A stretch of DNA of 64,000 bases from Niastella caeni (GTDB lineage Bacteria; Bacteroidota; Bacteroidia; Chitinophagales; Chitinophagaceae). The notes below the pieces were generated by a model. It saw only the letters and a list, made by a program, of their open reading frames with translations, had not been told where the DNA came from and searched no databases. The DNA lies in NCBI RefSeq assembly GCF_004834005.1, contig NZ_STFF01000002.1, positions 124,001-188,000 of the forward strand, written 5' to 3'. Below, piece by piece: positions 1 through 64,000 of this stretch (positions are counted from its first letter, which is position 1; each line of letters starts with the position of its first letter). A program made the position numbers and the translations under genes.

Positions 1-52
1 AAAACGCTAAAGAAAAGGAAATATTAATTTCAATTATCCGTTAGTGTAATGA

Positions 53-982
53 TTACAAAATATCATTTCCGTTCTTTATTTCCGCCTTCACCATTCTTTC
101 CTTCCCCTGAAAATCTTTCTTCACTTCTGCTTTAAACCCTTTCGATTCAAATAGTGTTTTGGTTTGTTCGCCAAGATCTTCATGAATCTCTGCAAAGATG
201 GATCCGCCGGGTAATAATTTTTGTTGCGCGAAGCGGGCAATGGCATCGTAAAATAAAAGAGGATCTTCATTAGGTACAAACAAAGCCAGGTGTGGTTCAT
301 ATGCCAGCACATTCTGCAACATGCTGTTTTTATTGTGCTGTGGAATATAAGGCGGATTGCTCACGATGATGCCAACTGCCGGCAGCTTGGACCAGGCAGC
401 TGCATCTAAAAAGTCAACGGGTAAAAATTGAATGGGGGTTTGCTGGGCTGCTGCATTTTTAGCAGCTACCGCCAGCGCCTGTTCGCTTACATCGCAGGCA
501 TAGATCGTTGCTTCCGGCAATTTCTTTTTAAGGGCGATGGGGATACACCCGCTTCCTGTGCCTATGTCTAAAATGCTGAGGTAAGAAGTAGGAGGTACGA
601 GGTATGAAGAGTCTTTATTGCCGATTGCTCCCGCTTTTGTGCGGGACCGATTGCCGACTTCCGCCACCACCCACTCCACCAATTCTTCTGTCTCAGGGCG
701 TGGTATCAATACACTCTCATCCACATAAAACGGCATTCCGCAAAACCAGGCTTCGTGCAACACATATTGCACGGGTTTATTCGTCAGTAATTCCTGCGTG
801 TATTGTTTCAATTGGGCAATGCGGTCGGGCGACAAAAGCGACTGTTTATGCATGATGCGGTCGATCTTTCGCATGCCGGTAACATGTTCCATAACCCAGT
901 CTGCAATGTTGGCGGCCTCGCGGTTATCGTACAGTTCATGCAGGCTTGTCTGCAATTGTTGCTGCGCCTCTTGTAGCGTCAT
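53..982 (-). CDS. prmC: Release factor glutamine methyltransferase PrmC (HemK)
   Basis: 309 aa. SAM-dependent enzyme that methylates the glutamine of the GGQ motif of peptide release factors in the cytoplasm. Seen: N-terminal helical domain (1-80), IPRPETEELV (about 93-102), SAM-binding DIGTGSGCI (139-147) and the catalytic NPPY (209-212). Odd: residues about 109-135, between IPRPETEE and the SAM motif, are a low-complexity linker (SRTKAGAIGNK, SSYLVPPTSY). It is encoded by a period-7 repeat tract plus a hairpin of the kind otherwise found between genes, so the enzyme carries an in-frame insertion at a normally short linker. The -7 box lies only 5 nt before ATG. Confidence 0.95.
   Translation of the reverse strand: MTLQEAQQQLQTSLHELYDNREAANIADWVMEHVTGMRKIDRIMHKQSLLSPDRIAQLKQYTQELLTNKPVQYVLHEAWFCGMPFYVDESVLIPRPETEELVEWVVAEVGNRSRTKAGAIGNKDSSYLVPPTSYLSILDIGTGSGCIPIALKKKLPEATIYACDVSEQALAVAAKNAAAQQTPIQFLPVDFLDAAAWSKLPAVGIIVSNPPYIPQHNKNSMLQNVLAYEPHLALFVPNEDPLLFYDAIARFAQQKLLPGGSIFAEIHEDLGEQTKTLFESKGFKAEVKKDFQGKERMVKAEIKNGNDIL
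578..657. repeat. Heptad-word tract inside prmC
   Basis: Period-7 units GAGGTAA, GAAGTAG, GAGGTAC, GAGGTAT at 578-611, followed by a TCCCGC/GCGGGA hairpin (629-646) flanked by ATTGCCG words. The same GAAGTAR word family occurs between genes at 45271, 50471 and 61836. It encodes the extra linker of PrmC. Confidence 0.8.
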
Positions 983-987
983 AGCGG

Positions 988-995
988 CAAAGATG
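988..995 (-). promoter_or_regulatory. Probable -7 box of prmC
   Basis: Minus strand reads CATCTTTGCCGCTATG: one mismatch to TAnnTTTG and 5 nt from the start codon, so the transcript would begin at or next to ATG. Confidence 0.45.
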
Positions 996-1076
996 GTTAA
1001 ATAAATTGAATTTGAACCTGGTACACAAAGGCCGTACTACCATGTAATGGCGGCTCGCCATCCCGCGCAAATCGAC

Positions 1077-1084
1077 TATATTTG
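1077..1084 (+). promoter_or_regulatory. Probable -7 box of ribD
   Basis: TATATTTGC fits the Bacteroidota TAnnTTTG consensus. A start near 1091 would place the whole repeat element 1098-1193 in the ribD 5' leader. Confidence 0.5.
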
Positions 1085-1097
1085 CGGCTTTATTAAC

Positions 1098-1193
1098 CAA
1101 TTGGCAATAGACAATAAGCAATTGACAAATTAAATGTGCAATATGCCTTCTTTGCCCATTGCCAATTGCATATTGTCCATTGACTATTCACGA
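1098..1193. repeat. Inverted pair of heptad tracts before ribD
   Basis: Left arm 1098-1131 has units CAATTGG, CAATAGA, CAATAAG, CAATTGA. Right arm 1152-1193 has TTGCCCA, TTGCCAA, TTGCATA, TTGTCCA, TTGACTA. The arms are reverse-complementary over about 24 nt with three mismatches. The TTG of the fifth right-arm unit (1180) is the likely ribD start codon. Confidence 0.85.
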
Positions 1194-2238
1194 AACATAC
1201 ATGCAACGCTGTATCCAGCTCGCAACGGCCGGGGCCGGTTACGTGGCGCCCAACCCTATGGTAGGCGCGGTGCTGGTGCATGAAAACCGCATCATAGGGG
1301 AGGGGTATCACCAGGCCTATGGCGGTCCGCATGCCGAAGTGCATTGCCTTAATTCGGTATCAGAAGCTGACCGGCATTTGATCTCCCAATCTGTTATGTA
1401 TGTGTCGCTGGAGCCCTGCGCTCATTTTGGCAAAACGCCCCCCTGCGCCGATCTCATCATTGAAAAAAAGGTCCCGCAGGTGGTAATCGGTTGCCGCGAC
1501 CCTTTTAAACAGGTAGATGGCAAGGGCGTAGAAAAATTGCAAACTGCCGGTGTACAGGTTACCATAGGCGTGCTGCAGCAGGAGTGCAGATCCCTGAACA
1601 AACGTTTTATTACTTTTCATAAACACCATCGCCCGTATATTATCTTAAAATGGGCGCAAACGGCCAATGGGAAAATGGCTGGTGATCCTGGTGGCGAACG
1701 CCTGCTGATCAGCAATGAATTTACCAACCGGCTGGTGCATAAATGGCGTAGTGAAGAAGCGGCTATTTTGGTGGGCACCAATACGGCGCTTTTCGATGAT
1801 CCGGCGTTAACAAACCGCTTGTGGAATGGTCCTGGTCCGGTGCGGCTGGTAGTGGATATGAACCTGCGGTTACCCTCCTCGCTTCAGTTGTTTAATAAAA
1901 AGGTTCGAACCATTGTATTTAACAGCCTGAAACATGAGGAGCAGGAAAACCTGTTGTATTACCAGGTTACACATGATGTAAATCCTGTTCATCAAATTCT
2001 GAATGCTTTGTATCAGTTAAAAATTCAAAGTGTGTTGGTAGAAGGTGGCGCGCAACTGCTGCAATCGTTTATTGATGAAGGGTTGTGGGATGAAATGCGC
2101 GTGATCACCAATAATGAACAGGTGGTAGGGCATGGTTTGCCCGCTCCGCGTATGCTTACCGGCCAGTTGCAACAACAGGAAACATTGTTTTCAGATACCC
2201 TCCATTATTTTGTGAACCCGCAAACCCTGGTACATTGA
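1180..2238 (+). CDS. ribD: Bifunctional riboflavin deaminase/reductase RibD
   Basis: 352 aa from TTG at 1180. Second and third steps of riboflavin synthesis: deamination of the GTP-derived pyrimidine, then NADPH reduction of the ribosyl chain. Seen: N-terminal deaminase with HAEVHC and the zinc motif PCAHFGKTPPC, then a C-terminal reductase domain (GGERLLISNE, VEGGAQLLQSF). Start choice: the family begins just before HE.YM.RC; TTG 1180 gives MTIHETYMQRC, whereas ATG 1201 would cut into helix 1 and TTG 1159 adds repeat-encoded residues. No FMN riboswitch is evident in the leader; other rib genes are absent here. Confidence 0.92.
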   Translation: MTIHETYMQRCIQLATAGAGYVAPNPMVGAVLVHENRIIGEGYHQAYGGPHAEVHCLNSVSEADRHLISQSVMYVSLEPCAHFGKTPPCADLIIEKKVPQVVIGCRDPFKQVDGKGVEKLQTAGVQVTIGVLQQECRSLNKRFITFHKHHRPYIILKWAQTANGKMAGDPGGERLLISNEFTNRLVHKWRSEEAAILVGTNTALFDDPALTNRLWNGPGPVRLVVDMNLRLPSSLQLFNKKVRTIVFNSLKHEEQENLLYYQVTHDVNPVHQILNALYQLKIQSVLVEGGAQLLQSFIDEGLWDEMRVITNNEQVVGHGLPAPRMLTGQLQQQETLFSDTLHYFVNPQTLVH

Positions 2239-3119
2239 GCAGTTTATTATTCCTGATCGCCAGTATTATACTCACTGCCTGGCTTTCCATTTCGTTTAAG
2301 ATCATTGAGCGGTTTGGTATCAATAACCTGCAGGCCATTGTATACAATTACACCGTTTGTGTGATCACCGGCAGTATAGTGAACGGCAGTTTCCCTATAA
2401 ATAGTTCGTTGTTGAAGCAGCCCTGGTTTGGCTGGGCATTGGTAATGGGCGCCTGTTTTATTGCGTTGTTTAACCTGGCCGCTTATACCGTGCAAAAGAT
2501 CGGGGTGGCCGTAGCAACGGTTGCTTACAAGTTATCACTGGTTATACCGTTTGTGTTTTCTATTTACCTGTATAATGAAGATGCCACGGCTTTGAAGATT
2601 GCCGGTGTTGCCCTGGCATTGGTGGCAGTATGGTTCACCACAAGGCCGGGCAGCAACGAGCAAAAAGGTAAAAAGGTTTCGAGGTTATTGTGGGCAATGC
2701 CTTTGCTGTTGTTCATAGGCAGTGGCTTGCTCGATACCATGATCAAATATGTTGAACAGGCTTTTATAAATCCTGGTAACCAGGATGCCTACCTGATCAC
2801 GGCTTTTTGCGTGGCGGCTACTGTAGGGCTGATCATCTTATTATTCCTGTTCATCACCGGCCGGCAAAAATTTTCCGGTAAAGCGGTGTTGGCCGGCATA
2901 GGCATTGGCGTGCCGAATTATTTTTCCATCTGGTGTTTGCTGGGTGCATTAAAAGGATACGCAGGTAACAGTTCGGCCATTATTCCCATCAACAATATGG
3001 GAATTGTATTATTTACGGCAATGGTAGCCTGGTTAGTTTTTAAAGAAAAATTGTCGGCTACCAACTGGTTGGGTATTGCATTATCACTGGGAGCGATTGC
3101 TTTAATAGCCTATGGGTAA
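2235..3119 (+). CDS. EamA/DMT-family transporter
   Basis: 294 aa integral membrane protein with about ten hydrophobic segments in two halves, the drug/metabolite transporter fold. The TTG start overlaps the ribD stop (TTGA), so it is probably translationally coupled to ribD. Substrate unknown. The coupling makes riboflavin or a precursor a tempting guess, but nothing in the sequence shows it. The last motif, AMVAWLVFKEKLS near the C-terminus, is typical of EamA repeats. Confidence 0.82.
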   Translation: MSSLLFLIASIILTAWLSISFKIIERFGINNLQAIVYNYTVCVITGSIVNGSFPINSSLLKQPWFGWALVMGACFIALFNLAAYTVQKIGVAVATVAYKLSLVIPFVFSIYLYNEDATALKIAGVALALVAVWFTTRPGSNEQKGKKVSRLLWAMPLLLFIGSGLLDTMIKYVEQAFINPGNQDAYLITAFCVAATVGLIILLFLFITGRQKFSGKAVLAGIGIGVPNYFSIWCLLGALKGYAGNSSAIIPINNMGIVLFTAMVAWLVFKEKLSATNWLGIALSLGAIALIAYG

Positions 3120-3123
3120 TTAG

Positions 3124-3239
3124 ATTGCCTGATTGATTTATGGCCTGATGGTTGGTTTTTATGAAGGACAGTCCGAACAAAATCGGGAATCCCGATTTCC
3201 GGGCATTAACCATCGAACAATCAAACCATGAAACAATTT
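3124..3239. repeat. Inverted pair of octad tracts with central hairpin
   Basis: Left arm 3124-3155: ATTGCCTG, ATTGATTT, ATGGCCTG, ATGGTTGG. Right arm 3208-3239: AACCATCG, AACAATCA, AACCATGA, AACAATTT. Core hairpin AATCGGG/CCCGATT at 3181-3197. It fills the gap between the transporter stop and the next start. Confidence 0.85.
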
Positions 3240-3246
3240 ATTAATT

Positions 3247-3858
3247 ATGACTGACCCCGAATTTTTTTATACGATCGATAGAACCACAACCGCAGAATAT
3301 AAAGACCGTGGCAGTAAATTTATTGCCTATACCTTCCCGGTTCAATCGATTGACGATTTTAAAAAGAACCTGGAAGCCATTAAGAAAGAACATCCGAAGG
3401 CTACACATCATTGTTTTGCGTATCGTATTGGGCTTGATAATAATACCTACCGCGTTAGCGATGATGGCGAACCTTCCGGCACTGCAGGCAAACCAATTTT
3501 GGGACAGATTGATAGTAAACGGCTTACGAACGTTTTGGTAGTGGTAGTTCGCTATTTTGGCGGCACCTTGCTGGGCGTACCCGGACTGATCAATGCCTAC
3601 AAATCGGCCGCGTCACTGGCGCTGCAGATTACCCCGATCATTCAAAAACCGATTGAAGTAGCCTATACCCTCCAGTTCGATTATACGCAAATGAACGAAG
3701 TGATGATGCAGGTAAAACAATTGAACTGTCAGGTGCTGGAAAAGGAATTGAACTTATTCTGCCGCATCCTCATTGGTATTCCTAAAGGAAGGCTCGATGA
3801 GGCGCTGTATAAGTTTAAAGAGATGAGAGATGTAGAAATAATGAAGAAAAGTTTGTAG
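3247..3858 (+). CDS. YigZ/IMPACT (UPF0029) family protein
   Basis: 203 aa, normal family length. Seen: the IMPACT core with HHCFAYRIG (about 58-66), SDDGEPSGTAGKPIL (75-89) and VVVRYFGGTLLGVPGL (98-113), then a C-terminal ferredoxin-like DUF1949-type region. Members are cytoplasmic and linked to translation control or ribosome quality; the exact bacterial role is unsettled. It starts 8 bp after the octad element, with no Shine-Dalgarno sequence. Confidence 0.88.
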   Translation: MTDPEFFYTIDRTTTAEYKDRGSKFIAYTFPVQSIDDFKKNLEAIKKEHPKATHHCFAYRIGLDNNTYRVSDDGEPSGTAGKPILGQIDSKRLTNVLVVVVRYFGGTLLGVPGLINAYKSAASLALQITPIIQKPIEVAYTLQFDYTQMNEVMMQVKQLNCQVLEKELNLFCRILIGIPKGRLDEALYKFKEMRDVEIMKKSL

Positions 3859-3888
3859 TATCGTTCTCTAATTGAGGTCTGATAGCGT

Positions 3889-4719
3889 ATGAAATGGCTT
3901 ATTACATCAATAATCCTGCTCGTAACCTTACTCACAGCCTGTAAATCGGGAAACAGTCCATGGGGTAAGAATAAATCTAAAGACACCTTATCGGTGCATA
4001 CCGTTCCTTATGAGGTGCTGGTAGATAAGGCTATGGATAGCGCCGAACAGATGTCTTTTTTCAGGGACTATTGTATCAGAAAGTTGGAGAGTAATAAAAA
4101 TGAAGACCGGTTTTACACATTGGCCGTGTTTGACGGCGATACCACCCGTATACAATTCTACAAGGGCAATATTTGTTCAGATCAGAAGCAACACGCTGTA
4201 GTAGGTTTTGAAAATAAAAACCTGTTTTTCTTTTTCCTTAAAGACGATACCTGGAAGCTGCGACAAGTAATGAATGGGTTTGGGATAATAAAGGACAGTG
4301 CCGTTCAATTCAGTGATGTAAATTTCGATGGCTTTAAAGATGTGTCAATAATATGGAATTATTCTGCAGGTACCTGTGATTGTTCTGCGCCCGGCTGCAG
4401 GGATATTTATCTATACAATAGCGAATTAGACAATCTGCAGCATTTACCCGAGATAAGAGCGTTTTTTGATTTTGGACTTTCCGTAGATGAAAAGTCAATT
4501 TACCTGGGCCAGCATTGCAAAGGCATATATGGAAAGTATAGCTGGCAGGATGGGAAATTGCAAATTCAGGAAGAGTACAATTCGAACCAATGGAATGAAA
4601 AGGATACGGCCAGGTGGCATCTTGAACATTTTATTTATTGCGATGGCGAGAAGGTACCGGCGTATACCATACCCAACTTGCCGCTGCCGGAAAAATGGCA
4701 GAAGGAGTTTGGATGGTGA
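3889..4719 (+). CDS. Hypothetical lipoprotein
   Basis: 276 aa. Signal peptide with lipobox LLTAC (Cys18), then a K/S/N-rich linker. The body is acidic and aromatic with an FSDVNFDGFKDVSI segment that resembles a calcium-binding or FG-GAP-type D.NFDG.KD repeat, and a Cys cluster CDCSAPGC (about 163-170). No family recognised. Starts 30 bp after the YigZ-like gene, possibly cotranscribed. Confidence 0.75.
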   Translation: MKWLITSIILLVTLLTACKSGNSPWGKNKSKDTLSVHTVPYEVLVDKAMDSAEQMSFFRDYCIRKLESNKNEDRFYTLAVFDGDTTRIQFYKGNICSDQKQHAVVGFENKNLFFFFLKDDTWKLRQVMNGFGIIKDSAVQFSDVNFDGFKDVSIIWNYSAGTCDCSAPGCRDIYLYNSELDNLQHLPEIRAFFDFGLSVDEKSIYLGQHCKGIYGKYSWQDGKLQIQEEYNSNQWNEKDTARWHLEHFIYCDGEKVPAYTIPNLPLPEKWQKEFGW

Positions 4720-4727
4720 GTAATGTT

Positions 4728-4838
4728 GTTGCCGGTTCCCGGTCACCGGGCAAAAAGTTCGGAGATCTCGACTATTTGAAGAATGATCGAAATTCAAGTC
4801 CTGGTAACTGGTACCCGGTAACTGATAACTGGTAACTA
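4728..4838. repeat. Heptad tracts between convergent genes
   Basis: Left arm 4728-4752: GTTGCCG, GTTCCCG, GTCACCG. Right arm 4804-4838: GTAACTG, GTACCCG, GTAACTG, ATAACTG, GTAACTA. The last unit contains the stop codon (CTA, minus strand TAG) of the dehydrogenase gene. Arms are roughly inverted and may act as a two-way terminator. Confidence 0.8.
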
Positions 4839-5720
4839 CCTGAATCTCTCACTCACAATCAAATCTTTACTGTCTTTTGAGTACTTATAAAATCCTTCTC
4901 CTGTTTTTACTCCCAGATAACCGGCAGTAACCATGTTCGTGAGCAGGGGACAAGGCGCATATTTGGGATTACCGAAACCTTCGAACAGTACATTTAAAAT
5001 AGCATGACAGGTATCAAGCCCAATAAAATCGGCTAACTGCAATGGGCCCATGGGGTGCGCCATACCCAGCTTCATGATGGTATCAATTTCATTCACTCCG
5101 GCAATGCCTTCGTACAGGCTGTACACCGCTTCATTGATCATCGGCATTAAAATGCGGTTGGCAATAAAACCAGGATAATCATTCACCACACAAGGCACTT
5201 TGCCCAGTTGTTTGCTCAACGCAACAATGGTATCGGTAACGGTTTGCGAAGTGGCATATCCGTTAATGATCTCCACCAATTTCATAACTGGTACCGGGTT
5301 CATGAAATGCATGCCGATCACCTGGCTGGCGCGTTTGGTAACGGCGGCGATACGGGTGATGGAAATAGAAGAAGTATTGGTTGCCAGCACCGCATGAGCA
5401 GGTGCCAGGCTATCGAGTTGTTTGAAGATATTAAGCTTTAGATCGATGTTCTCTGTAGCCGCTTCTACTATCAATTCGGCATCTTTAACACCCTGGGCCA
5501 TATCGGTGAACGTGGTAAGATGGTCGAGCGCGTTTTTTTTCTGTTCCTCTGTGGCACTGCCTTTGGCAATCTGGCGGTCGAAGTTTTTTTGAATGGTTTG
5601 AATGGCTTTTTCCAATTGACCGGCATTCACGTCAATAAGGTTTACGGTAAATCCATTCTGAGCAAACACATGCGCAATGCCATTGCCCATGGTACCAGCG
5701 CCAATAACAGAGATATTCAT
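4836..5720 (-). CDS. hbd: 3-hydroxybutyryl/3-hydroxyacyl-CoA dehydrogenase
   Basis: 294 aa, standard length of the single-domain enzyme. NAD-dependent interconversion of 3-hydroxyacyl-CoA and acetoacyl-CoA. Seen: Rossmann GAGTMGNGIAHVFAQNG (7-23), ATNTSSIS (113-120), GMHFMNPVP (with the catalytic His, about 136-144) and the C-terminal dimer domain with GPLQLADFIGLD. Stands alone, with no thiolase or crotonase nearby. Its stop codon lies in a heptad tract and its start codon borders an octad tract. Confidence 0.93.
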   Translation of the reverse strand: MNISVIGAGTMGNGIAHVFAQNGFTVNLIDVNAGQLEKAIQTIQKNFDRQIAKGSATEEQKKNALDHLTTFTDMAQGVKDAELIVEAATENIDLKLNIFKQLDSLAPAHAVLATNTSSISITRIAAVTKRASQVIGMHFMNPVPVMKLVEIINGYATSQTVTDTIVALSKQLGKVPCVVNDYPGFIANRILMPMINEAVYSLYEGIAGVNEIDTIMKLGMAHPMGPLQLADFIGLDTCHAILNVLFEGFGNPKYAPCPLLTNMVTAGYLGVKTGEGFYKYSKDSKDLIVSERFR

Positions 5721-5986
5721 AATGTGATAATTCGATAATGTGATAATGATAGTTCGCTAAATTCAGGTTCTTCGAAATTTAGCGAATGCGTCATGTTCCG
5801 GCCTAATAAAAGCGGTGCTAAGATAATATACTAAAATGAAAACTAACAAATGTTTGTCTACTCGTGGGCCCAAGTTGTAGCTATAGGGTTAATGCTAATG
5901 CTAATACGTACCTGCTGGCTATACGTGAGGTTTGCCATTACAATAGTCTGGCTGAACCAGCCATTAGCACATTATCTAATTCTGAT
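5719..5986. repeat. Octad element spanning start codon to stop codon
   Basis: Arm 5719-5750: ATAATGTG, ATAATTCG, ATAATGTG, ATAATGAT, beginning inside the hbd ATG. Arm 5963-5986: ATTAGCAC, ATTATCTA, ATTCTGAT, which encodes the last residues and TAG stop of the upstream gene. Between them is a perfect 11-bp stem TTCGCTAAATT/AATTTAGCGAA (5753-5786) and a small TGGCTG/CAGCCA stem (5949-5963). Confidence 0.75.
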
Positions 5987-6617
5987 TCTTAAAGTCGCCT
6001 CTTTTCCAGGCTTTAATAAATTCTGCCCAGGCTGCGGGGTTGAAGATGTTTTGTGGTGGCGCCTGCCCGTTGTAATAATACCGTTGTGCATTATTCCGCA
6101 ACATTATATTGGAGTTTTCTGTACCGTCACGGGGTAAAGTGCGGGCCAGTACGCGGCGTTTCGATTCATCGGTATTCTTACGGGCTATTTCTATATCATC
6201 GTCGGGAATGGATGTATTCACAAAATCGCGCTCAAACTGTTCTTTGGTGGGGCGGGGCCTGATGATGGTCGCGGGCAGGTAAACTGTGTCTGTAACCAAC
6301 AATTGCAGTAAACTATAATGGTTGCCTTCCAGGTCGCGGGGAATGGTGGCCAGTTTGGGTTTGTAGCCGATAGACGTAAACTCAACTACATCGCCTTTCA
6401 TCACTACTATGCTGAAAACCCCCTGTTCATTCGTCATGGTACCCCGGTTCTGGCCTTTGATCATGATAGTAACGGAGGGAATGGCTTTCAAACTGTCGGC
6501 GGTCATCACAATACCATAAAACTCAATTACGGAATCTTTCAGTTTCTCAAATTGAGCATTAGCGGCAAAGGGGATGGCAATCGCCAGAAAAACCAGAAAA
6601 AGTAAACGTCTTTTCAT
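5976..6617 (-). CDS. Exported protein with carboxypeptidase-regulatory-like domain
   Basis: 213 aa from ATG at 6617 (a TTG 9 nt upstream is in frame but poor). Signal peptide ending AANAQ, then a CarboxypepD_reg-like/CNA-B-type beta domain (about 30-120: FYGIVMTADS, GQNRGTMTNEQGVFSIVV, VVEFTSIGYKP), then a charged C-terminal tail. Such proteins are common envelope proteins in Bacteroidota; function unknown. Its last residues (NQN-stop) are encoded by an octad repeat tract. Confidence 0.8.
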   Translation of the reverse strand: MKRRLLFLVFLAIAIPFAANAQFEKLKDSVIEFYGIVMTADSLKAIPSVTIMIKGQNRGTMTNEQGVFSIVVMKGDVVEFTSIGYKPKLATIPRDLEGNHYSLLQLLVTDTVYLPATIIRPRPTKEQFERDFVNTSIPDDDIEIARKNTDESKRRVLARTLPRDGTENSNIMLRNNAQRYYYNGQAPPQNIFNPAAWAEFIKAWKRGDFKNQN

Positions 6618-6623
6618 GCCCGT

Positions 6624-6655
6624 CAAATATATACATATTGCCTAAAATACTTCAA
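6624..6655 (-). promoter_or_regulatory. Promoter of the regulatory-domain protein
   Basis: Minus strand has TTG at 6655-6653, a 21-nt spacer, then TATATTTG (6631-6624) ending 6 nt before ATG, so the transcript is probably leaderless. Confidence 0.55.
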
Positions 6656-6676
6656 CAAAATACTCCTGTCAATGGT

Positions 6677-6684
6677 TAATTTTG
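6677..6684 (+). promoter_or_regulatory. Probable -7 box of the mrp gene
   Basis: TAATTTTG matches TAnnTTTG, 37 nt before the ATG at 6722. Confidence 0.45.
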
Positions 6685-6721
6685 TGGGCAAATAATTCTT
6701 TTTAACAAAACTCTTAGATGA

Positions 6722-7822
6722 ATGACCCCTGAGAAAGTCTTAGATGCATTGAGGAATGTTCAGGAACCTGATTTGGGTAAGGATATAGTTACGTTGAATA
6801 TGGTAAAAGATATTGTGATTAGCGGTAATACGGTGTCTTTCACCGTGGTACTTACTACACCCGCTTGTCCAATGAAAGATATGATAGGAAGGGCTTGTGA
6901 GAATGCAGTGAAATTACTGGTTAATAAAGAGGCTGTTGTAACTGTCAATTTCACTGCTAATACGAGTACCAATCGTAAAGACACCGGGGCTGTTTTGCCG
7001 AAAGTAAAAAATATTATTGCTGTAATAAGCGGTAAAGGTGGGGTGGGAAAGAGTACGGTGTCCGCCAATCTGGCACTCGCTTTGGCCCAGGGTGGTGCAA
7101 AAGTAGGGTTGATGGATGCAGATATTTATGGTCCCAGTGTTCCTATTATGTTTGGCGTACGTGGTGAAAGGCCCATGATGAAAAGTATGGGCAGTGGGGA
7201 GAAAGGTATGATCGTTCCGCTGGAACGGTTCGGAATAAAACTGATGAGCATCGGGTTACTGGTTGATGAAAAAAATGCGGTGATCTGGCGCGGTCCTATG
7301 GCCAGCAGCGCTATTCGCCAGTTTGTAACCGATGTGTTGTGGGATGAACTGGATTACCTGGTGATCGATATGCCCCCCGGAACCGGCGATATTCATTTAA
7401 CCCTGGTGCAAACTGTTCCTGTGACAGGCGCCGTCATTGTTACAACACCGCAAGACGTGGCCCTGGCCGATGCTAAAAAAGCCATCGGTATGTTTAGTCA
7501 GGCACAGATTAAAGTACCGATCATAGGTCTTGTTGAAAACATGAGTTATTTCACTCCTGCCGAATTGCCTGATAATAAGTATTATATCTTTGGCAAGGAA
7601 GGCGGCAAACGCCTGGCCGAAGAATACGATCTTCCATTCCTCGGACAAATTCCTTTAGTGCAAAGCATCCGCGAAGGCGGTGATATGGGAGTTCCTATTA
7701 TGATGAGTGATGATATGATCTCGCGTAAAGCATTTGAAGAATTTTCCGCCAATGCCACCCGTAGTATTGCCATGCGCAATGCCGATATGAATGCCGCCAA
7801 AGTTGCGGAAGTGATTGAGTAG
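6722..7822 (+). CDS. Mrp/ApbC (NBP35-like) iron-sulfur carrier ATPase
   Basis: 366 aa. P-loop scaffold/carrier thought to deliver Fe-S clusters to apoproteins in the cytosol. Seen: N-terminal MIP18/DUF59-like domain (1-80, TTPACPMKDMI), deviant Walker A GKGGVGKSTVSANLALA (about 103-119), switch VIDMPPGTGD and VTTPQDVALADA. The start is ATG 6722; the overlapping ATG at 6718 runs into TGA after four codons. A typical CxxC near the C-terminus is not evident. The stop codon TAG leads straight into a heptad palindrome. Confidence 0.92.
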   Translation: MTPEKVLDALRNVQEPDLGKDIVTLNMVKDIVISGNTVSFTVVLTTPACPMKDMIGRACENAVKLLVNKEAVVTVNFTANTSTNRKDTGAVLPKVKNIIAVISGKGGVGKSTVSANLALALAQGGAKVGLMDADIYGPSVPIMFGVRGERPMMKSMGSGEKGMIVPLERFGIKLMSIGLLVDEKNAVIWRGPMASSAIRQFVTDVLWDELDYLVIDMPPGTGDIHLTLVQTVPVTGAVIVTTPQDVALADAKKAIGMFSQAQIKVPIIGLVENMSYFTPAELPDNKYYIFGKEGGKRLAEEYDLPFLGQIPLVQSIREGGDMGVPIMMSDDMISRKAFEEFSANATRSIAMRNADMNAAKVAEVIE

Positions 7823-7877
7823 TTACCAGTTGCCAGATCCCGGTTACCGGTATCCGGCAACTGGTAACTGGCAACTA
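7821..7877. repeat. Eight consecutive heptads forming a palindrome
   Basis: Starts at the mrp stop codon. Units GTTACCA, GTTGCCA, GATCCCG, GTTACCG, GTATCCG, GCAACTG, GTAACTG, GCAACTA run in one register. AGTTACCAGTTGCC (7821-7834) pairs perfectly with 7856-7869. Probably a terminator-like hairpin without a T-tract. Confidence 0.9.
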
Positions 7878-7977
7878 ATGATTGTTAAAGCAACAAAAGG
7901 TTATTTACACCAGAGCAAAGCATCAACATTAGAACTGTTTCTCCAATATCCCTGGATCAATTCTGTAAAAATCTTAT

Positions 7978-8886
7978 ATGATTAAATTTAGGGAAGTAAC
8001 AGAACTGCTATTACTCGTTGCATTAATTTTCGCGTGTCATGCATCAAAAAAAGTTTCAGATCCATTGTTGCCAGCATTTGATATAGAAGGCCATCGCGGC
8101 TGCCGGGGACTAATGCCCGAAAATACCATTCCGGCCATGATGAAGGCGCTGGAACTGGGCGTTACCACACTTGAAATGGATGCGGTGATCACCAAAGACA
8201 AACAGGTGATCTTATCTCATGAACCCTTTTTTAACCATGAGATCACTACCGGTCCCGATGGAAAATATATAACTGAACAGGATGAGCGCAAGCTGAATAT
8301 TTACCACATGACCTATGCGCAAACGCAAGCTTATGATGTGGGATTGAAGCCGCATCCGCGTTTTCCTAACCAGCGGCGGCTAAAAGCTACCAAGCCATTG
8401 CTGCGCGAAGTGATCGATAATGTGGAAGCCTATCACAAATTAAATGGTGGCCGTTCTGTTTTTTATAATATAGAAACCAAATGCCAACCGGCTACCGATA
8501 ACAATTATCACCCTGCGCCGGAAGAGTTTGTGAATACCCTCATGAAGGTGGTCAATGGGGCCAGGATCAGCAACCGGGTTATTATTCAGTCGTTCGATTT
8601 TCGTACGCTGCAGGCGTTACATAAAAAGTATCCCATAATAAAAACGGCTGCCTTAATTGAAGATTATGATAAACGACCATTGGAAGAACACCTGAAAGCA
8701 CTGGGTTTTATGCCTACGATCTATAGTCCGGCATACAGCCTGGTCACCAAAGAACTGGTAGAAAAATGCCATGAGCGGCTGATAAAGGTGATTCCCTGGA
8801 CGGTAAATGATAAAGCGGGAATAGATAAATTGAAGGCTTTGGGTGTTGATGGGATCATTACTGATTACCCGGATCTGTTGAAATGA
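7978..8886 (+). CDS. Glycerophosphodiester phosphodiesterase, lipoprotein
   Basis: 302 aa. Hydrolyses glycerophosphodiesters to glycerol-3-phosphate and an alcohol. Signal peptide with lipobox IFAC (Cys20), so likely membrane-anchored. GDPD motifs: EGHRGCRGLMPENT (about 36-49, catalytic HR..PENT), TLEMDAVITKD, VILSHEP (second catalytic His), YNIETK (metal ligand), PWTVND and DGIITDYPD at the end. Stop codon opens a heptad tract. Confidence 0.92.
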   Translation: MIKFREVTELLLLVALIFACHASKKVSDPLLPAFDIEGHRGCRGLMPENTIPAMMKALELGVTTLEMDAVITKDKQVILSHEPFFNHEITTGPDGKYITEQDERKLNIYHMTYAQTQAYDVGLKPHPRFPNQRRLKATKPLLREVIDNVEAYHKLNGGRSVFYNIETKCQPATDNNYHPAPEEFVNTLMKVVNGARISNRVIIQSFDFRTLQALHKKYPIIKTAALIEDYDKRPLEEHLKALGFMPTIYSPAYSLVTKELVEKCHERLIKVIPWTVNDKAGIDKLKALGVDGIITDYPDLLK

Positions 8887-8984
8887 GAAATGAGGAATGA
8901 GGAATTAAGAATGAAGAAGGGGAATGCAGAATATTGAATGTTGAATATTGAATGCTGAATGTTGAATGTAGAAGTAGGAAAGAA
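8885..8984. repeat. Long one-sided heptad tract
   Basis: Two registers: GAGAAAT, GAGGAAT, GAGGAAT, TAAGAAT, GAAGAAG (8885-8919), then nine units such as GAATATT, GAATGTT, GAATGCT (8922-8984). It begins in the phosphodiesterase stop codon and ends 17 bp before the next start. No inverted partner in this gap; a partner-type arm with the same words exists at 39427. Confidence 0.85.
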
Positions 8985-9001
8985 CAAAGAAACTTACCGA
9001 T

Positions 9002-9787
9002 ATGAACTTGTCTCTCGAAGGAAGAAACGCCGTGATCTGCGGAAGCACCCAGGGTATTGGATTGGCCATTGCCGAAGAATTGGCGTTAATGGGTGCTAAC
9101 TGTACCTTACTGGCCAGGAACTCAGCAGCATTGCAGGCAGCTATCAAAAAACTGGATATCGCACTACGGCAGCAGCACAGCTACCTGGTGGCCAACTTTA
9201 GTAAGCCTGAACAGGTAAAGCAGGTAATTGCCCAACACATACAACAAAACCCCGTGCATATTTTGATCAATAACACGGGTGGGCCGCCGCCGGGCTCTGT
9301 GCTGGATGCAACAGAAGAAGCATTTTTAACTGCCTTCAATCAACACCTGATCGTTAATCAGCTTCTGGCCCAGGCCGTTATTCCGTCCATGAAGGAAGCA
9401 GGTTACGGGCGCATCATCAATGTTATTTCTACCTCTATTCGCATCCCCATCACCAACCTGGCGGTATCGGGTACCGTGCGGGGTGCGGTAGCTATGTGGT
9501 CGAAGATCCTGGCTAATGAAGTAGGGCAATTCAATATAACGGTCAACAATATTTTACCCGGCCTTACCAAAACCCAGCGATTGGAAAGTTTGATCCAGAA
9601 CAACGCGCAGAAACGCGGCGTATCAACCGAAGTTATTGAACAGGAAATGAAACAGGAGATTCCCATGAAACGATTTGGCGAAGCCGCAGAGCTGGCGGCA
9701 GTCGCAGCATTCCTGGCATCACCTGCCGCCTCGTACGTAAACGGAGTAAGCATTGCGGTCGATGGCGGGAAAACGGGGGCTTTATAG
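9002..9787 (+). CDS. SDR-family oxidoreductase with atypical active site
   Basis: 261 aa. Rossmann fold: GSTQGIGLAIAEEL (about 14-27) and NNTGG (about 88-92). C-terminal DGGKTGAL as in FabG-like enzymes. Odd: where classical SDRs have S(x12)YxxxK, this protein reads ISTSIRIPITNLAVSGTVRGA, so Tyr and Lys are absent (Val/Ser and Arg instead). This matches my memory of a FabG-like SDR subgroup with a degenerate tetrad. Substrate unknown; a reductase with altered mechanism or a non-catalytic binding role are both possible. Confidence 0.85.
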   Translation: MNLSLEGRNAVICGSTQGIGLAIAEELALMGANCTLLARNSAALQAAIKKLDIALRQQHSYLVANFSKPEQVKQVIAQHIQQNPVHILINNTGGPPPGSVLDATEEAFLTAFNQHLIVNQLLAQAVIPSMKEAGYGRIINVISTSIRIPITNLAVSGTVRGAVAMWSKILANEVGQFNITVNNILPGLTKTQRLESLIQNNAQKRGVSTEVIEQEMKQEIPMKRFGEAAELAAVAAFLASPAASYVNGVSIAVDGGKTGAL

Positions 9788-9813
9788 AAATGAGAAAGGG
9801 AAGAAAAAGGTAA

Positions 9814-9973
9814 AAAGGCTTAAAGGCAAAAAGGCATAAAGGCATAAAGACAACGAGGAAATGGCTTGCTTGCAGCTTGTAGCTTGCAGCTGTATTAAGG
9901 CAACGAGGGAAAGAGGCAAAGAGAAAAAAGCTGTATTCTGTACTTGCTTTCTGCTTACAGCTTATTGCTTACA
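9814..9973. repeat. Octad tract followed by two heptad tracts
   Basis: Octads AAAGGCTT, AAAGGCAA, AAAGGCAT, AAAGGCAT, AAAGACAA (9814-9861). Heptads GCTTGCA, GCTTGTA, GCTTGCA (9868-9895). Heptads GCTTTCT, GCTTACA, GCTTATT, GCTTACA (9946-9973) in the same orientation. Fills the SDR-kynU gap. Confidence 0.85.
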
Positions 9974-9998
9974 GTTATTTCACGATAACAAAAACTAC

Positions 9999-11285
9999 AT
10001 GATATTTGAAAACTCACATTCATTTGCCTGCCAGCTCGATCAGGAAGACGAACTGCATTCGTTCAGGCACCAGTTTATAATGCCTGTAATAGACGGCCGG
10101 CAACAAATTTATTTTTTGGGTAACTCCCTGGGCTTGCAACCGGTACGAACTTCAGCCTACCTGCAACAGGTATTGAACAAATGGGCCAACTACGGCGTGG
10201 AAGGTTTTTTCATGGGCGAACAGCCCTGGTTACAATACCACGATCAGCTCATTCAGCCGCTTTCACAAATAGTAGGCGCATTGCCACATGAAGTAGTGGT
10301 GATGAACCAACTAACGGTGAACCTGCATCTGCTGCTGGTGTCTTTTTATCAACCCCATCAAAAACGCAACAAGATTATTTGTGAGGCCAAGGCATTTCCC
10401 AGCGACCAGTACATGCTGGAAACGCACGTGAAATATTGCGGTTTCGATCCCAATGAAGTGATCATAGAGGTAGCACCGCGTAAAGGTGAGCACACCATTC
10501 GTCACGAAGACATTCTGCAGGCAATACAACAACACAAAGACGAGCTGGCCCTGGTGTTGTGGGGTGGATTGAATTATTATACCGGTCAGTTGTTCGATAT
10601 GGCGGCCATTACCAAAGCAGCACAAGCGGTAGGAGCCAAAGTAGGATTCGATCTTGCGCATGCTGCCGGTAATATTCCTTTGCAATTGCACGATTGGAAC
10701 GTTGATTTTGCGGCATGGTGCAGTTACAAATACATGAATTCGGGCCCTGGTGGTATTGGTGGCGCCTATATTCATGAACGTTACCACAACGATGCAACAT
10801 TGCCTCGTTTTGCCGGTTGGTGGGGGTACGATAAAGCCACCCGTTTTTTGATGCAGAAAGGATTTAATCCAACCCGGTCGGCAGAAGGCTGGCAGCTAAG
10901 TACGCCTTCACCATTGTTGTATGCCGCACATAAAGCGGCGCTGGACCTGTTCATGGAAGCAGGGATTGACAGATTACAGAAGAAGCGGAAATTATTGAAC
11001 AGTTGGCTCTGGTTCCTGCTCGATGAGCTGAACAGCCAGCAATTGGAACCGGTGATCGAATTTATTACTCCCCGCGAAGAAGCCGAAAGGGGATGCCAGG
11101 TATCTATGTTGATGTTACAACAGGGTAAACAGGTGTTTGAAGAGCTGGCCCGGGCCGGCATAATCGTCGATTGGCGTGAACCCAATGTGATCAGGCTGGC
11201 GCCGGTACCTTTATACAATACTTTTGAGGAAGTATGGCAATTCACTAATATCTTGCGGCAAATTTTACAACTCCAACACGCATGA
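9999..11285 (+). CDS. kynU: Kynureninase
   Basis: 428 aa from ATG 9999. PLP enzyme cleaving kynurenine or 3-hydroxykynurenine to (hydroxy)anthranilate plus alanine in tryptophan degradation. Seen: FLGNSLGLQP (substrate loop), FDLAHAAGN (PLP-binding Asp/His), SYKYMNSGPGG with the Schiff-base Lys, and FAGWWGYD. An in-frame extension to 9861 only translates repeat sequence and is rejected. Overlaps pyrF by ATGA. No other kynurenine-pathway gene is in the window. Confidence 0.94.
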   Translation: MIFENSHSFACQLDQEDELHSFRHQFIMPVIDGRQQIYFLGNSLGLQPVRTSAYLQQVLNKWANYGVEGFFMGEQPWLQYHDQLIQPLSQIVGALPHEVVVMNQLTVNLHLLLVSFYQPHQKRNKIICEAKAFPSDQYMLETHVKYCGFDPNEVIIEVAPRKGEHTIRHEDILQAIQQHKDELALVLWGGLNYYTGQLFDMAAITKAAQAVGAKVGFDLAHAAGNIPLQLHDWNVDFAAWCSYKYMNSGPGGIGGAYIHERYHNDATLPRFAGWWGYDKATRFLMQKGFNPTRSAEGWQLSTPSPLLYAAHKAALDLFMEAGIDRLQKKRKLLNSWLWFLLDELNSQQLEPVIEFITPREEAERGCQVSMLMLQQGKQVFEELARAGIIVDWREPNVIRLAPVPLYNTFEEVWQFTNILRQILQLQHA

Positions 11286-12082
11286 CACGGCAGCAACTCG
11301 TTGAACAAATACGCACCAGGCAATCATACCTCATCGTAGGACTTGATACGGACCTTACCAGGATCCCCAAGCATTTACTGTCTAAAACCGATCCGGTTTT
11401 TGAATTCAACAAGCAGATCATTGATGCTACCAAAGATTATTGTGTAGGTTACAAGATCAATACTGCTTTTTATGAAGCATTGGGCATACCGGGCTGGGAA
11501 GCCATGGAAAAAACAGCAGCGTATATTCCAGCCACCCATTTTAAAATTGCCGATGCCAAACGGGGCGATATTGGTAATACTTCTTCACAATACGCCAAAG
11601 CGTTTTTCGAAACCCTGCAGTTCGACGCTATTACGGTAGCCCCCTATATGGGCGCCGACAGTGTGTTGCCTTTCCTGGAATATAAAGACAAATGGACGAT
11701 CGTATTGGGATTAACTTCCAATACAGGCGCCCGTGATTTTGAGTTGCAAAAGGCAGGGGATGAGTTGTTGTATGAAAAAGTATTGCGTACGGCTGCGCAA
11801 TGGGGCACAGCCGATCAATTGATGTTTGTGGTGGGAGCAACGCAGGCTTCAGAATTTACCAATATTCGCGCCATTACGCCAAATCATTTCTACCTGGTTC
11901 CCGGGGTAGGGGCGCAGGGCGGCAGTTTAAAAGATATTTCAGAAAAAGCCATGAATAAAGAGGTGGGTTTGTTGGTAAACGCCAGCCGGGCCGTTATTTA
12001 TGCATCAGACCAGGAAGATTTTGCTGTTAAAGCAATGCTAATAGCTAAAGAATACCAGCAGGAAATGGCCGGCTATCTGTAA
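11282..12082 (+). CDS. pyrF: Orotidine-5'-phosphate decarboxylase
   Basis: 266 aa. Final step of UMP synthesis, decarboxylating OMP. Long (type 2) PyrF as in mycobacteria and Bacteroidota: VGLDTDLTRIP (17-27), KINTAFYEALG, and the catalytic FKIADAKRGDIGNTS (Lys-Asp-Lys array), VAPYMGADSV, VPGVGAQGG. Four-base overlap with kynU (ATGA) implies translational coupling of two unrelated pathways. Confidence 0.94.
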   Translation: MTRQQLVEQIRTRQSYLIVGLDTDLTRIPKHLLSKTDPVFEFNKQIIDATKDYCVGYKINTAFYEALGIPGWEAMEKTAAYIPATHFKIADAKRGDIGNTSSQYAKAFFETLQFDAITVAPYMGADSVLPFLEYKDKWTIVLGLTSNTGARDFELQKAGDELLYEKVLRTAAQWGTADQLMFVVGATQASEFTNIRAITPNHFYLVPGVGAQGGSLKDISEKAMNKEVGLLVNASRAVIYASDQEDFAVKAMLIAKEYQQEMAGYL

Positions 12083-12124
12083 GAGTGGAACGGTTGTTGT
12101 TTAAGGGGAATTGAAATCTTTACT

Positions 12125-12652
12125 ATGAAAACGATGAGATTCTCCCTGTACGCATTATTATTAGGTGTGGTATTATATTCCTGTCGAAAAGAAGATACCG
12201 TTACCGAACAGCCGAAACCTGGTGGCAATGGTGATACTACTGCTACTGACAGTTCAGTGAACGAATCAACCCTGTTAGCACTGGTAAATAATGTACGCAA
12301 AACAGGTTGCACCTGTGGTTCAACCGCCATGCCGGCTGTTGCACCCGTAACCTGGAATAACCTGCTTGAAAAAGCCGCCCTGCTGCATAGTGCGGATATG
12401 AATAAGAATAATTACTTCAGCCATACCGGTCTCGACGGTTCATCTCCCGGCACCCGTTTAACCCGCGTTGGTTACAACTGGATAGCTTATGGTGAGAACA
12501 TTGCCAAAGAATATACTTCCGAGCAAGCGGTCATGACTGACTGGCTGAAAAGCGAAGGCCACTGTAAGAACATCATGAGCAGCAATGTAAAAGAAATGGG
12601 CGTGGGCCGCGATGGTAATTACTGGAGCCAGCTTTTCGGGGCCAGGAATTAG
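12125..12652 (+). CDS. CAP-domain (SCP/PR-1-like) lipoprotein
   Basis: 175 aa. Lipobox LYSC (Cys20) with RKED after it, a Gly/Thr/Ser linker (30-50), then a CAP domain: LLALVNNVRKTG, LLHSADMNKNNYFSHTG (active-site His), AYGENIA (Glu), and GHCKNIMS near the C-terminus. Extracytoplasmic. CAP proteins of this YkwD-like type have no firmly known activity in Bacteroidota. 42 bp after pyrF, possibly read through. Confidence 0.88.
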   Translation: MKTMRFSLYALLLGVVLYSCRKEDTVTEQPKPGGNGDTTATDSSVNESTLLALVNNVRKTGCTCGSTAMPAVAPVTWNNLLEKAALLHSADMNKNNYFSHTGLDGSSPGTRLTRVGYNWIAYGENIAKEYTSEQAVMTDWLKSEGHCKNIMSSNVKEMGVGRDGNYWSQLFGARN

Positions 12653-13206
12653 TTAATAAATTATTAGGTTGTACAAGACAGATTCAAGAACATAGGACCT
12701 ACTATTTAATACTTAACACTTATTATTTGAAACATATTAGAGGTGGGTTTTACAAATTTTCCTTCCATTTTAAACCTCATAAGATATTTACTTTCACGCA
12801 GTTCGATTTAGGAAATGTGAATTATTTTTTCATTAACAGATAGGGGTGCACACAATTGCAGGTGCCTAAAAAGCGTTCTTAGAAGTTGTAAGACGTAAAG
12901 ATACCAAATGCCTTTTCCCGAAACGTTATCGGTGATTTTAACCAGGTATCGAATAAGTACTAAAGAATTGATAGTGCTATTACTATATTTCCGGGAAAGC
13001 ATTAAGTATTTAAACGTGCCATTTGCACCCATGAACCCTGTAGAGCCCTTGTATGAATGATCCATTCTTACATGGGTTATGCTGTTAAATGGGTACCATT
13101 AACCAATGATCAATACAAGTACTGATAATTGGTTTTTAAGTTTTTAAACATAATCAGAAAAAGAAGATCTATTATCCTATAGAAATTTAAAATCCAATCA
13201 TCGGCT
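12653..13206. other. 554-bp gap, no gene found
   Basis: AT-rich. I see no convincing ORF, strong terminator, clear -7 box or heptad/octad tract. It must hold the promoter of the large cargo gene downstream. Confidence 0.5.
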
Positions 13207-16200
13207 ATGCGAAAAATTTTACGCGGGCACGTATTTAATAAACATTTTCTCTTTACCCTATGTTTAGGTTTTTCTTTCTTTCTTAAAGCCCATGCACAGG
13301 TGTCCGGTACATTTACCATCAACTCTGCCGTAGCTACCGGCGGTTCTAATTTCAATTCATTTACAGACGCCGTTGCTTCTTTGTCGGGTGGCGTTAATGG
13401 CGCGGTTATATTCAATGTGCAATCAGGCAGCGGCCCTTACAACGAGCAGGTGATAATTAATAACATTACAGGTGCTTCAGCTACCAATACTATTTTATTT
13501 AACTGTAATGGCGTAACCCTTACGTTCATGTCTACCAACAGCACCCAACGTGCTGGTATAAAACTGAACAGTGCCGATTATGTAACTTTTGATAATCTCG
13601 TGGTTGTGCCGCAGGGTGTTAATTTCGGTGAATATGGTTATGGTTTCCATTTATTAAATGATGCAGACAATAATACGATCAGGAACTGCCAGATCAATAA
13701 TGGTTATAACATGTTCGATTTCGAAGCCAATGAAGGCATTGTGATCAATGGGAATAATGAAAATTCAGTGTTGCCGGGATATAGTAATTGTGATGATAAC
13801 CTGATCCAGGGGAATACCATTTCGGGTGGCAGCGTAGGAATAACCCTCTCATCGATACCGGTTACCGGTAATCCGCCCATATATATAAACGGGAATAGGA
13901 TCCTAAACAACACCATTTCAAATTTCGCATTTTACGGAATGCAGTTTTCTTATAACAGCGGCACCCAGATAAATGGAAATGATATATCAGGAGGACCGAA
14001 TTTATATATCTCATCCGGGATCTATATTGGTGGTTTAAATCAAAGTCTTTCCGTAACCAACAACCGTATCCATGATCTTGCAGTGCCTGATTTTATGGGC
14101 GGCAATGACGTGACTGGTATTTTGCTCAATTCCCAGGGTGTTGCCGGCAGAGAAAGCACCATTGCCAATAACCTTATTTATAATATACAAAACAACGAGT
14201 TGCAGTTTGGGATTGCCGCACGCAACGGGTTGAGTTCTTATTTTAATATCTACCATAATACAATATCACTCGATGATCAAATACTGCCCGGCACTGAAAC
14301 TTATGGGTTTTATTTCGAAAATGTAACCGATATCGACGTAAAGAATAATATTGTAACAATTACGAGGCCATCCACTAATTGGAATTATGGCATCTACGTA
14401 TTGGCGGCCCCCCCACGATTTACTAGTGACCATAATGATATTTATGTACAAACAGGGATTTCTTTTATATGTGATTTTGGATATTATGTAGGTAACGATA
14501 TACCTACAATAGCTCAATGGCGGGCAGATACCGACCTGGATCATTTTTCAACCGATATAAATCCGTTATATACCAATTTGGCCGGGTCAGATTTCAGGCC
14601 AACTGCACAGCCTATAGATAACATGGCACTTTTTGCAAGTATCACTACCGATATTACCAGCGCAGCCCGCAATACTACCAACCCCGATCCGGGTTGCTAT
14701 GAGTTTACATCAGCAGCATGCTCTACGCCTGTTACAGCCGGTACTACCTTTGTAGCGCCTGATTCAATTATGTGTATAGGTCCGAAGATAACTTTGGGAG
14801 TATCGGGTAACTCTGCAGGCGGGGGACAAACCTATACCTGGCAAACATCTACCACTGCAACGGGCACTTTTACCAATCTTACCGGCGCGCTCGCATTCCC
14901 GCTTTATGAAGGGTCGCCTACTACCACTTTATACTATCGGGTTGCTGTTACCTGCGGCGCCACTACGCAATATTCTAATCCGATCAGGGTGTTAGTGACA
15001 TCTGCACTCAACGGCGGTACCTATACCATCAACTCTGCATTGCCTACCGGCGGTATCAACTTCAACTCTTTCAGCGATGCGGCACGGGCATTGCAATGCG
15101 GTGTAAATGGCCCTATCGTATTCAATGTATCAAGTAATAATGGTCCTTATAACGAACAGTTGATCATTCCGGCAGTAAATACTTCCGCTACCAGAACAGT
15201 TACGTTTAATGGTAACGGCGCTACTATTGCCTATGAACCAACGAACGATGCACAAAGCGCAGTAATAAAATTAGATGGTACCGACTATATAACCTTTGAT
15301 AGCCTGAATGTGGATGTGTTGGGCTCCCTGGAAGGGTTTGGTTTCGGTATCCAGTTAATGAACAATGCCGATCACAACACCATAAGACGCTGTACGGTAA
15401 ATGTGAACAAAATATCTACCAGCCCTTACTATGCAGGTATTGTAATGAATGGTGACAATATAAATCCAAAATTAGAGATCACGAACAGTTTTTGCGATAG
15501 CAACCTGATCGAAAGAAATACCGTGAATGGCGCATATGTTGGCATTACTTGTGTATCTAAATCAGATGTTGATGGATTAACTTCTTATTCAGTGGGGAAT
15601 ATTATCAGGAAAAATACCCTGATCGATAACTGTAACTTTGGTCTTTATATAGCCGGAACCGAGAATTTGGTTGTAGACAGCAATGAGATCAAACATGTCA
15701 ACCGTTCCATATTTACCATCAACCCCTTCCAGAGTATTTTTATATACAGAGTAAACTACGGCCTCTCCATAACAAGGAACAGGATCCATAATTTATTGGA
15801 AGGAAATAAAACTTCTGTTGTTTCGATCGATGGTATACGATTTGAAAGGGTGGTAACCACAGCCGCCAAACCGCATATGGTTAGCAATAATGCGCTGTAT
15901 TACTTCAGGGGTAATGGTATTCAACAGGGGTTATATGCCATCAGCTCCAATTACATAAAATTCTATCACAATACGGTTTCGTTAGATGATACTGCATCAA
16001 CCGCGTTAATTACCACCCGAGGTTTTGCGCTGTTCGGAACCGGGACCACAGGTATTGAGGTAAAGAACAACAACTTTGTAGTAAGACGCGGCGGAACAGC
16101 CCCTAAATATTGTATATACCTGTCTACCAACGATAGCGGACTGGTGGCCAATAACAACAACTACTACATGAATGCTGCTTCCGGTACCAGGAATAATGTG

Positions 16201-16977
16201 GGTTATATGGGCGGTATAGAATACCTGTCTTTAACCAACTGGCTGGCTACCCGCAAAGATTCTGCTTCCATTTCAGTTGATCCTGTATATCATGATATGC
16301 CCAATGGTGACCTAACACCTACCAAGATCCCGTTTGAGAACAGAGGGACCAACGTTGGCATCACCAAAGACATCTGGGATGCAACAAGAAGCACAACAGC
16401 TCCCGATATCGGCGCATTTGAATTCACTATATGCAGAACACTTACCAATCCGGTGTTAACCGTAGACTCGGCAGGTGTAAATGTTATCCGGTTTAGCTGG
16501 CAGGCCATTCCTAACACCTCCGGTTATCGCGTATCACGCGATGGCTTCAACTGGACAATGCCTTCTTCCGGCGCTATGGGCACTACTCATACCATCACCG
16601 GTTTAAGTCCCCGTGATACCGTTGGATTGATGGTGAAAGCGCTGGGATCAAGAGTTGATTGCCCGGAATATTTATCTCAACGGGTAACAGGCCAGGCGCT
16701 CACCGATCAGATCTTTGTTCCCAACACCTTTACGCCAAATGGCAACGGGCAGAACGATGTGTTCAAAGTGTACAGCAATGTACTGTCAACAGTTCGTTGG
16801 ATGGTATTCAACCAATGGGGCGAAAAAGTATTTGAAACTTCCGACAAGCAGGCCTCGTGGGATGGAAACTATAAAGGCAAACCGCAACCGATTGGCGTAT
16901 ATGTATATGTGGTATCCGGCACATTGTCAGATGGAACCAAAGTAACTCAAAAAGGCTCATTTAATCTTATCCGGTAA
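13207..16977 (+). CDS. Giant T9SS cargo: duplicated beta-helix plus gliding-type C-terminal domain
   Basis: 1256 aa, exported (signal peptide to about residue 35). Two homologous right-handed beta-helix modules, each opening with the same signature (TINSAVATGGSNFNSF near 38, TINSALPTGGINFNSF near 608) and rich in N.I..N turns, separated by an Ig-like stretch (about 500-600). Then a fibronectin-III-like domain (about 1080-1160) and a C-terminal CHU_C/type B sorting domain (VPNTFTPNGNGQNDVF, VFNQWGEKVFET, GVYVYVV). Likely secreted through T9SS and surface-attached; ligand unknown. Followed after 21 bp by a PorP/SprF-like gene. Confidence 0.9.
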   Translation: MRKILRGHVFNKHFLFTLCLGFSFFLKAHAQVSGTFTINSAVATGGSNFNSFTDAVASLSGGVNGAVIFNVQSGSGPYNEQVIINNITGASATNTILFNCNGVTLTFMSTNSTQRAGIKLNSADYVTFDNLVVVPQGVNFGEYGYGFHLLNDADNNTIRNCQINNGYNMFDFEANEGIVINGNNENSVLPGYSNCDDNLIQGNTISGGSVGITLSSIPVTGNPPIYINGNRILNNTISNFAFYGMQFSYNSGTQINGNDISGGPNLYISSGIYIGGLNQSLSVTNNRIHDLAVPDFMGGNDVTGILLNSQGVAGRESTIANNLIYNIQNNELQFGIAARNGLSSYFNIYHNTISLDDQILPGTETYGFYFENVTDIDVKNNIVTITRPSTNWNYGIYVLAAPPRFTSDHNDIYVQTGISFICDFGYYVGNDIPTIAQWRADTDLDHFSTDINPLYTNLAGSDFRPTAQPIDNMALFASITTDITSAARNTTNPDPGCYEFTSAACSTPVTAGTTFVAPDSIMCIGPKITLGVSGNSAGGGQTYTWQTSTTATGTFTNLTGALAFPLYEGSPTTTLYYRVAVTCGATTQYSNPIRVLVTSALNGGTYTINSALPTGGINFNSFSDAARALQCGVNGPIVFNVSSNNGPYNEQLIIPAVNTSATRTVTFNGNGATIAYEPTNDAQSAVIKLDGTDYITFDSLNVDVLGSLEGFGFGIQLMNNADHNTIRRCTVNVNKISTSPYYAGIVMNGDNINPKLEITNSFCDSNLIERNTVNGAYVGITCVSKSDVDGLTSYSVGNIIRKNTLIDNCNFGLYIAGTENLVVDSNEIKHVNRSIFTINPFQSIFIYRVNYGLSITRNRIHNLLEGNKTSVVSIDGIRFERVVTTAAKPHMVSNNALYYFRGNGIQQGLYAISSNYIKFYHNTVSLDDTASTALITTRGFALFGTGTTGIEVKNNNFVVRRGGTAPKYCIYLSTNDSGLVANNNNYYMNAASGTRNNVGYMGGIEYLSLTNWLATRKDSASISVDPVYHDMPNGDLTPTKIPFENRGTNVGITKDIWDATRSTTAPDIGAFEFTICRTLTNPVLTVDSAGVNVIRFSWQAIPNTSGYRVSRDGFNWTMPSSGAMGTTHTITGLSPRDTVGLMVKALGSRVDCPEYLSQRVTGQALTDQIFVPNTFTPNGNGQNDVFKVYSNVLSTVRWMVFNQWGEKVFETSDKQASWDGNYKGKPQPIGVYVYVVSGTLSDGTKVTQKGSFNLIR

Positions 16978-16998
16978 ATAATCCTAAAACTGTTTGTA

Positions 16999-17994
16999 AT
17001 GCGATATCTTATAAAAACCGGCTTGTTACTGTTGACGCTTTTGTCAGGCATTACAGGTCATTCTCAAACAGATCCACATTTCTCACAATACTATGCATAT
17101 CCGCTATGGCTGAACCCTGCTTTAACAGGCGCCATCGACGGTAACTACCGGGTTACGGCAATGTACCGTAGCCAGTGGGGGGGTATTACCAACCCATTTG
17201 CAACGCCCGGTATTTCGGCAGATATAGTTACGAATAAAAATGTAAGCCTTGGTATGAACGTCATGAACCTGCGGGCGGGTACCATTGGTTACAGCTATTT
17301 GACCGGGTATGCTTCCATGGCCTATAATGGTGTTCGCTTTGGCTATCATCAAATATCAATGGGTATGGCATTCGGTGTCATCAATCGCCGGTTCGATCCT
17401 TCCAAGTTCCAAACGGGCGACCAATGGAACCCATACACCGGTTACGACCCAACGAACGGCGGCACTGAAGTGTTGAATAAAACATCGGCCATTGCATTTG
17501 ATGCAGGTGTTGGCGCTGTATATTATGATGGTACGCCGGGGAGAAAATACAACTTCTTTGGCGGCCTTTCTGCTTACCATTTAACGCAACCGCAGGACCC
17601 CTTCCTGGCCGGTGATCACGAAAAAATGCCCATGCGGTTGACTGCCCATGCTGGTATAAAATATAATGTGAATGAAGATGTAAGCATTACGCCCAACGTG
17701 TTGTACATGCGGCAGGGGAACAGCCAGGAAAAAATGGTTGGCGCCTATGCCCAGATGCGCGTTAATGAAACCACCGACTTTTTATTGGGAGCTAACTACC
17801 GGTTTAAAGACGCATTGTGCCCTTATGCCGGTGTTTATTATAAGAATTATATGATCAGTGTGAGTTACGATGTAAATACATCTGACCTCGGAAAAGTGGG
17901 CGGCAATGCCAATAACTTCGAAATCTCTCTTACGCTCATTGGCCGCAAAACAGTTAAACCTGATGCGGTGCCATTTGTGTGTCCGAGATTGTAG
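16999..17994 (+). CDS. PorP/SprF-family T9SS membrane protein
   Basis: 331 aa. Signal peptide, then QTDPHFSQYYAYPLWLNPALTG, the family hallmark, and an outer-membrane beta-barrel ending in SLTLIG. SprF-like proteins partner with type B cargo for export and anchoring. Position directly after the CHU_C-type cargo supports that this is its dedicated partner. Confidence 0.92.
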   Translation: MRYLIKTGLLLLTLLSGITGHSQTDPHFSQYYAYPLWLNPALTGAIDGNYRVTAMYRSQWGGITNPFATPGISADIVTNKNVSLGMNVMNLRAGTIGYSYLTGYASMAYNGVRFGYHQISMGMAFGVINRRFDPSKFQTGDQWNPYTGYDPTNGGTEVLNKTSAIAFDAGVGAVYYDGTPGRKYNFFGGLSAYHLTQPQDPFLAGDHEKMPMRLTAHAGIKYNVNEDVSITPNVLYMRQGNSQEKMVGAYAQMRVNETTDFLLGANYRFKDALCPYAGVYYKNYMISVSYDVNTSDLGKVGGNANNFEISLTLIGRKTVKPDAVPFVCPRL

Positions 17995-17998
17995 TAAG

Positions 17999-18081
17999 AG
18001 GCAAAAAGGCAACGAGGCATAAAGGGAAGAGCTTTGTATTCATTATCACATTAGCAAATTATCACATTAGCAAATTGATTA
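17999..18081. repeat. Two octad tracts
   Basis: AGGCAAAA, AGGCAACG, AGGCATAA, AGGGAAGA (17999-18030), then ATTATCAC, ATTAGCAA, ATTATCAC, ATTAGCAA, ATTGATTA (18042-18081). It fills the gap between the two T9SS genes up to 3 bp before the next ATG. The second word set recurs in reverse at 5719 and 55256 and directly at 63981. Confidence 0.88.
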
Positions 18082-18084
18082 TAC

Positions 18085-20043
18085 ATGATTAAGCATTTAA
18101 TAATAGTTGCCGGTTTAGGAATGGCCACCGCCGCGGTAAATGCGCAGGTGACCAACTTTAAACGGGTGGCCGAACAGTTTTATGCCAAGGGCGATTATTA
18201 TTCTGCCGCTCATTACTTTGAAAAATATTTAAGTGGAAAAACGCCCACCCGCTCCGGCTATAATGCATACGTAGTACAAAAGCAAGGTGCAGCATTGATC
18301 AATCCCAACGATTTAGGTGGTCTTGATGGAAAGCTGTTGTACCAAATGGGGGATTGCTATTATAATTTGAATGATTACATACATGCCGAGCAGTGGTATA
18401 AATTGTTGTTGAAAAGAGATTCTGCTACCTGGCCGCTTGCCCGGTATTATTATGGGGTTTGTTTACGCGCCAACGGCAACTATAACATTGCCAAAGAGGA
18501 ACTGGATAGGTTCATTCAGCATAATACGGAAGGCGACAAATACACCAAGCAGGCGCAACAGGAAATAGAGAATTGTACATTTATTCAACAACAATTGACC
18601 AACGGCCCTACGGGAATTAAAATTGAAAGGTTAAGTAACAACATCAATAAAGAAGGCGCTAACTATGCCGCCAGTTGGCTTAACAGCAACACCCTGGCAT
18701 TTACATCAACCCGTTCAGAAGGTTATAACAATGCCCTGTACACCGCCTCCTATCAGGATGGGGGATTTGGAAAGGTGGAAAAAATAAACGTAGCAACGTC
18801 AAGAAGCATTCAGTTGGGAACACCGGCATTTACACCCGATGGTTCAAGAATGTTTTTTACCGGCTGGATCGTGAAGAACACTAAAAAGCTATCTGCGATA
18901 TATATGAGTGAACGCAATGGCGACAGATGGAGCGAGCCGGTTTTAATTGACGGTAAACTCACAGAAGAATCATTCAATTCACGTCAACCCCAGGTTACCC
19001 CCGACGGTAAATACCTGCTGTTCTCCAGCGACCGTTCAGATGGTATTGGCGGTTTTGACGTTTGGTATGCAACCCTCGACGCTAAGGGTATGCCCGGTCA
19101 GATAACCAATTTGGGACCGGCCATCAATACAACCGGTAACGAAGAATCTCCTTTTTATCATGCCGGAAGTCAATCGCTGGTATTTGCCTCCAATGGAAGG
19201 ACCGGTATGGGCGGCTTCGATCTGTTTGCTTCTACCGGTGCTTTTACCGGGTCGTGGACGGTAGCGCTGAACCTGGGTTACCCGGTGAACTCTGAAAAAG
19301 ACGACATCTATTTTGTTGGCAAAGGCAAGGGCCTGCTGGAGGATGCATTGATAAGCAGCGACCGGTCGTCTTTGTGCTGCCTTGAATTATTCTCCATACA
19401 TAAGAACTACCATCAGATATTTACGGGTGTGGTGCTGGATTGCGAAACCAAAAAACCATTGGAAGGCGCGATCGTAACAGCTAAAGACCCGCGTGGTAAT
19501 CAAATTGCTGAAATTAAAACACAGGCGGGTGGCAAATACACCATTCAAACAGATGCCGGGCTGGCCTTACAGATCAGCGGCCAACAGGAAGATTACCAAA
19601 ACGGTTTGTTGACGGCTTATCCTTCCAAAGGCGATACCGTGTTTGCCCAGGAGTTGTGTTTAACCAAAAAGCCCGATCCGTTTAAAAACAAAACCGAAGT
19701 TGTTTACCAGATCGTATTCGAGTTGAAAACAGAGATAGCGCCCGAATCATATCCTTATCTTGACCTGATTGCTGCCTACCTGAAGGCAAACCCGACGGTG
19801 GTGCTGGAAATAGATGTGCATACGGATGGTCTGGGATCGGTAAAATCGAACCAGTTCCTGTCGCAGGGCCGGGCCAACGCCTGTGCTGAGTACCTGATAA
19901 GGGCTGGTATTTCGCCCAATCAGTTGTCGCCGAAAGGTTTTGGGGAATGTTGTCCGCTTGAAAAAGAAACAACGCCTGATGGAAAAGATATTCCGGCTGC
20001 CCGTGAAAAGAACAGACGTGTTGCGTTTAAAATGATACAATAA
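18085..20043 (+). CDS. PorE-like protein (TPR, PD40, regulatory domain, OmpA)
   Basis: 652 aa. Signal peptide (AVNAQ), TPR-like helices (25-160), a beta-propeller of PD40 repeats (about 185-400: TPDGSRMFF, TPDGKYLLFSSDRSDGIGGFD), a CarboxypepD_reg-like module (about 425-510), and an OmpA C-terminal peptidoglycan-binding domain (530-652: DVHTDGLG, NQFLSQGRANA, RRVAFKM). This order is that of PorE of the T9SS. Third gene of the cargo-PorP-OmpA cluster; likely anchors the system to the cell wall. Confidence 0.87.
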   Translation: MIKHLIIVAGLGMATAAVNAQVTNFKRVAEQFYAKGDYYSAAHYFEKYLSGKTPTRSGYNAYVVQKQGAALINPNDLGGLDGKLLYQMGDCYYNLNDYIHAEQWYKLLLKRDSATWPLARYYYGVCLRANGNYNIAKEELDRFIQHNTEGDKYTKQAQQEIENCTFIQQQLTNGPTGIKIERLSNNINKEGANYAASWLNSNTLAFTSTRSEGYNNALYTASYQDGGFGKVEKINVATSRSIQLGTPAFTPDGSRMFFTGWIVKNTKKLSAIYMSERNGDRWSEPVLIDGKLTEESFNSRQPQVTPDGKYLLFSSDRSDGIGGFDVWYATLDAKGMPGQITNLGPAINTTGNEESPFYHAGSQSLVFASNGRTGMGGFDLFASTGAFTGSWTVALNLGYPVNSEKDDIYFVGKGKGLLEDALISSDRSSLCCLELFSIHKNYHQIFTGVVLDCETKKPLEGAIVTAKDPRGNQIAEIKTQAGGKYTIQTDAGLALQISGQQEDYQNGLLTAYPSKGDTVFAQELCLTKKPDPFKNKTEVVYQIVFELKTEIAPESYPYLDLIAAYLKANPTVVLEIDVHTDGLGSVKSNQFLSQGRANACAEYLIRAGISPNQLSPKGFGECCPLEKETTPDGKDIPAAREKNRRVAFKMIQ

Positions 20044-20196
20044 GCGGCCCCGGAATTGACAAACGGTGATCTGCAATCGATCAGGTACAATCATCGATCG
20101 ATGAACAGACAGGTATAATGGTTACTGGCAGTGGGCTGGCCACTGGTTTACCGCTCGTTTTTGAGTTTAAAGTCAAAAAAGTACTATATATAATAG

Positions 20197-20243
20197 AAAG
20201 CTCCCGGCTTCGCTTCAAGCGAATGGTCCGGGAGCTTTTTTTA
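20197..20243 (+). terminator. Strong intrinsic terminator of the T9SS operon
   Basis: AAAGCTCCCGG (20197-20207) pairs with 20228-20238, with an inner TTCGCTT/AAGCGAA stem, followed by a T-run. It lies 150 bp after the PorE-like gene. Confidence 0.9.
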
Positions 20244-20487
20244 TCCCTGATTTTCCCTTTTTCCGGTTTAATTTATGGCTGGTATTAGTGATGGAAACCA
20301 GGCTGGATGCCGTTTCAGGCGCAAACCGCGTATAATTAATGCTTTTTGCAGTAAATAATCGCCTTTTTGAGCTCTACCTATTAAATCTATCGAGTATAAA
20401 AATCCTTAAATTGCAATAATACCCAGCCTTTAATGGCTTTTGTACGTATAAAGCTTAGATCATCTACATAATCAAAATTTACATTTT
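20244..20487. other. Gap before lipoprotein gene
   Basis: No ORF and no repeat words. Presumably holds the promoter of the 20488 gene; I cannot place a clear -7 box. Confidence 0.4.
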
Positions 20488-21027
20488 ATGAAACACGTTT
20501 TCTCAGTCCTCTCTGTTACCTGCATCGCGTTTTTTACAATTTTCTTATCAACGACCAATACCGGCTGTAAAAAGGGCGATGATGGAGCCAAAGGTGATAC
20601 CGGAACGGCAAATGTTATGTACTCAAGCTGGCTGGATGTAAACTTTGATCCTGCAGTGAACACGGCTGGAGATACTGTAGCCTGGACCGCAGAAATTACT
20701 GCACCGAAAATAACCAAGACCATTCTGGATTCCGGTACTGTTAAAGTGTACCTCAATGCCGGAACTGCAGCAAGCCCCGCTATTTTCCCTTTACCTATCG
20801 CTGATTTTTATTACGCACTGACAGGCGTTGAGAACCTGAATCTTTATTTCACAGTAGGCACTATCAATCTGTATGCTACACAAGATGCAAGCACCTTCAC
20901 CAGCAGCGGCGCTAAATCATGGCAATACCGCTACGTGATCATTCCAGGTGGCGTACATACCGGAAGATCGGCTGTTAACTGGAATAATTATGAAGCAGTA
21001 AAGGATTTTTACAATATTCCTGACTGA
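20488..21027 (+). CDS. Hypothetical lipoprotein with short collagen-like stretch
   Basis: 179 aa. Signal peptide with lipobox TNTGC (about Cys29) followed by KKGDDGAKGDTG, a short Gly-X-Y-like run seen in many Bacteroidota lipoproteins. The remainder (WLDVNFD, TAEITAPKIT, GVENLNLYFTVG, YRYVIIPGG) looks like an all-beta domain. No function known. Own promoter likely, since it sits behind the terminator at 20197. Confidence 0.75.
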   Translation: MKHVFSVLSVTCIAFFTIFLSTTNTGCKKGDDGAKGDTGTANVMYSSWLDVNFDPAVNTAGDTVAWTAEITAPKITKTILDSGTVKVYLNAGTAASPAIFPLPIADFYYALTGVENLNLYFTVGTINLYATQDASTFTSSGAKSWQYRYVIIPGGVHTGRSAVNWNNYEAVKDFYNIPD

Positions 21028-21152
21028 GAATTCACTGGTAAGCATAATCTGTAAGCTGGTAGACCCTTAAGAAACCATTCTTTCCGGGAAACCGGATGTA
21101 AAGAATAATCGTATTTATTTCCATTGGTATGAACCGAAATAGTAACCTGCTG

Positions 21153-21180
21153 GGTCTGTGCATTAGCCAATGCACAGACC
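21153..21180 (+). promoter_or_regulatory. Stable hairpin in the susC leader
   Basis: GGTCTGTGCATT pairs perfectly with the 12 bases at 21169-21180 around an AGCC loop. No T-run follows, so it is a leader structure rather than an intrinsic terminator. It lies 75 bp before the susC start. Confidence 0.6.
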
Positions 21181-21255
21181 TGGCTGGTTAAATGAGCATT
21201 CCTGAAAGGATGCGTACGCGTTAACCTATCTTCTGTTAATCAAAAACTAATTGCT

Positions 21256-24200
21256 ATGCGTTTTATGCAAAACGCTTTTGAGGCAAAAGCAGTACAAACC
21301 ACCTGCAAAAGACTGTTATTGTTGGTGTTTGTAGCTGGTTGTTTGCCTGTCACTACCCACGCATTCGAACTTCCCAACCACACAAATAATCACAAGTTTT
21401 TCCAGGATACTACTTTGGTAAGAGGTAAGGTTTCCGGATCGGAAGAAGGCGGCGTATTGCCGCAGGTGTCTGTTCAGAACCTGGTTTCCCGCAGAGGTAC
21501 CTTTACCAATACCCAGGGCGAATTTGCTATTGGCGCCCGCCGGGGCGATAGTATCCGGTTTACCTATGCCGGAAAGGCGCCACAAACCATAATTTACCGC
21601 GGTGAGAAGTTTCTGGAAGTACATTTGTCGGAAGGTGGCAAAGCGTTATCTGAAGTGATCGTAACCGGTTTCCAAACCATCGAAAAAGCGAAATTTGCCG
21701 GTTCTGCCGCAACCGTAAAAATGGATGAAGCCAAGTTGAACGGCCAAACCGATATCAGCCGCATGCTCGAAGGACGGGCAGCCGGGGTATCGGTACAAAA
21801 CGTATCGGGAACTTTTGGTACGGCGCCCAAAGTGCGGGTGCGTGGCGCTACTTCTATCAACGGCGATAACAAACCATTGTGGGTAGTAGATGGCGTGGTG
21901 CTGGAGGATATCGTAAACATTTCAAACGACCAGTTGTCGAGCGGCGACCCTACTACTTTATTGGGTTCTGCCGTAGCCGGCTTAAATGCCAACGATATTG
22001 AAAGCTTCGACATTTTGAAGGATGCATCTGCCGCAGCCCTGTATGGCGCCCGCGCTATGAATGGAGTAGTGGTGATCACTACTAAAAGAGGACGTGCCGG
22101 CAAACCTAACATAAACTATATCGGTAACTTCAGTTCTTACCTGAAACCCACCTACCAGGATTTTAATATCATGAACTCCGCCCAGCAAATGTCGGTGCTC
22201 GCCGAGCTGGAGCGCAAAGGCAGCCTCAATGTCAATATTCTCGACCGGGCAGATAACGGGGTGTATGGTAAAATGTATGAACTGCTGAACCAGGTAAATC
22301 CTGATGGCAGCTTTGCCCTGCAGAACACGACGGCTGCAAAAAAGAATTTTTTAATGCGGTATGCAAGGGCCAATACCGATTGGTTCGACCTGCTGTTCCG
22401 CAATAATTTTATGCAGGAGCATTCGCTCAGTATTTCTTCGGGAACCGACCGCTCCCAGTCTTATTTTTCTACCAGTTATTATGGCGATAACGGCTGGACT
22501 GTTGCCGATAAAGTAAGCCGCTACACACTCAACTTCCGCAACAACTATAAATTCAACGAAAAGCTGTCGGCCGACTTTACCACGGTAGGATCGGTACGAC
22601 AACAAAAAGCGCCCGGCGCTTTGTCGCGTAACAGCAACCCCGTAGATGGAAGCTATGATCGCGATTTCGATATCAATCCTTTCAGTTACGCCCTCAATTC
22701 AAGCCGAACTTTAACGGCATTCGACGAAGCTGGTAACAGGGAATATTTCCGTAGAAACTACGCTCCGTTCAACATTCTTACTGAACTGGATAATAATTAT
22801 ATCGACCTGAAAGTGATCGACCTTCGGTTGCAGGGAAGCCTTAAATACAAAATCACCCCCGAACTGGGATATGAGTTTGTAGGCGCTTTGCGCTTTGTAA
22901 AATCGAGCCGCGAGCACCAGATCACTGAATCCTCCAATATGGCCAATGCGTATCGCGCAGCGGGCACTTCTACCATAAAATCGAATAACAAATTCCTGTA
23001 CCGCGATCCTGAAAATCCCGATGCAGAACCGGTAGTGGTGTTGCCCTATGGTGGTTTTTATAATCGCACAGAAGATCAACTGATCAGCTACGATTTCAGG
23101 AACAGCATTAACTACAATAAAACATTCAACGATATACACAGCATCAGCTTGCTGGCTGGTCAGCAGGTAAAGTATGCCGATCGCCAGCAATTCTCCAATA
23201 CAGGTTATGGATACCAGTATGAGAACGGTGGCGTTCCATTTATTGATTACCGTATTTTAAAGCAAACCATCGAGCTGAACTTCCCTTATTATGGAATGTC
23301 GAAAGACTATGATCGCTTTGTGGCCTTTTACGGATCAGGTACCTACACTTACAATTCAAGATATAACCTTACCGGAACCGTTCGTTACGATGGTTCGAAC
23401 AGGCTGGGTAAATCAAGACGCGCCCGCTGGCTGCCCACCTGGAGTATGGCCGGTTCATGGAACGTAGAACAGGAAAAATTCATGGAAAATGTAGGTTGGG
23501 TTGATGCGCTTACCGTGCGCGCCAGCTATGGACTTACCGCCAGTATGGGCCCTGCCACCAACTCGAACATTGTATTAAAGAACATTAATACCAACAGAAC
23601 TTATTTAACAGAAAGAGAGTCGGTAATACAATTGGTGAACCTGGAGAACAGCGAGCTAACCTGGGAAAAATTGTATACTGCCAACCTGGGTGTAGATGCT
23701 ACCATGTTAAACAAGCGCCTCAATTTCAGTGTAGACGTTTACCACCGCAACAGCTTCGACCTTATTAGCCTGGTAAAAACCTCCGGTGTAGGTGGTGAGC
23801 CTTACAAAGCGGCCAACTATGCCGATATGGAATCGCAGGGTGTAGAAGTGCTGGTAGGCTATGTAGTAGTGAATAACAAGACCTGGAAATGGCGTACCAA
23901 CGTTACAGCCGGTTACAACACCAATAAAATTACCAACGCCCGGAACGAACCCATTATTTGGGACCTGGTAGCAGCCGAAGGCGGTAATAAACAAGGATAC
24001 CCGGTACGCAGTTTGTTCTCTATTCAGTATAAAGGGCTGGAGCATTTTACCGGTGTTCCGCAGTTTATTGACGAAACAGGTAAAACCGCTAACACGGTAT
24101 ACCTGCAGGACCAGAATACCAGCTTCCTGGTTTATGAAGGACCTGTTGATCCCAAACTGACCGGTGGCTGGTTGAACAGCTTTAGCTATAAAGACTTTAC

Positions 24201-24663
24201 CCTGAGCGTATTCATCACCTATCAGGCAGGCAATAAGATCAGGTTATACCCCGCATTCAGGAACAGTTATTCTGACCTGGACGCAATGCCCAAAGAGTTT
24301 TTTGACCGGTGGACAATGCCCGGCGATGAAAATTTCACTACCATACCCTCCATACTGGGCTCTTTTGAACAATCAAAATTAGGTGGTAGCACACCGTACA
24401 ATAATTACAACTATTCAACTGAACGGATAGCGCGGGGAGATATGGTGAGATTGAAGAACGTTTCGTTTACCTGGCAGGTGCCAGCCAAAATGATCAGAAG
24501 GATAGGCGTTAACAGCCTGGCTTTGCAAGCGGTGTCGAACAATCCCTGGTTGATCTATTCTGATAAGAAACTGAAGGGACAGGACCCTGAGTTTTTCAAT
24601 ACCGGTGGTGTTGCACAACCCGTGCAGAAGCAGTTTACGTTCTCTGTGAAGTTGGGGCTATAG
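21256..24663 (+). CDS. SusC/RagA TonB-linked outer-membrane protein
   Basis: 1135 aa. Signal peptide (about 1-36), CarboxypepD_reg-like domain (52-130), plug domain (about 145-260: MLEGRAAGVSVQ, VRVRGATSINGDNKPLWVVDG, DASAAALYGARAMNGVVVITTKRG) and a beta-barrel ending FTFSVKLGL. Outer-membrane importer energised by TonB, working with the SusD lipoprotein encoded next. No glycosidase or sigma/anti-sigma regulator adjoins; the partners are a metallohydrolase-like lipoprotein and a DUF4302 protein, so the substrate may be peptide- or metal-related rather than a glycan. Confidence 0.96.
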   Translation: MRFMQNAFEAKAVQTTCKRLLLLVFVAGCLPVTTHAFELPNHTNNHKFFQDTTLVRGKVSGSEEGGVLPQVSVQNLVSRRGTFTNTQGEFAIGARRGDSIRFTYAGKAPQTIIYRGEKFLEVHLSEGGKALSEVIVTGFQTIEKAKFAGSAATVKMDEAKLNGQTDISRMLEGRAAGVSVQNVSGTFGTAPKVRVRGATSINGDNKPLWVVDGVVLEDIVNISNDQLSSGDPTTLLGSAVAGLNANDIESFDILKDASAAALYGARAMNGVVVITTKRGRAGKPNINYIGNFSSYLKPTYQDFNIMNSAQQMSVLAELERKGSLNVNILDRADNGVYGKMYELLNQVNPDGSFALQNTTAAKKNFLMRYARANTDWFDLLFRNNFMQEHSLSISSGTDRSQSYFSTSYYGDNGWTVADKVSRYTLNFRNNYKFNEKLSADFTTVGSVRQQKAPGALSRNSNPVDGSYDRDFDINPFSYALNSSRTLTAFDEAGNREYFRRNYAPFNILTELDNNYIDLKVIDLRLQGSLKYKITPELGYEFVGALRFVKSSREHQITESSNMANAYRAAGTSTIKSNNKFLYRDPENPDAEPVVVLPYGGFYNRTEDQLISYDFRNSINYNKTFNDIHSISLLAGQQVKYADRQQFSNTGYGYQYENGGVPFIDYRILKQTIELNFPYYGMSKDYDRFVAFYGSGTYTYNSRYNLTGTVRYDGSNRLGKSRRARWLPTWSMAGSWNVEQEKFMENVGWVDALTVRASYGLTASMGPATNSNIVLKNINTNRTYLTERESVIQLVNLENSELTWEKLYTANLGVDATMLNKRLNFSVDVYHRNSFDLISLVKTSGVGGEPYKAANYADMESQGVEVLVGYVVVNNKTWKWRTNVTAGYNTNKITNARNEPIIWDLVAAEGGNKQGYPVRSLFSIQYKGLEHFTGVPQFIDETGKTANTVYLQDQNTSFLVYEGPVDPKLTGGWLNSFSYKDFTLSVFITYQAGNKIRLYPAFRNSYSDLDAMPKEFFDRWTMPGDENFTTIPSILGSFEQSKLGGSTPYNNYNYSTERIARGDMVRLKNVSFTWQVPAKMIRRIGVNSLALQAVSNNPWLIYSDKKLKGQDPEFFNTGGVAQPVQKQFTFSVKLGL

Positions 24664-24750
24664 TTCATTAGTTCATAAGTTTCTAAGTTAATAAGTTGAA
24701 AAGAACTAACGAACTGAATAACTAAATAACTGAATAACTACATAACTAAG
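24661..24750. repeat. Octad inverted repeat filling the susC-susD gap
   Basis: Left arm 24661-24700: TAGTTCAT, TAGTTCAT, AAGTTTCT, AAGTTAAT, AAGTTGAA, starting with the susC TAG. Right arm 24704-24750: AACTAACG, AACTGAAT, AACTAAAT, AACTGAAT, AACTACAT, ending at the susD ATG. AGTT and AACT arms are complementary and could fold into a long imperfect stem in the operon mRNA. Confidence 0.9.
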
Positions 24751-26214
24751 ATGTATAAACAATTAACATATTTCATTTTTTATGCCTTGTTGTTATCTAC
24801 AGCAGGATGTAAAAAGTTTCTTGAAAAAAATCCTGACAACAGGGCTTCTATCAATACGCCCGAGCAGGTATCGCAGTTATTGGGTACGGCGTATCCGCAG
24901 GCAAATTATATGGCCTTTACCGAATCCATCTCCGACAATGTAACTGATAAGGGATCAGGTGGTATTGATAAAACCAATATAGATCCTTACTTCTTCCGGG
25001 ATGTAACCGATAACCAGCAGGACTCACCAGAGTTTTACTGGAATGCCTGTTATACAGCCATTGCTGCAGCCAACCAGGCGCTGGAGGCAATAAGGAACGC
25101 GCCCGATACTTCGCAGTACAATGCGCAGAAAGGGGAGGCGTTGGTGTGCCGGGCATACGCACATTTTATGCTCGTTACATTCTTCTCGAAAGTATACACG
25201 CCCGGCACTGCCGCTTCCGATTTGGGCATTCCTTATGTAACAGTGCCCGAAAACGTAGTGTTCAAAAAATACGATCGTAGAACAGTAGCATCTGTATACC
25301 AGATGATAGAGCAGGACCTTACGCAAGGATTGCCGCTTATTGACGATACCAAATACACCATCCCACGCTATCATTTTACCAAAGCGGCTGCCAATGCATT
25401 TGCCGCACGGTTCTATTTGTTCAAACAGGATTATGCCAAGGTGGTCACACATGCGAATCTGGTATTCGCTGCCGGCAATATTACATCTATGTTGCGGCCG
25501 TGGAATACTACGTATAGAACCATGACACCTGCCGAACTGTTTGCGATTTACCAAAAAGCAACAGAACCGGCTAACCTTTTGTTGTGTGAGACCGGTTCGG
25601 TGTGGGGCCGTAATTACTACACCGTTCGCTATAGTTTTAATTCTGCCAAACGCGATGAGATTCTGGGCGATAATGTGACCGGTGGCGAATATGCATTCAT
25701 ATACCAGGTGTACACAGCCGGTACCAATAATTATGTTATACCCAAGATCAATGAATATTTCGTTCGTTCATCTGTAAACGCCAATATCGGCTTGCCCTAT
25801 GTAATGGTTCCTTTGTTCACAACGGAAGAAGTGTTGTTTAACCGCATTGAAGCAAATATTGCGATGAACAATACGAATGCTACCAATGCGGCGCTTGCCG
25901 ACCTGAATACGTACGCCAGCACCCGGATCAATAATTACGATGCGTCGATGCATATCATCAATGCGGCTAAGCTGCAGAGCTATTATGGCAGTGCCAATTT
26001 GCGTAACAATTTATTAAATGCTTTGATGGATTTTAAACGGGCCGAATATGTACAAGAAGGGATGCGTTGGTTCGATCTGTTGCGGCATAACAGACCGGTT
26101 ACCCATACCACTACCGATGGACAAACGCTCACTTTACCGGCAGGTTCTTTACAACGGGTGTTTCAGTTACCAGAATCGGTAAGTACATCGGGCATGCCGT
26201 TAAACCCGAGGTAA
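24751..26214 (+). CDS. SusD/RagB nutrient-binding lipoprotein
   Basis: 487 aa. Lipobox STAGC (Cys20) then KKFLEKNPDN, the usual SusD opening. TPR-rich fold with EYWNACYTAI-like (EFYWNACYTAIAAANQAL), GEALVCRAYAHFMLV and the C-terminal RAEYVQEGMRWFDLLRHNRP. Surface lid of the SusC channel. It ends near LNPR as family members do. Operon position: second gene. Confidence 0.95.
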   Translation: MYKQLTYFIFYALLLSTAGCKKFLEKNPDNRASINTPEQVSQLLGTAYPQANYMAFTESISDNVTDKGSGGIDKTNIDPYFFRDVTDNQQDSPEFYWNACYTAIAAANQALEAIRNAPDTSQYNAQKGEALVCRAYAHFMLVTFFSKVYTPGTAASDLGIPYVTVPENVVFKKYDRRTVASVYQMIEQDLTQGLPLIDDTKYTIPRYHFTKAAANAFAARFYLFKQDYAKVVTHANLVFAAGNITSMLRPWNTTYRTMTPAELFAIYQKATEPANLLLCETGSVWGRNYYTVRYSFNSAKRDEILGDNVTGGEYAFIYQVYTAGTNNYVIPKINEYFVRSSVNANIGLPYVMVPLFTTEEVLFNRIEANIAMNNTNATNAALADLNTYASTRINNYDASMHIINAAKLQSYYGSANLRNNLLNALMDFKRAEYVQEGMRWFDLLRHNRPVTHTTTDGQTLTLPAGSLQRVFQLPESVSTSGMPLNPR

Positions 26215-26368
26215 ATGAAGAATGAGAAATGAAAATGGAAACAGATGAATATCCAATGTAGAATATTGAACCTGCCTGCCGGCAGGCAGGTGTAGTAGTG
26301 TTGGAAATAGTAGAAATGCCCGAAAAAGAGATGACAACAAACAATAAACCACAAACAATAAACTGATA
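26215..26368. repeat. Heptad tracts around a perfect 20-bp palindrome
   Basis: Left: ATGAAGA, ATGAGAA, ATGAAAA (26215-26235), then TATCCAA, TGTAGAA, TATTGAA. Centre: CCTGCCTGCCGGCAGGCAGG (26271-26290), perfectly self-complementary. Right: ACAACAA, ACAATAA, ACCACAA, ACAATAA (26334-26368). Confidence 0.8.
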
Positions 26369-26374
26369 CATGAC

Positions 26375-27250
26375 ATGAGGAGCATCAACATATATCTATG
26401 TATTATTTTACTAACAGTCGCCTGTAAAAAGGAAGACGACCTGGGTGATGTAAGCACGATACCCGGATTGGGTGGTGATACCTGGGCGGCTACCGCTATT
26501 GACAACTGGATCAGGGATACCCTCACCGTTCCTTATAACGTAGCGGCCAAGTACAAATGGGACCAGGGCGAACTGGATTTCGATAAAACACTTACCCCGC
26601 CCGATGAAGCAAAGATCATCCCGGTGCTGAGCTCCATAAAAAAAGTATGGATCGATAATTATGTGGCGGAAGCCGGTAAAACATTCATGCAAAAATATAT
26701 TCCCAAGTTCTTTGTACTGGTGGGTAGCGCCAACTGGAATATCGATGGAACAATAACGTTGGGAACTGCAGAAGGCGGACGGCGCATTGCGTTATATGTG
26801 CTGAATGATTTTCGCACAAAAGGAATGACCGGTTATGTGCCAGCCGATTCTACCAATGTCATCATGATGTTCCATACTATTGAGCACGAATTTGGGCACA
26901 TCCTGCATCAAACGGTGATGTATCCCGAAGACTACAAACGTATATCTGTAGGAGATTATACTTCTAACTGGAACAATACAACCGATGCAGAGGCCAATGC
27001 AAAAGGGTTTATCACCGCTTATTCCCAATCTTCGCCCGATGAAGATTTTGTGGAAATGATCTCTATGATGCTTTCGCAGGGAAAGGCCGGGTATGAAGCC
27101 ATAGTAAACGGTATTTCCAATGCAACGGCAAGAAACAAACTGCGTCAGAAGGAAGTGATCGTAGTAAATTATTTTAAAGATGTGTGGGGCATCAACTTTT
27201 ACAGTTTACAAACCCGCACCCGTAATTCGATAAATGCCCTGATTAAGTAA
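26375..27250 (+). CDS. Substrate-import-associated zinc metallohydrolase lipoprotein
   Basis: 291 aa. Lipobox TVAC (Cys17) followed by KKEDD. Zincin motif IEHEFGHILHQ (HEFGH at 171-175), with a downstream acidic EDFVEMIS (about 223-230) that could give the third ligand. Matches the HExxH lipoprotein family found beside SusC/SusD pairs. Probably on the cell surface, processing a proteinaceous or other cargo for the adjacent importer; true substrate unknown. Confidence 0.9.
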   Translation: MRSINIYLCIILLTVACKKEDDLGDVSTIPGLGGDTWAATAIDNWIRDTLTVPYNVAAKYKWDQGELDFDKTLTPPDEAKIIPVLSSIKKVWIDNYVAEAGKTFMQKYIPKFFVLVGSANWNIDGTITLGTAEGGRRIALYVLNDFRTKGMTGYVPADSTNVIMMFHTIEHEFGHILHQTVMYPEDYKRISVGDYTSNWNNTTDAEANAKGFITAYSQSSPDEDFVEMISMMLSQGKAGYEAIVNGISNATARNKLRQKEVIVVNYFKDVWGINFYSLQTRTRNSINALIK

Positions 27251-27273
27251 GCCACACCCTTAAAGAGACAGGT

Positions 27274-28587
27274 ATGAATAAAAACCTAATATATTTTTTA
27301 CTCGCTATAACCTTCATTGCTTCGTGCCGGAAGGACGATGACAATGTGTTTGATAAATCGCCCGATGAGCGGCTTAATGAAACGCTGAAAAATTACCAGG
27401 CGGCTATCACCGGATCACCCTATGGATGGAATGCCAACATGATCACTGGTGATGGCGGCTCTTACCGGTTTTATTTCAGTTTCAACGATAGTAACCGGGT
27501 ACAGATGTACAGCGATTTTGACAGCACTACGGCTACTGTGATCAAAGAAAGCAGCTATCGATTGAAAGCATTGCAACAGCCCAGTCTGATCTTCGATACC
27601 TATTCCTACCTCCACATCCTGAGCGATCCCGATGCCGGCGTGAACGGCGGTACATATGGCCAGGGGTTGAAGGGTGATTTTGAATTTCGGATCGATACCG
27701 TTACGGCCGATAGCATTAGCTTAACGGGTCGCTTTAATGGCAGTAAGCTCAGTTTGCGAAAAGCAGCTCAGGCCGACCGTTCGATATGGGCCAACAAGCA
27801 GGTGACCAATGGGGTAGTGAATTTCAAAAATTACTGGAAGTTCCTGCTTTATTTCAGAAGGTTAACGTACAGCGGTACCCAATATGAATTACAGTTTGAT
27901 ACCACTGTTAAAAAAGTAACTGTTTCCTGGACAAGCGGTGCAAACACGCAATCGGTAACAAGAGGGTATTACTTCTGGGCAAACGGCGTTTATTTTTCAG
28001 ACCCTGTTGTTAATGGTTCTGCAACGGTGCCTGGTTTTAGTATCACCAGCTTTAATGCAGGTTCGCAAATAATGAATGTAACGGTAAACGGAACCGCCGC
28101 TACTATTACCGGCTTCAGCACACCCATTAATCCGGATGTAAGAAATGCTTCCAACCGATGGTGGCAACAGGGCGCAGCCAGTGATTTTTACTGGATCTCG
28201 TTTGACGGCTTTCACGTGAATGGGGTAGATGATGCCTATAATATAAAGTCGATTAAAAACGACACGGCTAAATTTTACTTTTTACTGTATAAGCCCAATA
28301 CCAATGGAGTTGATGCTTTCTTTACCATCTACCGCGACACGTTGGATAATTCACTGGATGTAGAGTCTGGTTCCTGGGTTAGTATGAATGTAACTTCTTC
28401 ATCGGGTCGGGCGCGTTTTAGTGAAGTGCAGGAACGGTCTCCATGGCCGGCAGGGGCGGCCACAACTACCCGTAATCAAATGTTCAATGGCAGCGGGTAT
28501 TATATTGTACAATCAAGTTCATTCAGTTACGATATGGTAAGCATTGCCGATGCGAAAGTATGGATAACGTGGTTCTGGTTATTCTGA
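27274..28587 (+). CDS. DUF4302-family lipoprotein
   Basis: 437 aa. Lipobox FIASC (Cys18) then RKDDDNVFDKSPDERLNE, and a beta-rich body, a pattern I associate with DUF4302 proteins that accompany SusCD plus HExxH lipoproteins. Function unknown; probably an accessory surface-binding component of this import system. 23 bp after the metallohydrolase gene. The operon ends here, with a strong hairpin 25 bp downstream. Confidence 0.82.
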   Translation: MNKNLIYFLLAITFIASCRKDDDNVFDKSPDERLNETLKNYQAAITGSPYGWNANMITGDGGSYRFYFSFNDSNRVQMYSDFDSTTATVIKESSYRLKALQQPSLIFDTYSYLHILSDPDAGVNGGTYGQGLKGDFEFRIDTVTADSISLTGRFNGSKLSLRKAAQADRSIWANKQVTNGVVNFKNYWKFLLYFRRLTYSGTQYELQFDTTVKKVTVSWTSGANTQSVTRGYYFWANGVYFSDPVVNGSATVPGFSITSFNAGSQIMNVTVNGTAATITGFSTPINPDVRNASNRWWQQGAASDFYWISFDGFHVNGVDDAYNIKSIKNDTAKFYFLLYKPNTNGVDAFFTIYRDTLDNSLDVESGSWVSMNVTSSSGRARFSEVQERSPWPAGAATTTRNQMFNGSGYYIVQSSSFSYDMVSIADAKVWITWFWLF

Positions 28588-28611
28588 CGGCTGAATGATA
28601 CATCATAAACG

Positions 28612-28660
28612 AAGAGTGCCACGGTCCTAAGCGAAGTCGAAGGATAACCGTGGCACTCTT
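28612..28660 (+). terminator. Terminator of the SusCD operon
   Basis: Perfect 14-bp stem AAGAGTGCCACGGT with its complement at 28647-28660, loop 21 nt, followed by an imperfect T-rich tail. Confidence 0.8.
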
Positions 28661-28937
28661 TCATATTTTAAAAACGGGTTCCTCCCGGCTGAGCCGGGAG
28701 AAGTTCCCGTTGTAGAGAGTCTCGACTCTGCTGACTGCAAGTTATTGGCAAACGAGAATGGGCAATGGTCAATGCTGAATGGTCCATGGTGAATCGGGTC
28801 ACGAATTTTAAAAATTTCTGAACAATAGCGAGACTCACTCACAACTCACCATTCACCTACTTCACATGTCAACTCATCAACTCCTTTATCAACCTTATCT
28901 CCTTTTAAACTTCTGGTCAGCTTGTTAACTTTCAACT
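28661..28937. other. Convergent intergenic region with hairpins
   Basis: Holds a TCCCGG/CCGGGA-type hairpin near 28686-28705, a small GAGTC/GACTC stem near 28718, and weak heptad tracts. No ORF supported. Confidence 0.5.
28754..28857. repeat. Weak heptad arms
   Basis: Left 28754-28795: GAGAATG, GGCAATG, GTCAATG, CTGAATG, GTCCATG. Right 28837-28857: ACTCACA, ACTCACC, ATTCACC. Less regular than other loci but the period of 7 holds. Confidence 0.6.
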
Positions 28938-29981
28938 TCAAATTATCACCTGCTCCTTCTTATCCTTGTCTTTATCTTTGTTCTTATCTTTATCCTTGTC
29001 TTTGTTCTTATCTTTCTTTTCGTCCTTGTTGATATTAATGTTAACGTTCAGGTTATGGCCTATTGTAATCTGGCCGAAGTCTGACTTAATTTTCATGGCT
29101 ATATTCCCGCTGCCCGTTTTGCCAAGGTATTGTTTGTTGAACCGGGGGCCATGTCCATCTTTATCATCCTTCTCTTCTTTTATTTCGAAGTTGGTTTTGT
29201 TATGCAGGTCGCCAAAGTGGGTGCTGATATCAAAATTGGCCGAAATGTTAGTATTCACATCCAGGTACAGGTGCGAGAAATTGTTCTTTACCGTAAGCGA
29301 TTTGGAGTCGTTGTCAACCTTCAGTTTCGCAACATCGCAATATTCAAAAACGGCATTCACGGCGCCATCGAGGTTATCAATAGCAGCTTTTGAAAACTTA
29401 ATGATCAGGCTGCCGTTGTTGATACTGCCGATGGTAGCTTTTCCAAATTCAACCTGCACTTTTTTAACATTGCTGAGCTTGCCGGTGGTAAGACTGCCGA
29501 ATTTACTTTCCAGTGTTACCTCCCCGTTATAATCCGGAACGCTCATGGGGCCAAATTCATTTCTTGCCGACAGCGGATTGCGTGCAGGTACATACACTAC
29601 GTAATCAATGTGAAATCCCTGTTTTTCTCCCTTGCCCCATTTGGGTTCTTTCTTTTTGTGCAGAGTTGTTTTGAAGGATACGCCGTCATTCGATTTGCTG
29701 TCTTCTATTTCAATGTGATCGAGAATGGCCTGCGCTTTTTCATCGGTGCTGGCTTCGGCAGTAATGGTCACCGATACTTTCACTTCATTCTTGTCCCAGG
29801 TGTTTATTTGCAGTTCGCCAAACTTGTTATAAAAAGAAATTTTATCGTTGTTGTCTACGGTGTAGGATTTGTTATAGGTCTTTGTTTTTTTCACTGCAGG
29901 GTCACCGGCTAATACATGCATCGACGATAACAGGCAAACTATAAGTAAGGGAATACTATGTTTTTTTAAAACTACTTTCAT
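28938..29981 (-). CDS. DUF4097-like exported protein with Lys/Asp tail
   Basis: 347 aa. Signal peptide (to about 26), then a repetitive beta-solenoid-like body with alternating short strands (SARNEFGPMSV, LESKFGSLTTGKL, VEFGKATIGS, DISTHFGDL, IKSDFGQITIG), as in DUF4097 proteins. The last 25 residues are a K/D/N repeat (DKNKDKDKDKNKDKD) of codon-level period 6. Overlaps the anti-sigma gene by 26 bp, so it is the third gene of a sigma/anti-sigma operon and probably an effector or sensor in the envelope. Confidence 0.8.
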   Translation of the reverse strand: MKVVLKKHSIPLLIVCLLSSMHVLAGDPAVKKTKTYNKSYTVDNNDKISFYNKFGELQINTWDKNEVKVSVTITAEASTDEKAQAILDHIEIEDSKSNDGVSFKTTLHKKKEPKWGKGEKQGFHIDYVVYVPARNPLSARNEFGPMSVPDYNGEVTLESKFGSLTTGKLSNVKKVQVEFGKATIGSINNGSLIIKFSKAAIDNLDGAVNAVFEYCDVAKLKVDNDSKSLTVKNNFSHLYLDVNTNISANFDISTHFGDLHNKTNFEIKEEKDDKDGHGPRFNKQYLGKTGSGNIAMKIKSDFGQITIGHNLNVNININKDEKKDKNKDKDKDKNKDKDKDKKEQVII

Positions 29982-30585
29982 GGTTGTTATTTTTTGCTGC
30001 TTTGATTTGATTAATAATGCTGAGTTGCTGATTGAGGATCTCAGTCTGCAGTCTTAAGTTCTCAATCATAGCTTCCAGCAATTGTTCACGATTGGGGTTT
30101 TCCGGTAATTCTTTTTGCAACGCGTTGTAAGAACTATCGAGTTTATTGATGTCTGCAACAAACTGTTTATACAAATTGGGGTTTTCTTTTTCAATCCCTT
30201 TCAGTTCGTTTTGCTTCAATTCAATGAGCTGGGTGAATTGAACCACTTCCCGGGCATACGTAGGATTGATCTCCTTCAGGAGCGGATCATTCAAAACCGG
30301 GGTGTCGGCTGATTTTGGTTGCTGTACCACATCCTTGTCGCGTATACTACGGTCATTCAATAGCGAGTAAATGCCTATGCCGGCCAGTATTAATATGGCG
30401 GCCGCCGCACTCCAGCGAAACAGGGTAAATAGTATCGGTTGCCGGTTTTTAGCTATTTGCTTTTCGTCAGTCTGGTTTTTATCAGTTAGTTCCTGTTCCA
30501 GTTTTTTCCAAACCTGTTCACCGGGTTCATCCGAATCGAACTGGTTGCGGTTATCACGAATAAATTGTTCTAAACCTTTACTCAT
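29956..30585 (-). CDS. Putative anti-sigma factor (membrane)
   Basis: 209 aa from ATG 30585 (TTG 30591 also possible). Cytoplasmic N-terminus (FIRDNRNQFDSDEPGEQVWKKLEQEL, about 8-33), one transmembrane helix (about 62-80, AAAAILILAGIGIYSLL), then a helical periplasmic coiled-coil-like region (110-205). No zinc HxxxCxxC motif. An AGGAG lies 8 nt before ATG, a rare clear Shine-Dalgarno here. Directly follows the ECF sigma gene. Confidence 0.75.
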   Translation of the reverse strand: MSKGLEQFIRDNRNQFDSDEPGEQVWKKLEQELTDKNQTDEKQIAKNRQPILFTLFRWSAAAAILILAGIGIYSLLNDRSIRDKDVVQQPKSADTPVLNDPLLKEINPTYAREVVQFTQLIELKQNELKGIEKENPNLYKQFVADINKLDSSYNALQKELPENPNREQLLEAMIENLRLQTEILNQQLSIINQIKAAKNNNHESSFKKT

Positions 30586-30587
30586 AT

Positions 30588-31139
30588 TCAAACTCCTTGT
30601 TTTATTAAAGTCAGCAGTTTTTGTTTGGCGCGTACATACTGGGTACGTACAGTATTATGCGAAATATTCAAAATTTGAGATATCTCTTCATGGTCATATC
30701 CTTCCAGCAGGTATAAACTCAGCACGGTACGGTAGCCGTCGGGCAATTTGGTGATCATTCTTTTTACTTCTTCTACTTTGTACTGCACCTCATTCTCGTT
30801 CATGGGCTCATCTTCTGCCACCGCCTGCAGTTCGGTACTTTCCATGTCGACCAGTCCATTCCTTCGCTTGCGAAGGATGTTGATCGATTTATTGATGACG
30901 ATCTTTTTCAGCCAGGCGCCAAAGGTGCTGCGGTAATGAAAATCGTGCAGGGAGCGAAATGCGTCCAGGAATGCCTCCTGCAGCACATCCTCTGCATCCG
31001 CTGAATTGTTTACAATACGTAAACTGGTGTTATACATAGCTTTGGAATATTGCCGGTACAACGTGTGAAAACTTTGGGGGTCGCCCTGTTTACAGCGTTC
31101 TACCAGTTCATCCCGGATAATGTTTGCAGTCAGCTCCAA
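30588..31139 (-). CDS. ECF RNA polymerase sigma factor (locus 1)
   Basis: 183 aa. Region 2 (YRQYSKAMYNTSLRIVNNSADAEDVLQEAFLDAFRSL, about 27-63) and region 4 (ITKLPDGYRTVLSLYLLEGYDHEEISQILNIS, about 130-160). First gene of a three-gene operon with anti-sigma and DUF4097-like protein, all overlapping or nearly so. Likely controlled by and controlling envelope signals. Confidence 0.92.
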   Translation of the reverse strand: MELTANIIRDELVERCKQGDPQSFHTLYRQYSKAMYNTSLRIVNNSADAEDVLQEAFLDAFRSLHDFHYRSTFGAWLKKIVINKSINILRKRRNGLVDMESTELQAVAEDEPMNENEVQYKVEEVKRMITKLPDGYRTVLSLYLLEGYDHEEISQILNISHNTVRTQYVRAKQKLLTLIKQGV

Positions 31140-31209
31140 AATGATCTGTTTAGATTGTTTTATAAAGAGACATGACGGAAATCATGATGTTGCATGGTTT
31201 CGACATTTT

Positions 31210-31368
31210 GTTTATGGTTTGAGGTTTATGGTTTGAGGTTGCTGCCGCGTTTTGGGAGTTTCAATTAAATTTAATACGCTAATTTTCAGCCTTAAAGGGT
31301 GGTTCCGGAAAATAAGGCAGTCCTGAATGAAATAACCACAAACCACAAACTATAAACCATAAACTTTC
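31210..31368. repeat. Heptad inverted pair with shared core (copy A)
   Basis: Left 31210-31237: GTTTATG, GTTTGAG, GTTTATG, GTTTGAG. Right 31334-31368: AACCACA, AACCACA, AACTATA, AACCATA. About 95-nt core starts GGTTGCTGCCGCG (31237-31249), identical to the core start at 33642, and contains GAGTTTCAATT (31256-31266), identical to 43386. Confidence 0.9.
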
Positions 31369-31401
31369 TTACTTTAGCTTAATATCGAAAAATAGTTAGT
31401 C

Positions 31402-32586
31402 ATGGGTACCAGAACCGATTTGTTCACCAGCCCGGATTATTTCTTACTGGATGATTTATTGACCGACGAACAAAAACTTGTACGCGAATCTGTTCGTAAT
31501 TACGTAAAGAAAGAGATTTCACCCATCATTGAAGAATTTGCACAGAAAGCGGAGTTTCCCGAGCAGATCGTGCAACAAATGGGTGAACTCGGTTGCTTTG
31601 GTCCCACCATCCCGGTAGAGTACGGCGGTGGCGGTTTAGATTATATCAGTTACGGATTGATGATGCAGGAACTGGAACGGGGCGATAGCGGGGTACGGTC
31701 AACTGCTTCCGTACAAGGCTCCCTGGTAATGTTTCCCATTTATGAATACGGCAGCGAGGACCAGCGGCGTAAGTATCTGCCCAAGCTGGCCAATGGCGAA
31801 TGGTTGGGTTGTTTTGGTTTAACGGAACCCGACCACGGTTCTGATCCTGCCGGCATGACCACTCATTTTACCGATGCCGGTGACCATGTAATATTGAATG
31901 GCGCCAAAATGTGGATCAGTAATGCGCCCTACGCAAAGATAGCTATAGTGTGGGCTAAGGACGAGCAAGGTGAAATTCACGGATTGATCGTTGAACGCGG
32001 CATGAAGGGGTTTACGGCGCCCCTGACACACAATAAATGGAGCCTGCGGGCTTCTGCAACCGGTGAACTGGTTTTTGATAATGTAAAAGTGCCTAAGGAA
32101 AATATTCTGCCTAATGTAAAAGGATTGAAAGGGCCATTGAGCTGTTTAACCAAGGCGCGGTATGGCATTGCCTGGGGTTCGGTAGGCGCGGCTATGGATT
32201 GCTATGATACCGCCCTGCGCTATTCGAAAGAGCGCGAGCAATTTGATAAACCCATCGGCGCTTTTCAGTTGCAGCAAAAGAAACTGGCCGAAATGATCAC
32301 TGAAATTACCAAGGCCCAGTTATTGAACTGGCGCTTAGGCGTGCTGATGAATGACGAGAAGGCTTCGCCGCAACAGGTTAGCATGGCCAAGCGCAATGGT
32401 TGCGAAATAGCCGCCAATATTGCCCGCGAAGCACGGCAGATATTGGGTGGCAGCGGCATCACCGGCGAATATTCTGTTATGCGTCATATGATGAATATTG
32501 AAAGTGTTATTACTTACGAAGGCACACATGACATACATTTGCTGATAACTGGTATGGATGTTACCGGTTTCAATGCTTTTAAGTGA
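31402..32586 (+). CDS. Acyl-CoA dehydrogenase, glutaryl-CoA dehydrogenase type
   Basis: 394 aa. FAD enzyme oxidising (and for GcdH decarboxylating) acyl-CoA. Seen: SPDYFLLDDLLTDEQ near the N-terminus, GCFGLTEPDHGSDPAGM (FAD/substrate binding), KEREQFDKPIGAFQ, RQILGGSGITGEY and the C-terminal YEGTHDIHLL with the catalytic Glu just before GTHD, the arrangement of glutaryl-CoA dehydrogenases. Would act in lysine or tryptophan degradation, consistent with kynU elsewhere in the window, but no pathway partner adjoins. Confidence 0.9.
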   Translation: MGTRTDLFTSPDYFLLDDLLTDEQKLVRESVRNYVKKEISPIIEEFAQKAEFPEQIVQQMGELGCFGPTIPVEYGGGGLDYISYGLMMQELERGDSGVRSTASVQGSLVMFPIYEYGSEDQRRKYLPKLANGEWLGCFGLTEPDHGSDPAGMTTHFTDAGDHVILNGAKMWISNAPYAKIAIVWAKDEQGEIHGLIVERGMKGFTAPLTHNKWSLRASATGELVFDNVKVPKENILPNVKGLKGPLSCLTKARYGIAWGSVGAAMDCYDTALRYSKEREQFDKPIGAFQLQQKKLAEMITEITKAQLLNWRLGVLMNDEKASPQQVSMAKRNGCEIAANIAREARQILGGSGITGEYSVMRHMMNIESVITYEGTHDIHLLITGMDVTGFNAFK

Positions 32587-32726
32587 TTTGAAAATGTGGA
32601 AATTTGAAAATGAATGGTCGCTCAGTTACAATTACCGGCCCGAATGGCAAATGCTGTTTTCAATTCATAAATTTTCAAATTTGCATTTTGCCATTTTCTA
32701 ATTGTTTAATTTTCAAATTTATAAAT
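32586..32726. repeat. Octad inverted pair between acyl-CoA dehydrogenase and aroK
   Basis: Left 32586-32617: ATTTGAAA, ATGTGGAA, ATTTGAAA, ATGAATGG, beginning in the stop codon. Right 32663-32726: ATTCATAA, ATTTTCAA, ATTTGCAT, TTTGCCAT, TTTCTAAT, TGTTTAAT, TTTCAAAT, TTATAAAT. The aroK ATG (32725) lies at the end of the last unit. Confidence 0.88.
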
Positions 32727-33234
32727 GAGGATTTTTTTAATCGGTTTCATGGGTTCCGGAAAAACACATTGGGGCAAGCAGGTAGCGCAACGGCTGAGTT
32801 TACCGTTCTATGATCTCGATGAAGTGATCGTAGAAGAAGAAAAAAGAAGCATCCCCGAAATCTTTGGCGAATCGGGCGAAGAATACTTTCGCAACAAAGA
32901 AAAGATAGTGCTGGAGAAAATTGTTGATGAAAACACCAACATGGTATTATCCTGTGGCGGCGGCACGCCCTGCTTCTTTAACAATATTGAATTCATGAAA
33001 AAGTATGGCGCCGTGGTATGGCTCAATACCCATGTTGATGTATTGCTGCATCGGCTGATGAAAGAGCGCGTACAACGGCCATTACTGAAAGATATCCAGG
33101 ACGAAGACCTTAAACATTACATCATTCGTAAACTGAATGAGCGCCGCATGTATTATGAGCAGGCGGATGTTATTATCGATAAGGAAGATGCCATCTCTAT
33201 GAATGACTTTATTCAAACCGTATTACATGCATAA
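32725..33234 (+). CDS. aroK: Shikimate kinase
   Basis: 169 aa, normal length. Phosphorylates shikimate in aromatic amino acid synthesis. Walker A GFMGSGKTHWGK (5-16), DLDEVIVEEE (shikimate-binding Asp), GESGEEYFR and SCGGGTPC (P-loop-facing GGG), LNERRMYYEQAD lid/adenine region. Overlaps the next gene by 8 bp (ATGCATAA). Confidence 0.94.
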   Translation: MRIFLIGFMGSGKTHWGKQVAQRLSLPFYDLDEVIVEEEKRSIPEIFGESGEEYFRNKEKIVLEKIVDENTNMVLSCGGGTPCFFNNIEFMKKYGAVVWLNTHVDVLLHRLMKERVQRPLLKDIQDEDLKHYIIRKLNERRMYYEQADVIIDKEDAISMNDFIQTVLHA

Positions 33235-33622
33235 AGGTTTTTTGCGCACGGCCGCTATACTGGGCGTGCTGGCCGTAACCCTCGGCGCTTTTGGCGCACA
33301 CGGCTTAAGGAAAATTGTTCCTGCCGAAGCAGTTGCAACATTTGAAACAGGCGTACGATATCATTTCTATCATACACTGGCTTTATTGGCCATCGCTATT
33401 TTGTTTGAAAAATTCCCGCAGCGTAGCATCCGGTATGCCGGCATTTCTTTTATCACCGGCATTGTTTTGTTCTCCGGTTCTTTATATGTACTTACCTTAT
33501 TACAGGCAACCGATACGGTAGGGTTGAAAGGCATTGGCGCCATTACGCCCATCGGCGGTTTGTTCTTTATCGTAGGTTGGTTGTGTTTGTTTGCTGGTAT
33601 TGGGAAAAAGAGCAGTTTGTAG
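33227..33622 (+). CDS. DUF423 membrane protein
   Basis: 131 aa from ATG 33227; an in-frame ATG at 33203 would overlap aroK by 32 bp. Four transmembrane helices with the family signature LGAFGAHGLRK (near 16-26), YHFYHTLALLAI and GGLFFIVGWLCL. Inner membrane, function unknown. The last codons and the stop (AGTTTGTAG) are encoded by a heptad repeat. Confidence 0.88.
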   Translation: MHKGFLRTAAILGVLAVTLGAFGAHGLRKIVPAEAVATFETGVRYHFYHTLALLAIAILFEKFPQRSIRYAGISFITGIVLFSGSLYVLTLLQATDTVGLKGIGAITPIGGLFFIVGWLCLFAGIGKKSSL

Positions 33623-33768
33623 TTTGTAGTTTATGGTTTGTGGTTGCTGCCGCGCTTTGAGATTCGCTGTTGTTTTTGAAAATCGTTTTTTATGCAGCAT
33701 GAAAGCGAAACGCCATTTAATAGTGACTTACCGAATTAAAGAACAACAAACAACAAACCATAAACTCA
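33614..33768. repeat. Heptad inverted pair with shared core (copy B)
   Basis: Left 33614-33648: AGTTTGT, AGTTTGT, AGTTTAT, GGTTTGT. Right 33741-33768: GAACAAC, AAACAAC, AAACCAT, AAACTCA. Core starts GGTTGCTGCCGCG (33642-33654) as in copy A. It spans from inside the DUF423 C-terminus to the kinase stop codon (TCA, minus TGA). Confidence 0.9.
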
Positions 33769-35751
33769 AATTGGTGCTTCGAAGGTAAGAACACAGTTCT
33801 TATCAGATTCAATCTTGAAAGAACCATCAATACTTTCCATTCTTCGGCGCATATTGCTGAGGCCGTTCCCAAACCGGCGTAGTTTATCGGCATCAATTCC
33901 CACACCATTGTCGGTTACTTTTATCATCAGCCATTTATCGTTGGTTGAAATGCTGATATGGATCTGCGAAGCCTGGGAATGCTTCATGGCATTGTTCAAT
34001 GCTTCTTTGATGCTCAGGAAAATATTCCTTCTTTTTTCGCCGCTTACTTCTGCCTGGGGTATCAACGCCGGCAACTGCACCCTGCATTCAATAGGCGTGC
34101 TGTCGAAATATTCAATGGCATGCGCCCTGATGTAAGCGATGAGGCTTTCAAGCGTGTCGTTGCTGCTTTTCATGGTCCAGATGATGGTATTCATCTTACC
34201 CAGCAATTCATTGGCCGAGTTGGAGATCTTTTCCAGTTCGGGAACCACATCGCCCTTCAAACGGCTTTTCATGATCTCGCTCATGAGCCGGATGGCCGTT
34301 ACGCCCGAACCCAGTTCATCATGCATGTCGGCCGAAATGCGGTTTCTTTCTTCCTGTTTGGCTGCCATCACCGCCATTTGCTTTTCAAATTCTTTTCTTT
34401 CATTTTCCAATTTTAACCGCTCGCGTTCTTTTACCCGTTCAATGATATCGCGCCGGTTTTTATACGCCAAACCCGACAAAAAGAACCCTAATTCCAGCAC
34501 CAGCCCTATTTCATAATAAAACAATGCCCGGTTAAAAATAGAAGCCACATCGGCTTTAACAAACTTCCACCCCGTTACAAGTATGATGTAGGAGATAACA
34601 GAGAATACTACCAGCGAAGCGTTACCCGCGGCCAGGTAGTTGAGCAGGGTATTTTTCTTTTTAATGCTATAAATAATAAAGAATACGCCAGTAATAAAGA
34701 AAAACTGCTTAATAACAAAGTTCTCGAGGATGTTTAGGAAAATGTACCAGTCGGTAAAAAAGTAAATAACAGAAAAAACAATACTGGAGCCAATCAGCAA
34801 TAAGCAGGCAAAATGAATGTATTTATCGAGCCGTGGATAATGTTCCTTGCTGTTGATGAATTTGCGCATGAAGACCATGTAAGAAACAACGCTTGCCGTT
34901 AAGATCATAAAATCGAGGTACTCCTCATAGAAATAATTGAAGGCCGAAGCGCTTACGTTGAGGTACGACTTTAAAAACAGCAGGGAACAGGTGAGAAAGG
35001 TATAACAGGCATAAAAGAGAAATTCTTTATTCCTGCTTTGAATATAAACGGCCAGTGAATAAAAGATCATGAACAGCAAAATGCCCGAAACTGTATAGGT
35101 AAATACATCGAGCAGGTTGTCGCGGTCGCGCTGTGAAATACGCCACTGCTGCAGGTAATCGTGCATTACCAGCCGGGGCGCCAGTGAACTTACATTGGTT
35201 CGAACAAAATTAAACCGGCAATAATAAATGGCCTGTTCATGCGGTTGTAACTGCAACTGCTTTACACCGGCAAACCGTTTATCGGTGCTAAGGCTGTCGG
35301 GCAAACGCGCAAACGTGCCTGGTATATTATCTAATTGTGATTTAAAAAGGGTAATAGTTCGAATATAGGAGCCGGGGGTAAAGCAAACGCTGATGGCTGT
35401 ATCGGCAGTGTTCTTTACAACAAATTTCAAAAAGCAATCCTGCTCTATCAAATTACCTGGTAAATCGTGCGGCAGGTAGGTACCCGGACTTAGTTTAAAC
35501 GGTAAATTAACAATACCGGCATCGGGTACCTGGTTTTTAGGCCTTGAAAGAAACAGCGATTGTTTATATAGTGATTTATGGTAACGAATGGTGGCGACGT
35601 CTATGATCATTGAGTCGGCCCATTGTGCATAACTATTGGTTGCAAAACAAAAAAGCAGGATAAAAAAATAGGTATGTTTGATGGCCTTACTGAAAGGATA
35701 ACGGCAAGTTGTGTTTGTGGATACAAATCGAGGATGGCTTGTAGTGCTCAT
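33766..35751 (-). CDS. 7TMR-DISM sensor histidine kinase
   Basis: 661 aa. Signal peptide (to about 43), extracellular 7TMR-DISM sensor domain (about 55-190), seven transmembrane helices (about 205-420), coiled coil rich in K/E (430-465), HisKA_3 dimerisation domain with RISADMHDELGSGVTAIRL (phospho-His near 475) and HATPase_c (EALNNAMKHSQAS, DNGVGID, GNGLSNMRRRM). LiaS/NarX-type output. No LuxR/LytTR-type response regulator adjoins, so it is an orphan here. Ligand unknown. Confidence 0.92.
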   Translation of the reverse strand: MSTTSHPRFVSTNTTCRYPFSKAIKHTYFFILLFCFATNSYAQWADSMIIDVATIRYHKSLYKQSLFLSRPKNQVPDAGIVNLPFKLSPGTYLPHDLPGNLIEQDCFLKFVVKNTADTAISVCFTPGSYIRTITLFKSQLDNIPGTFARLPDSLSTDKRFAGVKQLQLQPHEQAIYYCRFNFVRTNVSSLAPRLVMHDYLQQWRISQRDRDNLLDVFTYTVSGILLFMIFYSLAVYIQSRNKEFLFYACYTFLTCSLLFLKSYLNVSASAFNYFYEEYLDFMILTASVVSYMVFMRKFINSKEHYPRLDKYIHFACLLLIGSSIVFSVIYFFTDWYIFLNILENFVIKQFFFITGVFFIIYSIKKKNTLLNYLAAGNASLVVFSVISYIILVTGWKFVKADVASIFNRALFYYEIGLVLELGFFLSGLAYKNRRDIIERVKERERLKLENERKEFEKQMAVMAAKQEERNRISADMHDELGSGVTAIRLMSEIMKSRLKGDVVPELEKISNSANELLGKMNTIIWTMKSSNDTLESLIAYIRAHAIEYFDSTPIECRVQLPALIPQAEVSGEKRRNIFLSIKEALNNAMKHSQASQIHISISTNDKWLMIKVTDNGVGIDADKLRRFGNGLSNMRRRMESIDGSFKIESDKNCVLTFEAPI

Positions 35752-35816
35752 AAAGTACCCCGGTTACGCACCGGGGGGAGTTAGTTTCAGAGGGTGAATG
35801 TACGAAAAAAAGCATA

Positions 35817-35937
35817 AAGGCTCAAGGTTCAGGACGCAAGGCTAAGGCCTTTATTTTTAACTTTTCTGTGATCGCGTCGAATTCCTGTGCCTTATATCTT
35901 GGGTTCTTGTATCTCATACCTTGTATCTTGTGCATTG
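35817..35937. repeat. Heptad tracts between divergent kinase and ftsK
   Basis: Left 35817-35844: AAGGCTC, AAGGTTC, AGGACGC, AAGGCTA. Right 35895-35937: TATCTTG, TATCTCA, TACCTTG, TATCTTG, TGCATTG, with two units of 8. Arms are loosely inverted. An ftsK ORF extended upstream would translate this repeat. Confidence 0.75.
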
Positions 35938-35959
35938 GATTCTTGTGCCTGAAACATCT

Positions 35960-35967
35960 TATCTTTG
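35960..35967 (+). promoter_or_regulatory. -7 box of ftsK
   Basis: TATCTTTGC, a full match to TAnnTTTGC, ends 5 nt before ATG 35973, implying a leaderless transcript. Confidence 0.6.
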
Positions 35968-35972
35968 CGAAC

Positions 35973-38537
35973 ATGGCCAACCGCTTAAAAGCAGACAAAG
36001 CAGAAAAGAAAAAGCCAGCAAATCCGGAAAAATTTAAACCTGAAAAAGAAGCTCAGGTTACGGTAAAACAATTGGTTAAGGACGAACGTACCCATAAAAT
36101 TGCCGGTACTTTTGCCTTATTGATCAGCCTGTTCTTATTTATCGCCTTTGCCTCTTACCTTTTCACCTGGAAGGAAGACCAGGACAAGGTGTTCAAAGGC
36201 GCCGCCATTTTGTTGCCGGGAGAAGAGATAAAGACCACCAACCTGCTGGGCAATCTCGGTGCGTATATTTCACACCTGTTTTTCTACAAAGGATTTGGCG
36301 CTGCCTCCTTTATGTTCTGCACCTTGTTTTTTGTAATAGGCATTAATGCATTACTCACTTCAAAAGTATTTTCCCTTTGGCGCAATGTGCGCTATGTTAT
36401 AATAGGCCTCGTATTTTTTAGTGTTGCCCTCTCATTCCTTTTCAGTGGCAGTTCATTTGCCTGGGGTGGGGCGGTAGGGGATATGTGCCGCGACTGGCTG
36501 GTGCGAATGATAGGCAGTGTTGGTACGGCCGCTTTATTATTGGTTGGCGGGTTAGCGTATATCATCTGGCGTTTTAACCCCGTATTTAAAGCGCCTGCTT
36601 TATCTAAACCAAAAACCCTTGAACCTGTTAAGGAAGTGGCCCCGGTTTTAGCAGGCAATGAAGAAAAAGCAGCGCTTTTCATTGAAGAAGCAGCCGGTAA
36701 TAAACTGAAAGAAGGTGTTGGGCCTATAAAGAAAACACCCAAAACACAAAAAACAGATGAGCCTGAACTGGATATACAGTTAGTTGAAAAAGAAGGACCG
36801 GTAGCAGAAGAAGTACCAGGGGTAGAAGAGGAAGAAATAGATGAACCGGTTGAAGAAGAAGAAATAGAAACGCCTGAAATTCCCCTGGCTGTAAACGAAA
36901 CATCAGTAACAAAAGGCAAGGGCGCTAAAAAGCCCGGGCCCGACCTGGAACTGGAAATTAAATCGTATCCCGAAGTAGATCAGCCGGAAGAAATAGTTGA
37001 AGAACCTAAGGTTGAAAAACCCATTTCGCAGGAACCGTACGATCCATCGCTCGATCTGCGTGATTATAAATTCCCCGGGCTCGATCTGCTTGAACTGCAT
37101 GGCAGCGAACGCATCATTCAGGACCCCGCTGAGCTGGAGACCAACAAGAACCAGATCATCAACACGCTGAAGAACTACGACATCGATATTCAGAAGATCA
37201 GCGCTACCGTGGGGCCAACCGTTACGTTGTATGAAATTGTGCCTGCTGCGGGGGTGCGTATTTCGCGTATCAAGAACCTGGAAGATGATATTGCCCTGAG
37301 CCTGGCGGCCCTGGGTATTCGTATCATTGCGCCAATTCCGGGTAAGGGAACGGTTGGTATTGAAGTGCCCAACGTGAAGAAGACAGTAGTGAGTATGCGT
37401 AGCATGTTGTCGTCGGAAAAATTCCAGCACAACAGTTTCAGCCTGCCAATAGCCATTGGAAAGAAGATCGATAACGAGAACTTTATCGTTGACCTCACTA
37501 CCATGCCACACCTGCTCATGGCCGGAGCTACCGGTCAGGGTAAATCGGTTGGTTTGAACGCCATCCTGGTGTCGCTGTTGTATAAAAAACATCCATCGCA
37601 AATAAAGCTGGTACTGGTTGACCCGAAGAAAGTAGAGTTGAGCCTGTACCGCAATATTGAAACGCATTTTCTGGCCAAATTACCCGGCGAAGAAGAAGCC
37701 ATTATCACCGATACCAAGAAGGTGATTCATACCCTGAACGCTTTGTGTATTGAAATGGATAACCGGTACGACCTGTTGAAGGAAGCCGGCGCCCGTAATA
37801 TTCGCGAATACAACGAGAAGTTTATTAAGCGGAAGTTGAACCCGCAAAAAGGCCACCAGTTCTTACCGTTTATAGTACTGGTAGTGGATGAGTTTGCCGA
37901 TTTGATCATGACGGCCGGTAAAGAGGTGGAAATGCCAATTGCGCGGTTGGCGCAATTGGCGCGTGCGGTAGGTATTCATTTGATCATTGCCACCCAGCGT
38001 CCGTCGGTGAATATCATCACCGGTACCATCAAAGCCAACTTCCCGGTACGTATTGCCTTTAAAGTGTCTTCAAAAATCGACTCAAGGACCATCCTCGATG
38101 CCGGCGGAGCGGAGCAATTGATAGGTAAGGGCGACATGTTGATCTCTTACAACGGTGAAATTACCCGCCTGCAGTGCGCCTTTGTTGATACGCCCGAGGT
38201 AGACAGCATCTGTGACTTTATCGGCACCCAGGAAGGATATCCGCAGGCATTCTTCCTGCCTGAATACGTTGATGAAAAGCAATTCGAAGGCAAGGAACTC
38301 GACCTCGACGACCGCGATACATTGTTCGAAAGCGCTGCCCGTATGATCGTAACCAGCCAGATGGGATCTACCTCGTTGTTGCAACGGAGGATGAAACTGG
38401 GTTACAACCGGGCGGGCCGTCTTATGGACCAGTTGGAAGCCGCTGGTATTGTGGGACCTAGCCAGGGTAGCAAAGCCCGCGACGTGCTGATAAAGACCGA
38501 AGCCGACCTGGAACGGCACCTGGCCGATTTAATATAG
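35973..38537 (+). CDS. ftsK: FtsK/SpoIIIE DNA translocase
   Basis: 854 aa from ATG 35973. Septal ATPase that pumps chromosome ends during division. Seen: basic N-terminus, about four transmembrane helices (60-205), a Glu/Pro/Lys-rich linker (about 220-350), then the motor: Walker A AGATGQGKSVGLNA (about 517-530), LVLVDPKKVELS, Walker B LVVDEFADL, ATQRPSVNIITG, and the C-terminal gamma winged helix (SLLQRRMKLGYNRAGRLMDQLEAAGIVG) that reads KOPS-like sites. Start chosen because residues before it translate repeat words and the -7 box overlaps them. Confidence 0.95.
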   Translation: MANRLKADKAEKKKPANPEKFKPEKEAQVTVKQLVKDERTHKIAGTFALLISLFLFIAFASYLFTWKEDQDKVFKGAAILLPGEEIKTTNLLGNLGAYISHLFFYKGFGAASFMFCTLFFVIGINALLTSKVFSLWRNVRYVIIGLVFFSVALSFLFSGSSFAWGGAVGDMCRDWLVRMIGSVGTAALLLVGGLAYIIWRFNPVFKAPALSKPKTLEPVKEVAPVLAGNEEKAALFIEEAAGNKLKEGVGPIKKTPKTQKTDEPELDIQLVEKEGPVAEEVPGVEEEEIDEPVEEEEIETPEIPLAVNETSVTKGKGAKKPGPDLELEIKSYPEVDQPEEIVEEPKVEKPISQEPYDPSLDLRDYKFPGLDLLELHGSERIIQDPAELETNKNQIINTLKNYDIDIQKISATVGPTVTLYEIVPAAGVRISRIKNLEDDIALSLAALGIRIIAPIPGKGTVGIEVPNVKKTVVSMRSMLSSEKFQHNSFSLPIAIGKKIDNENFIVDLTTMPHLLMAGATGQGKSVGLNAILVSLLYKKHPSQIKLVLVDPKKVELSLYRNIETHFLAKLPGEEEAIITDTKKVIHTLNALCIEMDNRYDLLKEAGARNIREYNEKFIKRKLNPQKGHQFLPFIVLVVDEFADLIMTAGKEVEMPIARLAQLARAVGIHLIIATQRPSVNIITGTIKANFPVRIAFKVSSKIDSRTILDAGGAEQLIGKGDMLISYNGEITRLQCAFVDTPEVDSICDFIGTQEGYPQAFFLPEYVDEKQFEGKELDLDDRDTLFESAARMIVTSQMGSTSLLQRRMKLGYNRAGRLMDQLEAAGIVGPSQGSKARDVLIKTEADLERHLADLI

Positions 38538-38599
38538 GGTTAGAATTTTGTTAATGTGATTTTAATTTACAACCTCCATTAACAATTAGCGTCTTATTA

Positions 38600-38634
38600 T
38601 TGCCGCAATTGGTTATAACCAATATCTTTGCGGC
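38600..38634 (+). promoter_or_regulatory. Promoter embedded in a nested palindrome
   Basis: TTG (38600-38602), 20-nt spacer, TATCTTTG (38623-38630). The spacer is the perfect palindrome ATTGGTTATAACCAAT (38608-38623), and GCCGCAA (38602-38608) pairs with TTGCGGC (38628-38634). Likely promoter of the LolA-like gene with an overlapping operator-like site. Confidence 0.65.
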
Positions 38635-38656
38635 CTTTACACAAAGCATTCATATA

Positions 38657-39310
38657 ATGAAAAGCCTAATTGTATTAATTTCTACTTTTTTTATAACTAC
38701 TATAAGTTTTTGCCAACAAAGCGATCCTGCTGCCAAAAAAGTATTGGATGCAGTCAGCGCCAAGTTCAAAACGTTTAAGTCGGTACAGGCTACATTTACC
38801 CTGCGCAATGAGGATAGCAAAGGCACTTTGTTGGGCAGCAAAAAAGGAACGGCTTCTTTAAAAGGCTCCCGCTACCGCGTTAGTGTTGCCGGTACCGGAC
38901 AGGAAATATTCTGCGATGGCGCCAACATCTGGACGTACGATAAATCGGCCAATGAAGTGACCATCACCAAGCCCGATCCTTCTACCAATACCATCACCAT
39001 GCAGAAGTTGTTTTCCAACTTTTATGATAAAGATTTCCTGTACAAGTTGAATGGCGATAAGATCGTGAACAAAAAAGCAGTTCAGGAAATTGAGATGACG
39101 CCGGTTGATAAAACAAAACCTTTTCACAAAGTATACCTGCTGATCGATAAACAAAGCAAAACTATTTATAGCACGCGCATATTGGATAAAACAGGCAATG
39201 TGATGGTGTATACCGTTAATACCATGAACGGCAGTGTGAACTTACCTGATAATCTTTTCGTGTTTGATAAAAACAAATATCCCGGGGTAGAAGTGATTGA
39301 TCTGCGATAG
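38657..39310 (+). CDS. LolA-like outer-membrane lipoprotein carrier
   Basis: 217 aa from ATG 38657. Signal peptide (ISFCQQ), then a LolA/LolB-fold half barrel: KVLDAVSAKFKTFKSVQATFTL (24-45), GTASLKGSRYRV, FCDGANIWTYDKSANEVTI and VMVYTVNTMNGSVNLPDNLFVFDK. Periplasmic carrier of lipoproteins or a relative. Lies 120 bp after ftsK, as often in Bacteroidota. Ends in an intrinsic terminator. Confidence 0.88.
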   Translation: MKSLIVLISTFFITTISFCQQSDPAAKKVLDAVSAKFKTFKSVQATFTLRNEDSKGTLLGSKKGTASLKGSRYRVSVAGTGQEIFCDGANIWTYDKSANEVTITKPDPSTNTITMQKLFSNFYDKDFLYKLNGDKIVNKKAVQEIEMTPVDKTKPFHKVYLLIDKQSKTIYSTRILDKTGNVMVYTVNTMNGSVNLPDNLFVFDKNKYPGVEVIDLR

Positions 39311-39333
39311 ATTGCTCCTGATTAATGATATTG

Positions 39334-39366
39334 AAAGGGGATTGTTTTACGGCAATCCCTTTTTTA
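39334..39366 (+). terminator. Intrinsic terminator of the LolA-like gene
   Basis: AAAGGGGATTG pairs with CAATCCCTTT (39353-39362) with one bulged G, followed by Ts. Confidence 0.8.
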
Positions 39367-39461
39367 ATGTCGAATATTGAATGCCCAATGTCCAATTTCG
39401 AAGTATTCTTTTCATTTCTGCCTTAACTTCAACATTCAGCATTCGTTATTCGACATTCGAT
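39366..39461. repeat. Heptad inverted pair at the ubiX 3' end
   Basis: Left 39366-39400: AATGTCG, AATATTG, AATGCCC, AATGTCC, AATTTCG. Right 39427-39461: CTTCAAC, ATTCAGC, ATTCGTT, ATTCGAC, ATTCGAT. The right arm encodes the last residues and the stop of ubiX. Confidence 0.88.
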
Positions 39462-40027
39462 ATTTTTTCTTCTCCTCCCCACCTGTATGTAGTAATATCT
39501 AATCCAGCCAAATCAAGCACCCGGTCAGTAACGGTGGCAATCGCTTCTTCAATGGTAGCGGGGCGGCTGTAAAAAGAGGGGGTAGCCGGGCAAATGATGC
39601 CACCGGCCAGTGTAACGGTTTCCATATTGCGAATATGCACCAGGTTATACGGCGTATCCCTAACCACACATATGAGTTTACGGCGTTCTTTCAACACCAC
39701 ATCGGCGGCGCGTGAAATGAGGTCGCTCGAAACCCCGGATGCAATGCGGCCCAATGTGCCCATAGAGCAGGGGGCAATGATCATGGTATTGTACCGGCCT
39801 GAACCTGACGCAAAAGGCGCGGTGAAGTCTTTGGTAGAATAGAAACTAACCGGGTATTGGGTATAGTCGTTATTGCCCAGTTCGGTTTCCCACACCTGTT
39901 TGGCGTTATCGGTCATTACTACGCCCACATCCTGCCATTGTTGTTTGATCGTCAACAGCTTTTCTATCAGTAACCGGGCGTAAATGCTGCCACTGGCGCC
40001 GGTAATGGCCAACACTATTTTGTGCAT
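39446..40027 (-). CDS. ubiX: UbiX-family flavin prenyltransferase
   Basis: 193 aa. Makes prenylated FMN, the cofactor of UbiD decarboxylases. Seen: ITGASGSIYARLLIEKLL (8-25), APCSMGTLGRIASGVSSDL (phosphate/FMN binding), RRKLICVVRDTP, and ATPSFYSRPATIEEAI. No ubiD partner in the window. The C-terminal SNVE and stop come from heptad-repeat sequence (ATTCGAC, ATTCGTT on the plus strand). Confidence 0.93.
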   Translation of the reverse strand: MHKIVLAITGASGSIYARLLIEKLLTIKQQWQDVGVVMTDNAKQVWETELGNNDYTQYPVSFYSTKDFTAPFASGSGRYNTMIIAPCSMGTLGRIASGVSSDLISRAADVVLKERRKLICVVRDTPYNLVHIRNMETVTLAGGIICPATPSFYSRPATIEEAIATVTDRVLDLAGLDITTYRWGGEEKISNVE

Positions 40028-40066
40028 GGAAAAGACTTACATTTAGGTTAATAAACAAAAATACAG

Positions 40067-40633
40067 ATGCAAACATTGAAAATGTTGGTTTTGTTTTGCT
40101 GGGTAGTTGTTTTTTCCTGTGCTGAAAAACCGGCCATCCATGCGAAGGAGATGAAATGGAAACTGACAAACGCTGCTACGGTGGAAAAACTGAAATGGAT
40201 GACGCTGGAGGATGTGGCCAGTGGCCTGGAAAAAGAAAAGCGTCCGGTGCTGATCGATCTGTATACCGACTGGTGTGGCTGGTGTAAAACGATGGATAAA
40301 AAGACCTATTCCAATAAAGATGTGACGAGTTATGTGCAGCAGAAGTTCTACCCCGTAAAGTTTGATGCCGAAGGCCGAAAAGCCATATCCTGGAAAGGAA
40401 AGACATATGAATTTAATACCAGGCATAAGACGCACGATTTTGCCGTTTACCTTACCAATGGGCAGTTATCGTATCCTACTACCGTGATCATTCCGGTTGG
40501 TGGCGAACCGCAGGCCATACCTGGTTACCTGGCGCCCAATGAGCTGGAGTTAATTGTAAAATACTTTGGAGAGGGCAAGTATGGCAGGGTGCCATTTGAT
40601 GAATACCAGAAAAGTTTTAAATCGAGTTGGTAG
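40067..40633 (+). CDS. Thioredoxin-fold lipoprotein (CGWC)
   Basis: 188 aa. Lipobox VFSC (Cys22). Thioredoxin-like domain with DLYTDWCGWCKTMDKKTY (active site C-G-W-C) and a cis-Pro segment SYPTTVII, so similar to periplasmic DsbD-gamma/Thioredoxin_7 proteins. Probably a periplasmic disulfide reductase. Divergent from ubiX across 39 bp. Confidence 0.9.
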   Translation: MQTLKMLVLFCWVVVFSCAEKPAIHAKEMKWKLTNAATVEKLKWMTLEDVASGLEKEKRPVLIDLYTDWCGWCKTMDKKTYSNKDVTSYVQQKFYPVKFDAEGRKAISWKGKTYEFNTRHKTHDFAVYLTNGQLSYPTTVIIPVGGEPQAIPGYLAPNELELIVKYFGEGKYGRVPFDEYQKSFKSSW

Positions 40634-40970
40634 AATTGATATGTGCTAAAAGAATAATGTAATTGAATTTGTGATGATTAAGAGCGACTTATGGTTTTGT
40701 TTTAATTTTTAAGAATTATAATTGAATGTGTAATTTATTGATTAATAATTTTTTATGCATTGAACGGCGGCGTTGTGCAGAAGGAGGAACGCAATCGGGT
40801 TAAAATAAAAAAGAATATAAATAAATAATATATTAATGCAAACGGTTGCGTAGGTTATCCAGATAGTAAAAAACGTACTTAATTTGGTTTAATTTTGTAT
40901 TGACCTCAGTCAATTATATGCAGTTAAAGCAAAAATTTAATAAACATACGCCCTGTACTTTGAGATATTC
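40634..40970. other. AT-rich gap, no gene
   Basis: No supported ORF. Contains a possible -7 box TAATTTTG at 40890-40897 on the plus strand and runs of A/T. No heptad/octad tract. Confidence 0.4.
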
Positions 40971-40974
40971 ATAC

Positions 40975-41058
40975 TATATTTGAATTTTCATAGGATAAGG
41001 TTTAATGGTTAATGGTATTTGATTAGTGCAGCCTCCCCTCCGGGAGGCTATTTTTTTT
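40975..41058 (+). ncRNA. Candidate small RNA ending in orphan terminator
   Basis: A -7 box TATATTTG (40975-40982) lies about 50 nt before a strong intrinsic terminator: AGCCTCCC (41030-41037), loop CTCC, GGGAGGCT (41042-41049), then eight Ts. No ORF lies between. Transcript would be roughly 70 nt. Promoter lacks a well-spaced TTG, so confidence is limited. Confidence 0.35.
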
Positions 41059-41225
41059 AGGAACTGTAGGATTAATACGGAACAGCAATACAAATCAACC
41101 CTTTATTTATTACCTCATTATGAACAGGCGGTGAATTAATTATTAACCTTCCGCCACGATGTATCGCAATAAGCCTGGCATTTAAGTAGCATTCTGGTAG
41201 CCAAGTAGACCTAAAGTTGCCTGTA

Positions 41226-41303
41226 CTTAGGCGCAGGTTAGGGTATTTTTAGGGTTTACTATATACCCTATATAAACTCTGGTAAAACCCTACCTGCCCT
41301 AAG
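41226..41303. repeat. Long quasi-palindrome
   Basis: CTTAGGCGCAGGTTAGGGT (41226-41244) is inverted at 41282-41303, with GTTTACTATA/TATATAAAC inside. Purine-rich AGGGT words recur in it. Lies 28 bp before the 3' end of the gene at 41331 and may end its transcript. Confidence 0.6.
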
Positions 41304-41330
41304 TTTGACGTAGTAAGGCCTGCTTTTGTC

Positions 41331-41777
41331 TTATTTGAATGATTTGATATTCGTAATAGCCAGGTTGGAAAAATCTATCTCTATGGTAGGCAGGAAGGTA
41401 CCGGGCACAAACTCCTCAGATCGCTTCAATTTGTATCGAAGGTTATTGCTGTGCCTTTTATTGATAAACATCAGATCGTTGAATACATCGCGGTAAAAGC
41501 CCAGGCAGTAAATGCTAATGTAATACCTGCCTTCAGGAACATCAGGAATGGTGAATTGATTATCAGTGGGATAGTAAATACTTTTAACAATACCGGCACC
41601 GGTGTGGTCATACCGGTCGAAAATAACCAATACCGAGTCAACCCGCGGATTTTTGAGATTCCGGCTTTGCAGGCGAATGAGTACGTTGACACTATCGGGA
41701 AGTCTTTTTCTTTGTGCAGTTGCCGATTCAGCCGTAAACAGCATTATCAGCAAGGTCAGCACACAGACCGCTTTCAT
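41331..41777 (-). CDS. Hypothetical exported protein
   Basis: 148 aa. Signal peptide ending ESATAQ, then a single beta-sandwich-like domain (NVLIRLQSRNLKNPRVDSVLVIF, GIVKSIYYPTDNQFTIPDVPEGRYYISIYC) resembling CNA-B or transthyretin-like folds. No family recognised. Monocistronic as far as seen. Confidence 0.7.
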   Translation of the reverse strand: MKAVCVLTLLIMLFTAESATAQRKRLPDSVNVLIRLQSRNLKNPRVDSVLVIFDRYDHTGAGIVKSIYYPTDNQFTIPDVPEGRYYISIYCLGFYRDVFNDLMFINKRHSNNLRYKLKRSEEFVPGTFLPTIEIDFSNLAITNIKSFK

Positions 41778-41930
41778 AGATATTGATATTAGGGTACCGG
41801 AATAAAATTCTCTTCATAGGATGCAATTTTTCTTCGTGGGTTTAATATTTGAAACCACTGAATTCTAATAAGTAATAACGCTTATTCGCATATTTTCTTA
41901 TTTGTTGCCCCGAGTCCTTTCCCCCTTACC

Positions 41931-41960
41931 AAAAAAAATCCCGGAGTGTAGCTCCGGGAT
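41931..41960 (-). terminator. Terminator of the alpha-oxoamine synthase gene
   Basis: ATCCCGGAG/CTCCGGGAT with loop TGTAG, preceded on the plus strand by eight As, giving a U-run on the minus transcript. Confidence 0.85.
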
Positions 41961-42021
41961 GTTGTTATTCAATATGTTAAGTAAACTTCCAAAGTTATCC
42001 AGTGGGTAAAAGTTATCCAGA

Positions 42022-43278
42022 TTATGCTTCAGCCATATCAGGTATTGCAGACACTTTATAAGCGCCGGCATCCAGTTTTTGCTTGGTTTCAGAAAAGGCA
42101 GTCAGTGTTTTCTGAATATCCTCATCTGTATGAACCGCGGTAGGAATAAGCCGGTAAATAATATGTCCTTTCGGAATTACCGGATAAACTACGATAGAGC
42201 AGAAAATGCCGTAGTTTTCGCGCAGGTCCATTACCATGGCAGTAGCTTCTTCAACCCCGCCTTTCATATAAATTGGCGTAACCACTGAATCGGTCTTGCC
42301 AATATCAAAACCTCTTTCTTTCAGTCCTTTTTGCAGTTTGGTGGCCACGTCCCACAACTTGCTTTTCAACTCAGGACGGGTCATCAGCAGCTCCAGGCGT
42401 TTCAGATTACCAATTACCAACGGCATGGGTAAGCTTTTAGCGAAGATCTGGCTGCGGATGTTATAACGGATGTAATCAATAATTGATTTAGGCCCTGCAA
42501 TGAAAGCTCCGATAGAGGCCATGGATTTGGCGAATGTAGAGAAATACAGGTCGATCTCGTCCTGTACGCCCTGTTCTTCCCCGGCGCCGGCGCCTGTTTT
42601 ACCCATGGTACCGAAACCATGCGCATCATCCACCAGTAACCGGAATTCATATTTCTTTTTAAACGCTGCAATTTCTTTCAGTTTGCCCTGGTCGCCCGCC
42701 ATGCCGAATACGCCTTCGGTTATAACCAGAATACCACCGGCTTTTTGTTTTTCGATCAGTGCAGTTGCGCGTTGCAGTTGCTTTTCAAGATCCTCCATGT
42801 CGTTGTGCTTGAAAACATACCGGTGACCGGGATGTAAACGTACACCGTCTATTATACAGGCATGGCTTTCTGCATCGTATACAATAATGTCGTGACGGCT
42901 GCACAACACATCTATTAGGCTCACCATGCCCTGGTAACCAAAATTCAACAAAATGGCGTCTTCCTTACTCTCAAATTCGGCCAGCTTTTTTTCCAGCAAC
43001 TCGTGGTTGTTGGAGTTTCCACTCATCATACGGGCGCCCATGGGTAAAGCCAAACCATATTGAGCGGCTCCTTCCGTATCGGCTTTCCGTACTTCAGGAT
43101 GGTTTGCCAATCCCAGATAATTATTCAAACTCCACACGATCATATCCTTTCCTCTGAATTTCATTCTGCTTCCGATCTCACCTTCCAGTTTAGGAAATGC
43201 AAAATAACCATGAGCCCTTTCCCGATGTTGACCAATTGGACCTTGATTCTTAAGTAATCTTTCAAAAATATCTGCCAT
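42022..43278 (-). CDS. Alpha-oxoamine synthase (KBL/BioF/serine palmitoyltransferase family)
   Basis: 418 aa PLP enzyme joining an amino acid with an acyl-CoA. Seen: WSLNNYLGLANHPEV, GARMMSGNSNNHELLEKKLAEF, DAESHACIIDG, VDDAHGFGTMG (PLP Asp-His) and STFAKSMASIGAFIAG with the Schiff-base Lys. Candidates are glycine C-acetyltransferase or serine palmitoyltransferase, the sphingolipid enzyme common in Bacteroidota; the sequence alone does not let me choose. An N-terminal extension of about 25 residues precedes the core. Confidence 0.88.
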   Translation of the reverse strand: MADIFERLLKNQGPIGQHRERAHGYFAFPKLEGEIGSRMKFRGKDMIVWSLNNYLGLANHPEVRKADTEGAAQYGLALPMGARMMSGNSNNHELLEKKLAEFESKEDAILLNFGYQGMVSLIDVLCSRHDIIVYDAESHACIIDGVRLHPGHRYVFKHNDMEDLEKQLQRATALIEKQKAGGILVITEGVFGMAGDQGKLKEIAAFKKKYEFRLLVDDAHGFGTMGKTGAGAGEEQGVQDEIDLYFSTFAKSMASIGAFIAGPKSIIDYIRYNIRSQIFAKSLPMPLVIGNLKRLELLMTRPELKSKLWDVATKLQKGLKERGFDIGKTDSVVTPIYMKGGVEEATAMVMDLRENYGIFCSIVVYPVIPKGHIIYRLIPTAVHTDEDIQKTLTAFSETKQKLDAGAYKVSAIPDMAEA

Positions 43279-43323
43279 ATTATGGATTTTAATTAATAGG
43301 GTTATTGCTATTTAAGAATGGCG

Positions 43324-43331
43324 CAAAGGTA
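43324..43331 (-). promoter_or_regulatory. -7 box of the alpha-oxoamine synthase gene
   Basis: Minus strand TACCTTTGC matches TAnnTTTGC; 45 nt before ATG. Confidence 0.55.
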
Positions 43332-43337
43332 GCGTTT

Positions 43338-43505
43338 TTGATTGTTTTATGGTTGAAGGTTTGATGGTTGAATACCTTAACGTCTGAGTTTCAATTCTAT
43401 TTTAATAGTTTTTTTCCAGATTCTTATTGTTAGTTGTCGTTATAACATCAGCCAAACAGCCCGGAATAAAAGCCAACGATCAACCGTATAACAATCAAAC
43501 CATTA
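43338..43505. repeat. Octad/heptad inverted element between divergent genes
   Basis: Left 43338-43373: TTGATTGT, TTTATGGT, TTGATGGT with 7-base units mixed in. Right 43473-43505: CAACCGTA, TAACAATC, AAACCATT. Core holds GAGTTTCAATT (43386-43396), identical to copy A, and an end CAGCCCGGAATAAAA resembling CAGTCCTGAATGAAA near 31318. Confidence 0.8.
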
Positions 43506-43564
43506 AGCAAACGTTTGCTTTTCCGATTTTATGAAATTTTAATGCACCGGTATTAGTAGCCGGT

Positions 43565-43572
43565 TATCTTTG
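43565..43572 (+). promoter_or_regulatory. -7 box of pafA-like gene
   Basis: TATCTTTGC, full match, 15 nt before ATG 43588. Confidence 0.6.
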
Positions 43573-43587
43573 CCAAAACTAATTTTA

Positions 43588-45240
43588 ATGCGCCTTTTTT
43601 TAGCAACGATTTGTTTTTTGCTGTTTTGTTTTGTTGCGCCCGCCCAAACCAAAACAAGTACAGCCCCGTCCTCAACTGTTAGCCGACCCAAATTAGTAGT
43701 AGGTATTGTTATAGATCAGATGCGTTGGGATTACCTCTATCGCTATTATGACCGTTTTGCCGCAGATGGTGGTTTTAAACGCTTTCTGAACCAGGGTTTC
43801 ACCTGCGAAAACACCATGATCCCTTATGTGCCTACGGTCACCGCCTGTGGTCATACCTGCATTTATACCGGCAGTGTGCCCGCCATTCATGGTATTGTAG
43901 GCAATGGCTGGTACGATCCGTTAAAGCAGCGCAGCGTATATTGTACTGAAGACACTTCAGTAACAACAGTAGGCGCGGCAGCCGGCGCACCCGGCGCCAT
44001 GAGCCCTAAAAATATGCAGGTTACCACCATTTGCGATGAACTGAACCTGGCTACCAATTTCAGAAGTAAAGTAATTGGAATTGCTGTAAAAGATAGAGGG
44101 GGAATTTTACCGGCCGGCCACAGTGCCAATGCCGCTTATTGGTACGACTCGCGCAATGGCAACTGGATCACATCTACCTATTACATGAAAGAATTGCCGA
44201 AGTGGGCGCAGGATTTCAATGCCCAGAAGCTGGTAGATAAATATTATGGAATGGGTTGGAATACCTTATATCCCATCAACTCATATGTACAAAGTACAGC
44301 CGACGAAAAATCATATGAAGGCACGCCCCTGGGATCTGAACAAAAAGGGTTTCCTTATGACCTTAAGAAATTCGCGAATACCAACTACGGCGCTGTATGC
44401 AGCACTCCGTATGGTAATGCCATGACGATTGAAATGGCAAAAGCCGCTCTTATTGGCGAGCAACTGGGTGCAGATAACATTACCGATATGTTGGCCATCA
44501 GCTTTTCTTCTCCTGATTATATCGGCCATGCATTTGGCCCCAATTCGGTTGAACAGGAAGATGATTACCTGCGCCTTGATAAAGACCTCGGCAGCTTTTT
44601 TAATTTCCTCGATGCCAAAGTGGGCAAAGGGCAATACCTGGTGTTCTTATCAGCCGACCATGCCGTTGCGCACGTGCCCGGTTTTAGCAAAGAGTACAAA
44701 TTGCCTGGTGGACTGGCGCCAAGCGGCAGGTGGATGCAAGACCTGGGTAAGATCCTGAACGATAAATTCGGCAGCCCCAAACTTATCATTGGAAATTATA
44801 ATCACCAGCTTTACCTCAACCATCCATTGATAGATTCGCTGAAGCTGGATGAAGCCGCCATCAAGAAAACAATTATCCAATACCTGAGTCGCCAACCGGA
44901 AGTAGGACAGGTGTTTGATCTTGATAAATTAATGGAAGTGCCTTTAACGGCTAAACTACGGGATATGGTAGCCAATGGTTATAACCAGCATTTGAGTGGC
45001 GATATTGAAGTGATGCTGCAATCGGGTTATATGGAAGGAAGCGCCACCGGCACCACACACAGCGCCTGGAACCCTTACGACGCCCATATTCCTTTGCTGT
45101 TTTACGGCTGGCATGTAGCGCCCGGCAAAACGAACCGTGAAACCTACATGACCGATATTGCGCCAACCCTGGCCGCCCTGCTGCGCATTCAAATGCCGAG
45201 TGGGTGTGTGGGGACGGTGATTGAAGAGGTAATTAAATGA
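43588..45240 (+). CDS. PafA-type alkaline phosphatase
   Basis: 550 aa from ATG 43588 (a TTG at 43570 overlaps the -7 box and is rejected). Signal peptide ending FVAPAQ; periplasmic/outer surface. Alkaline phosphatase superfamily with Zn ligand VIDQMRWD, nucleophile Thr85 in PTVTACGHT, Asn106 in GIVGNGWYD, and Lys168/Arg170 in AVKDRGG, the active-site set of Flavobacterium PafA at a constant offset of six residues. Also FLSADHAVAHVPG and GTTHSAWNPYDAHIPLLFYG. Releases phosphate from monoesters; PafA enzymes are notably phosphate-insensitive. Confidence 0.93.
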   Translation: MRLFLATICFLLFCFVAPAQTKTSTAPSSTVSRPKLVVGIVIDQMRWDYLYRYYDRFAADGGFKRFLNQGFTCENTMIPYVPTVTACGHTCIYTGSVPAIHGIVGNGWYDPLKQRSVYCTEDTSVTTVGAAAGAPGAMSPKNMQVTTICDELNLATNFRSKVIGIAVKDRGGILPAGHSANAAYWYDSRNGNWITSTYYMKELPKWAQDFNAQKLVDKYYGMGWNTLYPINSYVQSTADEKSYEGTPLGSEQKGFPYDLKKFANTNYGAVCSTPYGNAMTIEMAKAALIGEQLGADNITDMLAISFSSPDYIGHAFGPNSVEQEDDYLRLDKDLGSFFNFLDAKVGKGQYLVFLSADHAVAHVPGFSKEYKLPGGLAPSGRWMQDLGKILNDKFGSPKLIIGNYNHQLYLNHPLIDSLKLDEAAIKKTIIQYLSRQPEVGQVFDLDKLMEVPLTAKLRDMVANGYNQHLSGDIEVMLQSGYMEGSATGTTHSAWNPYDAHIPLLFYGWHVAPGKTNRETYMTDIAPTLAALLRIQMPSGCVGTVIEEVIK

Positions 45241-45270
45241 TATATTGGATTTTATCATAGGTAGGGGTGT

Positions 45271-45414
45271 GAAGTAGGAAGTAGGACGTAAGAAGATAAT
45301 AAAAAGGTGAGCTCGCTATTATAAGCAAAGCTCGCCTTTTCTTTTATGCAAATTTATTTATGAGCCCTGTAGTATAGTTATCTTAATACCTCCTACTTCT
45401 TACCTCTTATTTCA
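45271..45414. repeat. Heptad inverted pair around a GGTGAGC terminator
   Basis: Left 45271-45298: GAAGTAG, GAAGTAG, GACGTAA, GAAGATA. Right 45387-45414: TACCTCC, TACTTCT, TACCTCT, TATTTCA. Core opens AAAAAGGTGAGCT, identical to the core at 50533. Confidence 0.92.
45302..45344 (+). terminator. Terminator of pafA-like gene, core of the element
   Basis: AAAAGGTGAGCT pairs with AGCTCGCCTTTT (45329-45340) with one G-U pair, then CTTTT. Confidence 0.8.
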
Positions 45415-45454
45415 TTTTTTTACGAACGGGCGTTAGATATACGGCCCCCACCGA

Positions 45455-45462
45455 TAAATTTG
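45455..45462 (+). promoter_or_regulatory. -7 box of M16 protease gene
   Basis: TAAATTTGC, full match to TAnnTTTGC, 20 nt before ATG 45483. Confidence 0.55.
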
Positions 45463-45482
45463 CATACCAAATAATAACTATC

Positions 45483-48344
45483 ATGATGTACTCCCTGCGT
45501 GTCGGAACCCGGTGGCTATTGCTGCTGGTTGGCATTTTGAGTATTGAATATGCCACCGCCCAATTAAATATGGAAAGCAAACTGCCGGTTGATGCAAAAG
45601 TAAAGATCGGTAAACTGGAAAATGGGTTGACCTATTACATTCGTCAGAATAAAAAGCCGGAACAAAAAGTAGAGCTGCGCCTGGTGCTGAATGCCGGTTC
45701 CATCCTGGAAGATGATGACCAGCAGGGACTGGCCCACATGGCCGAACACATGGCCTTTAATGGCACCACGCATTTCAAGAAAAATGATATCGTTTCCTTT
45801 TTACAGGATATTGGTGTTGGTTTTGGCAATGACCTGAATGCGTATACGGGTTTTGATGAAACGGTATACATTCTGCCCATACCAACTGATAAACCCGGTA
45901 ACCTGGATAAAGGCTTCCAGGTGCTGGAAGACTGGGCGCATAACGTAACCTACCTCGATGATGATATCAACGGCGAACGGGCTATCATTCTGGAAGAGAG
46001 CCGGCTGGGCAAAGGCGCCAATGAACGCATCTTCAGAAAGATCTATCCGCAATTGTTTGAGGGCTCAAAATATGCAAAGCGATTGCCGATTGGGGTAGAT
46101 AGTATTATCAAAAACTTCCCGGTCAATAACATTCGCCGATATTATAAAGACTGGTATCGGCCCGATCTGATGGCTGTTGTAGTGGTGGGGGATATTGAAT
46201 TGGCCAAGGCCGAAGCGATGGTGAAGAAACATTTTTCCCGGTTGACCAATCCCGCCAATGCGCGCAAAAGAGAATACGCCGATGTGCCGCCATATACTTC
46301 ATCGCAGGCGATGGTGGTAACAGATAAAGAAGCAACCGGTTACCAGGTGGCTATTAATTATCCCGCTATTAAAAAATCACCTGCTGTAACTATCGGTGAT
46401 TACCGTAAAGACCTGATAGAGCAAATGTATGTATCGATGTTGAACGAACGCCTGCAGGAGCTTACGCAAAAAGAAAATCCGCCGTTTATATATGGTGCTG
46501 CTGATTTTGATTCGTATGCCCGCGGGTATCAGTCGTTCAATGCCATGGCGGCCGCAGGAACCGGTGATATACAAAAAGCACTGAATGCCCTTGCTGAAGA
46601 AATTGAACGCGTAAAACGATTTGGGTTTACAGCCGATGAGTTACAGCGCGCTAAAAAAACAATGCTGGCTCACTATGAAACTGCCTTTAACAATCGTGGT
46701 AAAACAGAATCGGCTGATTACGTAGAAGAGTATATGAACAATTTCCTGGTGCAGGAACCCATACCCGGTATTGAAAAAGAATTTGAATATGCAAAAGCGC
46801 TGTTGCCGGCGATAAAGCTCGATGAAGTGAATGCGGTGTCGAATGCGTTCAAAGATCAGAAGAACCTGTTTGTGTATATGAGCGGTCCTGAGTCAATGGA
46901 TACTACGGCATTGCCCTCTGAAAAAGACCTGTTGGCTATTATTGATGCCAGGGCCAAAGCCGATATCAAACCGTATGAAGAAAAAGCTGTTGCCACCACG
47001 TTGTTAAGTAAAGAACCGAAAGCAGGAAAGGTGATCGCTGTTACAAAGTATCCTTTATTGGGCACCACCGATTATAAACTAAGCAATGGCGTTACGGTAA
47101 CACTGAAGCCCACCGATTTTAAAAATGATCAGATCATCATGGGGGCTACCCGCCCCGGTGGTAAAAATAGTTACGGCCTGGCTGATAAGTATAATGCAGA
47201 ATACATGACAGCAGTTACCGGCGCTATGGGTGTGGGAGGTTTTTCGCCTACAGATTTAAGTAAGGCACTAGCCGGTAAAACAGTGAACGTAGCTCCGGTA
47301 TTCACCACTATATCAGACGGCTTCCATGGCACCAGCAGTGTAAAAGACCTGGAGACGATGTTTCAGTTAACCTATCTGCAATGTACGGCGCCGCGCGGCG
47401 ATACGGCTTTGTTCAGGGCTTTTGTACAAAGAAATAAATTGCAGTTTGCCAAGATCAGCGCCAACCCGCAAGCCGCCTTTGTTGACACCCTATACAAAAC
47501 ATTGTTCGGTAATAATCCATTGGCCCAGGTAATAGTACCTAACAGTGCTTACTTTGATATGATCAGTTATGACAGGGTATTGGCTATACATAAAGAACGG
47601 TATGGCGATGTGAGCGGAATGCATTTTGTATTTGCAGGAAGTTTTAAAGAAAGTGAAATAAAGCCGTTGATTGAAAAGTATATCGCGAGCTTACCTGCTA
47701 CGGGTAAAAAGTTCACGATCGTCGATAATAAAGTACGACCCATCAGTGGAAAGAAAACGTTCGTCGTGAATAAAGGCAAAGAAGATAAAAGTTTGATCCT
47801 GGCATTTTATTCAGGCGAAACACCCTACAATGAAGACATGGAACTGAAGGCCCAGGCTTTGAGCGAAGTGCTGAACATTCGCATCATTGAAGAATTACGG
47901 GAAAAGATACAAGGCATTTATGGTGGTGGAACAAGTGCCGATGTAGGGAAGTACCCATACCCTAACTACAATTTTGTAGTGCAATTGCCTTGCGGTCCCG
48001 AGAAAGTAGATACGCTGGTAAAAGCCATTAAAAAAGAATTCAGCGATATGGTTGCAAAAGGGCCTGATACCACCTACCTGAATAAAGTTAAAAAGCAATG
48101 GTTGGAGCAGCACAAGTTAAATGTCAAGGATAACGGATTTTGGGTTGAGCGGCTGTTGCAATATAAATTACAGGGTGGCAATCCCGACAGATTTGTTCAT
48201 TATGAAAAATATGTGAAAATGCTAACGCCTAAGGACGTACAGCAGGCTGCGAAGCTGATGTTCGATGGAAATGAATTTGTTGCGATCCAGATGCCCGAAA
48301 ATGCAAAAGGCGGAACAGGAGCAGAGTCGAAAAAAGGATTTTAG
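45483..48344 (+). CDS. M16-family (pitrilysin-like) zinc protease
   Basis: 953 aa, signal peptide ending YATAQ. Two M16 clamshell halves. N-half holds the inverted zinc motif HMAEHMAFNGT (about 82-92) and the downstream acidic EESRLGK; the C-half (about 520-950) is inactive-looking. Periplasmic peptidase degrading peptides, common in Bacteroidota. ATGATG at the start gives two possible initiators three bases apart. Confidence 0.92.
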   Translation: MMYSLRVGTRWLLLLVGILSIEYATAQLNMESKLPVDAKVKIGKLENGLTYYIRQNKKPEQKVELRLVLNAGSILEDDDQQGLAHMAEHMAFNGTTHFKKNDIVSFLQDIGVGFGNDLNAYTGFDETVYILPIPTDKPGNLDKGFQVLEDWAHNVTYLDDDINGERAIILEESRLGKGANERIFRKIYPQLFEGSKYAKRLPIGVDSIIKNFPVNNIRRYYKDWYRPDLMAVVVVGDIELAKAEAMVKKHFSRLTNPANARKREYADVPPYTSSQAMVVTDKEATGYQVAINYPAIKKSPAVTIGDYRKDLIEQMYVSMLNERLQELTQKENPPFIYGAADFDSYARGYQSFNAMAAAGTGDIQKALNALAEEIERVKRFGFTADELQRAKKTMLAHYETAFNNRGKTESADYVEEYMNNFLVQEPIPGIEKEFEYAKALLPAIKLDEVNAVSNAFKDQKNLFVYMSGPESMDTTALPSEKDLLAIIDARAKADIKPYEEKAVATTLLSKEPKAGKVIAVTKYPLLGTTDYKLSNGVTVTLKPTDFKNDQIIMGATRPGGKNSYGLADKYNAEYMTAVTGAMGVGGFSPTDLSKALAGKTVNVAPVFTTISDGFHGTSSVKDLETMFQLTYLQCTAPRGDTALFRAFVQRNKLQFAKISANPQAAFVDTLYKTLFGNNPLAQVIVPNSAYFDMISYDRVLAIHKERYGDVSGMHFVFAGSFKESEIKPLIEKYIASLPATGKKFTIVDNKVRPISGKKTFVVNKGKEDKSLILAFYSGETPYNEDMELKAQALSEVLNIRIIEELREKIQGIYGGGTSADVGKYPYPNYNFVVQLPCGPEKVDTLVKAIKKEFSDMVAKGPDTTYLNKVKKQWLEQHKLNVKDNGFWVERLLQYKLQGGNPDRFVHYEKYVKMLTPKDVQQAAKLMFDGNEFVAIQMPENAKGGTGAESKKGF

Positions 48345-48371
48345 CAGCTAAATAACTAGCATACAATACAT

Positions 48372-48400
48372 AAAGCCCTCCCGATGTATGGGAGGGCTTT
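48372..48400 (+). terminator. Terminator of M16 protease gene
   Basis: Perfect 11-bp stem AAAGCCCTCCC/GGGAGGGCTTT with loop GATGTAT. Short T-tail. Confidence 0.8.
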
Positions 48401-48402
48401 AC

Positions 48403-48799
48403 TATGAAGGATATGTGTATTTTATTGGAACGCAGTAAAATTGAACAAGGCAGTGATAGCGGTAGAAAATACTAACGGTGATTCCGCGCAAACGCTGGTC
48501 AAACAAGCAATCCATTGAATATCTGCTCATTCGTTTTATTATTAAAATTCCCTAAAAAAATTTTTTTATTTTCTTTTTACCACTAACTTGCAGGAACAAA
48601 CGGATTAGCAAAACTCCTCCCTATTAGATCTTGAACTACTTTTTTTTGATGGCGTTTACGCTGGATTAGTTTATTAGTGCTTAGAAAGAATTTTTGCATG
48701 GCACTGTTTCACATACGAAATAACATAAGTTGGCATGATACCATTGTGCAGGCAATATTGCCGTACATATAAGTGCTTAAAATAAAATATTGTAAGATA
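48403..48799. other. Gap, no gene found
   Basis: AT-rich with A- and T-runs near 48550-48580 and no convincing ORF or repeat word. Could contain the promoter for the structured region that follows. Confidence 0.4.
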
Positions 48800-48965
48800 T
48801 CCCGGAGGTGAGAGGTGTCTTAGTACCGGCTTTAATTAGTAGCGGGTAAAAGCTTTGTTCATAGAAGCTTTGGTAAGCTCTGTAAAATTACCCGTTTAAC
48901 GATTTCGCTGGTTTAGGGGTTGCTAGATCACGACAGTCAGCCGCATGGTTGGCTGTCTTTTTTTT
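48800..48965 (+). ncRNA. Candidate structured RNA with orphan terminator
   Basis: CGGGTAA (48843-48849) pairs with TTACCCG (48888-48894). Inside, AGCTT (48851) can pair with AAGCT (48865), or AGCTT (48866) with AAGCT (48875), two mutually exclusive hairpins. The region ends in a full terminator: 11-bp stem (two G-U pairs) at 48932-48957 and eight Ts. No ORF. The 5' end is a guess. Confidence 0.35.
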
Positions 48966-49023
48966 ATGCCACCCCCAACCCCCCAAAAAGGGGTAGTTAC
49001 GTAAGTGTATAAACGAAGTAAAA

Positions 49024-49055
49024 AGGCAACTAGGCAGCAAGGCATAAAGGGGAAG
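49024..49055. repeat. Octad tract
   Basis: AGGCAACT, AGGCAGCA, AGGCATAA, AGGGGAAG: the same words in the same order type as at 17999. A CCAGTAACCAA direct repeat follows at 49085 and 49105. Confidence 0.75.
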
Positions 49056-49251
49056 GCCACAAGGGAAACTCCAAAAAGCAAATGCCAGTAACCAACGTAA
49101 AATTCCAGTAACCAAATTGACCATTCACCATTCCCCCCCTGGCAACCACCTTGCAATCCGTCAATTGTGGTTTATAGAAAATTTTAGCAATACATAAACT
49201 TCGCAGGGCATGCAATTTGAAGTTATACCTGTGAATTATAAACCAACAATT

Positions 49252-49767
49252 ATGAAACGTATAGTAAGCATGTTGATTGCTGCATGTACATTAACCCTTT
49301 CGTCGGTCTCCGTTTCAAAGGCGCAGGTGAATGTAAATATCAATATCGGGGCGCAACCATTATGGGGGCCTGTAGGATACGACGTGGTGCAGTATTACTA
49401 TTTGCCCGATCTGCAGATGTATTATTATGTACCATCGCGCCAGTTCGTTTACCTGAGCAATGGGAACTGGTTGTTTGCAGCCGGTTTACCGGCCAGTTAT
49501 CGTTCCTATAATTTGTATACGGGCTATAAGGTAGTTATCAATGAGCCGAAACCATATTTGCATTTTGCCACGCATAAAGTAAAGTATGCAAAGTACAAAG
49601 GGCACAAAGGAAAGCAGGGTGTTATCCGCGATAGCAAGGACCCTAAATACTTTGTAGTGAAAGGACATCCGCGTAATGCAAAAGGTGAGTATAAGCAACA
49701 GGGAAGTAGCGGTAGTGGCAATAAGGGTGGCAATAAAGGAGGACATGGTAAGGGGAAGAAGAATTAA
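49252..49767 (+). CDS. Tyr-rich exported protein, paralogue 1
   Basis: 171 aa from ATG 49252. Signal peptide ending SVSKAQ, then VNVNINIGAQPLWGPVGYD, YYYLPDLQMYYYVPSRQFVYLSNGNW, a conserved aromatic module, and a Lys/Gly/Ser-rich tail (KGHKGKQG, GNKGGNKGGHGKG). Family of unknown function. About 60 percent alike in layout to the next gene; a tandem duplication with a different tail. Confidence 0.82.
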   Translation: MKRIVSMLIAACTLTLSSVSVSKAQVNVNINIGAQPLWGPVGYDVVQYYYLPDLQMYYYVPSRQFVYLSNGNWLFAAGLPASYRSYNLYTGYKVVINEPKPYLHFATHKVKYAKYKGHKGKQGVIRDSKDPKYFVVKGHPRNAKGEYKQQGSSGSGNKGGNKGGHGKGKKN

Positions 49768-49969
49768 TCAGTTAATAGATGCCATTATAAACTAAAAACC
49801 AAGAACTGTTAAACTTACTTGCGGCAAGCACTTTTATGTTGTTATTAACGATTAACACATTGGAACACAGCTTATATGCTTAAAATTTGTTAATAGTCCG
49901 GTTGTGCACATTTACATTTAAACCAGGGCATGTATTTTGGATTCTGAACAATAACCAAATCGATGATTT

Positions 49970-50458
49970 ATGAAACGGGTTTTACAAGTTTTGCCAATTA
50001 TTACGCTCTTAACAACAGCTTCGTTTTTTTCTTCAAAAGCACAGGTAAGCGTTAGTGTAAATATCGGCGCGCAACCCATGTGGGGGCCTGCTGGTTATGC
50101 TTCGGTAGATTATTATTACCTGCCTGATATTGAATGTTATTATTATGTCCCCAGGCGCCAGTTCGTTTACCTGAGTGGACCCAACTGGGTGTTCTCGTAT
50201 AACTTACCTGCACGTTACCGCGGATATGATCTGTATGGTGGTTATAAAGTAGTTTGCGATGGTCCCAGGCCTTACATGCACTTTTCTGATCATCGGGTAG
50301 CCTATGCGCGCTACAGAGGTTACAGAGGTCATCAACGCGTATGGCGCGATTGCCCGGATGAATATCGCGGTTACCGGGATGATGGTCCACGTGGCCATGG
50401 TCATGGACATTCACGTGGACACGGACGAGGTCATGGTCGTGGACATGATAGATGGTAG
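49970..50458 (+). CDS. Tyr-rich exported protein, paralogue 2
   Basis: 162 aa. Signal peptide ending SSKAQ, same core as paralogue 1 (VSVSVNIGAQPMWGPAGY, YYYLPDIECYYYVPRRQFVYLSG, LPARYRGYDLYGGYKVV, HFSDHRVAYARY). The tail is Arg/His/Gly-rich (GHGHGHSRGHGRGHGRGH) instead of Lys-rich, which could bind metal. Separate promoter region of 200 bp between them. Function unknown. Confidence 0.82.
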   Translation: MKRVLQVLPIITLLTTASFFSSKAQVSVSVNIGAQPMWGPAGYASVDYYYLPDIECYYYVPRRQFVYLSGPNWVFSYNLPARYRGYDLYGGYKVVCDGPRPYMHFSDHRVAYARYRGYRGHQRVWRDCPDEYRGYRDDGPRGHGHGHSRGHGRGHGRGHDRW

Positions 50459-50470
50459 GTTTTGAAGCAG

Positions 50471-50603
50471 GAATTAAGAAGTAGGAGTAAGAAGAGAACT
50501 ATACTTCAGGTTCTGAAATATATTCGAAAAACAAAAAGGTGAGCTTCGCATTTTATAGCGGGCTCACCTTTTTATTATCTCTTACTTCTTACTTCGTATT
50601 CTT
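50471..50603. repeat. Heptad inverted pair around a GGTGAGC terminator
   Basis: Left 50471-50497: GAATTAA, GAAGTAG, GAAGAGA (one 6-base unit). Right 50576-50603: TATCTCT, TACTTCT, TACTTCG, TATTCTT, running into the class I aldolase stop codon. Core opens AAAAAGGTGAGCT as at 45301. Confidence 0.9.
50533..50573. terminator. Bidirectional terminator between convergent genes
   Basis: Perfect 12-bp stem AAAAAGGTGAGC with GCTCACCTTTTT, A-run on one side and T-run on the other, so it can serve paralogue 2 and the aldolase. Confidence 0.88.
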
Positions 50604-51660
50604 ATGCCACAGTAATATCTTTATCCAAATAAACATCCTGTGTAGCATGGAGCAACTCAATACCCTCCTTAAACGGTCGCTGAAATGCTTTACGACCTAA
50701 GATCAATCCCATACCGCCGGCACGCTTATTAATAACAGCCGTATACACTGAATCGGCCAGGTCGCTGGCGCCCTTGCTTTCACCGCCGCTATTGATAAGT
50801 CCTACACGGCCACTGTAACAATTCAACACCTGGTAACGGCAGAGATCGATCGGGTGATCGGTTGTGAGTTTATCATACACCAGGTTACTGGTTTTACCAT
50901 GTTTGGTAGCCAGGTAACCGCCGTTATTGGTTGGCAGTTTTTGTTTAATGATATCAGCCTGGAGTGTAACGCCTAAATGGTTTGCCTGACCGGTTAAGTC
51001 GGCAGAAGTATGATAATCCACACCATCTACTTTAAAACCATTGTTGCGGGTGTAGCACCATAAGATGGTGGCCATGCCCAGCTCATGAGCAATTTCAAAT
51101 GCTTGTGCTACTTCTTTCAACTGGCGGGCGCTTTCTGCAGAACCCCAGTAAATGGTAGCGCCAACAGCAACTGCGCCCATGTTCCAGGCACTTTTAATAG
51201 TACCGAACATGGTTTGATCGTATCTGTTGGGAAGGCTTAAGAACTCGTTGTGATTGATCTTTACAACAAATGGAATGCGGTGTGCATATTTACGGCTCAT
51301 GAGGCCCAATACACCATAGGTGCTGGCTACCGCATTGCAACCACCTTCAATAGCGAGCTTGATAATATTTTCCGGATCAAAATAAATGGGGTTGGGTGAG
51401 AAGGCTGAACCGCCGCTGTGTTCAATGCCCTGGTCAACCGGGAATATGCTGCAAAAGCCTGTATCGGCCAGCCGGCCATTACTTAATAGTGATTGCATGC
51501 TGCGCAATACCTGGTTGTTGCGGTTACTGTTCAACCATATATCTTCTATGTGGTTGCGGGAGGGGAGTGTGATGGTTGTTTTGTCAATGGCTGTGCTTTT
51601 ATGCTCCAGCAAATAAGAGGCTTTGTCACCAAGCAGATCGATAATTTTTTTTGACGGCAT
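50602..51660 (-). CDS. fbaB: Class I fructose-bisphosphate aldolase (FbaB/DhnA type)
   Basis: 352 aa. Schiff-base aldolase cleaving fructose-1,6-bisphosphate. Seen: [15 protein letters not shown] (51-ish to 90), [67 protein letters not shown] and [16 protein letters not shown], as in archaeal-type DhnA aldolases. Followed downstream on the other side of its promoter by the unrelated class II enzyme. Its 130-nt leader contains a heptad inverted repeat. Confidence 0.9.
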
Positions 51661-51699
51661 ACTTGTTATTTTAATCGTTAAGTGTCAATGGTGATGGGA

Positions 51700-51787
51700 G
51701 CTATAAGCTTAAAGCTGTAAGCTATAAGCAAAAGGCAAAAATCAATGTATTTGCTTACAGCTTATGGCTTGAGGCTTTCCGCTGTAT
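51700..51787. repeat. Heptad inverted pair in the fbaB leader
   Basis: Left 51700-51727: GCTATAA, GCTTAAA, GCTGTAA, GCTATAA. Right 51753-51787: GCTTACA, GCTTATG, GCTTGAG, GCTTTCC, GCTGTAT. Read in the reverse sense (TTACAGC, TTATAGC) the arms match. It lies between the promoter at 51800 and the fbaB ATG. Confidence 0.87.
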
Positions 51788-51799
51788 TTAATTGCTGCG

Positions 51800-51830
51800 C
51801 AAAGATATGCCGTACAAGGGTGCGACGCAA
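51800..51830 (-). promoter_or_regulatory. Promoter of fbaB
   Basis: Minus strand TTG (51830-51828), 20-nt spacer, TATCTTTG (51807-51800). Best-formed promoter in the window; predicted 5' leader about 130 nt. Confidence 0.7.
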
Positions 51831-51910
51831 CGAAAGCCCCGGCCAGTGGACCGGGGCTGACAACATAATCATTTAACCTTGTAAAGGATTATGAAATTAA
51901 ATTCTAAACT

Positions 51911-52978
51911 TTATGCGTTTCTGTTGATGCAATTCAAATCATTAAACGCAATTTCTAAACGTTTAATAAATGTTTCTTCGCCTTTGCGCAACCACGCACG
52001 CGGATCGTAGTATTTTTTGTTTGGTTTGTCTGGTCCTTCCGGGTTACCCAACTGATCTTGCAGGTAAGCCTCATTCTTTTTGTAGTAAGCCAGAATGCCT
52101 TCCCAGAACGCCCATTGCAGGTCTGTATCGATGTTCATTTTGATAGCACCATAGCTGATCGCTTCGCGGATCTGGTGTTGGGGAGAACCGCTTCCACCGT
52201 GGAATACGAAGTATACGGGTTTGGCGCCGGTCTTGAATTCTTTTTGAATGAAGTCCTGGCTGTTCTTTAAAATTTCAGGACGCAACTCTACGTTACCCGG
52301 GCTGTACACGCCATGCACATTACCAAATGCAGCAGCTACCGTGAACAGGCGACCCACTTTGCCTAATTGCTCATAAGCAAAAGCAACGTGTTGCGGTTGT
52401 GTATATAATTTGTCGTTTTCAACACCGCTGTTGTCAACGCCATCTTCTTCACCGCCGGTAACACCCAGCTCAATTTCAATACCCATGCCCAGGGGCTGCA
52501 TGCGTTTGAAGAAGTCAACAGAAGTATGAATGTTTTCTTCAATAGATTCTTCGCTCAGGTCGAGCATGTGAGAGCTGAACAGGGGTTGTTTTTTCTCTTT
52601 ATAGAATTGCTCACCGGCATCGATCAAACCACTGATCCAGGGCAACCATTTTTTAGCAGCGTGGTCGGTGTGCAGTACAACCGGTACGCCGTAATATTTT
52701 GCAATATTATGTATATGTAAAGCGCCGGAAACAGCACCGGAAATATTAGCCTGTAACTTGTCGTTAGGCATGCCTTTACCGGCAATAAATTGGGCGCCGC
52801 CATTCGAGAATTGAATAATAACAGGGGAGTTTACTTTTGCAGCGGTCTCAAGGGTAGCATTGATTGAATCGGTACCAATTGTATTTACCGCTGGTAATGC
52901 AAACTGATTTTCTTTTGCGTCTTTATACAATGCTTCAAGTTCTTCACCAAAGAGTACTCCCGGTTTGTATTTTTTCAT
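51911..52978 (-). CDS. fbaA: Class II fructose-bisphosphate aldolase
   Basis: 355 aa. Zinc-dependent aldolase, unrelated in fold details to the neighbouring class I enzyme. Seen: LHTDHAAKKW (zinc His and catalytic Asp), SSHMLDLSEES, GIEIELGVTGGEEDGVDN, GNVHGVYSPGNVELRPEIL, VFHGGSGSP and MNIDTDLQWAFWEG. E. coli FbaA-like length (class IIA). Sharing one locus with fbaB suggests switching between glycolytic and gluconeogenic conditions. Confidence 0.95.
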   Translation of the reverse strand: MKKYKPGVLFGEELEALYKDAKENQFALPAVNTIGTDSINATLETAAKVNSPVIIQFSNGGAQFIAGKGMPNDKLQANISGAVSGALHIHNIAKYYGVPVVLHTDHAAKKWLPWISGLIDAGEQFYKEKKQPLFSSHMLDLSEESIEENIHTSVDFFKRMQPLGMGIEIELGVTGGEEDGVDNSGVENDKLYTQPQHVAFAYEQLGKVGRLFTVAAAFGNVHGVYSPGNVELRPEILKNSQDFIQKEFKTGAKPVYFVFHGGSGSPQHQIREAISYGAIKMNIDTDLQWAFWEGILAYYKKNEAYLQDQLGNPEGPDKPNKKYYDPRAWLRKGEETFIKRLEIAFNDLNCINRNA

Positions 52979-53122
52979 CGTTTACAGTGTTAAAGCGTGT
53001 TGTTGTTAATTGAATATCAAAAGCGTTGGAAAATATTTAATGAATTATGTCTTTTTTTAATAAGCGGCGAAGATACTTATTTTAGCAATGAAAATTGGTG
53101 TATTTGTTACATGATATTAGTG

Positions 53123-53249
53123 AATTGCTTAATTGTTTGATTGCTTGATTGTTAGAGTCCCGAACTTCGGGAGCTCCGCAAATATTTGAACAGTAAATTC
53201 AATTGGTAAAACCATCGAGCAATTGAGCCATCAAACCATCGAACCGTCC
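53123..53249. repeat. Octad inverted pair with TCCCGAA hairpin
   Basis: Left 53123-53154: AATTGCTT, AATTGTTT, GATTGCTT, GATTGTTA. Right 53210-53249: AACCATCG, AGCAATTG, AGCCATCA, AACCATCG, AACCGTCC, ending exactly before the stop codon of the next gene. Hairpin TCCCGAA/TTCGGGA at 53158-53172. Confidence 0.88.
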
Positions 53250-54341
53250 CTAATCCTCAAACTTGCCCAGGTTCTTCTGGATCAGTTTCAGGTTCTTCTG
53301 TAGCGTTTGTTTCAACTGACGCTTTACCAGTTGGCCCATAGAGGAGCATTTATAGAATTGCGGGTTGTGAAAATAATCACCCAGTTCGGTCCTCAACTGG
53401 TGTAGTTTTTCTGGCACTGAAATGTGGTCCTTGGCCATGATGTTCAATAATTCCATCAACCGGAATCGGGAGGAGGCTACCCGGAAGGCCATCATGGTGC
53501 GCTCTTCGGTTTGATACTGATGAATACTTTCTTTATTAAGCAGTTTGGCGCAAAGATCAACCAGCGTGTAATTCTCTTTGAAGAATTGCGGCATGTATAA
53601 ATTCTTGCGGCCTTCGTACGATTGCTGATCAAAGTCGATGGCGCGAATGCGGTACTGATAGTCTTCAATATCGGGCGTAATATCAACCACAAAGTTGTAA
53701 GAGCGCATATCACCCAGCAATCGCACAAAACAACGCTCATTGAACTTTACAAATTCCTTGGCCAGCCTGATCTTATTGGTGTGCGGGTCTGTGAGGTGCT
53801 GGGCAATGAATACGTCGCCGGGAATGCCGGGAATGTGTTCTTCTACGAGTGTATTCTGATTTGTTAAGTAGGTGATGCGGTTAGGCGACAGAATATGCTC
53901 CAGTTCCAGTCCGTAAATACGCGAGGCATCGGCAATTTTTATATAGTAATGATCGTAGTTGTCGTTGTACTTGTTCACGATGCGAATGCGGAATGGGTTC
54001 GAATTGCCAAAGCTGCAATAATCAATACGCGCTACATCGAGGTGGCTGGTAAATGTAAGATCGCCTTCTGTTTTCAGGATGGCATACATTTGCACCAAGC
54101 CGTTGCGAATAAATTCCCAATCGCGCATATCATACACCACCGTTTCCCAATACGTATCATTGCCCTTTTTATCTTTTAAAGGAAGTGAATAGGTTATTCG
54201 TAACAGATCATTATACGACACTGGCAGCTTTACTTCACGGCCATGATTTTTCAAATAGGCACGTAACCGGTCGTGCACCGCGAACATTGGTTTTTTGCGG
54301 GATGGCTTATTGGGTTCGTTGGTGTCTATATTCAAATGCAT
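53250..54341 (-). CDS. Hypothetical protein with kinase-fold landmarks
   Basis: 363 aa, cytoplasmic (no signal or membrane segment). No family recognised by eye, but protein-kinase-like landmarks occur in order: YYIKI (Lys135), GLELEHI (Glu146/148, possible helix C), hinge-like LVEEHIPG (165-172), LGDMRSYNF (Asp211 and Asn216, five apart as in HRDxxxxN loops, with Arg at the Lys position), and RAIDFDQQ (Asp236/238, DFG position). A helical C-terminal lobe ends in a basic K/Q-rich tail. Could be a small-molecule phosphotransferase or a pseudokinase. Inference only. Confidence 0.7.
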   Translation of the reverse strand: MHLNIDTNEPNKPSRKKPMFAVHDRLRAYLKNHGREVKLPVSYNDLLRITYSLPLKDKKGNDTYWETVVYDMRDWEFIRNGLVQMYAILKTEGDLTFTSHLDVARIDYCSFGNSNPFRIRIVNKYNDNYDHYYIKIADASRIYGLELEHILSPNRITYLTNQNTLVEEHIPGIPGDVFIAQHLTDPHTNKIRLAKEFVKFNERCFVRLLGDMRSYNFVVDITPDIEDYQYRIRAIDFDQQSYEGRKNLYMPQFFKENYTLVDLCAKLLNKESIHQYQTEERTMMAFRVASSRFRLMELLNIMAKDHISVPEKLHQLRTELGDYFHNPQFYKCSSMGQLVKRQLKQTLQKNLKLIQKNLGKFED

Positions 54342-54462
54342 AATTGGTCAATAGTGAATGGTCAATGTGAAAAGTTACCGGTTTACCAGGGCCTTATTGC
54401 AAAAGCTGTCTGCATTTTGTATTTCCCGGTAACTGGAAATCGGTAACCTGCTTTTCAATTTT

Positions 54463-55254
54463 TCAACCCAAAGTTACGTCTATGCTTTGTAATAAGCTGG
54501 TGAAGTATGCAGGCGCGTGCAACAGCCGGCTGCCATACCAACTGAACATTTCACCATCAACCAAAACGATCTTCGTGTTGGGCAAATGCGGTTGCAGTTC
54601 ATCAATATGTTTTTGTTGAAATGGGAAGGGCTCTGAAGACAATAATAACAGATCGCATTGCGATAGTTGCCAGGTATCAATTGCCGGGTACCGGGTAGAA
54701 TTACCAAAGAGGTTTTTAAACCCGCACCGGGCAAGCATATCGTGAATGAAGGTGTCGTTGCCAATGGTCATGTACGGATTGCGCCATATTAAATAGCCGG
54801 TTTGTGGTTTGTAGTTCGTGGTTTGTAGTTTGGTAAAGGCTGAGGTGATCTGGCTGACCAAATGCAAGGCGTTAGCCCGTTTACCGGTAATTGTTCCTAT
54901 TTGTTCTATCATGTCCAGCGCATCGGCCAGGTTGTTAACGTCACTTATCCATACAGGATATTGCTGCGCCAGTTCATCTATTTGCGCTTTTACGTTTTCT
55001 TCTTTGTTAGCTATAATGAGATCAGGTTGTAACTCCTGAATTACATTGGCCTTTATGTTTTTGGTTCCACCCACTCTTGTTTTTTGCCTGAACCAGCTTT
55101 GGGGATGGATGCAAAATTTGGTAATGCCAGTTACCTGTTCATCGAGCTGTAAGGTGTACAGCAATTCTGTTATGGAAGGAACCAGGGAAACAATGCTGCG
55201 GGGTGTAGCCGGCAGATCAACAGTCCGGCCCAATTGATCGGTATAGACTGGCAT
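54463..55254 (-). CDS. BtuF-like helical-backbone metal receptor protein
   Basis: 263 aa from ATG 55254; the longer frame to 55344 translates repeat words. Substrate-binding fold for cobalamin or Fe-siderophore: VSLVPSITELLYTL (22-35), VGGTKNIKANVIQELQPDLIIANKEEN (61-87), IWRNPYMTIGNDTFIHDML and LLLSSEPFPF. No signal peptide, as in some BtuF-like proteins of Bacteroidota, and no ABC genes adjoin. Residues about 141-152 (TKLQTTNYKPQT) are encoded by a heptad-repeat tract inserted in frame. Confidence 0.85.
   Translation of the reverse strand: MPVYTDQLGRTVDLPATPRSIVSLVPSITELLYTLQLDEQVTGITKFCIHPQSWFRQKTRVGGTKNIKANVIQELQPDLIIANKEENVKAQIDELAQQYPVWISDVNNLADALDMIEQIGTITGKRANALHLVSQITSAFTKLQTTNYKPQTGYLIWRNPYMTIGNDTFIHDMLARCGFKNLFGNSTRYPAIDTWQLSQCDLLLLSSEPFPFQQKHIDELQPHLPNTKIVLVDGEMFSWYGSRLLHAPAYFTSLLQSIDVTLG
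54800..54834. repeat. Heptad tract inside the BtuF-like gene
   Basis: Plus strand units GTTTGTG, GTTTGTA, GTTCGTG, GTTTGTA, GTTTGGT, the same words as the intergenic copies at 31210 and 33614. Encodes a 12-residue loop before the IWRNPYM strand. Confidence 0.9.
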
Positions 55255-55255
55255 A

Positions 55256-55340
55256 GCTAATGTGCTAATTTGCTGATAAGATAATTTGCTAATCCCGACA
55301 CATCGGGACAAGTTGTGATAATCTGATAATGCGATAAACT
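55256..55340. repeat. Octad tracts with TCCCGA hairpin
   Basis: Left 55256-55295: GCTAATGT, GCTAATTT, GCTGATAA, GATAATTT, GCTAATCC. Right 55317-55340: GATAATCT, GATAATGC, GATAAACT. Hairpin TCCCGA/TCGGGA at 55293-55308. Begins 2 bp after the BtuF-like ATG, so lies in its leader. Confidence 0.85.
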
Positions 55341-56147
55341 GCAAAAGTAATGATCGTAGGCTTTTATTATTTTAAAAGCGCTTTAAATGTTTTGCCTGGT
55401 TACCGATAAAAAGTGTAATGTGATGTAGGAAAAGATAAAATTGGAAGGCGTTTTGTGTTGGCGTTCAGCCCGAAGGACCGCTGCTGCCTCCTGCTAAAAA
55501 CAACGTACGGTTTTAGCAGGAGGGGTTATTGGAGTTAAGCAGACGGTTTTTAACACACAGGAATTGGAACTACCTCGGTCTTTGTGGACGTTGGATTTTA
55601 ATACTGGTTAATCATTAGGATATTCTGTTGGTTTTCACGGATATTCGTTTTGTCACGGACATTGGATCTGGATAATGGATTTTATGAATGATATTGGATT
55701 GTTCAAAATGAAGTTGACTGGTACCGGATTTTCTTGATCTTTTATTGGATATTGGACAGTGACGGTTTTCCCTGAACATTGGAATAGATTGATTAGTAAT
55801 CAATCAACTTCTGGCACAAAGTTAATGCAGATACAAATGTTAACAAGAGCAGAAACTCTCGATTTAATTTGTTCAGTATTTACTGCAAAAATAGTAGCTA
55901 TCCACAACTGATATGCGTAGTATTGCTTGGAGGGTAAGGTAGTATTACGAAAGGGGCAAAAAATCAAGGCGATTTTTATTGATCCAGATCAAACATTTGA
56001 TAAAATTATATGCTTGAAACGCCCTTCCAGTAAGGGTTTCAGCGGATTTTTCCTGATTAAACCGGCTTTTCTTTGCATTAAACGATGAAGCGCGGCCATT
56101 GATCGAATAAACTTCAACCACGGTCAAAACATTATCATCTTTGTAAT
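55341..56147. other. 800-bp gap with hairpin and ATTGGAT-rich tract
   Basis: No supported ORF. A perfect 13-bp stem CCTCCTGCTAAAA/TTTTAGCAGGAGG occupies 55487-55523. From 55560 to 55790 words like GGATATT, ATTGGAT and TCACGGA recur irregularly, perhaps a decayed repeat tract. Confidence 0.5.
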
Positions 56148-56198
56148 GTCAACGCGATGTTGACGTACCCTTTAAAGATTGTTGACGTACCATTTAAA
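56148..56198. promoter_or_regulatory. Operator-like repeats
   Basis: Inverted repeat GTCAAC/GTTGAC (56148-56164) overlaps the first of two 19-nt direct repeats, TGTTGACGTACC(C/A)TTTAAA, at 56158-56176 and 56180-56198, a 22-bp period (two helical turns). Fits a DNA-binding protein site. Confidence 0.5.
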
Positions 56199-56419
56199 TG
56201 ATTAGTACAGGAACCATACGAACAGCGTTAATTCCTGAACCCGTAGAAGAGCCCCTAAACCCTTTTTAATAAGTTTTTGGTTTTGATCCGTACCCCGTAT
56301 CCAATATCGTGAAAGCCAGAAATCTCTATCAGCAAACCAGTCCTTAGTTAAACCGTCCAAAGTACCTGAACAAAGATTTCACAAAGTCGCCCTGTTAAAA
56401 GCGGGGCGCTTTGTTTTTT
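56199..56419 (+). ncRNA. Candidate RNA between operator-like repeats and orphan terminator
   Basis: No ORF, yet a strong plus-strand terminator closes it: ACAAAGTCGCCC pairs with GGGGCGCTTTGT (56403-56414) followed by Ts (56415-56419). No plus-strand gene lies upstream for more than 17 kb except across minus genes, so an RNA of up to about 250 nt is plausible. Family not recognised. Confidence 0.3.
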
Positions 56420-56436
56420 AATATAGCCGAGAGCAG

Positions 56437-56484
56437 AAAGCCAAATGCAGAACGTTCACTGCTGAACGTTCTGCATTTGGCTTT
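56437..56484. terminator. Perfect 22-bp hairpin after the CBS gene
   Basis: Arms 56437-56458 and 56463-56484 are perfectly complementary around loop CTGC. Lies 41 bp downstream of the minus-strand synthase gene; contains GCCAAAT words like its neighbours. Confidence 0.8.
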
Positions 56485-56495
56485 TAGTTGTATTT

Positions 56496-56523
56496 GGCTT
56501 TAGGCTTGCAGCTTACAGCTGTA
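56496..56523. repeat. Heptad tract at the CBS gene 3' end
   Basis: GGCTTTA, GGCTTGC, AGCTTAC, AGCTGTA, ending 2 bp before the stop codon. Same word family as 9868, 51753 and 63894. Confidence 0.78.
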
Positions 56524-56525
56524 TT

Positions 56526-57905
56526 TTAATTCCCCAGCGCCTGCAGTATATCATATTTTGTTACAATGTGAAGATTGCCCAGTTCATCTTTACTAAGCAC
56601 CGCACCGTTATCCTTATTAATTAAGGTCCGCAGTTTTTCTATGGGCGTATTAAAATCAACAATAGGAAATGCCGGCTCCATCACGGTTTCAATAAGAGCA
56701 TTTTTAAAATCGGGATTGGAAAAGATTTTCTGAAATAAACCACTTTCACTGATGGCGCCTACCGGTCCGCTTTCATTGATAACCGGTATATGTTCAATGT
56801 CGTACTTGCGCATTAAGGCTACGGTTTCAGCAACGGTATTACCCGGGTCAATGGAAACCAGTTTATGCTTGGCGTTGCGGCTGTTTACAATGTCTTTACA
56901 GGTCTTCACATCCATGAATCCTCTTTCCATCATCCACTGGTCGTTATAGATCTTGGCTACATAACGGCTGCCATGATCGTGGAATATACAAACCACCAGG
57001 TCATCTTTTGTCAGGTGCTTTTTAGGATCGGCGCCGCTTGCAATTTGCACAAGTCCCTGTATGCAACTGCCGGCGCTGTAACCGCAGAAGATCCCTTCGT
57101 CCTTCGCCAGGCGGCGGGCCATAATGGCGCCATCTCTATCGGTAACCTGTTCAAAATGGTCAATGACGCTCATGTTGTAATTTTCGGGCACAAAATCTTC
57201 CCCAAAACCCTCGGAAATATAAGGGTGCACTTCATTCATATCTACTTCGCCTGTGCGAAAGTATTTGGTGAGCAGGGAACCATATACGTCAATCGCCCAG
57301 ATCTTGATATTTGGGTTTTTTTCTTTCAGGAACATGGCCGTGCCGGTTACGGTACCGCCGGTACCCGCCGTGCAAACCAGGTGGGTTATTTTACCATCGG
57401 TTTGTTTCCATATTTCCGGACCGGTAGTTTCATAATGGGCCAGCCGGTTGGCAAGATTGTCGTACTGATTGCAGTGGAATGAGTTGGGGATTTCTTTTGC
57501 CAGGCGGCGGGCTACTGAATAATAACTGCGCGGGTCATCAGGTTCTACATTCGTTGGGCAAACAATTACTTCAGCGCCTACTGCTTTTAAAATATCTACT
57601 TTTTCTTTTGATTGCTTATCGGTAGTAGTGAAAATACATTTATATCCTTTTACACAGGCTGCCAGCGCCAGTCCCATTCCGGTATTCCCGCTGGTACATT
57701 CAATGATGGTTCCTCCTGGTTTTAGTTTACCTTCTTTTTCAGCTACTTCAATCATTTTAACCGCCATGCGGTCTTTGATAGAGTTACCCGGATTAAAATA
57801 ATCTACTTTGGCAACAACCGTGGCCGGGAGATGCCTGGTGATTTTGTTCAGCTTGATAAGTGGCGTATTTCCAATCGTTTCGAGAATATTATTTTTAATA
57901 TCCAT
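56526..57905 (-). CDS. PLP-dependent cysteine/cystathionine beta-synthase with CBS pair
   Basis: 459 aa from ATG 57905 (MDIKNNILETIGNTPL). Fold-type II PLP domain (1-320): NPGNSIKDRMAVKMIE with the Schiff-base Lys, ECTSGNTGMGLALA, CTAGTGGTVTGTA (PLP phosphate loop) and FCGYSAGSC. C-terminal tandem CBS domains (about 335-455: TVAETVALMRKYDIEHIPV, GAISESGLFQKI). This is the cystathionine beta-synthase layout; either CBS or O-acetylserine sulfhydrylase activity is possible. Confidence 0.9.
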   Translation of the reverse strand: MDIKNNILETIGNTPLIKLNKITRHLPATVVAKVDYFNPGNSIKDRMAVKMIEVAEKEGKLKPGGTIIECTSGNTGMGLALAACVKGYKCIFTTTDKQSKEKVDILKAVGAEVIVCPTNVEPDDPRSYYSVARRLAKEIPNSFHCNQYDNLANRLAHYETTGPEIWKQTDGKITHLVCTAGTGGTVTGTAMFLKEKNPNIKIWAIDVYGSLLTKYFRTGEVDMNEVHPYISEGFGEDFVPENYNMSVIDHFEQVTDRDGAIMARRLAKDEGIFCGYSAGSCIQGLVQIASGADPKKHLTKDDLVVCIFHDHGSRYVAKIYNDQWMMERGFMDVKTCKDIVNSRNAKHKLVSIDPGNTVAETVALMRKYDIEHIPVINESGPVGAISESGLFQKIFSNPDFKNALIETVMEPAFPIVDFNTPIEKLRTLINKDNGAVLSKDELGNLHIVTKYDILQALGN

Positions 57906-57924
57906 TTCATGTAGTTTATGGTTG

Positions 57925-57932
57925 CAAAGGTA
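57925..57932 (-). promoter_or_regulatory. -7 box of the CBS gene
   Basis: Minus strand TACCTTTGC, full match, 19 nt before ATG. Confidence 0.55.
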
Positions 57933-58074
57933 CAATTAATCGGGGAGGGAATGGGTGCGTTGTTCGCAGGTAATGGAAGTAGAACATTGAATTAGTGAAA
58001 GTTTTATTAAGTTTTTTGGGGTGGCTATAATGGCCCGGTTGTTTCTATTATATTTAAGTCAATTGTTAACTGAC

Positions 58075-58082
58075 TAAATTTG
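58075..58082 (+). promoter_or_regulatory. -7 box of alpha/beta hydrolase gene
   Basis: TAAATTTG, full match, 19 nt before ATG 58102. Confidence 0.5.
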
Positions 58083-58101
58083 TATAGGGGGATTTTGTTT
58101 T

Positions 58102-58761
58102 ATGAAGGTGTATTTTATCAGTGGGCTTGCTGCCGATAAACGGGTGTTCAAACATATTCAATTGCCTGCAGATTGTGAGGCCGTTTATCTCGATTGGATC
58201 TCGCCTGAAAAGGATGAATCGCTGCCATCTTACGCCTTGCGACTGGCTGCAAAAATCAACAGGGAAGAACCTTTTGCCCTGGTAGGATTATCATTTGGCG
58301 GCATGCTCGCTACAGAGATTGCCAAACAATATAAGCCCACCGTAACTATTCTAATTTCAAGCGTACCGGTATCAACCCAGTTGCCCGGGTATTTTAAGGT
58401 AGCCGGTAAAATGGGATTGCATAAAATAGTGCCTATCTCTCTGTTGAAATCATCCGCTGCAACAAAAAGGTTTTTCACCCGTGAGTTGGCAGAAGATAAA
58501 AAATTATTGTGGCAGATCATCAATGAAAGCGATACCGGTTTAATTCGCTGGAGTATGAATGCTATTTTAAACTGGAAAAACGACATCATTCCACAACCGG
58601 TATGGCATATTCATGGTAAAAGAGATGAAGTGCTACCGGTTCGATATACACATCCCACACACACCATTCCAAAAGAAGGGCATATGCTGGTAATGACCTG
58701 TCCCGACATAGTGAATGAGATTCTGGCAAATGCATTGCAGGGAACTGCGTTACAGGCATGA
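58102..58761 (+). CDS. Alpha/beta-fold hydrolase
   Basis: 219 aa, cytoplasmic. Catalytic triad: nucleophile elbow GLSFGG (Ser about 64), Asp in HGKRDEVLP (about 176) and His in PKEGHMLV (about 195). Short cap (LPGYFKVAGKMGLHK to about 150). Substrate unknown; could be an esterase, lactonase or YcfP-like protein. Confidence 0.85.
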   Translation: MKVYFISGLAADKRVFKHIQLPADCEAVYLDWISPEKDESLPSYALRLAAKINREEPFALVGLSFGGMLATEIAKQYKPTVTILISSVPVSTQLPGYFKVAGKMGLHKIVPISLLKSSAATKRFFTRELAEDKKLLWQIINESDTGLIRWSMNAILNWKNDIIPQPVWHIHGKRDEVLPVRYTHPTHTIPKEGHMLVMTCPDIVNEILANALQGTALQA

Positions 58762-58880
58762 TAAGCTTTTGGTAATTTATTTCGGTTGTAAATCAAAGTT
58801 GTTCCTTGTTGTTGCAGTTGCATTAGCAGCTCCATTTTTATACTTTCGGGCTTATTATTTTTTTTGTTAAACCTGATTGT

Positions 58881-59048
58881 ATGAAACTGTTAACCAAACC
58901 TGTTATTTTAATTTCAGGGCTTTTATTAATAAAGTTTGCTGCCGGCTGCAAAAAAGATGACGGCAACGCTATTGTTATCAAAGGTTTTGAGATGAAAGAT
59001 GCCAGTGGAAATGACTTTGGCCATTATGGCCCGGCAGATAACGACTGA
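58881..59048 (+). CDS. Small lipoprotein, 55 aa
   Basis: ATG 58881 to TGA 59046-59048. Signal peptide with lipobox FAAGC (Cys23), then KKDDGNAIVIKGFEMKD, matching the Lys/Asp-after-Cys pattern of the window's other lipoproteins. Ends FGHYGPADND. No homologue known to me. Closed by an intrinsic terminator 140 bp downstream, supporting a real transcript. Confidence 0.65.
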   Translation: MKLLTKPVILISGLLLIKFAAGCKKDDGNAIVIKGFEMKDASGNDFGHYGPADND

Positions 59049-59186
59049 TCGTTCAATAACACATTAAGCGATCGTGAGATGGCGCTATTACTATAAAGCA
59101 GGATATGGAGATTTAAAAATATGCAAGGTGTCTGGATCTATGAATGTAAATACCTGTTTTCCATAATAAGAAAAAATTGGCACAAT

Positions 59187-59231
59187 AAAAAAGAGACCGC
59201 CTCTTTATTTTTGAGACGGCCTCTTTTTTTT
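59187..59231. terminator. Intrinsic terminator
   Basis: AAAAAGAGACCGCCTC pairs with GAGACGGCCTCTTTTT (two mismatches) and is flanked by A- and T-runs, so it can act on both strands. Likely ends the small lipoprotein transcript. Confidence 0.8.
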
Positions 59232-59519
59232 ATTATGATAAATTTTATGTTTTCTAACCCGTTGCGAAATAGAACTTTTTTATGCAATAAAAAATGTTCC
59301 TGAATTCAACCCGGATATAGCCTAAATTTGAACTGGTATGGTATTAGATATAGGGATCTTGGATGTTCCTTTTACAAAAAATGTTGTTAGTAAAAACAAG
59401 TTTTTTCTTTCGCATCATACCTTACATTTGCTGCCCCTAAGTTGTAATCCGAAACAGGGAAACAGATCTGGTACCATAATGAACGATCGACAGATTAAAA
59501 AAACTGCAAATTCTAATAA
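59232..59519. promoter_or_regulatory. Promoter region of tex
   Basis: Two -7 matches: TAAATTTG (59323-59330) and TACATTTGC (59423-59430). The second predicts a leader of about 83 nt. No ORF with support. Confidence 0.5.
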
Positions 59520-61799
59520 ATGGAAGTAAAGTACATTCAGAAGATCGCTGAAAAATTATCATTCAGCATAAAGCAGATCAATAATATTCACCAGTTGCAA
59601 AGCGAAGGGGCGACCATTCCTTTTATGGCCCGTTACCGGAAGGAAGCAACCAACAATATGGATGAGGTGGGTATTACGCAGGTGGTAGAGCAGATCGCTT
59701 ATTTTAATGAACTGGATAAACGCAAAGAAACGGTTGTAAAAACAATTGAAGGGTTAGGCAAATTAACGCCCGAGTTAAAAGATCGGATCGAAAATTGTTT
59801 TGATGCTACCGAACTGGAAGATATTTATTTGCCCTATAAGCCAAAACGCAAAACAAGGGCTACCCAGGCTATTGAAAAAGGACTGGAGCCATTGGCTAAA
59901 CTGGTATTTGAACAGGGTGGTGAAAATCCGGATGAAGAAGCGGCTAAATTCCTGAATGATCAGGTGAAGGATACCAAAGAGGCCTTGCAGGGCGCCCGCG
60001 ATATCATTGCAGAATGGGTGAGCGAAAATGAGCAGGCTCGTAATAAAGTACGTCAACAATTTACTGAAACCGCTAAGTTGTCTTCGAAAGTACTGAGCAG
60101 TAAAAAAGACGAAGAGGAAGCTCAGAAATACCGCGATTATTTTGAATTCAGTTCAGATCTGGCCGATAGCCCTTCCCATCGCATACTGGCTATACGCCGG
60201 GCCGAAAAAGAAGGCTACCTGGTGATGGATATAAACATTGACAAACAGACTGCCGTAGAGGACCTAAACAGAACGTTTGTAAAAGGCAACAATCCATTTG
60301 CCGGTGAAGTAAAGAAAGCGATCGATGATTCATTCGATCGTTTATTAAAACCTTCTATTGAAAATGAGTTCAGGCTGGCGAGCAAGAATAAGGCTGATGA
60401 AGAAGCCATTCATGTGTTTACCGAGAACCTGCGTCAATTGTTGCTGGCTTCACCATTAGGATCAAAAAGAGTGTTGGCGCTTGATCCCGGTTTCCGTACC
60501 GGTTGCAAACTGGTATGCCTTGATGCACAGGGTAACCTGGTATTCAATACGGCCATCTATCCGCATCCGCCGCAAAACGATTGGCAGGGAAGTGTGTCTG
60601 AAATAAAATTCCTGGTTGACAAATACGATATTGAAGCCATCGGTATAGGTAATGGTACCGCCGGCCGCGAAACAGAGCAACTGGTTCGCAGCATTGACTT
60701 TGGTAAACCGGTAAGCGTTTTCCAGGTGAATGAAAGTGGCGCTTCGATATACTCCGCTTCAGAAGTTGCCCGGGAAGAATTTCCCGATCAGGATGTAACG
60801 GTACGCGGTGCAGTAAGCATTGGCCGCCGTTTGCTGGATCCGCTGAGTGAACTGGTGAAGATCGATCCCAAATCTATTGGAGTAGGACAGTACCAGCACG
60901 ATGTAAATCAAACCCGGTTAAAAGATGCATTGGACAGGGTAGTGGAAAGCGCGGTAAACTTTGTAGGCGTAGATGTGAATACCGCTTCCAAACACCTGTT
61001 GGTATACGTGTCGGGTTTAAGTAATACCCTGGCAAAAAATATTGTTGAATACCGGGCAAAGAACGGACCCTTTAAAACCAGGGACGAATTGAAGAAGGTG
61101 CCGATGATGGGACCCAAATCATTTGAGCAGTGCGCGGGTTTCTTACGTATTCCCGGTGCTGAAAATCCGCTGGACAATTCTTCCGTGCATCCGGAGAGTT
61201 ATCATGTGGTTGAATCAATGGCTAAAGACCTGCAGGCTTCATTGGAAGACCTGGTCAAAAAGAACGAGTTGCGCAAAAAGATCAACAAGAAGCAATACAT
61301 TACAGAAGCTATTGGTGAGTTCACCATTGACGATATTTTAAAGGAGTTGGAAAAACCGGGTCGCGACCCGCGGGCCCAGATCGAGGAATTCCGCTTTGAT
61401 GATACCATCAAAGCCATTGAAGATGTAAAACCGGGTATGACCGTACCGGGCATTATTACCAACATCACCGCCTTCGGGGTGTTTGTAGACATTGGTGTTA
61501 AGCAGGATGGGTTGGTGCATATTTCTCAATTGAGCAACACCTTTATTTCTGATCCGAACGAGGTTGTGAAACTGAACCAAAAAGTAATGGTTACTGTGTC
61601 GGATGTGGATGTGCCCCGCAAACGAATTTCATTGACGATGAAAGATCAGCAAAAAGGCGGCGGCGGCGAAAAACGCAGTGGCAATACCGATCGCAAACCG
61701 GCCGGTGGTGGCGGTGGAAAAGTGCAGCCAAAGAAACCGGAACCATTGAATCCTTTCCAGGCGAAGCTGGCTGAACTAAAGAAAAAATTTAATGACTAG
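59520..61799 (+). CDS. tex: Tex-family RNA-binding transcription accessory protein
   Basis: 759 aa. Cytoplasmic nucleic-acid-binding protein linked to transcription and RNA turnover. Order: helical Tex N-domain (1-200), YqgF-like fold (LALDPGFRTGCKLVCLD, about 322-338), helix-hairpin-helix modules (NTASKHLLVYVSGLSNTLAKNIVEYR, FKTRDELKKVPMMGPKSFEQ), S1 domain (PGMTVPGIITNITAFGVFVDIG, about 640-715) and a Gly/Lys-rich tail (GGGGEKRSG). Complete and of normal length. Confidence 0.96.
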   Translation: MEVKYIQKIAEKLSFSIKQINNIHQLQSEGATIPFMARYRKEATNNMDEVGITQVVEQIAYFNELDKRKETVVKTIEGLGKLTPELKDRIENCFDATELEDIYLPYKPKRKTRATQAIEKGLEPLAKLVFEQGGENPDEEAAKFLNDQVKDTKEALQGARDIIAEWVSENEQARNKVRQQFTETAKLSSKVLSSKKDEEEAQKYRDYFEFSSDLADSPSHRILAIRRAEKEGYLVMDINIDKQTAVEDLNRTFVKGNNPFAGEVKKAIDDSFDRLLKPSIENEFRLASKNKADEEAIHVFTENLRQLLLASPLGSKRVLALDPGFRTGCKLVCLDAQGNLVFNTAIYPHPPQNDWQGSVSEIKFLVDKYDIEAIGIGNGTAGRETEQLVRSIDFGKPVSVFQVNESGASIYSASEVAREEFPDQDVTVRGAVSIGRRLLDPLSELVKIDPKSIGVGQYQHDVNQTRLKDALDRVVESAVNFVGVDVNTASKHLLVYVSGLSNTLAKNIVEYRAKNGPFKTRDELKKVPMMGPKSFEQCAGFLRIPGAENPLDNSSVHPESYHVVESMAKDLQASLEDLVKKNELRKKINKKQYITEAIGEFTIDDILKELEKPGRDPRAQIEEFRFDDTIKAIEDVKPGMTVPGIITNITAFGVFVDIGVKQDGLVHISQLSNTFISDPNEVVKLNQKVMVTVSDVDVPRKRISLTMKDQQKGGGGEKRSGNTDRKPAGGGGGKVQPKKPEPLNPFQAKLAELKKKFND

Positions 61800-61835
61800 G
61801 ATTGTGTTGTAAGGCAAATCGTGAATAAGGAACAT

Positions 61836-61990
61836 GAAGTAAGAGATAAGAAGTAAGAAATACAATAAAACGGAAATGGTGAGTAGCTGTCAATAGCAAC
61901 TCACCATTTTTTATTTCCTGAATTACCAGTTACGATTGTTATTGATTAACATTATCGGATTCTTCTTACTTCTTACTTCCCACTTCGTGC
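61836..61990. repeat. Heptad inverted pair around a GGTGAG terminator
   Basis: Left 61836-61863: GAAGTAA, GAGATAA, GAAGTAA, GAAATAC. Right 61963-61990: TTCTTAC, TTCTTAC, TTCCCAC, TTCGTGC. The right arm encodes the last residues and stop of the anti-sigma gene. Confidence 0.92.
61874..61912. terminator. Terminator between convergent tex and anti-sigma genes
   Basis: AAATGGTGAGT pairs with ACTCACCATTT (61899-61909), inner AGC/GCT extension, T-run after. Confidence 0.85.
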
Positions 61991-62493
61991 CTACGGCCCG
62001 GTCTTCTCAAGTACATATCAAGCAGCATTAATCCCAGCACTACATTCACCATCATAAAAATGCCGGCATAGGTACTGTTGAAGAATTTACTTACATCAAT
62101 TTTATCGAAGTTGATCTTATTAAGAAAAGAACTGCCGGTACCGTCACCTGACCAGTTCACCTGTGTAATGCCGACAATTAAAAAGCAGACGATGCTGATC
62201 ATAAAGAAACCAGCAATACCCCATACCACCCGTTTGTTGATATACGATTTGGCAGCAGGGGCAATATGATGTTTGCCGATCGCTTCCATTACGTTTTGGG
62301 TAAACCGCATAGAAGGTTCGTCGAGCTCCAGGTGATGGGCCATGAGGTCTTGCAATTCAAGCAATTCCTGGTATTTGGTTTTCCATTCCTGGTTGGTGGC
62401 AATCAGTTGTTCAATAAACAAGCGGTCTTCAGCGCTGCAAACGCCATCCATGTACTCCCACAAACGTTCTTCCATATTTTGTTGCCTGTTCAT
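61966..62493 (-). CDS. Putative anti-sigma factor (locus 2)
   Basis: 175 aa from ATG 62493; a TTG at 62517 or ATG at 62475 are alternatives. N-terminal helical cytoplasmic region (ERLWEYMDGVCSAEDRLFIEQLIATNQEW), as in RseA-like/ZAS-type anti-sigmas without the zinc motif, then two transmembrane helices (about 82-105 and 140-160). Follows the sigma gene by 32 bp. The C-terminal GSKK and stop come from heptads GAAGTAA. Confidence 0.78.
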   Translation of the reverse strand: MNRQQNMEERLWEYMDGVCSAEDRLFIEQLIATNQEWKTKYQELLELQDLMAHHLELDEPSMRFTQNVMEAIGKHHIAPAAKSYINKRVVWGIAGFFMISIVCFLIVGITQVNWSGDGTGSSFLNKINFDKIDVSKFFNSTYAGIFMMVNVVLGLMLLDMYLRRPGRRHEVGSKK

Positions 62494-62525
62494 TTTTTTG
62501 AATTTAAAGTTTATCAACTCGTCAA

Positions 62526-63110
62526 CTAACCAACCAGATCCTTCAATTCCTCAGTAAAATATTTTTCCATTTTCTCTTTCAACCGTTGACGGGCGCGGTG
62601 CAGTTTCACTTTTGCGGTATTCGGATCAACCCCGATAATGCGGCCAATTTCTTCCAGGCTTTGTTCTGCCTGATAAAATAAGGTAATTATCCGGGCATCA
62701 TCAACACTCAATAATTTGATCGCATCATTAATGACCTGCACTTTCGATTTCTGTTCTACCTGGTTCGCCTTGAAGGTCGAATTCTGATTGTCTGCCGCTT
62801 CAAATATATGTTCATTGTCCAGCGAATGGACGGTCAGCTTTTTCCTGCGTAAAAAGGTAATGCAGGTAGTGGTTACAATGGTATACAGCCAGGTGCTGAA
62901 TTTTGATTCTCCCCTGAAATCGGCCAGGCTGCGATAGACTTTTACAAATACGTCCTGGGCAATTTCCTCGGCATCTTCCCGGTTGGGGGTATAGCGCAGT
63001 GCTATGGTAAAAACGAAGTTCTGGTATCGTTTTACCAATTCGGCATACAGCGCCTGTTCGCCGCGCAGCACCCTGTTTATGATCTCATTATCACCCGGTC
63101 CGGTTTGCAT
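62526..63110 (-). CDS. ECF RNA polymerase sigma factor (locus 2)
   Basis: 194 aa. Region 2 (YAELVKRYQNFVFTIALRYTPNREDAEEIAQDVFVKVYRSL) and region 4 (LLSVDDARIITLFYQAEQSLEEIGRIIGVDPNTAKVKLHRARQRLKEKM). RpoE-like. Paired with the membrane protein downstream; targets unknown. Starts with 5' gap of 400 bp to the next gene. Confidence 0.93.
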   Translation of the reverse strand: MQTGPGDNEIINRVLRGEQALYAELVKRYQNFVFTIALRYTPNREDAEEIAQDVFVKVYRSLADFRGESKFSTWLYTIVTTTCITFLRRKKLTVHSLDNEHIFEAADNQNSTFKANQVEQKSKVQVINDAIKLLSVDDARIITLFYQAEQSLEEIGRIIGVDPNTAKVKLHRARQRLKEKMEKYFTEELKDLVG

Positions 63111-63528
63111 TATATATTGGTATGACGATGGTAGAAGGCATCAGGTTACAGAAAAAGAATAAGGTTTACCGGTTATAAGGTAAAAACATGGCTATACTTA
63201 TTTTGACTATCTAATAAATTGCTTTTGCAGGTATAAACCTGTAAATAAATATGCATTAGCCATTCCAGCCCCGTGCCGTAATTCAATGCGCCTGATTATC
63301 AGTTGCTTAATTAAGGTAATTATTACACGAGTGTCCGGTTTTGATACTTACCTGTTCATTTATGAAATAATTTGACCCCGAATGCTGTAACCTGTCCGCT
63401 GAAGCCGTAGTCATATTGAATGTACCGGTACTTTGTAAAATTGTTCAACGCTGTAATCGGGAAAGGCAATGATCGTCCGATACGGTAAACATGTTCATAA
63501 TTCGTAAACAATAATAAACTTATATAGT
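63111..63528. other. Divergent promoter region, no gene
   Basis: Gap between the sigma factor (minus) and the DUF6249-like gene (plus). Contains AGGTATAAACCT (63230-63241), a short palindrome. I cannot place a clear -7 box and see no repeat words. Confidence 0.4.
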
Positions 63529-63891
63529 ATGCCCGGAACTGAAATGTTAGTAGCTATAATTATCCCCCTTGCCTTTTTTGCGTTGATCTTTGGCATTGTG
63601 TATTTGCAAAAGCGCGAAAACCTGGCAATGCTGGAAAAAGGCCTGAACCCCAAAGAGAAGGTCAACCGGCCTGCTCCTTATGCCAATTTGAAATGGGGAT
63701 TGTTGTTGTTTGGCGCAGGTGTTGGGTTGGCATTGTCTTATTTAATTACCCAATACGTATTGCATGATTATGAAAATCCGGCGCTGTGGTTTGCATTTAT
63801 CGCCATGGGCGGTGGGGCTGGTTTAATTGCTTCTTACCGCGTTGAAAAGAAAGAATTGTTGGATAGGTATCCAAATCCGCTGGCTCCGTAA
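63529..63891 (+). CDS. DUF6249-like small membrane protein
   Basis: 120 aa. Three transmembrane helices (5-25, 53-75, 84-105) separated by KRENLAMLEKGLNPKEK, a motif typical of small Bacteroidota membrane proteins often encoded beside ECF sigma genes. Function unknown. Terminator 35 bp downstream. Confidence 0.8.
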   Translation: MPGTEMLVAIIIPLAFFALIFGIVYLQKRENLAMLEKGLNPKEKVNRPAPYANLKWGLLLFGAGVGLALSYLITQYVLHDYENPALWFAFIAMGGGAGLIASYRVEKKELLDRYPNPLAP

Positions 63892-63893
63892 TA

Positions 63894-64000
63894 AGCTGTG
63901 AGTTGAAAGCTGAAAGCCGAAAGCAAAAAGGCTGAAAGTAATACACTTCGCGTATTGCTTTCAGCCTTTTACTGTATACCATTATCACATTAGCTAATTA
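63894..64000. repeat. Heptad tract, hairpin and octad tract
   Basis: AGCTGTG, AGTTGAA, AGCTGAA, AGCCGAA, AGCAAAA (63894-63928), then the terminator hairpin, then octads ATTATCAC, ATTAGCTA at 63981-64000 running off the window. Same composite type as 17999-18081. Confidence 0.85.
63926..63970 (+). terminator. Intrinsic terminator
   Basis: AAAAGGCTGAAAGTAATAC pairs with its near-complement at 63952-63970 (one T/G mismatch position), loop of 7 nt. Ends the small membrane protein transcript. Confidence 0.88.

Follow-up and report, generated by a model that had tools for sequence, protein, structure and literature searches.

Dispersed repeat DNA within the translated PrmC linker of Niastella caeni

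The prmC gene of Niastella caeni carries repeat DNA inside its coding sequence, in the linker that joins the PRPETE motif to DIGTGSG. Where did this DNA come from, and how can a conserved enzyme carry it? The gene lies in a 64-kb stretch of the N. caeni genome, the whole of which is called the window, and the features discussed are collected in Table 1. Both a PrmC_N domain and an NPPY-bearing methyltransferase domain were found in the product, as expected of PrmC. The reading frame is uninterrupted across the segment and GTGSG and NPPY are both there, so that the catalytic motifs appear intact at the sequence level, as the earlier note had proposed. The same note recognized repeat DNA here, and the heptad array and TCCCGC hairpin are indeed present and recur dispersed elsewhere in the genome. 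The linker measures 45 residues. Its excess, put previously at about 27 residues, comes instead to about 18 above the median of 27 for 103 distinct linkers (quartiles 25 and 30) and to 22 above Niastella vici. We consider it probable that the extra stretch is translated repeat DNA from two dispersed repeats, turned over by DNA-level copying and drift and kept by selection.

The linkers were drawn from a family sample in which 114 of 117 genomes had a PrmC match; 90 were fetched, 24 were left out and 86 yielded a linker. Adding 17 named loci and the remaining genus genomes gave 113 loci with the gene, and the 103 distinct linkers. The motif pair was missing from four of 60 loci (L090, L103, L108 and L111). 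Throughout, G000 denotes the N. caeni genome, other G numbers the genomes of relatives, and L numbers loci.

Table 1. Positions in the window of prmC, of the repeat features in its linker and of related intergenic repeats.
Feature	Position	Strand	Basis and remarks
prmC, release-factor glutamine methyltransferase	53..982	-	ORF of 309 aa; Pfam PF17827 (PrmC_N) and PF05175; matches solved HemK/PrmC chains
Segment not in the N. vici allele	578..649	-	about residues 112-135, net +22 aa; N. vici (L042/G008) has VVAEAGNTQSILDIGTGSG where N. caeni has VVAEVGN...SILDIGTGSG; limits judged by eye, accurate to a few bases
Degenerate heptad array GAGGTAA GAAGTAG GAGGTAC GAGGTA	578..604	+	TRF
Heptads ATTGCCGATTGC, flanking the hairpin module on one side	617..628	+	sequence; similar flanks in other module copies
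Perfect hairpin TCCCGC-TTTTGT-GCGGGA (TCCCGCTTTTGTGCGGGA)	629..646	.	between CGATTGC units; dispersed in the genome
Heptads CCGATTGCCGAC, flanking the hairpin module on its other side	647..658	+	sequence and other module copies
Codons of residues 116-133, low-confidence loop	584..637	-	AlphaFold2 model
Intergenic exact copy of the PrmC phrase GAGGTAAGAAGTAGGAGGTA	45388..45407	-	sole other exact copy; upstream of a frame resembling an M16 peptidase (by eye)
GAAGTAG array, facing opposite way to the 45388-45407 array	45271..45295	+	TRF; with 45388-45407 forms intergenic inverted heptad arms around a spacer

In the AlphaFold2 model of PrmC (mean pLDDT 86.2), residues 116-133 fall below 50, as do residues 305-309, and lie between a helix (96-118) and a strand (136-140). 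The join between helix and strand is short in solved HemK chains, at 8 residues in the best-aligned chain versus 28 in N. caeni PrmC. As modelled, the extra segment is a low-confidence loop.

The linker was compared across ten genus genomes, where the PRPETE-to-DIGTGSG distance is 23, 34, 37, 45, 46, 48, 48, 56, 58 and 66 residues, the shortest being that of N. vici, the longest that of Longitalea luteola and the two of 48 those of N. soli and N. yeongjuensis. GAAGTA/TACCTC heptads occur in N. caeni and also, in related form, in G007, G004, G001 and G003, so that the heptad part of the linker is not unique to N. caeni. Other contents are GGCAGAG with GGCAATG (G005 and G009), GGCAAAG/GGCAGAG (G006) and GCAATCG with ACGGCAA (G002), and no heptads were found in the linker of N. 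vici. The TCCCGC hairpin was read in the N. caeni linker only, one of the ten. The peptides vary widely among relatives and, since the units differ between lineages, the linker is a recurrent hot spot rather than the site of one insertion. As judged from these sequences, the short linker of N. vici may be original or may be a loss, because the genus tree is weak and N. vici is not firmly placed in it. Linkers of equal length made of non-repetitive DNA in all relatives, the pattern that the earlier note named as counting against its reading, were not what the orthologue comparison returned. Its expectation of precise ends at repeat boundaries held only roughly and against N. vici alone; elsewhere the arrays have drifted.

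Both components of the segment are dispersed in the genome. With at most one mismatch, GAGGTANGAGGTA has five matches in the window versus a shuffle mean of 0.11, and the 20-nt phrase GAGGTAAGAAGTAGGAGGTA (578-597), with at most two mismatches, occurs at 20 genome sites including PrmC versus 1 for the reversed control. Sites of the form TCCCGC..GCGGGA number 31 in the genome versus 3 in the control. In 1.25 Mb there are 49 TCCCG hairpins versus 3-15 for each of ten other G+C-rich pentamers; 39 of the 49 are intergenic, and many are followed by T-runs in the manner of a terminator. In the window, the spacer between the inverted GAAGTA arms at 45271-45407 has a GGTGAGCTCGC hairpin. The start of this spacer also follows an array at G000:C1:1266135 (L203), so arm and spacer are repeated in the genome.

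Heptad arrays were also counted irrespective of unit. At 21/28, 448 kb of N. caeni (contig C10:1-448000, the window included) contain 76 lag-7 arrays, 56 intergenic, 9 genic and 11 mixed, alongside 42 at lag 8 and 0-5 at lags 5, 6, 9, 10 and 11; 400 kb each of G007 and G002 gave 58 and 68 arrays of lag 7 and 43 and 36 of lag 8, with 0-6 for the other lags. Using our own hexamer-based gene calls, under which arrays close to a start may be untranslated, the density at 22/28 is 0.544 per kb between genes versus 0.0157 per kb within them, a difference of about 35-fold. Where two intergenic lag-7 arrays are neighbours, they tend to point towards one another: the median inverted versus direct scores are 18.5 versus 4.5 in N. 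caeni (18 pairs), and neighbouring arrays score 16.0 versus 5.0 in G007 (23 pairs) and 10.5 versus 7.5 in G002 (28 pairs), with 7, 9 and 9 pairs, respectively, exceeding the 95th percentile of random inverted pairs.

Several individual arrays were recorded alongside these counts. The 42 arrays of 8-nt period in the 448 kb form a second class, 38 of them intergenic, with units such as AAAAAGGC. Of the long heptad arrays in the stretch examined, the cleanest is a near-perfect run of AACCACA over about 129 nt (G000:C10:280735-280863). In the window, GTTTGTGG / CCACAAAC heptad arms face one another around a spacer at 31206-31370 and 33614-33758, and several copies of this arrangement have a GTTGCTGCCGCG-like edge, which suggests an element family. 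CAATTGG-type heptads and their reverse complements also stand at 1096-1200, just before a gene that by eye is ribD-like, with its start at TTG 1159 or ATG 1201.

The compound built around the hairpin recurs in unrelated genes. The module CGGTCCCG..CGGGAGCAA has 14 copies in five of the ten genus genomes versus 2 control matches; 11 of these fall within stop-to-stop frames 327-467 codons long, and around the remaining three no frame exceeds 92. All three phases are used in genes (phases 0, 1 and 2 four, three and four times), and all 11 genic copies share one orientation with respect to their gene. The hosts are PrmC, histidyl-tRNA synthetase (HisRS; G000 and G005), a PurN-type formyltransferase-DUF6787 fusion and seven FecR-type proteins, two of them examined with Pfam and five assigned by shared motifs. 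FecR-type genes presumably form a many-copy family, and since they hold 7 of the 11 genic copies the genic share is not a clean rate. Phase 0 gives the peptides VNRSRSEAGAIGN (HisRS), GNRSRTKAGAIGN (PrmC) and VNRSRLKAGAIGN and VNRSRPGTGAIGN (FecR type), and the three phases yield different peptides, for example NRSRTKAGAIGN, SAIGPASKREQSA and ETVPPQSGSKRE. RsmF of G007 has a module-like near match, IGNRSRLEAGAIGN, and a DUF4140/DUF4139 protein of N. caeni has a TCCCG hairpin followed by GCAA. Among 147 family genomes, a draw that included only two genus members (G000 and G003), the more stringent AATCGG form of the module was found in N. caeni (3 copies) and in G086 of a sister genus (3 copies) only. 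Two of the G086 copies are in frames of 516 and 456 codons in the same orientation, and the third is in a 137-codon frame in the opposite one. That elements of this kind enter genes, as the earlier note had claimed, is supported by the recurrence of phrase and module elsewhere in the genome, by relatives that lack the PrmC segment or have another heptad, and by the loop in the model.

Some of the hosts have further features. The DUF4140/DUF4139 protein (G000:C10:394327-396153) also contains an embedded TonB-receptor Plug-domain match (aa 296-390). In the fusion (L243, G004:C2), DUF6787 is N-terminal and the module lies between the two domain matches. Three FecR-type proteins (L247, L250 and L253) have, further on from the module, HSPLTxxHSP peptides of the CACTCAC heptad kind, which makes two repeat sites per protein.

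At other enzymes, too, the repeats turn over while the site stays fixed. Between the two Fmt domains (Formyl_trans_N, 20-197, and C, 233-331) there are CACTCAC-type heptads in N. caeni, CAATCGG in G007 and ACGGCAA-type units in G002, and the stretch in G001 scores just 13/21; among nine orthologues the motif pair was measured in four, the other five being read by eye. Fmt thus undergoes the same heptad turnover as PrmC, and HisRS does so in part. The HisRS site spans 14-29 aa. In G000 and G005 it measures 18 aa and consists of the module; the heptads of G001 (14 aa) are CAATCGG-like, and in G009 (29 aa) a different TCCCG..CGGGA stretch is surrounded by ACTCACC heptads. The remaining genomes have no clear repeat there, and among them G008 and G004 likewise have 18 aa. 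Since the site with the module is no longer than that of G008 and G004 without it, and 4 aa above the shortest, this looks more like replacement or build-up in place than clean insertion. LplA and RsmF orthologues also differ at heptad sites. A BaiN/HI0933-type gene of N. caeni has 20 residues more, with GAAGTCGG repeats, than those of G007 and G002, in which a heptad-like stretch aligns gap-free in a conserved segment and may be chance. The sites in Fmt, the PurN-type protein and most FecR-type proteins lie between or outside Pfam domain matches, and those of HisRS, RsmF and the TCCCG hairpin of the DUF4140 match lie inside them. The statement that such elements are tolerated only at loops is therefore too strong, with PrmC alone modelled and the others judged by Pfam boundaries. 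Among internal protein indels of at least 8 aa between N. caeni and G007/G002, heptads were found in 2 of 42, both the same insert in one gene, and on this count the idea that protein indels stem mainly from heptads was rejected.

The distribution of the module bears on the strongest alternative, which we nonetheless regard as rather unlikely: that the arrays arose on the spot as imperfect microsatellites in freely variable loops, with nothing copied in. Units do shift phase along a single array (GGCAGAG becoming GGCAATG in L005 and L007), as slippage with point mutation would give, and the length of the HisRS site is hardly altered by the module. Against this, the compound CGG-TCCCG hairpin-CGGGAGCAA is found in unrelated genes and between genes, and slippage at single sites cannot explain shared compounds. 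The 20 sites of the degenerate phrase, versus one in the control, likewise count against purely local build-up.

The repeats that are translated have a common character. The frames used are hydrophilic, with a mean of -0.82 over 48 arrays (the PrmC arrays of G000, G007 and G002 counted twice), and in 31 of 36 arrays, one duplicate pair included, the peptide in the used frame is less hydrophobic than the open antisense frames. Under the genetic code the antisense of hydrophilic codons is hydrophobic, so this comparison tests which orientation was kept. Exceptions to the hydrophilic or loop pattern are the BaiN/HI0933-type stretch and one G007 gene, lacking a match in the stretches examined, whose array is hydrophobic. 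The preferred orientation could also be expected if the linker were itself functional, whether selected as a protein linker, as an mRNA hairpin or as a heptad tract switching PrmC on and off by slippage, and the fold of one linker, L026, is much more favourable than those of its codon shuffles (z of -5.15). We consider a function of this sort very improbable. The folding z of the 21 heptad linkers does not differ overall from that of the 82 others (one-sided Mann-Whitney p=0.13), and an RNA hairpin as the selected feature was rejected on this result. The linker peptides differ widely among relatives, N. vici does without the segment, and arrays so short and degenerate are poor substrates for switching, so phase variation was judged unlikely. 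The inserted peptide probably has no function of its own.

At the scale of the family, 7-nt periodicity accompanies linker length. In a codon-shuffle test at p<=0.01, it was significant in 6 of 11 linkers of 31-40 aa, 6 of 49 of 26-30 aa and 0 of 31 of at most 25 aa (2 at 0.05). Because seven is not a multiple of three, this periodicity marks a repeat at the DNA level. At 15/21, a cut-off picked after the scores were known, lag-7 matches are centred in the linker in 22 of the 103 genes and lie outside it in 5. The corresponding numbers are 18 and 4 for lag 14, itself a multiple of 7, and 0-1 and 0-5 for lags 4-6 and 8-13. Linkers of 33-40 aa without a significant repeat do occur (L019, L040, L077 and L087, with L040 and L077 at 40 aa), but all 12 linkers above 40 aa passed the codon-shuffle test and hardly any match falls in the linker at lags 4-6 and 8-13, so that an ordinary variable linker with a coincidental repeat can be set aside as having next to no likelihood. 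When the linker is excluded from the PrmC tree, 12 changes are required to account for the heptad state, present in 21 of 103 rows, versus 15-21 (mean 19.2) in 300 label shuffles. For the 93 rows that lie outside the genus, 12 of which have heptads, 10 changes are required; with many weak inner branches in the tree, these counts are rough. The PrmC pattern GGTTRCW of G021 has 2 matches in G021 (one of them PrmC), 13 in G000, 11 in G007, 6 in G099, 1 in G084 and 0 in G067, with controls at 0. For the G099 PrmC pattern GAGTRGC there are 2 matches in G099, both at PrmC, and 1 in G000; no donor was found elsewhere in G099.

Translated repeat DNA from two dispersed sources could have arisen in the following way. 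The older part of the linker would be the degenerate 7-nt array (GARGTAN), of a kind common to several genus relatives, and the younger part would be the hairpin module (CAATCGG - TCCCGC hairpin - GCAATCGGCAAT), seen at PrmC in N. caeni only, of the ten genomes. Modules may be copied as DNA from place to place by gene conversion, template switching or an unknown form of transposition, and an incoming module may overwrite a repeat already present. Arrays would grow, shrink and drift through slippage, and purifying selection would retain genic copies only where they keep the frame, encode hydrophilic residues and occupy flexible loops, linkers or termini. By eye, no clear target-site duplication, a mark of MITEs together with terminal inverted repeats and a cognate transposase, was seen at PrmC, HisRS or the module flanks, nor was an exact empty site for the repeat segments seen in the genomes compared, and for this reason movement of the repeats is only inferred. 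A hairpin bounded by an exact 7-bp target duplication was also considered; its flanks are direct heptad repeats, but removing the hairpin leaves the heptad phase unrestored, and the idea was rejected.

Heptad repeats are known from cyanobacteria as the STRR heptamers, which are mostly intergenic. These belong to another phylum than Niastella. Costa et al. are reportedly the source, in 2002, for heptanucleotide repeats in the P6b element of the Nostoc tRNA-Leu intron. Degenerate heptads in P6b pair into a hairpin whose length varies by repeat number, with extra indels (PMC3488679); unlike the Niastella repeats, they sit in the RNA stem of an intron and are untranslated. TAACTGA heptamer direct repeats are intergenic in Bacteroidetes and others, with a minority in ORFs and mostly near protein ends (MacGregor 2015, PMC4679880). 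They resemble the present repeats in having 7-nt units and a mostly intergenic location and differ in having one fixed unit, where Niastella has many degenerate units, a hairpin module and internal sites in conserved enzymes. The units in N. caeni PrmC are GARGTAN and CGATTGC, not TAACTGA, and other linkers have further units.

The closest parallel is with the Rickettsia palindromic elements, which a review describes as about 150 bp long and as forming ten families, with a conserved peptide encoded by each (Ogata et al. 2000, 2002, via PMC10969869). In both cases dispersed, palindrome-bearing DNA is translated in frame in unrelated genes. The Niastella module likewise lies both in genes and between genes, its 14 copies in five of ten genomes comprising 11 in long frames and 3 not, and it appears to be accommodated in frame with the host protein kept, going by the open frames and the PrmC motifs. 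It lacks a trait that defines the Rickettsia elements, the roughly 150-bp length with a conserved peptide, being about 40 nt long with heptad flanks and using three phases, and it differs also in belonging to Bacteroidota. The review treats Rickettsia as the outstanding case of translated repeat DNA in bacterial proteins (PMC10969869). Our search of the open-access literature, with subscription papers mostly outside its scope, found no account of translated heptads or palindromes in genes of Chitinophagaceae.

Translated repeat DNA in conserved single-copy enzymes is unusual among bacteria. We suggest tentatively, as a possibility that falls somewhat short of an even chance, that Niastella and its nearest relatives harbour a still active class of tiny translated elements, made up of heptad flanks and a TCCCG hairpin, that repeatedly rebuild enzyme loops and inter-domain linkers. 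They would represent a second, independent origin of 'coding palindromes' outside Rickettsiales and a standing source of new protein segments. In practice, such linkers should be excluded from trees and should not be read as functional. A single housekeeping gene here offers 103 distinct natural linkers, short and long and of many repeat flavours, and several of the species are isolates. This set makes it possible to test how repeats enter proteins, which orientation and frame survive, and whether loops of this kind gain function.
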